Of a stretch of 33,204 nucleotides of DNA, positions 1 through 33,204 are shown piece after piece. Within the stretch, counting starts at the first letter, position 1; every line of letters starts with the position of its first letter. A program made the translations under genes and the position numbers. The DNA comes from Myxococcales bacterium (GTDB lineage Bacteria > Myxococcota_A > Bradymonadia > Bradymonadales > Bradymonadaceae). Under the pieces are notes generated by a model. It saw only the letters and a program-made list of their open reading frames with translations, did not search any database and was not told where the DNA came from. Location of the stretch: contig JALSKP010000808.1 of the NCBI GenBank assembly GCA_026988815.1, forward strand, positions 1-33,204, in the 5' to 3' direction.

Positions 1-137
1 TAACGATGACCGCGTTCATGCTATTCCTGCCAGCAGGTGTCAATCTTTATTACTTCCTCAGCTTGCTGATCGGAGTGATTCAACAATATTTAATTAAAAA
101 AAGTTTCGCAAAAAAGAAAGAAACGAAAACCACTTGA
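1..137 (+). CDS. yidC: YidC membrane insertase, C-terminal end only (cut by window edge)
   Basis: Only the last 44 or so codons are present; the reading frame enters at base 3 and ends with TGA at 135-137. The peptide has the hydrophobic FLPAGVNLYYFLSLLIGVIQQ stretch (given here only in part of the last transmembrane helix) followed by a Lys-rich tail, which is the usual end of YidC/Oxa1 proteins in two-membrane bacteria (compare the family pattern F-P-A-G-L-x-L-Y). YidC inserts proteins into the inner membrane with or without SecYEG. The identification is strengthened by the next genes, jag and mnmE, which follow yidC in very many bacteria near the replication origin. The stop codon lies 9 bases before the jag start, so the genes are very probably co-transcribed. 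Confidence 0.85.
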   Translation, partial: TMTAFMLFLPAGVNLYYFLSLLIGVIQQYLIKKSFAKKKETKTT

Positions 138-146
138 GATAAAATC

Positions 147-1100
147 ATGGCAACAAAAAAAGAAGTTAAAAAGAAGACAACAACCGCAAAGAAAAAACCA
201 GCAGTAAAAAAAGCGACAGCTAAGAAAAAGCCAGTCGTTAAAAAGAAGGCGGCTGTTAAGAAAACAACAACAAAAAAAGCAACGGCAAAAAAGGCTGCAC
301 CTAAAAAGGCTGCAACAAAGAAAGCGGCGGTAAAAAAGACGGTTAAGAAAGCGACAACAAAAAAAGCGGCCGTTAAAAAAACTGCTGTTAAGAAAACCGC
401 TAAAAAACCGGCTGTTAAAAAAACGGTTGTTAAGAAAAAAACCGCAGTGAAGAAACCAGCGGTTAAAAAAACAACTGCAAAAAAAGCGACCAAGTCTGCT
501 GATAAGCCAGCAAAAAAGGGTGTAAAAAAGACAACTAAACCTGTCGTAAAAAAGAAAACGACGAAGAAAGCTGAAAGTGCTGAAAAAGACGCGCCAAAGC
601 CAAAAAGAGAAGACAAGCCTGTCGAGAAAAAGACCGAGACACCGACCCCTAAACTTCTTAAAGCAGGCGGTAAGTGGCTCGATCAAGTTTTCAAAAAAAT
701 GGAGCTCAAGGTAAAAACCAAAGGGGCTATCAAAGGCAATAATCTTTCATACGAGATTGAAGGCGAAGGTGCAGAGCAGCTCCTTTCTAAAGGGACTAGA
801 ACCGTTGATTCTATTACGACCATTATGAAATCTGCTCTTTTAGAGCGACACAGCCCTATTAGAATTGAAATCGACAAAGCGGGTCGTCGCGAAAAGCAAA
901 CCGGTCTTTTCTCAAAAATCGCCGAGCAGTTGGCCGCCTTCGCCGCTGGTGCAAACGACTCCATCACTGTTGCCGGATTTGATTCAACAGAGCGTAAAGC
1001 CATCCATCAAGTTCTCGAAGGCGACAAGCGCGTTAAGACCGACAGCGACGGCATGGGCGCTTTCCGTAAGCTTCGTCTTGAGCCTTCGCGAAGAAAGTGA
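147..1100 (+). CDS. jag: Jag (SpoIIIJ-associated) KH/R3H RNA-binding protein with long histone H1-like Lys/Ala N-terminal tail
   Basis: The protein has 317 residues. Residues 1 to about 165 are almost only Lys, Ala, Thr, Val and Pro in repeated K-K-x-A/T-x-K-K units, like the tail of histone H1 or AlgP-type proteins. Residues about 170-245 fit the Jag KH domain, with a GxxG-like loop near 215-219. Residues about 250-317 are a clear R3H domain: IAEQLA, then ERKAIH with the Arg283-x3-His287 signature, then the SDGMGAFRKLRLEP end. The usual Jag_N domain is missing and the basic tail stands in its place. Jag (KhpB) binds RNA in the cytoplasm and works in cell elongation and envelope control in the species studied. 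The basic tail may add nucleic-acid binding; that is inference. The gene lies between yidC and mnmE and its stop overlaps the mnmE GTG start. Confidence 0.85.
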   Translation: MATKKEVKKKTTTAKKKPAVKKATAKKKPVVKKKAAVKKTTTKKATAKKAAPKKAATKKAAVKKTVKKATTKKAAVKKTAVKKTAKKPAVKKTVVKKKTAVKKPAVKKTTAKKATKSADKPAKKGVKKTTKPVVKKKTTKKAESAEKDAPKPKREDKPVEKKTETPTPKLLKAGGKWLDQVFKKMELKVKTKGAIKGNNLSYEIEGEGAEQLLSKGTRTVDSITTIMKSALLERHSPIRIEIDKAGRREKQTGLFSKIAEQLAAFAAGANDSITVAGFDSTERKAIHQVLEGDKRVKTDSDGMGAFRKLRLEPSRRK

Positions 1101-2455
1101 GTTCCTTTGATACCATCGCCGCAATCGCGACGCCCGAAGGACGCGGCGGTGTGGGTATCATTCGTCTTAGCGGTCCAAAATCGTCCGCTATTTTGGACGC
1201 ATTTATCCCTCAATCTGAGGGTTTTTCTTTTTCTTCCCACACCCTAAAACTTAAAAAATTATATGATGCCAAGGGCGACTTTTTAGATGAGGCCCTTGTT
1301 GTTTTGATGAAAGGTCCAAATAGCTACACGGGTGAGGATGTTGTCGAGTTTCAATGCCACGGCGGAACACTTGTACTTCGCGCGGTTTTGGACGCCTGCT
1401 TATCGCATGGCGCACGCACGGCAAACCCGGGAGAGTTCACCCAACGCGCGTTCATGAACGGGAAACTTGATCTCACCCAAGCAGAAGCTATTTCTGATTT
1501 GATCAACGCAAGCAGTAAACGTGCTTACCAAATGGCACTTTCCCATCTCGACGGCGCCCTTGGAAAAACGATTCTTCATTGTCGTGAGAAAATCGCTGAG
1601 GCGATGATGCTCGTCGAAGCGGCGATCGACTTTAGTCACGAAGAGCACGTCTATCAGATCGAAAGAGACGAGGTCGCCAAACGCATCCACGCTGTCCTGG
1701 AAATACTCATTCCCTTAAGGGATGGGTTTGATCATGGAAGACGACGCAGAGAAGGGATTTCGGTCGCGATTCTTGGACCGCCCAACGCCGGAAAATCAAC
1801 GCTCTTTAACGCGCTTCTCGAAGAAGAACGCGCCATCGTGACGGAAATCGCGGGAACGACACGGGACTATTTGCGAGAAAGCTTACTTATCGACGGCGTT
1901 CTCATCAACATCATCGATACCGCTGGTTTGCGGGAAACCGAAGATAGAGTTGAGGCCATCGGCGTGAAAAGAAGCGTCGAAATATCTACTTCCGCCGATG
2001 TTATTTTATGGTTGGTTGACGCGTCCAACCCGACCTTTTCGTCGGTTGGAATGCAGATGCAGAGTCTACTGAAAAACGTAGCTTCGGCGGCCATCATCGT
2101 GAATAAAATTGATCTGGCTCCCGATTTTTCAATGCAATCCTCTTTTGAAATCTTAAAGACCAATCTTCTCACCCAATCTGGCTTGGAGGAAGTCAAAGCA
2201 CTCCTGAAAAAATTCTCGACCGAGCTCACCGAGGGTGAAGGTCTTCTCATCAGTCGGACTCGCCATCTAGAAGCGGTTATCGCCTCTATCCAATCTTGTG
2301 AGATGGCCAAAACCTCGGTCGAGCAAAAGGAAGATAACGAGATCGTGGCCCTTGATTTGCGAGAGGCGCTTGATGCCCTTGGGAAGATCGTCGGTCATGT
2401 AAGCGCCGATGATATCCTAAATCGGATCTTTTCTGATTTTTGTGTAGGAAAATAA
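1097..2455 (+). CDS. mnmE: tRNA modification GTPase MnmE (TrmE)
   Basis: MnmE works with MnmG to place the carboxymethylaminomethyl group on wobble uridine 34 of some tRNAs. The 452-residue length is usual. The N-terminal formyl-tetrahydrofolate-binding domain starts with DTIAAIATPEGRGGVGIIRLSG. The G domain sits in the helical domain: G1 GPPNAGKS at 227-234, G2 TEIAGTTRD around 249-257, G3 DTAG at 274-277 and G4 NKID at 336-339. The protein ends in FCVGK, which has the essential Cys of the C-x-G-K motif. The start is GTG at 1097, overlapping the jag stop (GTGA), which indicates translational coupling. No mnmG, rsmG or parAB follows; a gene on the other strand begins 7 bases after the stop. 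Confidence 0.95.
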   Translation: MSSFDTIAAIATPEGRGGVGIIRLSGPKSSAILDAFIPQSEGFSFSSHTLKLKKLYDAKGDFLDEALVVLMKGPNSYTGEDVVEFQCHGGTLVLRAVLDACLSHGARTANPGEFTQRAFMNGKLDLTQAEAISDLINASSKRAYQMALSHLDGALGKTILHCREKIAEAMMLVEAAIDFSHEEHVYQIERDEVAKRIHAVLEILIPLRDGFDHGRRRREGISVAILGPPNAGKSTLFNALLEEERAIVTEIAGTTRDYLRESLLIDGVLINIIDTAGLRETEDRVEAIGVKRSVEISTSADVILWLVDASNPTFSSVGMQMQSLLKNVASAAIIVNKIDLAPDFSMQSSFEILKTNLLTQSGLEEVKALLKKFSTELTEGEGLLISRTRHLEAVIASIQSCEMAKTSVEQKEDNEIVALDLREALDALGKIVGHVSADDILNRIFSDFCVGK

Positions 2456-2462
2456 GGTCCGG

Positions 2463-4268
2463 TTAGATGACCAATCTTACTCCACCGAGTTCTTCGATGC
2501 GGTATGGAAAACGATCTCCGGGTGATCCGATAAACATGAAATTGACCGGGATACCCCATCGCTTGGAGAGTTCTCGGATCAAGTCAGGTGTAAATTCGGC
2601 ATGTTCAACAACAAATTCAATATCGATATCAGGGTATTCCTTATCCAAAAATTCGATCTCTTGAGATAAGTTTTCCGGCTCCACCTGCCCTTCTGTTAGC
2701 GCCAAAACAATTTTGAGATTCTTTGTATGCTCATTCTTCGTGATGTAGAGCATCACTTTGTTTAGCGTCGCAATATTGTCTCCTTTTGTGAAGAAGACGA
2801 ATTCTTGAGCATTGATTTTGTCGATAATCTTGTGGATATTTTCGTCTAATTTGGTCACAAATTTCCGAATAGGATCGAAAACGCCATCAATAGCTGACAA
2901 TAGAAGCACCAGAAGAAGCGTACGATTGAGCATGATTGCAATGAAGAGAATGGACGGAATAAAATAGGTCAAAAAGACGGAGAGGTTACTCGGAAGATTG
3001 TCTTTGGGCGTCATAATGACGTTGCCAGTAAGGGCGATTAAAACAGCCGAAATCGCGATGAATAAGGAAATATATCCAGCGCGCTCAGGTCTAGGAAGTT
3101 TTGCGCGCCGTACTTTCAAAAGGATGTTACCGATTCCAAACAACGACATTACCGCTAAAAACGAAATGGTATAAACGCCAGCAAGGAGTTTCACATTCCC
3201 GTTGGTGATAAGCAGAACGGAAACAGAAAGGATAAAAAACATAATGATAATTCGGTAAGAACTACCTTTGCTGTTTTTCTTCAAAAAATACTGAGGAAGA
3301 ATGCGATCCAAGGTCATACGTTCTAGTAATCCTGAAACGCCGACAAAGCTCGTCAAAACGGCACCGCTAAGAACCAGGAACGCGTCTATGGATATCATTC
3401 CCGCGATCCACTTTCCACCTACGTGCTCTCCCATCTGTATCAACAAGGTGTTTTGGTAAGCATCGCTTTGAAGGACCGGGAGGGCAAACAAAGCCAATGC
3501 GAAGATAGCCATCAAGGGGTTGATAACACTTACGATGGTCCACATGTTGCGCAGTGTCTTCGGAAAGACGCCCTCGGCTTGTTCTTCAACAAAATTAGCC
3601 GAGCTTTCAAATCCAGAAACCCCTAGCATGGACGCCGCAAAGCCGAGGAAAATCGCATTTATGATGCTGCCGCCCTCAACGGGGAGGTGCCAATTGGCAA
3701 GGAAGGTTGAAAAGCCATCATTTGTCAGGAGATAGTATCCGATAAACCCACTAAGAATAACGAGAGATGCCAAATGGAAAACGAAAATTCCCACAGCTGC
3801 AATGGCTGACTCCGAAATTCCGCGGATGACCAGAATTGCGAACGCTGCAAGCAAACCAATCGTGGCAAGGATAATGGGGTTGATCGTGTAATTACCCACA
3901 TCGATTGGATGGACGGGGATAAGATGGTGCAAATAATGAATGGCTTCATTGGCCGAAATAACCGCCGTTGCCATATAGGAAAGCAAGGTCAAGGTCGCTG
4001 CAATGGACGCCAAAGACTTACTCGTCGTGTTGAGAAGAGCGTTATAGGCGCCACCATTGAGAGGCAATGCGCCGACGACTTCACCGTAGATACGCCGAAA
4101 AAGAAAAAGGACGAAAGCGACAATGCCTAAGGTCACCCACGCATATTGTCCGGCGAAGGCAATTGCCAGGGCGGATACGTAAAGTACGGATGAGCTAATG
4201 TCGTTTCCGCAGATGGCGGTCGCTTCCAATTCGCTAAGTTTTTTATGTTCTTGAGGTTTTTCTTGCAT
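2463..4268 (-). CDS. APC-superfamily amino-acid/cation permease with soluble C-terminal domain
   Basis: The protein has 601 residues. The first 455 or so hold about a dozen hydrophobic segments. The N-terminal region (ELEATAICGNDISSSVLY, then GGAYNALLN) is typical of amino acid-polyamine-organocation transporters, where the Gly-rich first helix helps bind substrate. The last 145 or so residues are hydrophilic and alternate short beta-like strands and helices (KIVLALTEG, DIDIEFVVEH, IPVNFMFIG), like a universal-stress or regulatory domain found on other APC proteins. The substrate cannot be read from sequence. It is convergent with mnmE (7-base gap) and divergent from gloA across about 207 bases. 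No strong ribosome site is seen before the ATG at 4268. Confidence 0.75.
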   Translation of the reverse strand: MQEKPQEHKKLSELEATAICGNDISSSVLYVSALAIAFAGQYAWVTLGIVAFVLFLFRRIYGEVVGALPLNGGAYNALLNTTSKSLASIAATLTLLSYMATAVISANEAIHYLHHLIPVHPIDVGNYTINPIILATIGLLAAFAILVIRGISESAIAAVGIFVFHLASLVILSGFIGYYLLTNDGFSTFLANWHLPVEGGSIINAIFLGFAASMLGVSGFESSANFVEEQAEGVFPKTLRNMWTIVSVINPLMAIFALALFALPVLQSDAYQNTLLIQMGEHVGGKWIAGMISIDAFLVLSGAVLTSFVGVSGLLERMTLDRILPQYFLKKNSKGSSYRIIIMFFILSVSVLLITNGNVKLLAGVYTISFLAVMSLFGIGNILLKVRRAKLPRPERAGYISLFIAISAVLIALTGNVIMTPKDNLPSNLSVFLTYFIPSILFIAIMLNRTLLLVLLLSAIDGVFDPIRKFVTKLDENIHKIIDKINAQEFVFFTKGDNIATLNKVMLYITKNEHTKNLKIVLALTEGQVEPENLSQEIEFLDKEYPDIDIEFVVEHAEFTPDLIRELSKRWGIPVNFMFIGSPGDRFPYRIEELGGVRLVI

Positions 4269-4475
4269 AATTTAATCAGTGTGCAAATTCTTTAAGGGTA
4301 TATTGCATTCTATATAAGACATCCATCCTAATGAGTCACGTATGATTATGCTAAGATTTGCGCCACTTTTCGCGTTTAGTTCGCAAAAATGCAGACAAAG
4401 AACACTTAAAAAACACCCTCCTGGCCGAGAAAATGTAGAAGTGATAATTAAAAGATTCCTTTTTTCGGAACCCAT

Positions 4476-4910
4476 ATGCGTTATCTTCATTCGATGGTGA
4501 GAGTCAAAGACTTAGACGCCTCTCTCTTTTTTTATTGCGAACTATTGGGACTTAAAGAATACCGCAGGCACGATAGTGAAGTGGGCCGCTTTACCCTTGT
4601 ATACCTAGGACCAGAAGGCTGCGAGGAACCGCCGATTGAGTTGACCTACAACTGGCCTGCTTCAGGCGATGCCAGCGAGGACTATGGGAACGCCCGAAAT
4701 TTTGGGCATCTGGCCTTTGGGGTCGATGATATTTATGCCCTTTGCGAGACCTTTCAAAAGGCCGGCGTGGTTATCAATCGGCCACCGCGCGATGGTCGAA
4801 TGGCCTTCATTCTTTCACCCGATAATATTTCCATTGAGCTCCTGCAAAATGGGGCTGCGCTTGAGATTGTCGAGCCTTGGAAGTCCATGAAAAATATAGG
4901 GAGTTGGTAA
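4476..4910 (+). CDS. gloA: Lactoylglutathione lyase (glyoxalase I)
   Basis: Glyoxalase I turns the hemithioacetal of methylglyoxal and glutathione into S-lactoylglutathione in the cytoplasm. The 144-residue protein aligns by eye with E. coli GloA along its length: MRYLHSMVRVKDLDASLFFY against [20 protein letters not shown], and the IELTYNW motif. All four metal ligands of the family are present: His5, Glu55, His78 and Glu121. The stop overlaps the next start (TAATG), so the next gene is translationally coupled. No glyoxalase II gene is seen in the window. The start ATG at 4476 fits the family; the ribosome site before it is weak (CGGA). Confidence 0.92.
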   Translation: MRYLHSMVRVKDLDASLFFYCELLGLKEYRRHDSEVGRFTLVYLGPEGCEEPPIELTYNWPASGDASEDYGNARNFGHLAFGVDDIYALCETFQKAGVVINRPPRDGRMAFILSPDNISIELLQNGAALEIVEPWKSMKNIGSW

Positions 4911-5503
4911 TGGATACTTGGACAAAAATTTCTGCTCTGGCCGAGAGTCTAGATAAAGCCTTTTCCGATCAGCGACAGGAATTGGAAGACGCTGCCGATT
5001 TTTTTGAGGCCGACATTACAGGTCTGCACTCTCTTTACCCTCGGGATTATTTAGATCTCTACGGATACCGCCTTTTTCCACCAGGACATGAACTTCTTCA
5101 ATGGATGGACAACGTTCCCGGTTGGCAAAAATCCTGGTTTCCACTGTCCTCCAATTACCATCTTTTTGTGTTCTTTTTGGATCGCAAAAGCGGTCAGGTA
5201 AAGCGCGTGTTTTTGGACAGCCAACGCGACGCCGATGGAGAATTTACGGATAGTGAAGAGGTTTATCCAGATCTTGAATCCTTTCTAAAAATCGTTTTGT
5301 CGAATTTCCGTTGGATCCAAAAATCATCCTTTTCGGTTTCCGTGGAAGGATTTTTTAAGGAAGAAGTGGCGACCCTTCTTCCTTCAATCGTCTCAAAAAT
5401 CAAAGCCGAAGGGGAGGGCGTTCAAGGGCCGCTTATTCTTCCTTTTTTCGAAGGCACGCTCGGCGAATATAACGATCTCGCGGTGATTAAACCTTTGGGT
5501 TAA
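4910..5503 (+). CDS. Conserved-looking cytoplasmic protein of unknown function, coupled to gloA
   Basis: I chose ATG 4910, which overlaps the gloA stop (TAATG), over a longer in-frame start inside gloA. The protein then has 197 residues, no signal peptide and no membrane segment. It is acidic and rich in aromatic residues: LYGYRLFPPGHELLQWMDN, PGWQKSWFPLSSNYHLFVF, then an acidic strand-loop and YPDLESFLKIVL. The pattern of a Trp-Phe-Pro segment, a short strand, then a late 'ESF-fl' helix recalls SUKH/SMI1-KNR4 proteins, but the match is weak and I would not assign it. Its place after gloA suggests co-expression, and another unknown gene follows after 39 bases. Confidence 0.7.
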   Translation: MDTWTKISALAESLDKAFSDQRQELEDAADFFEADITGLHSLYPRDYLDLYGYRLFPPGHELLQWMDNVPGWQKSWFPLSSNYHLFVFFLDRKSGQVKRVFLDSQRDADGEFTDSEEVYPDLESFLKIVLSNFRWIQKSSFSVSVEGFFKEEVATLLPSIVSKIKAEGEGVQGPLILPFFEGTLGEYNDLAVIKPLG

Positions 5504-5542
5504 ATAGGAGTTGATTTTTACGGATTTAGGAAAGAGAAAAAA

Positions 5543-6094
5543 ATGAAATACATCGAAAAATACCTCACGATTAGAACCCCAAAATATTACTCATTGCAGA
5601 TTTCGAAATTAAACGACGCACAAAAAGAAGACCTTGAAAGACTTCTCGAGAAACTCGAAAAGTCAGGTTCACGCGATCCACTCAGTTGGGCACTAAGTGA
5701 GGTCCAAGAAAACATCCCTCAATTTGCTAGGTTCTCCATGTTGAAGGGACTGGTCGAAATCGTAGACGACGTCGAGGGTAACATTGGATTGTCCGATGAC
5801 GTCGATGAGGATTATCGTGAAGATATATTTGAGATCCAAAAGAGACTCATCAAGGCGATAAGTGAAGAAGAACTCAATGCTTTTTTAAAATCCTATACCA
5901 AAGGCGTCATGTATCAGGTTGCCAATTTGATAGATGAGGGAAACGCGGGGGCGGACAACCAACCCGGTTGGGTACTTAGCGAGATAAATAATGATGGTGA
6001 TTTGACGGGGAGGTTTATCAATGGACTTCATGAATCGTTGAGCGAATTTGAGAACGAACTAGACCCCGAGCCCGATGATGGCAACGATCTATAA
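5543..6094 (+). CDS. Hypothetical acidic protein
   Basis: The protein has 183 residues and I do not recognise its family. It has no signal peptide and no membrane segment. It is mostly helical in character, with charged helices such as KEDLERLLEKLEK, a very acidic middle (VDEDYREDIFE) and an acidic Asp/Glu/Pro tail. A GWVLSEIN segment lies near residue 142. The AGGAAAGAG stretch before ATG 5543 is a good ribosome site. It lies 39 bases after the previous unknown gene and is convergent with the serpin gene, so it probably ends the gloA operon. Confidence 0.65.
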   Translation: MKYIEKYLTIRTPKYYSLQISKLNDAQKEDLERLLEKLEKSGSRDPLSWALSEVQENIPQFARFSMLKGLVEIVDDVEGNIGLSDDVDEDYREDIFEIQKRLIKAISEEELNAFLKSYTKGVMYQVANLIDEGNAGADNQPGWVLSEINNDGDLTGRFINGLHESLSEFENELDPEPDDGNDL

Positions 6095-6122
6095 ATTCAA
6101 ATGGCTCGCCAGTGAAATATTA

Positions 6123-7370
6123 TTATCGGCTGGGAAGCGCTGGCGTGGCAGCCCCTTTTAAATCTTTGATCGCGCCCATAAAAAATAAGGTGCCCTCCTC
6201 CTTGTCTTCAAGCATAAAAAAGAAGGGTTTATCAATCTTAAGGTTAAACTTTCGCTTAAACATTTCCGGTCTTAGATCCACAGAAAAAGAAAAATCATTT
6301 TGGTGAAGGATGGCGTCGACCTTGAGCGCCTCATAGGACAGGGCCGAAAAATCAGCCTTATCTGAGAACGCCTTTTTAATCCCCATCGCATGAAAAAGGG
6401 GAACAACATTGCCTTGGGTATGAACTTTAAAACCCTCCATACTCAGATTTACTTCCTTGCTTTTTAGTTGGATTTTTACGCTTCGAACGAAGGCGGCGTT
6501 TAAGGTCTTTTCTTCGAAATTCTGAAAATCCTTAGGCATAAGGATGAACAATACTTTTCCGTCTGATTCCAGTTCTATCGCGATGACACCATCGACTTTT
6601 GCATAGGCGATACGCGGTGTTTGGCGTTTCATGAATCCTTTATCGTTGGCCAATCCACGATAATTGGTGTAAGCGCCGTGATAGTAAAGGCTGCTTGAGA
6701 AGACCAATTGCGCGTGTTGAGCCAAAGTTTTGGGCGCAAGAAGGGGCTCCGTGTCTCCTATTCCACCAAAGCTATTAATCGATGCATGTGCTTTTTCGGG
6801 ATCTGAAAAAGGCGTGGCGTGAATGGATTCATGAAGAAAGTCTCCCAAAATTTTTCGTGCGCGCAATTTGAGTTGTAGCTCTTGGGGGACAAAAATATTA
6901 ATATTATCCAGAAGCGCTTTTCTTTTCGTCCAGCTGAATTTACGGCCGCCGAAGTAGGCGTAAAATGCATCCTCATCGCTGAAATCAAAGTGCATCACGT
7001 TTTCGATTTCCTTTTTGCTTTCTCCCTCGGCTCCTGCGTGCATGAGCGCCATATTCTTTGCCAAAGTGATGGGAGAGAAAATAAAATTACTTTTTTCAGA
7101 CTGCGAAAGATGCTTAAAGAAGGTCATTGAGAAGTCGAGATTTCGAGCCGTGAAGGGCGCGGATGCATCTCTACTTAAAACCGTTTTTTTAGGAAGAGGG
7201 TGATCTTTTGGAATCGTGGTGATCTCGGGCCCTGTTATTAAGGTGTTTTTCTTCTCTATGATAGGTGCCTGTGTTTTAGGTTGAGCGACAATAGCCGTTT
7301 TTTCTCGCGTTTCGTGATGGCTATCACAGGCGAGATAAAAGAGGATGCAAAAAAATATGGTAAACTTCAT
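6123..7370 (-). CDS. Serpin-fold lipoprotein with shortened, hinge-less reactive loop
   Basis: The protein has 415 residues with a lipoprotein signal: a hydrophobic start, then LFYLAC with Cys about 15. The serpin fold is clear from NFIFSPITLAKNMALMHAGA (family pattern N-x-x-x-SP-x-S-I), the DFSAL segment and the end KPFFFMLEDKEEGTLFFMG (family D-x-P-F-x-F-x-I-x-x-x-x-T-G-x-x-L-F-x-G). Inhibitory serpins need a hinge such as E-E-G-T-x-A-A-A before the cleavage site. Here residues about 355-380 between the His-containing strand and KPF are roughly ten residues shorter than usual and have no such Ala-rich hinge. The protein may therefore be a non-inhibitory serpin. It would sit on the inner or outer membrane, facing the periplasm or outside. 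Its stop is 28 bases from the convergent gene. Confidence 0.85.
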   Translation of the reverse strand: MKFTIFFCILFYLACDSHHETREKTAIVAQPKTQAPIIEKKNTLITGPEITTIPKDHPLPKKTVLSRDASAPFTARNLDFSMTFFKHLSQSEKSNFIFSPITLAKNMALMHAGAEGESKKEIENVMHFDFSDEDAFYAYFGGRKFSWTKRKALLDNINIFVPQELQLKLRARKILGDFLHESIHATPFSDPEKAHASINSFGGIGDTEPLLAPKTLAQHAQLVFSSSLYYHGAYTNYRGLANDKGFMKRQTPRIAYAKVDGVIAIELESDGKVLFILMPKDFQNFEEKTLNAAFVRSVKIQLKSKEVNLSMEGFKVHTQGNVVPLFHAMGIKKAFSDKADFSALSYEALKVDAILHQNDFSFSVDLRPEMFKRKFNLKIDKPFFFMLEDKEEGTLFFMGAIKDLKGAATPALPSR

Positions 7371-7486
7371 AAAGTCCTCGATGGGTCGGGCGTGTGTTCA
7401 CCATATACTGGATACGCGTAAAAGAAAAATCGGATTCAAAAGACCTCTTTGGGATTTTTCGTGAAGGTTTCATTCAGATTCTTCCT

Positions 7487-7586
7487 TCCATGCTCCGCGT
7501 GGGAATGGCGAGTTCGAAGAACATTCCTAGTCGTAGTATCGGAACGCGTTTCGATATAGATCACACTACGCGGAGCTTGGGAAAGG
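7487..7586. repeat. REP-like palindromic element (inverted pair) between serpin gene and mutS
   Basis: A 19-base core CATGCTCCGCGTGGGAATG at 7489-7507 recurs exactly at 16514-16532 (identity extends two bases further left in both). An inverted, degenerate copy lies at 7568-7586, where ACGCGGAGC at 7568-7576 pairs with GCTCCGCGT at 7492-7500. Two head-to-head units with about 67 bases between them look like a BIME, that is a pair of REP sequences. I recall similar CGTTCCCACGCTCCGCGTGGGAACG palindromes as widespread bacterial repeats linked to REP-associated Y1 transposases, often mis-read as ORFs with 'SHAEHG' or 'LRVGM' peptides; both peptides occur here in the spurious frames. It lies in the 266-base gap upstream of mutS. 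Confidence 0.6.
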
Positions 7587-7636
7587 TTTCTTTCCCGGAC
7601 CTTTACTTTGCCGCTAAAATATACGAAAAACCAAGC

Positions 7637-10288
7637 ATGAAAATCACACCCATGATGCAACAATTTTTCGACGCAAAGAACCGCTTTCCCGATGCGATTC
7701 TTTTTTTTCGCATGGGCGATTTTTACGAAATGTTTTTTGAAGATGCTGAAGAAGTATCACGTGTACTGGGTCTAACACTCACTGCTCGGCATAAAGGCGA
7801 AAAACATGAAACGCCGATGGCTGGCGTTCCCCATCACGCAGCCGCAGGTTACATCAACCGCCTCATCGCGCAGGGCTATTCGGTGGCGATTTGTGAACAA
7901 TTAGAAAATCCCGCAGACGTAAAAGGGATTGTAAAAAGAGACGTGGTTCGGGTGGTCACCCCCGGAATGGTTTACGACACAGAAACCATCGATGCGAAAT
8001 CGGCTAACTTTGTTGCTGCTATTGAACGTACCCAAAGTGGGTTTTTAGCACTGGCATTCTTAGATCTCTCGACCGGTGTTTTTCGAACGACTTTGGTCGC
8101 CGATGAGGAACATCTGGCCACCGAACTTTTTCGTTTGGAACCCAAGGAAGTCCTCAGCCAAGGCGAGCAATTCAAATCCGTCATAGCGCGTATCAACGCT
8201 TTTCATCGTTCGCGGGACGTGAAAAGTTTTAGCGAAAAAGAATTGCTCTCAAAAATTTCAAAGGGCGTGCGCCTCTCCGAACACATGGACTATGACGGAT
8301 ATTTTTTAGACGCAAAAGGCGTCGAGTCCTTGCTCAAACAATGTGAAAAAGACGTCAAAGGCGCCGTTAGTACGCTCTTGCATTTTGTCGTCGAAACCTA
8401 CCGTGGTATTCCAACCCATGTGTCACAAATTAGCTATTACGATAGCGATGCCTTCCTTGTCATCGATGATGCGACCAAGGCGAATCTTGAACTCACGGAA
8501 ACCTTGATGGGGGGCAAACGTATCGGGAGTTTGCTCCACATCATCGACAAAACAACGACCGCTCAAGGTGGAAGACTGCTTCGTACCTGGCTCAACTATC
8601 CCTTGAAAAATCCCATCGAAATTAACAAACGTTTAGATGTAGTAGATTGCTTTACTAAAAATCTTGTCGTTCGACAGGACTTAAAAGTCGCACTGGATAG
8701 TGTGTATGATCTCCAACGTTTATGTGGAAAGATTGCCTCCGGAACCAGCAACGCCAAAGATGTTCGTGCCTTATGGAAAACCTTTTCCGTTATTCCAGAT
8801 TTAGTATCTTGTTTTACTGAATTACAAGTCGAGGGTCTGGAAGAGTTACGAAGCATGATCGATCCCCATAGCGATCTTTGCGCGAAAATCGACGCTGCGA
8901 TTGTTGACGAACCCACCGGAAAACTAACCGAGGGCGGTCTCTTCAAGAGAGGTTTTGATGCCGAACTCGATCGTATCCTGGAACTTGCCGAAAATGGAAA
9001 AGATTGGATTCTAAACTATGAAGCCGAACAGCGTGCATCAACGGGTATCTCAAAATTAAAACTAAAATATAACAAGGTTTTCGGCTATTTTATCGAAGTC
9101 ACCAAGTCTTATGTGAGCCAAGTTCCAGAGAACTATATCCGCAAACAAACCTTAAAAAATTGTGAGCGATACTTCACCCTTGAGCTCAAGGAAATGGAGG
9201 ACAGCATCGTCGGTGCGACCCATAAACGATGTGATGTGGAATATGCTTTTTTTGAAAAATTGAGAAAAGAAATCTCGGCGCTTATTCCATCAATTCGGAT
9301 CACCGCAGCGGCGATTGCTGAACTCGATGTTCTGGTCTCCTTTGCCGAACTGGCCGAGCGCAATGATTATTCTCGCCCGACTCTAAACGCCACCATGGAG
9401 CTTTCGATTCAGGAAGGCCGACATCCTGTCGTTGAGCGTAATCTTGATGGGGATCGTTTTGTGCCCAACGATAGCTATCTCGATGACGCGATTTTTCTGC
9501 AGGTCATTACCGGTCCAAACATGGCGGGGAAATCGACTATTATTCGACAGGTTGCGTTGATCGTTTTGCTTGCTCAAATGGGGTCTTTTGTACCGGCAAG
9601 TTCGGCGACCATTGGTGTGGTGGATAAGATTTTCTCACGTGTTGGAGCGAGCGACAACCTCGCTCGCGGCCATTCCACCTTTATGGTCGAGATGACCGAG
9701 ACGGCGCACATTCTAAAAAATGCGACCGAGCGCAGCTTTATCGTTCTCGACGAAATTGGACGAGGGACGTCCACATTTGATGGGCTTTCAATCGCTTGGG
9801 CGGTCGTTGAATATCTGCATAATATCATTGGGGCGAGGACGATGTTTGCCACACATTATCACGAACTCAGTGCGTTGATTGATATTCTTGAGCACGGGGA
9901 AAATATGAGCGTTTCCGTAAAAGAGTATAACGATCAAATTATTTTCCTGCGCAGATTAGTAAAAGGACAAACCAATCGTTCCTACGGGGTGCAAGTTGCA
10001 AAACTTGCAGGCTTGCCAGACGAGGTTGTTGAACGGGCTAAAGAAATCCTTCAACGTTTGGAAGACGGACAGCTTAGCGAAATGGGGATCGATATCGCTT
10101 CCGCATCCTCCAAAACCGAGAATCAGCTTTCGCTTTTTGGTGCCGTCCAGGCTAGAAGCGATGCCCCGATAAAGACAGCCGAGCTTGCCATTCTCAAAGA
10201 ATTAAAAGCCTTGAATGAAAACGCAATGACGCCCATGGACGCTCTGAGCAAACTCTCTGAGTGGCGACAAAACCTGGAGATGCAATAA
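7637..10288 (+). CDS. mutS: DNA mismatch repair protein MutS
   Basis: MutS finds base mismatches and starts repair with MutL. I start it at ATG 7637 (MKITPMMQQF), which gives 883 residues, a normal MutS length. The open frame runs on upstream to 7394 but that part crosses the REP-like repeat and has no family likeness. The mismatch-reading Phe-x-Glu motif is present near the start (MGDFYEMFF). The ATPase has Walker A GPNMAGKST near residue 626, then DEIGRGTSTFDGLSIAWA and ATHYHEL. The end of the protein lies in an acidic tail with a LFG-type motif (QLSLFG), like the beta-clamp-binding QL(S/D)LF motif of other MutS. The stop is followed at once by the ATG of a lipoprotein gene. Confidence 0.96.
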   Translation: MKITPMMQQFFDAKNRFPDAILFFRMGDFYEMFFEDAEEVSRVLGLTLTARHKGEKHETPMAGVPHHAAAGYINRLIAQGYSVAICEQLENPADVKGIVKRDVVRVVTPGMVYDTETIDAKSANFVAAIERTQSGFLALAFLDLSTGVFRTTLVADEEHLATELFRLEPKEVLSQGEQFKSVIARINAFHRSRDVKSFSEKELLSKISKGVRLSEHMDYDGYFLDAKGVESLLKQCEKDVKGAVSTLLHFVVETYRGIPTHVSQISYYDSDAFLVIDDATKANLELTETLMGGKRIGSLLHIIDKTTTAQGGRLLRTWLNYPLKNPIEINKRLDVVDCFTKNLVVRQDLKVALDSVYDLQRLCGKIASGTSNAKDVRALWKTFSVIPDLVSCFTELQVEGLEELRSMIDPHSDLCAKIDAAIVDEPTGKLTEGGLFKRGFDAELDRILELAENGKDWILNYEAEQRASTGISKLKLKYNKVFGYFIEVTKSYVSQVPENYIRKQTLKNCERYFTLELKEMEDSIVGATHKRCDVEYAFFEKLRKEISALIPSIRITAAAIAELDVLVSFAELAERNDYSRPTLNATMELSIQEGRHPVVERNLDGDRFVPNDSYLDDAIFLQVITGPNMAGKSTIIRQVALIVLLAQMGSFVPASSATIGVVDKIFSRVGASDNLARGHSTFMVEMTETAHILKNATERSFIVLDEIGRGTSTFDGLSIAWAVVEYLHNIIGARTMFATHYHELSALIDILEHGENMSVSVKEYNDQIIFLRRLVKGQTNRSYGVQVAKLAGLPDEVVERAKEILQRLEDGQLSEMGIDIASASSKTENQLSLFGAVQARSDAPIKTAELAILKELKALNENAMTPMDALSKLSEWRQNLEMQ

Positions 10289-11998
10289 ATGAAGTACATC
10301 CTAATATTGGTAATCCTAAGCTTAAGTGCATGCAAGAGCACGCCTGAGGTGAAGAAGAAAAAAATATCAAAAAAGGAAGCCGCTGAGTTTGCCCTTGATG
10401 AGGAAGTTACGATTGCAAAAGCAATTAGTAAGCGGACTTACAAAACCAAGCTCGATCTCGATAAAGCACCCGAGATCGCTCGCCAGATCGACGGCGATAA
10501 ATCTGATTGGAAAAATCTTCCCTTCAAAATTTTTGCGAAGAAAAAGTGCATCGAATCAGGAGTGTCTTTCTGGGATAATCAAAAAGACTTGGCCGCGCGT
10601 ATTGCATTTACGACGGATGAGGGCTGGGTTTACTTTTTTATAGAAGTAAAAGACGATACGATTATTACAGGAACGGGATCGCAGATTGCAGATGCGGTGC
10701 GGGTTATCATCCGCGATCCGGGAATGGATGTTTTGCAAGACTCCCTCCCCAAAGGTGTCGGCCTTGATGGCTACATCGGTCAGACCCACGCTTTTACTTT
10801 TCTTCTGGATGGTCGCGTTCTCGACGATGATGGGAACCCTTTTGAAGGCGCGGAATCGGGGGTCGATGAGAAAGAGGATGGATACTTTTTGGAGTTGGCT
10901 TTTCCTCTCGAAGCTTTTGGCTCTGTGTCGCATTTGCCTTTGCAAGAGATGGCCTTTCGCATTGATATACTTGACGGTGATGATGCCGAAAATATTGAAA
11001 CGCAGACGGTTCTATCGACCGTTCCCTCGGCGATGGGAACACGAAAACGCTTTGCAAAAGTTCCGGTCAACCTACGTCCTCAAGGAAAATTAGAAAGTGG
11101 TATTCCACGTGAAAACGCAATTGGTCGCTGGAAATACGAAGAAGACGGGTGGGATTTTGTGAGTTTTGAGGTGCTTCCCAAAACTTGGAAACCGATGCGC
11201 GATATTAAAAGTTTTACAAAAGAAATAAAAGAGAACGAGGACATTCAATCGCTTTGTAATTTTGCAAAAAATGATTTTTCAGTTTTGGACGCCTATCAAT
11301 CATCAGGTGGTGGATTTGGCGCCGCCCTTGTCGTGTGTGGCAGTAAATCCCCCAAAGAAAAATGTTCGACGAAGGCGAGAACGAGCGTTTATTGGTTAAA
11401 AGCCGAACGTGAGAATGAGGAGTGGGACATTGTTGAAAAATTAAACGTTTTTGATCGTGAGTTAAAACAATGCGTTTCGAGTTCAGATAAGGGACCCTAT
11501 TATTCGAACTTTTCTATATTTCCTTTAGATATGTTGGGTAAAAATTTCTGGATGGTGGGCTGGTCGGGTATCGAAAATGGGGACTCGTTTTCGGCTACTC
11601 AAAATGGGGTTGTCTTTCTGAATGCTGGATCGTCACGTCCAATTATCGGAAACCTCATTACCAATTATGACGAAAGTTCGACCTCGGGAAAAAGGATATC
11701 GGAGACGACCACCTACTTGGCGCTTCTAAACGACGATAACGCAGTTGATATTTGTCAGCGTGAAAGGTGGGAAGAGCAAGTTTGTGACGGTTATAAGAGG
11801 GGATGTGAAACGGATGAAAAAGGCCTCAGACATAATATTTATATGTGGAACAAGGTCGACTCTTATTTTGAAACCTACGATCTCATCAAACATAAAAAAT
11901 GTAGGCAAAGTTACGATCTTCAAGAAGATAAGTCGTATCTGATTTTACAATTAAAAAATAGAATTGGATTGCTCTCATTTTCGGCGAGCGAATGGTAG
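10289..11998 (+). CDS. Lipoprotein with CBM9/DOMON-like domain and unknown C-terminal half
   Basis: The protein has 569 residues. The start shows a lipoprotein signal (MKYILILVILSLSACKS; Cys15). Residues about 55-260 look like a carbohydrate-binding family 9-like domain: IDGDKSDWKNLPF at the start, then GWVYFFIEVKDDTI, ADAVRVIIRDPG and YFLELAFPLEAFG, which are the typical beta strands of that fold. The second half has no family that I recognise; it holds several Cys residues (for example NFAKND, VVCGSKSPKEKCS, KQCVSS, DICQRERWEEQVCDGYKRGC) and could be stabilised by disulfides. The gene begins directly after the mutS stop (TAAATG, with GGAG before it) and overlaps the next gene by 7 bases, so three or four genes form one operon. 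Confidence 0.8.
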   Translation: MKYILILVILSLSACKSTPEVKKKKISKKEAAEFALDEEVTIAKAISKRTYKTKLDLDKAPEIARQIDGDKSDWKNLPFKIFAKKKCIESGVSFWDNQKDLAARIAFTTDEGWVYFFIEVKDDTIITGTGSQIADAVRVIIRDPGMDVLQDSLPKGVGLDGYIGQTHAFTFLLDGRVLDDDGNPFEGAESGVDEKEDGYFLELAFPLEAFGSVSHLPLQEMAFRIDILDGDDAENIETQTVLSTVPSAMGTRKRFAKVPVNLRPQGKLESGIPRENAIGRWKYEEDGWDFVSFEVLPKTWKPMRDIKSFTKEIKENEDIQSLCNFAKNDFSVLDAYQSSGGGFGAALVVCGSKSPKEKCSTKARTSVYWLKAERENEEWDIVEKLNVFDRELKQCVSSSDKGPYYSNFSIFPLDMLGKNFWMVGWSGIENGDSFSATQNGVVFLNAGSSRPIIGNLITNYDESSTSGKRISETTTYLALLNDDNAVDICQRERWEEQVCDGYKRGCETDEKGLRHNIYMWNKVDSYFETYDLIKHKKCRQSYDLQEDKSYLILQLKNRIGLLSFSASEW

Positions 11999-12279
11999 AA
12001 AAGACAACAAGTAAAATGCCAAGCGGAAGTTTGCTCCTGTTGAATACCGGTTTGGTGATGGGCGGTATTGCCGTTATCTCGATCATTATCGAAATAATGA
12101 CGGGACGGTGGTTGGCAAAAGCGATAGAACTTCCTGTTTTTATCAGCCTTCCCCTGGGTATCGGCACAGGTGTGATTATGGTGCTCAGTTGGAACTCTAA
12201 AAACGTAAATCCGACCCTCGTAACGACCTTGTTTTTCGTCTATTTTTCCCTGTTTTTAGGTGGGCTTTTTTGGCATTAG
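11992..12279 (+). CDS. Small membrane protein, three predicted transmembrane segments
   Basis: The protein has 95 residues and about three hydrophobic segments (LLLLNTGLVMGGIAVISIII, then LPVFISLPLGIGTGVIMVL, then LVTTLFFVYFSLFLGGLFW). I do not recognise the family. The ATG at 11992 overlaps the end of the lipoprotein gene (ATGGTAG), which argues for translational coupling and for a real gene. A hydratase gene follows after 36 bases. A function cannot be given from sequence. Confidence 0.65.
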   Translation: MVEKTTSKMPSGSLLLLNTGLVMGGIAVISIIIEIMTGRWLAKAIELPVFISLPLGIGTGVIMVLSWNSKNVNPTLVTTLFFVYFSLFLGGLFWH

Positions 12280-12315
12280 TTGGGCTCTTTGAAGTTCAAA
12301 ATATCTGGAGTTGGA

Positions 12316-13092
12316 ATGAGAAAAGAGATGGTTGAAATTGCAAAAATGCTTCGCGATGCGGAAGAAAGTCGACGTCCATGTGCTCCGCCTTCAGAGCGTT
12401 TTAAAATGAACGATGACCTCGCCTACGCCATCCAGGATCATAATGTCGAGATTAAGGTTAACAAGGGCCGTCGAATTATTGGTCGTAAGGTTGGGCTGAC
12501 TTCTAAAGCTATTCAGAGTTGGCTGGGCGTGGATCGTCCCGATTATGGAACCTTGCTCGATGATATGCTTATTGAAAACGGCGGTTTTTTTCCGGCCTCT
12601 CGTTTGCTACAGGCGCGCGCCGAAGCTGAAGTTGCATTCGTGATGGGCGCAGATTTGGATCGGGATCACATCCATGGGAATGATGTCATTCAGGCGACCG
12701 CGTACTTGCTCCCAGCTATTGAAATTATTGATTCCCGGGTTGCGGATTGGAAGATTACTTTTTTTGATACGGTTGCCGATAATGCCTCAAGTGGTCTTTT
12801 TGTATTGGGCGATCGCCCGATAAGCTATGCCGATATCGATCTCCCCTTGGCCGGAATGTGGCTCAAGAAAAATGGAAGAATCGTCTCGACCGGAGCCGGG
12901 GCTGCGTGTTTAGGCTCACCCTTAAACGCCATCGTTTGGCTGGCGAATACGTTGAAGGATCTCGGAACACCAATTCGAAAGGGGGATATCATCCTTTCTG
13001 GTGCGCTTGGACCGGTCTCGCCGATTGAGGCTGGCGATTTTTTAAGCTGTTCTATTTCATGTCTCGGCGACGTGTCTTTTAGGGTAACCTAG
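12316..13092 (+). CDS. 2-keto-4-pentenoate hydratase-like protein (MhpD/fumarylacetoacetase-like fold)
   Basis: MhpD-type enzymes add water to 2-hydroxypenta-2,4-dienoate to give 4-hydroxy-2-oxopentanoate in meta-cleavage of aromatic compounds. I chose ATG 12316, with GGAG five bases before it, over a TTG at 12280 directly after the previous stop; this gives 258 residues, the family's usual length. The family segment RKVGLTSKAIQSWLGVD is present, and the three acidic metal ligands fall at Glu103, Glu105 (AEAEVAF) and Glu136 (AIEIIDSR). No other meta-cleavage gene is seen nearby, so the real substrate may differ. It is last in the mutS group. A gap of 140 bases follows with no clear gene. Confidence 0.85.
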   Translation: MRKEMVEIAKMLRDAEESRRPCAPPSERFKMNDDLAYAIQDHNVEIKVNKGRRIIGRKVGLTSKAIQSWLGVDRPDYGTLLDDMLIENGGFFPASRLLQARAEAEVAFVMGADLDRDHIHGNDVIQATAYLLPAIEIIDSRVADWKITFFDTVADNASSGLFVLGDRPISYADIDLPLAGMWLKKNGRIVSTGAGAACLGSPLNAIVWLANTLKDLGTPIRKGDIILSGALGPVSPIEAGDFLSCSISCLGDVSFRVT

Positions 13093-13232
13093 CCAATATA
13101 GTTTAATCTTATCATTTGTTGCATTGTTTTTCGAGCTGTGTAACACTCCCGAAATCGTAAGATATTGATTATCTAAATATGAATGAATAACAAAAGGGAA
13201 CGTTGAAGAAGAAGACTTTTACAGGAGAAAAG

Positions 13233-13856
13233 ATGAAGAAATTCGGAGTGATTTTATTAGTAGCCCTTACGGGATGTGTAACCATTAACGATAGTGGCGA
13301 TGGCGACGGTGGCGGAAACGGTGGATCAAAAGGGTCCTCAGGTGTTGTAGCAAAGAAAAAAGCAATCGATTTTACACCGGCTGAAAAAGATACCTTTTGT
13401 GAATGGGCGAAGAAGAAAGCCGCGGAGAAAGCGGGCGTTTATACCTGTGAAAATGATGCTGAAGTTACGATCGAGGTCATTTCTACCGCAGAATGCGAAG
13501 CTCAGCTCACGCAAAACAAAGGATGTGATGCGACGGCTTTGGAAAAGTGTTTTGAAGCGCTTTTTGATGAGCCCTGCCTTCTTGCTTCAGGGACAGCACC
13601 TGCGGCATGCGCGGGTCTAGATGCATGCGCAAGCAACCCAAGTGACAACAACGGCGTTCCGGCAAATAACGGTCAGCCCGCCAATAACGGTGTTCCGGCT
13701 AACAACGGATCAAGTATGGAGTTCTGTTACGAGCACACCGTTAATAACTCTACAACCGGAAAAAAATGTTTCGCTACGCATGATGCGTATTGCGATTCGC
13801 TTTGTGCCGAAACGAATATCATCAGTGAACAAGCCTGTACCGATGAATGTCCTTGA
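13233..13856 (+). CDS. Cys-rich lipoprotein with Asn-Asn-Gly repeat linker
   Basis: I chose ATG 13233 because AGGAGA lies six bases or so before it and because it begins the signal peptide; a TTG at 13203 is also in frame. The 207-residue protein has MKKFGVILLVALTGC (lipobox LTGC), then a Gly/Asp/Ser-rich stretch, then two Cys-rich parts separated by an NNG-V/Q-PA repeat. The Cys pattern (about fifteen after the lipobox) suggests disulfides on the outer side of the membrane. Such NNG linkers are common in lipoproteins of bradymonad-type bacteria as I remember them; the function is unknown. It is a single-gene unit closed by the terminator at 13878. Confidence 0.75.
   Translation: MKKFGVILLVALTGCVTINDSGDGDGGGNGGSKGSSGVVAKKKAIDFTPAEKDTFCEWAKKKAAEKAGVYTCENDAEVTIEVISTAECEAQLTQNKGCDATALEKCFEALFDEPCLLASGTAPAACAGLDACASNPSDNNGVPANNGQPANNGVPANNGSSMEFCYEHTVNNSTTGKKCFATHDAYCDSLCAETNIISEQACTDECP
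13647..13709 (+). repeat. 18-base tandem repeat coding for NNG(V/Q)PA
   Basis: Three and a half units of six codons each code for Asn-Asn-Gly followed by Val or Gln, Pro and Ala. The codons differ between units (aacaacggc, aataacggt, aataacggt, aacaacgga), so the peptide is kept more strictly than the DNA. It forms a flexible polar linker between the two Cys-rich parts of the lipoprotein. Confidence 0.85.
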
Positions 13857-13877
13857 TTCAGGGCTAAGGCAGCTAAG

Positions 13878-13905
13878 AAATGTCCTGCATAGGACGTTTT
13901 TTTTT
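13878..13905 (+). terminator. Intrinsic terminator after the NNG-repeat lipoprotein gene
   Basis: The stem GTCCT (13882-13886) pairs with AGGAC (13891-13895) across a four-base loop GCAT, is lengthened by A/T pairs and a wobble pair, and is followed by a run of nine T at 13897-13905. It lies 22 bases after the stop codon at 13856. Confidence 0.75.
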
Positions 13906-13990
13906 GCGTAAATTTTTCGCGTCTTTTAATCTTACTCGACCTTCCCTAACTCTGTGGTTTATTATCAAGATAACTTGAACGGTGATGTGG

Positions 13991-14845
13991 ATGAAAGAAG
14001 ATGACAATGCGACCCTCTCTTTGGAGGACTTCCAATCCATTAAAAATGGTGAGGATCTCAGAAAATTATTACACGAGAGAAAGCTTTCTACGAAGAAAGT
14101 TGAAGGTAAACTTCAATACGAAATGATGCTCAATGAGCTTCAGGTCGAACTGGTGAAATTGCAGCAATGGGTTAAGAAAAATAACCATCGTGTTGCCATT
14201 ATTTTTGAAGGTCGAGACGCGGCTGGAAAAGGAGGCAGTATCCGCCGCTTTATGGAGCATCTTAATCCACGTTCAATGCGATTGGTCGCCTTGAATAAGC
14301 CGACCGAAGTTGAACAAGGTCAGTGGTATTTCCGTCGATATATTAAAAGGCTTCCCAACCCGGGAGAGATCGTTTTCTTTGATCGCAGCTGGTATAATCG
14401 GGCTGTTGTCGAGCCGGTCATGGGGTTTTGTTCAGACGAGCAATATGATCGCTTTATGGTCCAAGTCCCTGAATTCGAACATATGTTACGTGAAGATGGC
14501 GTGATTATTATTAAGATGTGGTTTTCGATTACCAAAGCCGAACAACTAAAGCGCTTTAACTCGCGTTTGAAAAGTCCCGTAAAGCGTTGGAAATTTAGCC
14601 CCATCGATAAGCAGGGACAAGAATTATGGGATCGCTATTCCTTCTTTAAATCTCAAATGTTTAGTAAAACCCACAGTTCTTATAGTCCGTGGACGATCAT
14701 CAAAACAAACGACAAACATACCGCACGTTTGGAAAGTATTCGTCACGTCCTGGCCCAATTTAAGTACGACAATAAGAGCGAATCCCTTAATTTATTACCC
14801 GATCCGAATACGGTTTTGCGGTACCAGCGCACGAGTTTAAAATGA
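13991..14845 (+). CDS. ppk2: PPK2-family polyphosphate kinase, copy 1
   Basis: PPK2 proteins move phosphate between polyphosphate and nucleotides, usually polyP-driven phosphorylation of nucleoside mono- or diphosphates. Walker A is GRDAAGKGG (74-82) within IFEGRDAAGKGGSIRRF, Walker B Asp131 in FFDRSWYNRAVVEP, and the lid has SPVKRWKFSPID (195-206). The length of 284 residues fits single-domain class I PPK2. Three starts are possible in frame (GTG 13982, ATG 13985, ATG 13991); the N terminus of the family is variable and no strong ribosome site decides. An inverted repeat TCAAG-N4-CTTGA at 13965-13978 lies just upstream. The stop overlaps the start of a second PPK2 gene (ATGA). Confidence 0.9.
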   Translation: MKEDDNATLSLEDFQSIKNGEDLRKLLHERKLSTKKVEGKLQYEMMLNELQVELVKLQQWVKKNNHRVAIIFEGRDAAGKGGSIRRFMEHLNPRSMRLVALNKPTEVEQGQWYFRRYIKRLPNPGEIVFFDRSWYNRAVVEPVMGFCSDEQYDRFMVQVPEFEHMLREDGVIIIKMWFSITKAEQLKRFNSRLKSPVKRWKFSPIDKQGQELWDRYSFFKSQMFSKTHSSYSPWTIIKTNDKHTARLESIRHVLAQFKYDNKSESLNLLPDPNTVLRYQRTSLK

Positions 14846-15636
14846 ATCATATCGATAAATTTACCGAAGAGGATCTTCGCGTTCTCAACTCAAAGAAGGG
14901 GATTTATGAACTCTTGATCCAAGAAGGCGAGTTGGATTTGCGTCGTGCTATACGCCGAACCAATACCGAAACCACGATTCAAGAGCTACAGGTCGAATTG
15001 ATCAAGATGCAGCACTGGGTGATCCAGAACAAAGAAAAAGTTGTTGTCATTTTTGAGGGGCGAGATGCGGCCGGAAAAGGCGGCGCGATTCGCCGAATTA
15101 TCGAGCGACTCAATCCTCGTCACCTACGTGTTCAGGCCCTACCCAAGCCCTCCGAGGACGAGGAAAGTCAATGGTATTTTCAACGCTATGTTGATGTTTT
15201 ACCTGTCGGCGGAGAAATCGTTTTCTTCGATCGTAGTTGGTATAACCGCGCTGTGGTAGAGCCCGTGAACGGCTTCTGTCGGCAAAAAGAGTACGAACGA
15301 TTTATGAACCAAGTCAATCGTTTTGAAGATATGTTGACCGAATCCGGTATTCGCCTCATTAAAATTTACATGTCGATTTCCAAGAAGGAGCAAGCGCGAC
15401 GTTTTGCAGCGATCAGTGCAGATCCTTTAAAAATATGGAAGATGAGTAAAGTTGACGAAGAAGCCCAACGCCTCTGGGACGACTATACAGAGTATAAAAC
15501 CCGCATGTTTGAGAATGCCAAAGCCGGCGGAAAGCCTTTTAAAGTGATTAAAGCCAATAAAAAAACGATCGCCCGAGTTAAAGCAATTAAATATATCCTT
15601 TCCAAGATTCCTTATGATAAAGACCTCCAGGTTTAA
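14842..15636 (+). CDS. PPK2-family polyphosphate kinase, copy 2 (divergent lid)
   Basis: The protein has 264 residues and is a paralogue of the preceding gene, sharing LQVELIKMQHWV, the Walker A segment IFEGRDAAGKGG (near 70-81), Walker B Asp130 in FFDRSWYNRAVVEP and GFC. It differs in the lid: ISADPLKIWKMSKVD (191-205) where copy 1 and the family have RLK-x-P-x-KRWKFSP. The lid Arg next to Trp is replaced by Ile. That may change nucleotide choice or rate, or the two proteins may form a mixed oligomer; both are inference. The start ATG 14842 overlaps the stop of copy 1, so the two are translated together. An alpha/beta hydrolase follows after 15 bases. Confidence 0.88.
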   Translation: MNHIDKFTEEDLRVLNSKKGIYELLIQEGELDLRRAIRRTNTETTIQELQVELIKMQHWVIQNKEKVVVIFEGRDAAGKGGAIRRIIERLNPRHLRVQALPKPSEDEESQWYFQRYVDVLPVGGEIVFFDRSWYNRAVVEPVNGFCRQKEYERFMNQVNRFEDMLTESGIRLIKIYMSISKKEQARRFAAISADPLKIWKMSKVDEEAQRLWDDYTEYKTRMFENAKAGGKPFKVIKANKKTIARVKAIKYILSKIPYDKDLQV

Positions 15637-15651
15637 TATCTAAGGATCTCA

Positions 15652-16425
15652 ATGAACTTGCATTACGATATCTACGGGAAAGAGCACGCAGGTGCGCCGA
15701 TCGTTTTTTTGAACGGCATGACCCAATCCACCGCCCACTGGAAGTCCCATGGGAAATATTTCTCGGATAAGTTCCGCGTCATCGCCTATGATGCTCGCGG
15801 TCAGGGAAAGTCCTCCTTGGGTCTTGAGCCCCTCTCCTTAGAACTCCACGCCGCCGACTTAAACGAACTCCTCGCTTCGCTTCCTGTCGAAGAGGTTCAT
15901 TTGGTGGGCTTTAGTCACGGCGCTCGCATCGCGCTCTCTTTTGCTTCAACCTACAAAGATAAAGTAAAATCGCTTACCTTATGTAGCGCGACCGCAATTC
16001 CTTCCGTTCGTGCAAAAACGATTATTAAATCCTGGCGAGAGGTCTTAAAAAGAGGCGGACTTGAGGCTATGTCCTGGTGTGCTTTGCCATCCATTCTTGG
16101 CCCTGATTATTTGCGTGTGAACGAAAGATTGATTCGTGGAATGATTCGCGCCTCCGTAGAACGTAATAGTTTAACGGGAACAACAGCCCTTCTTGAGGCC
16201 ATGATGGATTACCCAGATCTCTCAGAACTCGCTGAAAAAATATCCTGTCCTACCCAAATTCTGTACGGCATCCACGATCCTCTCGTCACTGTTGAGGGAG
16301 CCCAAGAACTTGGCCGATTATGTAAAGGCGAGGTTTTTGTGGTTAAGGATTGCGGCCACACGATTCCAATTGAGCGACCACAAATCTTTCGATCGATTGT
16401 CGAAAATTTTCTAAGAGTCCAATGA
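15652..16425 (+). CDS. Alpha/beta hydrolase (3-oxoadipate enol-lactonase-like)
   Basis: The protein has 257 residues, with no signal peptide. The fold is clear from YDARGQGKSS and the nucleophile elbow GFSHGAR with Ser88. The acid is probably Asp209 in YGIHDPLVT and the base His236 in CGHTIPIE. The overall order resembles 3-oxoadipate enol-lactonase (PcaD) and other small esterases, but substrate cannot be assigned. AAGGA lies six bases or so before ATG 15652. It is third and last of the PPK2 operon and is followed by an intrinsic terminator. Confidence 0.85.
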   Translation: MNLHYDIYGKEHAGAPIVFLNGMTQSTAHWKSHGKYFSDKFRVIAYDARGQGKSSLGLEPLSLELHAADLNELLASLPVEEVHLVGFSHGARIALSFASTYKDKVKSLTLCSATAIPSVRAKTIIKSWREVLKRGGLEAMSWCALPSILGPDYLRVNERLIRGMIRASVERNSLTGTTALLEAMMDYPDLSELAEKISCPTQILYGIHDPLVTVEGAQELGRLCKGEVFVVKDCGHTIPIERPQIFRSIVENFLRVQ

Positions 16426-16473
16426 TCCTTTTCCAGGATTGTGTGGTCACCCGCTTTGCTTTGAAACCTTTGT

Positions 16474-16510
16474 CCGAGATTTTTTCGTCTTCACGAAAAT
16501 CGGTTTTTTT
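16474..16510 (+). terminator. Intrinsic terminator of the PPK2 / hydrolase operon
   Basis: The stem is CCGA (16474-16477), a short bulge, then TTTTCGT (16482-16488), loop CTTC, ACGAAAA (16493-16499) and TCGG (16500-16503), followed by seven T (16504-16510). It lies about 50 bases after the hydrolase stop. The REP-like unit begins one base after the T run. Confidence 0.7.
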
Positions 16511-16511
16511 C

Positions 16512-16532
16512 TCCATGCTCCGCGTGGGAATG
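16512..16532 (+). repeat. REP-like palindromic unit, second copy
   Basis: The 19-base core CATGCTCCGCGTGGGAATG (16514-16532) is identical to the unit at 7489-7507, and the identity runs two bases further left. No inverted partner with the same core is seen next to it. It sits in a gap between an operon end and the mini membrane protein genes, as REP sequences usually do. Confidence 0.6.
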
Positions 16533-16748
16533 TGTGTTAGTGAAATTTCTTCCCTGGAGTCAGAAGAAATCTCTCCCTGGCATGAATGGACGCGTGCTTG
16601 GCGCTTATGAGCGTGTTGACGAAGAAGAAAAACAACACTCAATTCTCTGCGAAGAATAATTTCACGGAGTTTTACTTTCCAAAATTTTAACGAACGATCA
16701 ATGAAAAGTTGATCAGTTTACTAAATCAGAAAAATCTTTAGCGTGCGT

Positions 16749-16985
16749 TCAGTTTATCTCGATTTCGGAAGTCTCGTTCCTTTTCCGCTCTTTTAGGAAA
16801 GTGACAAGAACATAAATAAGAACCGCAGGTGGGAGCAGGCCGTGGAAGGCGAGGTCAAACCAATCGATCGCCGCCATCGCGTGATCGGTCTGGATCCAAT
16901 TTATTTTTTGCAAAAGATGGCTCTCGCCCATCGGCCAACGCGCGACCAATAACCAGAGCGAAGCAAAAATCATGTAAAATTTCAT
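16749..16985 (-). CDS. Mini membrane protein, PMGESHL...IDWFDL family (distal tandem copy)
   Basis: The protein has 78 residues: a hydrophobic first helix, a loop PMGESHLLQKINW, then AAIDWFDLAFHGLLPPAVLIYVLVTFL as a second helix (only in parts conserved) and a charged tail. It is a paralogue of the gene just upstream; both have P-M-G-E-S-H-L, a Lys, a Trp about three residues later, I-D-W-F-D-L, a His and a Pro. I recall a small gamma-proteobacterial family with PHLVEKLRML and P-x-D-x-FDLLLH, usually labelled 'RND transporter'; the likeness is strong but the label has no support from the protein size. It starts six bases after its paralogue's stop. Function unknown. Confidence 0.8.
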   Translation of the reverse strand: MKFYMIFASLWLLVARWPMGESHLLQKINWIQTDHAMAAIDWFDLAFHGLLPPAVLIYVLVTFLKERKRNETSEIEIN

Positions 16986-16991
16986 AAGGAC

Positions 16992-17186
16992 CTAACGCGA
17001 TAAAAAAGTGTAGAGAACGAGCATGAGCGGAATAGCGCTATGGAGAAAAAGATCAAACCAGTCGATGGGTTTGAAGGGCTTTTTTTCTTTGAGCCAACGG
17101 AGTTTTTCGACCAGATGCGATTCGCCCATTGGAAAGGGGGCAATCACAAGCCAACCGGCGAGTATAAGCGGAGCGTATGAAATCAT
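16992..17186 (-). CDS. Mini membrane protein, PMGESHL...IDWFDL family (proximal tandem copy)
   Basis: The protein has 64 residues with two hydrophobic helices joined by a loop PFPMGESHLVEKLRWLKEKK and IDWFDLFLHSAIP. EKLRWL is closer to the gamma-proteobacterial EKLRML pattern than the other copy, so this may be the ancestral form. The conserved loop with Glu, His, Lys, Asp and His is more than a membrane anchor needs and suggests binding of a partner, metal or lipid; that is inference. Transcribed first of the pair, on the minus strand. Confidence 0.78.
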   Translation of the reverse strand: MISYAPLILAGWLVIAPFPMGESHLVEKLRWLKEKKPFKPIDWFDLFLHSAIPLMLVLYTFLSR

Positions 17187-17288
17187 TTCTTAACACCAGA
17201 AATAGAAGGTTCTTAGCCTAGGATAATCACGACCTTAGAAAAACAAGGTTTTTTTGAAATTAAGGACCTAATTTAGGAGAGGGAGAGC

Positions 17289-17954
17289 CTAGTCAACGAT
17301 GAAGACTTTTATAATACGATCCAGATTTGGATATTCTTCCAGCGCGCACCGATTTCCACATTCTTCAAATTTCTTTCGAAATCCGCGGCTATTCTCGCCG
17401 TACTGGGTGTTTACTCTGTCGAGGACAGCGTCACCTTCAATGATTTTCCCCAAAGGCGTAAATTCGGCATCCAATCGACTATTGTCGGCTAGATTGATGA
17501 AAAATTGATTGGATCTTGTATTGGGGCCAGCCGAGGCAAAGCCTATTGTACCCTTTTGGTTGGATAAATTAGCAAGTGGATCGTCGTCGATTTTGAGGTC
17601 TTTCCACTTTTCGTTAACTGCAGTATCGCCATGAATGCCGAATTGAAACATGAACCCTTGGAGCGCGCGAAAGACGAGAATATCTTCAAAATAGTTTGCT
17701 TTCACCAAAGAATAAAAACGATCAATGCCTTTGGGGGCGTCTTCGCGTTGAAAAGACATCGTAAAATCGCCGAAACTCGTTATAAATTTTGCTTTAAAAG
17801 TGGCTGGCGCTCGGACAAGCGCTTGCTCAGGGTGTAGCCCTAGATTGGGGTAGGGAACAACGATCTTTTCTTCAAGATTCACCAATTTGGGTTGCGATCG
17901 TGGCTGAGCGCAAGAAACAAAAATAAGGGTGATGAAGACAAGAAGGGTTTTCAT
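17289..17954 (-). CDS. Lipoprotein cyclophilin-type peptidyl-prolyl isomerase
   Basis: The enzyme would turn Xaa-Pro bonds in the periplasm. The 221-residue protein has a signal MKTLLVFITLIFVSC (lipobox VSC). The cyclophilin domain runs from about residue 52 (AKFITSFGDFTMSF) with FRALQGFMFQFGIHG, which holds the Arg, Phe and Gln of the active site, then GTIGFASAGPNTRSNQFFINL and FTPLGKIIEGDAVLDRV. It is a tandem paralogue of the next gene upstream, and its ATG overlaps that gene's TGA (ATGA), which indicates coupling. Confidence 0.88.
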   Translation of the reverse strand: MKTLLVFITLIFVSCAQPRSQPKLVNLEEKIVVPYPNLGLHPEQALVRAPATFKAKFITSFGDFTMSFQREDAPKGIDRFYSLVKANYFEDILVFRALQGFMFQFGIHGDTAVNEKWKDLKIDDDPLANLSNQKGTIGFASAGPNTRSNQFFINLADNSRLDAEFTPLGKIIEGDAVLDRVNTQYGENSRGFRKKFEECGNRCALEEYPNLDRIIKVFIVD

Positions 17955-18731
17955 TTAAGGAGTTCGGCCGACTTAATGTAATCTAGGTTAGGATAGCGCT
18001 TGGAGATAAAAGCGTTTCCTTTAGCCTGGAAGTTTCCTTGAACACCGGGCGAATTTTCGCCGTACTCGGTGTTGATTTTTTTGAATGCATCCATGCCTTC
18101 GACGATTTTACCGAAAGGGGTAAAACCCTGAGAATCTAGACGGGCGTTGTTTCCCAGATTGATAAAAAGTTGGGTGGTGCGTGTGTTGGGTCCCGCAGTC
18201 GCGAAAGTAAGCATTCCAGGCGTATTGGACACGCCTTTCACTGCTGGATCGTCTTGAATTTTGGCTTCAGCCCATTGTTTAGATATCGCAGGGTTTCCAT
18301 GGATTCCGAATTGAATCATGAATCGAGGAACCGCACGGAAAAGCGCGATGTCGTCGAAATATCCAATTTTGACCATATTGTAAAAACGGTCGGCGCCATT
18401 GGGTGCCCATTCTCGGTTGACCTCAATCACGATATCGCCAGCGGTGGTGATGAGTTTTACTTTGTACTTTTCGGGGGCTTTATCTTTGGCTTTATTGGGG
18501 TCAAGCAATTCAGGTGTTGAATCTCCCCAGGTTGTTTTTGGCGTATGACGGATGCCTGTTTTTTGAACGACTTTTTCCTCCACTTTCTTCCGAGCTTTTT
18601 CACCTTCTTTTTCGAGGTCAACTTTCTTTTCCGTTTTTTCTATCTTCAGTAGTTTTGGTTTCTTTTTTCACCTCGTTTTTACAAGAGGAGAAGAGTCCTG
18701 CTAAGGCCATAAGTATAATTGCTTTTTTCAT
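17951..18731 (-). CDS. Lipoprotein cyclophilin, reading frame broken by a +1 shift near the start
   Basis: The cyclophilin part is intact in one frame from 18583 down to 17951: KVKLITTAGDIVIEV, FRAVPRFMIQFGIHG, TFATAGPNTRTTQLFINL, FTPFGKIVEG. No signal peptide is in that frame. One frame over, ATG 18731 starts MKKAIILMALAGLFSSCKN, a proper lipoprotein signal, but it stops at 18618-18620 after 37 codons. Reading the two together gives signal, Lys/Glu-rich linker and cyclophilin. Dropping one A from the six-A run (six T on the plus strand at 18663-18668) joins the frames exactly. So this is a sequencing error in a homopolymer, a true frameshift, or a slippage site. The linker continues in the second frame with K-I-E-K-T-E-K-K-V-D, in keeping with a once-whole gene. 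Confidence 0.75.
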
Positions 18732-18807
18732 TAAATGCTCCGTTTGCGTTAAGGGGATGATTATCAATCTTAACCTTCACCCATAAATAATAAATAAATC
18801 GTCGGGT

Positions 18808-19272
18808 CTACAGTAGCCCCTGGCGGTATAAATGTGCGTCCCAACTATGAATGGCTTCTTGTAAAACGCGACCTTCGGCCTCGTAAGAAATTTGCTTCAA
18901 AGCGGCCTTGATGGGAAACCATCTTACGTCATCCACTTCGTCGTCGTGGTCTTCGAGGTTTCCATCTTGATATTGAATGAGGAAAAATTTCACAATTTTA
19001 TGAACGCGATGCACTTGCCCAGAGTCTCGACGGGTATACCAATACTCAATGTCGCTAAGGCTAGAAATAATCTCGCCGTTGCAGCCCGTTTCTTCTCTGG
19101 TTTCGCGAAGGGCGGTGTCTTCTGAGGTCTCGTCCATTTCCATGGAGCCCTTTGGTAGACGCCAGCTGGGATTTCCTCCACGCGTTTCTACCTGAATAAG
19201 ACACACTTCCATACCCCCATCGGCGATTTGAAAAAGAACACTTCCCGCGGATTTTTCTACAAAATCAGTCAT
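18808..19272 (-). CDS. Nudix hydrolase
   Basis: Nudix enzymes split nucleoside diphosphates linked to another group. The 154-residue protein holds a complete Nudix box from Gly42 to Cys64: G-x5-E-x7-R-E-x-x-E-E-x-G (GSMEMDETSEDTALRETREE), which binds the metal. The WRLPKG segment before it is also typical. No signal peptide is present. The substrate is unknown; Ap4A-type or (d)NTP-type are both possible. It lies 35 bases after the aminotransferase gene on the same strand, measured between gene ends, and may be co-transcribed. Confidence 0.9.
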   Translation of the reverse strand: MTDFVEKSAGSVLFQIADGGMEVCLIQVETRGGNPSWRLPKGSMEMDETSEDTALRETREETGCNGEIISSLSDIEYWYTRRDSGQVHRVHKIVKFFLIQYQDGNLEDHDDEVDDVRWFPIKAALKQISYEAEGRVLQEAIHSWDAHLYRQGLL

Positions 19273-19307
19273 AGGCCAGGGATACTAGGAGCAGATGAGC
19301 GAAGCGT

Positions 19308-20633
19308 CTACCAAAAATTTATGATTGACTGATTAAGGCACTGATAAAAAGAGAGAATTTGCTGTTCAGAAATCACAAAAGGAGGCGTAACTGCAAGTAC
19401 TTCAGCGTTTTTCCCCGAAGGTAGAACGAGGTATCCTTGCTCTCTAAGAAAATCGACAAGGGCAAGAACACGCGTGGAATCCGAAAAAACGAGGCCCTGA
19501 AGATAGCCTCGACCTCGGAGACTTAATTTCCCTTCGCTCTTTTTTACGATTTTCATCAAGAGACCTTCTAGGGTGACGCTTTTTTGGGCGACCGTGTTTG
19601 GCCAGTCTTCTTTTTCTAGAAGATTTAAGACCGCCAAACCGGCTGCGCAACTCACCGGATGTCCAAGAAAAGTCGCAGTATGAATCGCCTCGCCGTTTGA
19701 ATTTCCCCAGCCTGCCATCGTGTCCGGCGTGCCGATGAGGGCGCTTAAGGGAAATCCCCCGCCCAAAGATTTACCTAGGCACATAAGGTCGGGGAGGACG
19801 CCTTCGTGATCGCAGGCAAACCACTTTCCAGTTCTGCCGAGTCCTGTCCAGATTTCGTCGAAGATTAAAACGATGGCGTTTTTTTGGGTCCACACACGAA
19901 GGGCGGTTAAAAAACCGTCTGGAGCGACGTGTTCCCCACCTCGTCCTAAAATGGGTTCGATAATTAGCGCACCAACGTTTTTCGTCTTGGCAATTTTTTC
20001 TAGCTGATCCATGCAGACCGAAATCTCGCCTTCGTTTTTTGGGAAACGAACCCGGCTGACTTCTTTATTTAATTGAGATTGAAAAGGCTCTCGAAAACTT
20101 TTTCGATATCCCGACACGGCGAGTGGTCCGTAAAAAAGACCATGGTAGGAGTCTTCAAAAGAAATGATGTGAGGTTTAGCGCTTTTTAGAAGTGCGGTTT
20201 TTAACGCTGCCGCAACGGCATCGGATCCGTTTAGACCGAGTATGGAATACTGCAGATCGCCTGGGCAGATCTGGGCAAGTTTCTCGGAAAATTCGACTTT
20301 AATATTGGAGGGATAAACGTCGCCCATTGCATGAAGTAAGGTTTGAGATTGATCGTTTCCGGCCGAAAGAATAGCTGGGTTTGCATGACCTAAAGAGGCC
20401 ACGCCGAAGCCCGACGTTAAATCGACGTAAATATTTCCGTCGACATCTTCTACATTTGAGCCGAGCGCTTTGGCCCACACAATAGGGTCTTGATCTACTC
20501 CCGAGCGTTCACTGCGTCGTGCACGCCGTGCTGTTATTGCAGGGCATTCTGTGGTCGATAATCGGTCCACATAGGCGCGACTTTGTGGTCCAGGTATTTC
20601 TGTTTTTAACGTTGGGAGATCTTGGCCAAACAT
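19308..20633 (-). CDS. Class III PLP-dependent aminotransferase
   Basis: The enzyme would move an amino group between an omega- or alpha-amino donor and a keto acid. I chose ATG 20633, which overlaps the stop of the gene before it (TAATG), giving 441 residues. Signs of the family are VEDVDGNIYVDLTSGFGVASLGHANP, GLNGSDAVAAALK, FDEIWTGLGRTGKWF, and CLGKSLGGGFPLSA with the PLP-binding Lys. The exact substrate is unclear; it is of the acetylornithine/diaminobutyrate/omega-aminotransferase type. Coupling to an outer-membrane protein gene is unusual. Confidence 0.88.
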   Translation of the reverse strand: MFGQDLPTLKTEIPGPQSRAYVDRLSTTECPAITARRARRSERSGVDQDPIVWAKALGSNVEDVDGNIYVDLTSGFGVASLGHANPAILSAGNDQSQTLLHAMGDVYPSNIKVEFSEKLAQICPGDLQYSILGLNGSDAVAAALKTALLKSAKPHIISFEDSYHGLFYGPLAVSGYRKSFREPFQSQLNKEVSRVRFPKNEGEISVCMDQLEKIAKTKNVGALIIEPILGRGGEHVAPDGFLTALRVWTQKNAIVLIFDEIWTGLGRTGKWFACDHEGVLPDLMCLGKSLGGGFPLSALIGTPDTMAGWGNSNGEAIHTATFLGHPVSCAAGLAVLNLLEKEDWPNTVAQKSVTLEGLLMKIVKKSEGKLSLRGRGYLQGLVFSDSTRVLALVDFLREQGYLVLPSGKNAEVLAVTPPFVISEQQILSFYQCLNQSIINFW

Positions 20634-21769
20634 TAAAATCCAATCGTTGCGCTGATGGTCGGCGAAAGAACCCACTTATCTTCGATGCTCAAGTTATCGA
20701 AGGCGTCATTGGTGCGCACTTCGGTACGCCAAAGATAGGAGGAGGCTTTGAAGCCGATGTTTTTTCGAGACCAAGCGATGCCAGCTCCGAGGGTAATAAT
20801 CGAATCTTTGGGAATGCCTAGGCCAATGGATGGATCGGAGAAGTTGGCTTTCTTTTCCGAAAATGGATCTTTTCCGTTCACATATTCAGTGCCCAAAAAG
20901 GAGCCGGATGTGATTCCTGAAATGGCCTCAAAACGCAGACTAAAGGAATCGTAAATATAATAAATAAGCGATGCATGAAGCGATAACCAATGACCGCCCG
21001 CGGGGAAGCTGGTTTCTTTGTCGGTGTTGATGCAGGTTCCGTCTACGAAATCTTTGTGGGTCGTACAGGTGTCGTAATTGAGTTGATCGTTGATATTGAG
21101 AATGTTCAAAAAAAGAAAAGATCCGGTTGATAGGACAAATCTATCACTGAGATAAAAATCGGCGAGTAGGCCTCCTCCGATACCAAAATTGGTAACATCA
21201 AGGTCTTCTTCGCCAGCTTGATAGGACACAAAAGGTTGCGCACTAACGATATAGTTTTCGTCAGAGATTAAACGCATTTTTCCGCTCGCGTTGAGCATGA
21301 AATCATTAATGCCCGTCGGTACGAGAAAGGTTGTCGAGAGCTGAAGGTCGTCCGTTGGCGAAAAAGAAAGACTGTTCAGAAAAAAATTGGTTGTCGTTAA
21401 TGAAAAGGAAAATTGTTTCGGCGTGAATGCGGTGGGTATTAAAATACTGTGATCACTCATCGGATCGATTTTTCCACGTTTATCCACAGGTGCGGAAACG
21501 CTTTCAGCGCGAAAGTAATCGTTTGAGATTAACTTGTTTTCCCCAAAACCGGGATCTGCCACAATGGTGATAGGAGGTTCGGCTTTTTCGTTTTTCTCGA
21601 TTGGCGGAGGTTGGGAGTCATCCGCGCTTTGGGTTACAGGTGCGTCGCTGGGTGCGCTTAGCTCCTCTTGGGCGTAAAGACTTGTCGCTATAAAGGACAA
21701 GGAAACCATCCCACTTGAAAGTAGTAAGAGGCGTGAATATCTTCGATTTGTTTTTATCAACATTGGCAT
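20633..21769 (-). CDS. Outer-membrane beta-barrel-like protein
   Basis: The protein has 378 residues. The start has a charged region, a hydrophobic stretch (LLLLSSGMVSLSFIATSLYA) and AQEE, which fits a signal peptidase I site after Ala-Gln or just before. An acidic Pro/Ser linker follows. The rest alternates hydrophobic residues in beta strands with short turns, with a C-terminal aromatic residue (SATIGF), the usual end of outer-membrane barrels read by the Bam machine. No substrate or family is recognised. The stop overlaps the aminotransferase start. Confidence 0.75.
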   Translation of the reverse strand: MPMLIKTNRRYSRLLLLSSGMVSLSFIATSLYAQEELSAPSDAPVTQSADDSQPPPIEKNEKAEPPITIVADPGFGENKLISNDYFRAESVSAPVDKRGKIDPMSDHSILIPTAFTPKQFSFSLTTTNFFLNSLSFSPTDDLQLSTTFLVPTGINDFMLNASGKMRLISDENYIVSAQPFVSYQAGEEDLDVTNFGIGGGLLADFYLSDRFVLSTGSFLFLNILNINDQLNYDTCTTHKDFVDGTCINTDKETSFPAGGHWLSLHASLIYYIYDSFSLRFEAISGITSGSFLGTEYVNGKDPFSEKKANFSDPSIGLGIPKDSIITLGAGIAWSRKNIGFKASSYLWRTEVRTNDAFDNLSIEDKWVLSPTISATIGF

Positions 21770-21843
21770 TATCTCAATTGACTTCTTTTCCGGCCTAATC
21801 TCGCGTATAGTCGCCTTCCTTTCAAGAGTCTTTAAGGTGATTT

Positions 21844-22104
21844 ATGTATCGAATTCTAATCGTTGACCAAGGTAGTGAGCTCCCGGTTTCTCCCTCACGT
21901 TCAAATCACGAATATCGCGTACCCGTCAAAGGGGAACATATCATGGTGAGGTGGAAGGGGGCGACCAAAGTGTGCGAAGTTGAGGACGTGTGGACCCATG
22001 TTAATCTTGATAGTGATCCGCCTTACCAAGGGGCTGTACAGGTGGTGATTAGATGGATGAAAGGACTTGATCCCGCGCTCTATGTTCGGCGTTTTAAAAG
22101 TTAA
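21844..22104 (+). CDS. Small hypothetical protein
   Basis: The protein has 86 residues and I do not recognise it. It has no signal peptide or membrane segment. The sequence is beta-rich, with KGEHIMVRWKG and GAVQVVIRWMKG, and ends in a basic VRRFKS. The AAGGTGAT stretch before ATG 21844 is a good ribosome site. It is divergent from the outer-membrane protein gene across 74 bases that must hold promoters for both, and lies 56 bases before the metal-uptake group. Confidence 0.6.
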   Translation: MYRILIVDQGSELPVSPSRSNHEYRVPVKGEHIMVRWKGATKVCEVEDVWTHVNLDSDPPYQGAVQVVIRWMKGLDPALYVRRFKS

Positions 22105-22112
22105 ATAAAGCG

Positions 22113-22143
22113 TTGACTCTCAACTGCGCTCAAGAGTTAAAAT
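22113..22143 (+). promoter_or_regulatory. Candidate sigma-70-type promoter of the barrel/HMA/NHL genes
   Basis: TTGACT at 22113-22118 could be a -35 box and TAAAAT at 22138-22143 a -10 box; the spacer of 19 bases is longer than ideal. An imperfectly spaced inverted repeat ACTCT (22116-22120) and AGAGT (22133-22137) falls inside it and could bind a regulator. No Fur-like site is seen here. Confidence 0.3.
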
Positions 22144-22160
22144 AGGTGATCAAGAGGTTT

Positions 22161-22922
22161 ATGATGCGATTCATTTTTTTCATGCTGTTTCTTTTTCTTC
22201 CTACTGGCGTATTTGCCCAGGGCCCGCCGATCACGGTAGACACTCCTATTATGTTGGGATTGAGTGGAAGTGGAGTTCGTACCTTTGGAAAATTTGTTTC
22301 CAAGGAAAAGTCGAAAGTGTATATTCAGCCCATCGTTTTGCCTTATAATATTCTTCCAAAGGTCCAAGTTGGGGTTCAATTGCCATTGAAGGCTGTATTT
22401 CCCGACGATAACGAGGCCGTCTTTGGTCTGTCCAACGTGTTACTTTTTGGAAAATTTGAGCTGTTTAAGATTGACGGAAAAGCGGAGACTTTTCGCGTGC
22501 TAGGGGTTCTTAAACAATCTTTTCCGACGGCGACTCATGTGGCGCTTGGGGAGGATATCTTTCGGACTTATACGGGATTGGTCATTGGACGGGTTACTTC
22601 CAGATTAGGTCTATATTCAAATGTAGGATACACATTTACTAATAAAAATGGTGTTGGCTCTATACGGTACGATCTCTCGCTTGGTGTTCCCCTTCTCAGT
22701 CAACAATATCCTCCTCATCAACTGAACCTCTTTTTGGAGTCCAGCGGTGATTACAATATTGAACCGGGCAGGCATTCAATTTCGCTCTCGCCGGGGATTC
22801 AATATATTCCTGGACGTCGAATACTATTCGAAAGCAGTGTCCAGATTCCAATCCTCCAAAAAAGGGCTCTCAACCCGACGCGTTTTTCCATTCTCTTTGG
22901 AACGCGATTTCTATTCAACTGA
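22161..22922 (+). CDS. Outer-membrane barrel / transporter-like protein
   Basis: I take ATG 22161 or 22164, with GAGG a few bases before; a GTG at 22146 is also in frame. The protein has about 253 residues, a signal peptide (MMRFIFFMLFLFLPTGVFA, cleaved near FAQG) and a body of alternating polar and hydrophobic residues typical of a beta barrel, ending in FLFN with a terminal aromatic pattern one residue in. It recalls the 'MetA-pathway/transporter' outer-membrane proteins (PF13557 type), but I could not confirm it. It heads a run of same-strand genes: HMA lipoprotein (7-base gap), NHL lipoprotein (overlapping) and feoAB. Confidence 0.7.
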   Translation: MMRFIFFMLFLFLPTGVFAQGPPITVDTPIMLGLSGSGVRTFGKFVSKEKSKVYIQPIVLPYNILPKVQVGVQLPLKAVFPDDNEAVFGLSNVLLFGKFELFKIDGKAETFRVLGVLKQSFPTATHVALGEDIFRTYTGLVIGRVTSRLGLYSNVGYTFTNKNGVGSIRYDLSLGVPLLSQQYPPHQLNLFLESSGDYNIEPGRHSISLSPGIQYIPGRRILFESSVQIPILQKRALNPTRFSILFGTRFLFN

Positions 22923-22929
22923 GGTTTTT

Positions 22930-23277
22930 ATGCGTAATTCGCGATTTCTGTTTCTAATCCTATCGTTTCCCTTTTTCCTTTTTTCTTGTGCTACACCCCC
23001 TGAAGGCCAAGTTATTGAAAAAACAGAGTTGGGTAAGGTGATTTATGCTCAGATTTACGTTGAAGGATTGTCCTGTCCTTTTTGCGCCTACGGTTTGGAA
23101 AAAAAGCTCAAAGAAATTGAGGGACTCCTGTCCGTAAAAATAAACATTGATGAAGGACGAGTAAATCTTATTTTCGAAGGCGATAGGAGGCCCGCCAAAG
23201 GGAAAATTGAAGCGGCTGTTAACGAAGCGGGATTTAGCGCGCGTGCGTTAAGCTATTCGAATACTCCGTTTTTGTAA
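22930..23277 (+). CDS. Lipoprotein with heavy-metal-associated (HMA) domain
   Basis: I start at ATG 22930, with GAGG before it; a longer frame begins inside the preceding gene and has no likeness. The 115-residue protein has a lipoprotein signal (hydrophobic stretch then FLFSCAT; Cys19 or so) and one HMA domain with the metal-binding Cys-x2-Cys in VEGLSCPFCAYGLEKKL, then LSVKINIDEGRVNLIF. HMA domains pick up Cu, Zn, Hg or similar ions. Here it would face the periplasm or outside, as a metal catcher. The stop overlaps the next start (TAATG). Confidence 0.85.
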   Translation: MRNSRFLFLILSFPFFLFSCATPPEGQVIEKTELGKVIYAQIYVEGLSCPFCAYGLEKKLKEIEGLLSVKINIDEGRVNLIFEGDRRPAKGKIEAAVNEAGFSARALSYSNTPFL

Positions 23278-24098
23278 TGAGAGGTTTTTGCTTTCTCGTC
23301 CTTTTGAGCGCGTGTGCGGCTCAACAACGCCCCGAAGAAACCGGGGAATGGCGCTTCATTGACGAGATTAAACTCGATTTTTCACCGATGGGAATCGCGA
23401 CAGGAAAATCGGGTTTTTGGGTTAGCGATGTCGGAGGGAAACGTGTTGTTCAGATCGACCTATCAGGCAATATAGTAAATATCGTTACTGATTTGGACCG
23501 TCCGATGCATCTTTCTAAGAAGGGAGAAAAAATATTGATTCCTCAGTACGTCAACGATAAAGCCTTCGCGGTTTTGGAAAATGGCAAGCTTAATAGGGTC
23601 GATATTTCAGAATTGCAGATCGACGGGCTGGCATCGCTTTTCACGGATGGAAAATACACAGCATTTGTAGATTTTTATCACCACCGCATCGTTTTACAAT
23701 CCATCGGAAAAACGTTTTCTATTGGTAAAAAGGGCCACGAAGAAGGGCAGCTTTTTTATCCCACTGATGTCGAAATCAATAATGGGCTCGTTTACGTTGC
23801 AGACGCTTATAATAATCGTGTCCAAGTATTTGACCTGAACGGAGGTTATGTTTCGACTATTGGAGAATCGAAAAATATAAAGGTTGCCAGTGGTATTACG
23901 GTGAATAAGGACCGTTTAGCTCTCACGGATTTTGAGGGAAATCGTATACATGTTTATGACAAAGCGGGTTCGTGGATCCAAACGATTTCCGATGGTATTT
24001 CTAAGCCAAGTGATGTCTTATTTTTCCGCGACGAACTTTTCATTCTGAACTTTGGTTCGAAGACGATATTACGCTTTCGGCGCTATACGGGGAACTGA
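23277..24098 (+). CDS. Lipoprotein with NHL-repeat beta propeller
   Basis: The protein has 273 residues with a short lipoprotein signal (MRGFCFLVLLSACAA; lipobox LSAC). Residues about 25-273 contain repeated NHL-like units, best seen in GQLFYPTDVEINNGLVYVAD, AYNNRVQVFDLNG and LALTDFEGNRIHVYD. Such propellers serve as docking or binding surfaces. It is coupled to the HMA lipoprotein by TAATG and precedes feoA by about 105 bases. A role in metal handling is inferred only from neighbours. Confidence 0.82.
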   Translation: MRGFCFLVLLSACAAQQRPEETGEWRFIDEIKLDFSPMGIATGKSGFWVSDVGGKRVVQIDLSGNIVNIVTDLDRPMHLSKKGEKILIPQYVNDKAFAVLENGKLNRVDISELQIDGLASLFTDGKYTAFVDFYHHRIVLQSIGKTFSIGKKGHEEGQLFYPTDVEINNGLVYVADAYNNRVQVFDLNGGYVSTIGESKNIKVASGITVNKDRLALTDFEGNRIHVYDKAGSWIQTISDGISKPSDVLFFRDELFILNFGSKTILRFRRYTGN

Positions 24099-24158
24099 AT
24101 CCGGGCAGGCAATACGCCTCAAAATGAGTCGACACAGAAAAATTTTCAACTTAATATT

Positions 24159-24177
24159 GATAATGACTTTCAATATC
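24159..24177 (+). promoter_or_regulatory. Fur box upstream of feoA
   Basis: GATAATGACTTTCAATATC matches the 19-base Fur consensus GATAATGATAATCATTATC at 15 of 19 positions by my count. It lies inside a longer dyad, ATATTGA (24154-24160) and TCAATAT (24170-24176). It ends 25 bases before the feoA start, where it would block the promoter when iron is plentiful. Confidence 0.75.
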
Positions 24178-24202
24178 GACATTTTGGGAGTAGAATATTG
24201 TT

Positions 24203-24451
24203 ATGAATATAGAAACAACCACAACCCTTTCGCTCAGTCACCTCCACATTGGACAGTCGGCAACGATTGATAGCATTGATTTGCGACTCGACGCGAAGGT
24301 GAGGGAACGACTCCTGGTGTTGGGGTTTGTCCCAGGTTCTCTCATTAGCGCTGTTCGTCGCGCGCCTTTTGGTGACCCCACCGAATTTGAAGTTCGCGGG
24401 TCTCGCATTAGTTTACGCAAAAGCGAAACACAGTTTATTCTTATTAGTTAG
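24203..24451 (+). CDS. feoA: Ferrous iron transport protein A (FeoA)
   Basis: FeoA is a small cytoplasmic SH3-like protein needed by the FeoB Fe(II) channel. The 82 residues show the family pattern: LHIGQSATIDSID, ERLLVLGFVPGSLISAVRRAPFGDP, then RGSRISLRKSE. ATG 24203 follows GGGAG at 24186-24190 by about 12 bases, a little far. The gene is directly downstream of the Fur box and 10 bases before feoB. Confidence 0.9.
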   Translation: MNIETTTTLSLSHLHIGQSATIDSIDLRLDAKVRERLLVLGFVPGSLISAVRRAPFGDPTEFEVRGSRISLRKSETQFILIS

Positions 24452-24461
24452 TTATTCAGTC

Positions 24462-26312
24462 ATGCGAATTGCACTCGTCGGAAGTCCAAATTCTGGTAAA
24501 ACCACCCTCTTCAATGCGCTCACGGGCCTGCGCCAAAAGGTCGCCAACTATCCGGGGGTGACGGTCGACCATGCTGAAGGAAAGCTTCAAGTTGACGAAA
24601 GTTCAATCGAACTTATTGATATTCCGGGCCTTTATTCGCTGAAAAGTTTGAGTCCAGATGAGGACGTGGCACGGTCAATTTTTTTCGGTGAAGCCGAGGG
24701 CATCCAAAGGCCCGACGCTATTCTTATCGTTGCGGACGCGACGACCCTTGAGCGTTCGCTGCAATTGGTAGGCGAGATTCTAGCCGAAGGTAGGCCTGCC
24801 ATTTTGGCGGTCACGATGATCGATGAGATGAAGGCGAGAAAAGGCGTTGTCAATATTGGTGAACTTCGTCGCGCGTTAGGGATCCAGGTGATCGGAATTG
24901 TAGGCAATAAAGGGATTGGCATTGATGATCTCAAACATGCCTTGGCCAATCCTAAACCTTGGATCCATAAAGTTGCAAAGATTCCTGAAACGACCAAAGG
25001 ACGTTTTGAGTGGGCTGATAGGATTTATAAAAAAGCCGTCGTTTCGCCTGAAAACAAGAACACGCTTACCGACAAAATCGACAAATTCGTTCTTCATCCC
25101 GTTTTAGGAATCTTCATTTTTGCGATGATTATGTTCACCTTTTTCCAGGTGATTTTTGTTGTGGCGGCCCCTATTCAAGAATTTTTCGAATGGATGGTTT
25201 TGCGCTTTGGCGTGTTTGTCAAAACGATATTGCCGGCCGGTTTGTTTTCGAAATTGATTGTCGAGGGACTCATAGCAGGCGTTGGCGGCGTTGTCGTTTT
25301 CATTCCCCAGATTGCTTTATTGATGGCCATGGTGGCGATTATGGAAGCGACCGGCTATATGGCGCGAGCCGCTTTTTTGATCGATCGCGTCATGGGATGG
25401 GCTGGCTTAGAAGGGCGAAGTTTTATTTCTTTATTGTCCTCCTTTGCGTGTGCGATTCCAGGCATCATGGCAGCCCGAGCGATTCCAGATCCGAAGAGCA
25501 GATTGGCGACCATCATGGTCGCGCCCTTTATGACCTGTTCGGCGCGCCTACCGGTTTACGGTCTCCTCATCGGAGCATTCATTCCTTCTACCTACGTGTT
25601 TGGATTCTTGAGTTTACAAGCCTTGGTTTTATTTGCTCTGTATTTATTGGGCGCGATCGCCGCTCTTGTCGCCGGACTTATTTTCAAAAGAGGCCTTTTA
25701 CGTGGCGCGACTTTTCCTTTTTATATGGAATTGCCGCCCTACCGTCGGCCCTCAGCGAAAAACCTTTACCACCGTGTGGGCAAGGGCGTTTGGGCGTTTA
25801 CGCGAAAAGCGGGCACTGTTATTTTGGTCGCTTCGGTTCTGCTTTGGGGTCTCTTAAATTTTCCGCAGGTCGAAAAGGATTCTGGGTTAAATCAAGTTGA
25901 GCAGAGTTATGCTGCCGACATAGGTCAAGCAATAGAGCCTGTTCTTAAGCCTATCGGTTTTGATTGGAAGATCGGAATTGGCCTGATCGCAAGTTTGGCC
26001 GCTCGAGAAGTGATCGTTTCGACGATGGCACAAATTTACCGTTTCGAAGGGAAGGAAGATGATATCGTTGGTTTGGGTAAACGCCTCCAACAGGCGAAAC
26101 GAAAAGACGGAAGTCCGGCTTACCCTCTACCCACTGTGTTTTCACTCTTGGTCTTTTTCGTTTTTGCTCTGCAATGCGTTTCGACCTTGGCGATTATTCG
26201 TCGTGAAACGGCCTCGTGGAAGTGGCCCGCGATCGCATTTTCCTACATGCTTTTTGTGGCCTATGTTGCCTCATTTATCACCTACCGCGTGTCATCGTGG
26301 TGGATATCTTGA
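24462..26312 (+). CDS. feoB: Ferrous iron transporter FeoB
   Basis: FeoB moves Fe(II) across the inner membrane, with an N-terminal GTPase. I start at ATG 24462 (MRIALVGSPNSGKTTLFNAL); the open frame begins inside feoA but only this start matches the family. The protein has 616 residues, shorter than the E. coli one. G1 is GSPNSGKT (7-14), then NYPGVTVDH (G2) and DIPG (G3, from Asp53). The G4 position reads TMID (118-121) where the family has N-x-x-D. The membrane part has the Cys of CAIPGIMAARAI and AAREVIVSTMAQIY. No feoC is seen. It is convergent with the methyltransferase gene. Confidence 0.93.
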   Translation: MRIALVGSPNSGKTTLFNALTGLRQKVANYPGVTVDHAEGKLQVDESSIELIDIPGLYSLKSLSPDEDVARSIFFGEAEGIQRPDAILIVADATTLERSLQLVGEILAEGRPAILAVTMIDEMKARKGVVNIGELRRALGIQVIGIVGNKGIGIDDLKHALANPKPWIHKVAKIPETTKGRFEWADRIYKKAVVSPENKNTLTDKIDKFVLHPVLGIFIFAMIMFTFFQVIFVVAAPIQEFFEWMVLRFGVFVKTILPAGLFSKLIVEGLIAGVGGVVVFIPQIALLMAMVAIMEATGYMARAAFLIDRVMGWAGLEGRSFISLLSSFACAIPGIMAARAIPDPKSRLATIMVAPFMTCSARLPVYGLLIGAFIPSTYVFGFLSLQALVLFALYLLGAIAALVAGLIFKRGLLRGATFPFYMELPPYRRPSAKNLYHRVGKGVWAFTRKAGTVILVASVLLWGLLNFPQVEKDSGLNQVEQSYAADIGQAIEPVLKPIGFDWKIGIGLIASLAAREVIVSTMAQIYRFEGKEDDIVGLGKRLQQAKRKDGSPAYPLPTVFSLLVFFVFALQCVSTLAIIRRETASWKWPAIAFSYMLFVAYVASFITYRVSSWWIS

Positions 26313-26334
26313 AAATGACTTTGGGATAGAAGGA

Positions 26335-27864
26335 TTAGGATGAAAATTGATTTTTCATCAGTACTTTTCTTGGCAATTGGCACGCAGAGATAATGTAGGC
26401 AGGAAGTGGGGATTCTTCCTCCCCGCTTTTGATACAATGCAGCATCGGGCGATCATAGGTCATCGATTTGGAATTTACTTTTCCCAAAATCGGATGTTTC
26501 CATCTCTGGAAAGCTTCTATGATTTCTTTGTCGGATACGCCTTTGCTTCGTATAGCGATCACCGAATCCTTTCCAACACGACGAAGGATTTTAACGTCAA
26601 TTTCTTTTCCACCTGGCGGTCGACCTTTAGGAACAGCGCCTTTTGCCTTCCCAATCCAGAATGATTCGGCATTTTTTTTAAAACGAACAGGGCCAGAAAT
26701 TCCAGCTGAAAGTGCGCGAGAGGGTGGCCAAAATGCGAAAACTTGGTCATATTTCGGAGCTTCTGCTCTTTCGAAAAACGCAATAATTTCGACGTGAGAT
26801 GTTCGCGGCATCATTTCAAAACCATCGGCTGAAACGAATGTATATCCAAGGGGCGCCAACCTTTCTGCATCGCGATATAAGGTTTCTGGATTGCAGGAGA
26901 TGTAGATCAAATGTTTAAAATTTGAATTGGATAAAAAAGGAATCATTCTTCCAGAAAGCCCCGCCCGTGTCGGGTTAAGGATAGCCAAACAGTTCGAAGG
27001 TGGGGAGAGAAGTTCTTCGTTTCGGTCCCGACTCAGATAGAAATGTGTTTTGGCAACTTTGGAGAACTCGCTGGCATTCTCCTTTGCGTTTTCAATAGCT
27101 GAGGGCGAAGAATCAAACCCGATAATCTCCTTTTCCTCGGACTTATCTTGCTCGACCAAACTCAAACTATGGATCCCAATTCCACAATAGAAATCGTAGA
27201 TACTGTCGAAAGGATGGTCCTTCAAATAATGAGCGATATACCCATGCATGATCTCAAGGACGTCCGGATTAACTTGGAAAAAAGATTGGGGAGCGGCGCG
27301 AAAGGTTTGTTTTCCAACCTTCCACGTTAAGCTTTCTTTTCCGCTCAGACGGTGTTGGGTCCCCGACATGATAGCGCTGGGACTCTTGGGATTGAAGTTT
27401 AGCCAAAGATTATCAATTTTAGTAAACTCGGATAGCAAAATTGTCGCTTCTTCGGGCGTCGTGTGATGGGTACAAAAGGTGACAAAGACCTCTTGTCCAT
27501 CAAAGCGCATATCGATAAAGTTGAAAACATCGCACGCTTTTGGCTGGCGTTTTAGAAATGCACGAATATGATTCGAGGCTTCCTCGATCGGGTCAACATG
27601 CATCAAACATGCTCTGATATCGACGAATTTTTTTGTTCCCTTCTTGTAGAACCCCAAGGGTTGTTTTGGCGTACCGACGACCCACCTACAACGATTTCGT
27701 ATCGCCTCTCGTTTCGGTGAAGGATAGATCGTGGAGGGAAGGGGAGCCTCGTAATTTCTTAAGGTTTTTCCGATAGCTTCTAGTCTATTTGCTTTCCAGT
27801 TGGAAAAGGAGCTTTCGAAATGTGGACAGCCGGGACATTCGGGAAGGTGTTGGCAAGATTTCAA
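26335..27864 (-). CDS. RlmD/TrmA-like 5-methyluridine RNA methyltransferase with extra pseudouridine-synthase-like tail
   Basis: The protein has 509 residues. The front has Cys4-x5-Cys10-x2-Cys13 and Cys86, the 4Fe-4S ligands of RlmD-type enzymes, but no TRAM domain. The methyltransferase part shows FFQVN (196-200), the SAM site FYCGIGIHSLSL (225-236) and the catalytic Cys324 in YISCNPETLYRD; the usual DPPR motif reads NPTR (297-300). The core ends near residue 365. Residues about 395-490 resemble the second half of RluA-type pseudouridine synthases (SFWIGKAKGAVPKG, then VKILRRVGKDSVIAIRSKG, then HPILGK and RPMLHC), without the catalytic Asp motif. It ends the clpX group: its start follows the CoA-binding gene by about 19 bases. 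Confidence 0.85.
   Translation of the reverse strand: MKSCQHLPECPGCPHFESSFSNWKANRLEAIGKTLRNYEAPLPSTIYPSPKREAIRNRCRWVVGTPKQPLGFYKKGTKKFVDIRACLMHVDPIEEASNHIRAFLKRQPKACDVFNFIDMRFDGQEVFVTFCTHHTTPEEATILLSEFTKIDNLWLNFNPKSPSAIMSGTQHRLSGKESLTWKVGKQTFRAAPQSFFQVNPDVLEIMHGYIAHYLKDHPFDSIYDFYCGIGIHSLSLVEQDKSEEKEIIGFDSSPSAIENAKENASEFSKVAKTHFYLSRDRNEELLSPPSNCLAILNPTRAGLSGRMIPFLSNSNFKHLIYISCNPETLYRDAERLAPLGYTFVSADGFEMMPRTSHVEIIAFFERAEAPKYDQVFAFWPPSRALSAGISGPVRFKKNAESFWIGKAKGAVPKGRPPGGKEIDVKILRRVGKDSVIAIRSKGVSDKEIIEAFQRWKHPILGKVNSKSMTYDRPMLHCIKSGEEESPLPAYIISACQLPRKVLMKNQFSS
26339..26359. terminator. Possible hairpin terminator between feoB and the methyltransferase gene
   Basis: GATGAAAA (26339-26346) pairs perfectly with TTTTCATC (26352-26359) over a five-base loop. 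It falls in the last codons of the methyltransferase gene and 27 bases after the feoB stop. There is no long T run outside the stem, so its strength is doubtful. Confidence 0.3.
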
Positions 27865-27883
27865 TGTCGGCCTCAGATAAGTA

Positions 27884-28282
27884 CTAAATGCGTTTACGAT
27901 ATTCGACTTTAATACAGCGATTACTTACAACGTCAATACCCTGTTCGATAAGCGCGTTGGTAAACGCCTCGTTTTCGATTCCTAATTGTAACCAGACAAG
28001 TTCTGGACCGTACGCGAGTACCTCGTCGAGATGGCCCATAAGCGCATCGCCACGCCGAAACATAACGAGGGTTTTGCGCGAAGGTGCGTCTTCCAAAGAG
28101 ACATATTGCGTAAAACCAACATCGGGTTGGCGAGGATGAATGCCGATGATATCGAATCCGTACTCTTTCATGACCTCAGCGACTTCAGAAGAAACGCCTT
28201 CCTTTAGTCCAAAAATAGTAAACTCGCCTAAGTGTTGAAGTAGTAAACTAATTTCGCTTGGGGTCTCATTTAATTTCGCCAT
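27884..28282 (-). CDS. CoA-binding domain protein (YccU type)
   Basis: The protein has 132 residues and is a single Rossmann-like CoA-binding domain as in YccU. The family end is clear: VWLQLGIENEAFTNALIEQG and VVSNRCIKVEYRK, matching the pattern W-x-Q-x-G-x-x-x-E-x-A and C-I-K-V-E. The region GFDIIGIHPRQ fits the nucleotide-binding part. No catalytic activity is known for the family. It lies between the PEGA lipoprotein gene (68-base gap) and the methyltransferase gene on the minus strand. Confidence 0.87.
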   Translation of the reverse strand: MAKLNETPSEISLLLQHLGEFTIFGLKEGVSSEVAEVMKEYGFDIIGIHPRQPDVGFTQYVSLEDAPSRKTLVMFRRGDALMGHLDEVLAYGPELVWLQLGIENEAFTNALIEQGIDVVSNRCIKVEYRKRI

Positions 28283-28315
28283 GTTAATCTCCTATTATGG
28301 ATATGTTCTTGTCCG

Positions 28316-28336
28316 CAATATCTTCTGTCGATATTG
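28316..28336. promoter_or_regulatory. Perfect inverted repeat upstream of the CoA-binding gene
   Basis: CAATATC (28316-28322) and GATATTG (28330-28336) are perfect inverted arms with a seven-base centre. The site lies about 34 bases upstream of the CoA-binding start in the 68-base gap. It may be an operator or a small hairpin; no regulator is identified. Confidence 0.35.
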
Positions 28337-28350
28337 GATAAAGATCGGTT

Positions 28351-28752
28351 CTACTCATGAAAAGAAAGGGGTTCATCGAGTTGTATGTCTGTGCTCGCTT
28401 TTTCTTCTGGCGCGAGTTCAACGAGATATTGCGGCAGATAGGAAGAACGAAAGAAAAGAGGAAGTAAGATGCCCGCCGTACACACACAGGCGATCGTTCC
28501 GCCAGCATTAAATCCTGTATTTTCGATTTCAATAGTGCGCGTTTGGAAACCAGGAAGAGAGGCCTTGATGGAATGGCGAGTCCAGATCCAAACGGGTTCA
28601 GTGAGCGCGATAGGGCTTGTTCCCAGCGATAGTTCATCGTCCATAATGAGTTCAGCACCACCAGGTCTTGTATAGATTTTAGTCGTTGTCGGCGAGCAGG
28701 AAACCGTAAGTAAGCTTACTACTATCCAGAATGTTCGTTTGAGATGGATCAT
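28351..28752 (-). CDS. PEGA-domain lipoprotein
   Basis: The protein has 133 residues. A signal MIHLKRTFWIVVSLLTVSC (lipobox VSC) is followed by a PEGA-like domain: TKIYTRPGGAELIMDDELSLGTSPIAL has the P-x-G-A, Asp and G-T-x-P pattern, then KASLPGFQTRTIEI. A hydrophobic patch follows (GTIACVCTAGILLPLFF) which may pack on the membrane. It starts 3 bases after the clpX stop, so the two are one operon. Role unknown; PEGA domains are common in envelope proteins of Myxococcota and Bdellovibrionota. Confidence 0.78.
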   Translation of the reverse strand: MIHLKRTFWIVVSLLTVSCSPTTTKIYTRPGGAELIMDDELSLGTSPIALTEPVWIWTRHSIKASLPGFQTRTIEIENTGFNAGGTIACVCTAGILLPLFFRSSYLPQYLVELAPEEKASTDIQLDEPLSFHE

Positions 28753-28755
28753 GGT

Positions 28756-30018
28756 TTAGGCGGTGGTTTTTTCGAAAACAAGGAGAGGTTTTTCTCTTTT
28801 CAAAACCACTTCCTCCGTGATGACACATTCTACGACGTCGTTGAGGCTAGGGATTTCATACATGATATCGAGCATCACCTCTTCGATAATCGCACGAAGA
28901 CCTCTTGCTCCCGTATTTCTAACAATGGCCTCACGAACGATGGCTGCTAATGCGTCCTGATTAAAGCGAAGCTTTACGTTCTCTAATTCAAAGAGTTTTT
29001 GATATTGTTTGACCAGGCTGTTTTTCGGTTTCCAAAGAATGTCGACAAGCATGTCTTCTGAAAGCGCGTCGAAGGTTACAATGACGGGAAAGCGGCCTAC
29101 GAATTCCGGAATTAAACCATATTTCGTGAGATCTGCGGGTTTAACATGTTTGAGTAGCGCGTCGGTGGTTTCCATCTTAGGGACCACATCTGCGCCAAAA
29201 CCCATACGAGAATCGCCCATGCGTGAGGCGATGATATCGGTCAAACCTTGGAAGGAGCCACAGGCCATGAACAAGATATTGGACGTATTTACCTGGATGA
29301 ATTCTTGTTGGGGACGATTGCGCGAACCTTCAGGCGTGATCATGACGTTGGTGGACTCGACCATCTTGAGCAACGCTTGTTGCACCCCTTCGCCGCCGAC
29401 ATCTCGGGTTGATGTAGAGCTTCCGCCTTTTCCACCGAGCTTATCGATTTCATCGATGCAGATGATACCTTTGCTTGCGCGTTCGACATCGCGATCTGCG
29501 GCCATCCAAAGGTTTTTAACAATGTTTTCAACATCCTCCCCCACATATCCCGCCTCTGTTAGGCTGGTTGCATCTGCGATGGTGAAGGGCAAATCGAGTT
29601 TTTTAGCCAAGGTTTGGGCCATCAATGTTTTGCCCGACCCGGTGGGTCCGATGAGGAGAATGTTTCCCTTAGTTAATTCAACGGCCGAGTCTTCGTGCTC
29701 TTCTTCGCCTTCTTCGATTTCCTCCGCTTTGATGCGCTTGTAATGGTTGTAAACGGCAACCGCCAGCGCGCGTTTTGCGGGATCTTGCCCAATGATATGT
29801 TCGTCCAAAAAGGCTTTGATAATCTTGGGTCGCATTTCTTCGACTGGGCGTGCTTTTTCGGGCTCTCGAGATTTGTCCTCTTCAATGATTTCACGACACA
29901 GAGAAACACATTCATCACAGATATGAACGGTGGGACCAGCAATCAATTTGCGCACATCACGGGCTTCTTTTCCACAAAATGAACATCTTACTTTACTGCT
30001 TGAATCGAGCGTTTTCAT
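28756..30018 (-). CDS. clpX: ATP-dependent Clp protease ATPase subunit ClpX
   Basis: ClpX unfolds proteins and feeds them to ClpP. The 420-residue length is normal. The zinc-binding domain has Cys12, Cys15, Cys34 and Cys37. Walker A is GPTGSGKT (124-131), Walker B is IICIDEIDK, the pore loop is AGYVGED, and the ClpP-docking IGF loop reads MGFGA. An AGAGGT ribosome site lies just before ATG 30018. No clpP or tig lies upstream in the window, unlike the usual tig-clpP-clpX order. A small stem (CTTGTC 30033-30038 with GACAAG 30045-30050) lies in the leader. Confidence 0.96.
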
Positions 30019-30368
30019 GATTACCTCTGGTTCTTGTCGCGGGGGACAAGTCTGCTCTTAAAGTAAACATTACTTGGCGAATATCAATGTATCTTATTAC
30101 TTTTCTCTGTAGAAATATGACGACCTTGGTCGCCAAAACTTCACCGATCCCAAACAGGACCTGGAGACGCGTAACGCCAACAATGATGACAACGATACAA
30201 CGCCAGTAACGTGTCAAAACAAAGTCTCTACATTTGACATCTAACTGATTTCTACCGAAATCACGGTGAGATGTTGGAAAAATTAATACATAACAGCCGA
30301 CACGAGTTTGACTGAATCCCCCCAAAAATGATCACACCTGAGCGCAATCTTTAGGCGCGATTTCTCAA
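30019..30368. other. Leader/intergenic region between clpX and the DUF1552 remnant
   Basis: No gene is seen in these 350 bases. Next to clpX there is a short hairpin (30033-30050, loop GCGGGG) that would form in the clpX leader RNA. CGACC-TT-GGTCG at 30121-30132 is a small dyad. Toward the right end the sequence that would encode the N-terminal signal of the DUF1552 gene is interrupted by stops. The clpX promoter must be here but I cannot place it firmly. Confidence 0.5.
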
Positions 30369-31125
30369 TTGGAAAGTGTATTCATCCCTCAACTCTCCAC
30401 TGAAGCCAACGCGGCATCTACCGGATTAAAGAGATTGCTCTTACTCACGACTGGCAACGGTACGATCATAGATAATTGGCGGAGCAATGGCGCAGGGATT
30501 CCCTTGACGCACAACGCACCCATTCCCGAACTCAAGGGCCCCATCCTTTCCCCGCTAAACGCTTATCGCGATAACTTACTCCTTTTACATGGCATCGATC
30601 TCACCTCTGTTGCCGATCTCATCAAGCCTCCAGGAGGAAAATACCAAGGCGATTTACCGATCAGCAACGGCCATTCAGGTCATGCTGTGGTTTGGACTGG
30701 GCGCCCCGGCGAGCTATGGCACCAATACAGCGTGGTGGGGTTCCTACGATACCCAAGCGTCACCCTTGTTGTACGAACATGTACCAAGCGTTCTTTTCGA
30801 CCGAATATTGAACGGATTAGAACCGACCACAAATCCAGATCCCCAACGTAGGAAGCGCCAAAGAAGCGCCGTAGATCTGCTCCGAGGCGAAATCATAAGA
30901 ATTCGAAACCATTTGCCTTCTGATGATATAATCTTGCTCGATCAACACGTCGATGCATTGAATCAACTTGAAACAAGTTTTATCGATCAGACGTTGATGT
31001 GCCAAGTGGTGGCGAGCGGCGTTAGTGACCTTGTTCGTCCCGCCCACGTATCCAAGGCCCGCGGCTGCTCGAAACGCACCGAACCCAACCAAACTTGGGC
31101 CAATCACAAAACTGAGGTCAGCTGA
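30369..31125 (+). pseudogene. Broken DUF1552 (PF07586-type) secreted protein gene
   Basis: The first frame (from TTG 30369) reads LESVFIPQL, then GLKRLLLLTTGNGTI, then NAYRDNLLLLHGID and NGHSGHAVVWTG, which is the start of DUF1552 proteins (KR-L-x-x-x-x-x-x-G-T, then L-L-x-x-G-x-D, then H). Another frame, one base over from about 30680, continues with HVPSVLFDRILNGL, RQRSAVDLLRGEIIRIRNHL and LLDQHVDALNQLETSF, the family's 'PRxVFDRLF ... R-S-V-L-D ... LD-x-H-L-x-x-L-R-x-L-E' part. About a hundred residues between are missing, the N-terminal signal is cut by stops and the C-terminal third is gone. So the gene is decayed by frameshift and deletions. DUF1552 is typical of Planctomycetes and Myxococcota-type bacteria. 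Confidence 0.75.
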
Positions 31126-31169
31126 TTTTAACGCGAAGCAAACGTGGTTGGTTGATGGCCTAACAAAAC

Positions 31170-31688
31170 TTAGCTTCCTTTTTCTGTCGGACATATTCGC
31201 GTTTTCAAAGTGGACATCTGATCGATAAAATGGGTCGGAGCGTGTTCAATTTTTTGGGTACTCCAATAGAATAATTTCGATCCGGATTTTTTAGCGGTGG
31301 TTTCAAACCGTGCGATGAGGTCTCGATTTTCCGGACTGAAATCGCTCGATTGGGTTTCGACGAGAACAATATCAAAGGATCGTTTTCGCATGAGTCCATG
31401 CAATTCATGAGCTTCTTGCCACTCTAGATTCGTATAGCGATTTACTTTCATGGACACCCTTAGTTGAGGACAAACATTCTTCACTTTCTTGTTAAGTTGT
31501 TGATTCTTGGTCCCCTCCGATCCGACGATGAGTATGGTTTTGGCGTCCTTCGACGAGAGCTCGCGCGAAGAAGGAAAGGCGACAAGTTTACCTTTTAGAT
31601 AACCGATTTCTAACCAAGAGCGATTGAAAAAAGCCACTGAGCCCAGGAGGAAAATTACACCTACTATATAGGGCGCTTTCCTAAACAT
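31170..31688 (-). CDS. Membrane-anchored protein of unknown function
   Basis: I chose ATG 31688, with GGAAGTGGAG just before it, over GTG 31700. The 172-residue protein has one N-terminal membrane segment (APYIVGVIFLLGSVAFF, residues about 5-21) and a soluble domain of alternating strands and helices: TILIVGSEG, DIVLVETQSS, SKLFYWSTQ. This looks like a Rossmann-like or SGNH-hydrolase-like layout, but no catalytic motif is plain. It overlaps the end of the upstream binding-protein gene by 8 bases, so they are translated together. Confidence 0.65.
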   Translation of the reverse strand: MFRKAPYIVGVIFLLGSVAFFNRSWLEIGYLKGKLVAFPSSRELSSKDAKTILIVGSEGTKNQQLNKKVKNVCPQLRVSMKVNRYTNLEWQEAHELHGLMRKRSFDIVLVETQSSDFSPENRDLIARFETTAKKSGSKLFYWSTQKIEHAPTHFIDQMSTLKTRICPTEKGS

Positions 31689-32484
31689 CTCCACTTCCAC
31701 GAAAAATCGCGTTCTCTAAAGCCGCAATGCCATCGGTCAAACACGCGGGCCCAGGCTGCAATATGATCTCGGGCGCAAGCTCAACAATGTGGTCACTTCG
31801 TAACGCTGAAAAGCTATCTTTAGGAAATCGAGCCAACGCACGTTCCCGGTCAAAGGGCTCGCCGCACCAGCATGCAAGGTATACTTCAGGATCGCGTTCA
31901 ATAATTTCTTCGACGCTCAGAAAACGTTCTTTTGCAAGCTTTCCTTTCGCCCGGTCTTTAAAAATATCCTCGGCGCCAACAATCTCGATGAGTTCACTCA
32001 CCCAAGCAATGCCTGAAATAATGGGGTCCATCCATTCTTCGAAATAGACCCGGGGGCGATAGCTTCTCTCTGAGGCGCGTTCTCGAAATGTATCCAAGTT
32101 TACAATATAACGTTCAACAAGTTGACGCGCTTTTTCACTTGCTCCGACAATAGAGCCCAAGGTCAGGATGACCTCTAGGATCTCATTAATCGAACGTTGA
32201 TTAAAAATGAGGACCTGACAATTTGCTCGAATCAAATCGGCGGCTAGATCTGCTTGAATGTCGGAAAATCCTATCACCAAATCTGGTTTAAGAGCGACAA
32301 TCTTCTTCACGCTTCCGCCAATAAACGCTGATACCACAGGTTTCTCGCGCGCCGCTTTAGGGCGTTTAGTATAAGCACTAATCCCGACGACGCGATCGCC
32401 CTCACCCAGGGCGTAAAGGATTTCTGTGGGCTCTTCCGTTAAACAGACGATACGTTTGGGGCCCGATGGGAAAACGATGTTCAT
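31681..32484 (-). CDS. Cobalamin-type ABC substrate-binding protein (BtuF-like) without signal peptide
   Basis: The protein has 267 residues and two Rossmann-like lobes of the BtuF/FhuD class: RIVCLTEEPTEILYALGEGDRVVGIS, then KPDLVIGFSDIQADLA, then YLACWCGEPFDRERALARFP and ILQPGPACLTDGI. Proteins with 'CWCGxPFD' and 'xILQPGPxL' are labelled cobalamin-binding proteins in many genomes. No signal peptide or lipobox precedes the first lobe, so it should be cytoplasmic unless the start is wrong; no in-frame upstream signal is seen. No permease or ATPase gene is next to it. Divergent from the DUF2461 gene across 70 bases. Confidence 0.82.
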   Translation of the reverse strand: MNIVFPSGPKRIVCLTEEPTEILYALGEGDRVVGISAYTKRPKAAREKPVVSAFIGGSVKKIVALKPDLVIGFSDIQADLAADLIRANCQVLIFNQRSINEILEVILTLGSIVGASEKARQLVERYIVNLDTFRERASERSYRPRVYFEEWMDPIISGIAWVSELIEIVGAEDIFKDRAKGKLAKERFLSVEEIIERDPEVYLACWCGEPFDRERALARFPKDSFSALRSDHIVELAPEIILQPGPACLTDGIAALENAIFRGSGDV

Positions 32485-32554
32485 AATTCTATTTGCATAT
32501 GGGTGAGCGAAGTGCTTTTTTAGAGCCTAATACATTTACACAAGAGTTTCGAAC

Positions 32555-33204
32555 ATGACCGAATTTGATCACTTTAGTTCAAGCCTTTTTAGCTTTCTAA
32601 AAGATTTAGAAGCAAATAACAATCGCGATTGGTTCAACGCACGCAAAGATAAATACGAGGATAAAATTCGGACCCCTGCCTTAGAGTTCGTCCGATCGAT
32701 GGAAGATCCTCTTCTAAACATATCACCTCATTTTATGGCCAGTGATAAGAAATCGGGGGGTTCGTTATTGAGAATCTACCGTGACCTTCGTTTTGGGAAA
32801 GACAAGCGTCCCTATAAAAATAATGTCGGTATTCAATTCAAACACGAAGATGGAAAAGATATTCACGCCCCCGGATACTATCTTCATCTGGCCAACGATG
32901 GTTGTTTTTTAGGACTCGGAATGTGGGGACCTGCAACCAAAGTACTCTTCAAAATAAGAACGCGGATCGTCGAAGATCCAAAAGCCTACAACAAAATCAT
33001 CAATGCAAAAGCATTCAAAGACACGTTTGAACTGAAGGGAACATCTTTGAAACGCGCGCCCAAGGGATTTGATCCAAACGATCCGATGATCATGGAGTTA
33101 CGTCGCAAATCCTTTATTGCCATAAAATTCTACACAAAAAAAGAAATAACCCAGAAGGGATTTAAGAAACAAATCACCAAAGATTTTAAGACAGGAAACG
33201 CGTT
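32555..33204 (+). CDS. DUF2461 (TIGR02453) family protein, cut by window edge
   Basis: The visible 216 residues start at ATG 32555 with TEFDHFSSSLFSFLKDLEANNNRDWF, and contain NNNRDWFNARKDKYE and LRIYRDLRFGKDKRPYKNN, the hallmarks of DUF2461 (the N-R-x-W-F and R-D-x-R-F-x-x-D-K-x-P-Y-K patterns). The family is of unknown biochemical function and is widespread. Full length is usually about 220-230 residues, so only the end is missing. Confidence 0.9.
   Translation, partial: MTEFDHFSSSLFSFLKDLEANNNRDWFNARKDKYEDKIRTPALEFVRSMEDPLLNISPHFMASDKKSGGSLLRIYRDLRFGKDKRPYKNNVGIQFKHEDGKDIHAPGYYLHLANDGCFLGLGMWGPATKVLFKIRTRIVEDPKAYNKIINAKAFKDTFELKGTSLKRAPKGFDPNDPMIMELRRKSFIAIKFYTKKEITQKGFKKQITKDFKTGNA

Follow-up and report, generated by a model that had tools for sequence, protein, structure and literature searches.

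Why does a Jag RNA-binding protein carry a histone H1-like tail of about 165 lysine-rich residues, and does this tail take the place of the Jag_N domain, as the initial annotation proposed? The jag gene of a bacterium that probably belongs to Bradymonadia/Bradymonadales raises both questions. We have addressed them by comparing the locus, the tail and the folded core with those of relatives.

The jag Locus

The window analyzed here, a stretch of 33,204 nucleotides, opens with the 3′ end of yidC (1..137, plus strand), whose translation has the C-terminus ...YYFLSLLIGVIQQYLIKKSFAKKKETKTT and stops at 135-137. Just 3′ of this stop lies a single open frame (147..1100, plus strand), jag/khpB, with 317 codons and a stop. 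The GTG start of the following mnmE (1097..2455, plus strand; NF003661, 408 bits) overlaps the jag stop in the tetranucleotide GTGA. Location between yidC and mnmE is the locus criterion for Jag/KhpB/EloR, and in the congener G001 the order of genes is rpmH-rnpA-yidD-yidC-jag-mnmE. By synteny and by its R3H domain, the window protein is a Jag orthologue.

The locus had been placed next to the replication origin block, a description that the comparison of genomes did not support. The dnaA gene is on a separate contig from the jag locus in both congeners, G000 (the window's own assembly) and G001. Among complete genomes, the distance is ~378 kb in G005 and, measured to the yidC-mnmE locus, ~570 kb in G008, yet it is ~4 kb in G011. 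The lineage is probably predatory; a serpin with an apparent lipoprotein signal (PF00079, E 3e-31) is encoded at 6123-7370 on the minus strand of the window.

The Lysine-Rich Tail

Residues 1 to about 165 (147..641, plus strand) are built from KKA, KKT and KKV units in frame with the KH-R3H core. The composition is 41% Lys, 18% Ala, 16% Thr and 11% Val, the net charge is about +60, and the tail is presumably disordered. The best 150-residue stretch of Jag has a net charge of +59 and 43% Lys; of the 31 genes checked in the window, the runner-up has +13. The Pfam HC2 profile (PF07382, histone H1-like) matches the tail alone with E 3e-7 and 25.8-31.1 bits, under the gathering score of 40, whereas the tail of G001 scores 53.8 bits, above that cut-off. 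The likeness to HC2/H1-like bacterial proteins lies in the K/A/T/V repeat composition. Apart from its score, the window tail differs from them in that it extends a folded, predicted RNA-binding protein. No further HC2-like proteins were found in the window's own genome at E 1.

In G001, the only other genome of the genus examined, Jag has a tail of 163 residues with a net charge of +59, in frame and at the same locus, and a core that is 80% identical. Alignment of 149 tail codons between the two species revealed 104 with the same residue, 53 of which use a different codon. Ala and Thr are spread over all four of their codons, therefore a recent duplication of DNA does not account for the repeat. 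The in-frame tail of the congener, together with the codon turnover, rules out an assembly artefact, which had been raised as a concern, as well as a recent repeat expansion. Slippage on poly-A was also considered, with 14 AAAAAAAG sites in the window against 8.9 expected, and is not compelling. The histone H1-like tail of the initial annotation is thus borne out. It is real and kept across two species, the residue pattern having been held while synonymous sites changed heavily, and from this pattern we read the tail as probably under selection.

KH, R3H and Jag_N Domains

The core (residues 165-317; 639..1097, plus strand) was delimited by the NCBIfam Jag_EloR profile NF041568 and by an AlphaFold2 model searched with Foldseek. 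The initial annotation had described intact KH and R3H domains, which proved right for R3H. In a profile search of residues 165-317, the R3H domain (PF01424; residues 257-311; 915..1079, plus strand) scored above its cut-off with E 1e-8 to 5.4e-8, and its RxxxH motif, R283-H287, is intact. NF041568 was matched with E 2.8e-17 and 63 bits, well under the 145-bit equivalog cut-off. Pfam KH_KhpA-B gave no match to the window protein even at E 1, and no profile match to Jag_N was obtained. At the GXXG position of the KH domain, alignment to 3gku and class-wide alignment place the degenerate loop SKGT (residues 214-217; 786..797, plus strand), where 3gku has GKRG and G001 has SRGS.

The model of the core, based on an alignment of 14 sequences (pLDDT 88.7, pTM 0.60), superposes on the KhpB crystal structures 3gku, 9lrg and 9lri with TM 0.67-0.72 (0.70-0.72 for 3gku and 9lrg) and E about 1e-10. 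According to the model, the type II KH fold is retained despite the lost GXXG. The window protein thus resembles Jag/KhpB/EloR (NF041568; solved structures 3gku, 9lrg and 9lri) in its yidC-jag-mnmE locus, in its predicted KH-R3H fold (TM about 0.7) and in RxxxH. It differs in having no Jag_N and no GXXG, in falling under the NF041568 cut-off and in its polycationic N-terminus of about 165 residues. A literature search for Jag/KhpB of Thermus gave nothing usable.

The altered loop is a property of the class. We compared 48 Jag sequences, whose assignment to the window's class was taken as supplied and three of which are near-identical split genes of genus g23, with 41 that come from the phylum's other classes. 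No GXXG, even a loose one, is present in 44/48 class members, compared with 14/41 elsewhere; the difference (4/48 versus 27/41 with G..G) has a Fisher p of 9e-9 when relatedness is ignored. The four class members with a loose GXXG-like loop all have insertions, and G005, of the basic-tail group described below, is among them. KH_KhpA-B matches only one of the 48 class Jags but 28/41 of the others, while R3H is matched in 48/48 and 38/41, respectively, and RxxxH is intact in every class member. Jag_N is matched in 0/48 class members and in 8/41 of the others. Since Jag_N is absent throughout the class, from tailed and tail-less proteins alike, there was no exchange of Jag_N for a tail in the window genus, and that part of the initial annotation is ruled out. 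By the same count, close relatives do not show a plain Jag_N start without the tail; the congener has the tail.

KhpA and the Proposed Mechanism

In other bacteria, EloR/KhpB pairs with KhpA through its KH domain, and a GDDG mutant of KhpA has a null phenotype yet retains pairing (PMC6403258). KhpA is present in most relatives, and its loop is kept as IGKGGR or IGRGGR in the nine family genomes read (LIGRGGK in G005). G001 has KhpA with GKGG. A search of the window's own assembly, which is 87.6% complete, revealed no KhpA, and G029 (95% complete) has jag and no KhpA match. In the complete genome G008, yidC is directly followed by mnmE (L243:2895-6037); no jag was found anywhere by profile, and no KhpA either by profile or with the congener KhpA as query. 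This single case is possibly a joint loss of jag and khpA.

The explanation we consider best, with a confidence a little under the halfway mark, is that the main role of the degenerate KH domain is pairing with KhpA, that RNA is bound by R3H, and that the polycation contributes additional, non-specific affinity for nucleic acids. Having neither Jag_N nor the phosphate-gripping GXXG, the class Jag would use its KH fold mainly as a pairing surface for KhpA. KhpA would supply the working KH loop (GKGG/GRGG), with R3H remaining as the RNA contact. In the window genus, the free N-terminus would be a disordered polycation with strong non-specific affinity for nucleic-acid backbones. Its ligand would most likely be RNA or ribosomes near YidC, so that the tail may partly make up for the lost KH grip. 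RNA is mildly favored as the ligand, since outside the tail the protein consists of an RNA-binding module, and its locus encodes translation and membrane-insertion factors. Lys-rich low-complexity regions of prokaryotes have been associated with nucleic-acid binding (PMC6821194). Counting against this explanation are the missing KhpA in the window's own assembly, the jag without KhpA in G029 and the loose GXXG in four class members.

A precedent for protein-protein use of the fold is HP1451 of H. pylori (chain G of 2pt7), which complexes with VirB11 and inhibits it. The core model matches it by Foldseek with E 1e-4 and TM about 0.6, but the identity is only 11%. To our knowledge, HP1451 has no such Lys-rich tail.

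Tail Diversity among Relatives

Among the relatives' jag loci, a similar tail was recovered in the congener; elsewhere in the family it is absent, acidic or basic. The family sample comprised 21 genomes, 18 of which have jag, and the net charge of the N-terminal tail ranges from −45 to +60. G011 has nearly no extension (16 residues). Acidic tails were observed in G015 (−45), G014 (−27) and G012 (−18), K/D-rich tails of the KSKKDDDKD type in G013, G016 and G018, and basic tails in G004 (+54), G005 (+43), G006 (+37) and the window genus (+60 and +59). Tail-less Jags also occur in families beyond the window's own. From this range of charge and from the tail-less members, it follows that the polycation is dispensable for class Jag and that compensation for the lost KH grip would not be general.

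Such diversity raises the question of whether the tail has a function. Without Jag_N, the N-terminus could be a free spacer, neutral or weakly constrained, with repeats that grow and drift and, in the window genus, with an H1-like composition of little specific function. One family spanning absent, acidic, K/D-rich and strongly basic tails fits this reading, as do repeat units that differ from genus to genus, a KhpB linker that varies across species (PMC10117718) and the tail frame of genus g23 in family f4, which stops while the core lies in another frame. It is harder to reconcile with the near-identical charge and composition in two species, over half of whose identical tail residues have been recoded, and with a basic tail that may be common to a subclade. 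On balance, we regard a neutral tail as unlikely. A tree built on the core places G004 and G005 as the sister group of the window genus, with support of 86/73, below the starred level. The basic tail may therefore be older than the window genus, its repeat unit having since changed, and may mark a subclade.

A Lys/Ala-rich tail and a diverged KH loop are also seen in family f4 of the same class, where Jag combines a weak IF2_N-like domain in front with KKAAPKKAAAKK repeats. In L018:925-1971 (plus strand) and L025:1477-2427 (minus strand), the weak IF2_N-like domain is followed by a KKAAPKK-type tail and the KH-R3H core. The window protein differs from these in having no IF2_N-like domain, and f4 is far from the window genus on the core tree; the f4 tail probably arose independently. 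In L176, L177 and L178 (genus g23, family f4) and also in L042, the frame of an AKP-rich tail closes with a conserved DAKKEG-stop. The KH-R3H core follows in the −1 frame without an ATG, GTG or TTG start, as in a split gene, an unusual start or a frameshift; inspection by eye for programmed frameshifting in g23 revealed no standard slippery heptamer. A scan of MnmE alignments placed L033, L034 and L042 in the window's class, among the matches listed. In family f1 (L004, L005, L008 and L011-L017), a short recurrent N-terminal motif, GRKSARGxxAKKRDED-like, precedes variable tails; it is missing in the window genus. Because neighboring genera have widely different tails at this position, the window Jag is a striking local variant, conserved and unusual, of a known protein and not a new protein type.

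DNA and Polyphosphate as Candidate Ligands

Tails of similar character are known from AlgP and PhaF of Pseudomonas, whose H1-like KPAA tails bind DNA; AlgP (+55) is found at polyphosphate granules, and such Lys-rich tails can serve both DNA and polyphosphate (PMC9239181). The likeness is in length, about 150 Lys-rich residues, and in charge (+55 in AlgP versus about +60 here). Nevertheless, the AlgP and PhaF tails are C-terminal and of KPAA type, whereas the window tail is N-terminal and made of KKA/T/V, and the partner domains are unrelated.

With these proteins and HC2 as models, the tail could bind DNA and keep Jag, together with the RNA it binds, at the chromosome, which the initial annotation had considered. 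The HC2 match agrees with such a nucleoid tether, and the same genus links SAP domains, an often DNA-binding family, to trigger factor and bactofilin. Jag itself, however, lacks SAP and any other DNA-specific domain, RNA is likewise bound by polycations, and the tails of some relatives are acidic. We judge this possibility unlikely.

The SAP fusions are observations in their own right. Trigger factor extended at its C-terminus by a Lys-rich linker and SAP (PF02037) is encoded at G000:C87:9586-11109 (L257:1501-3024, minus strand; E 5e-13) and in G001 (L236:1465-3075, minus strand; E 5e-12), and G004 and G005 are similar by sequence. In a literature search, no paper combining trigger factor with SAP was found. 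A bactofilin (G000:C200, L274:1501-2058, minus strand; PF04519 E 3e-23) ends in a C-terminal linker and SAP (PF02037 E 3e-12), a cytoskeletal polymer with a putative DNA-binding end; the arrangement in G004 (L276) looks similar.

Polyphosphate had been proposed as a further partner, with reference to two PPK2 genes in the window. These genes are confirmed (13982-15636, plus strand; PF03976, E 3e-92 and 4e-85) and overlap by four bases. The tail would then anchor Jag to granules made with the nearby enzymes, in keeping with the location of AlgP and with the accumulation of polyphosphate by cultured Bradymonas during predation (PMC7460792). Yet PPK2 is 13 kb off with unrelated genes between, the shared 33-kb window is the sole tie between Jag and PPK2, and among relatives of the same group the tail is acidic or missing. 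We hold this anchoring to be highly improbable. A bridge, with the tail on the nucleoid or on polyphosphate granules and R3H and KhpA on RNA, is quite unlikely as well. If true, it would tether transcripts to the chromosome or to a storage granule, possibly in connection with the starvation-predation cycle.

Implications

KhpB is coming to be recognized as a global RNA-binding protein. Jags that are otherwise equivalent but differ in the sign of their tail charge amount to a natural swap experiment on the variable N-terminus. The loss of GXXG throughout the class, R3H being retained, is a broader and perhaps more useful observation than the tail. With R3H and the GXXG of KhpA kept, it makes the KhpB of this class a natural KH-domain mutant, which bears on the question of which parts of KhpB bind RNA.
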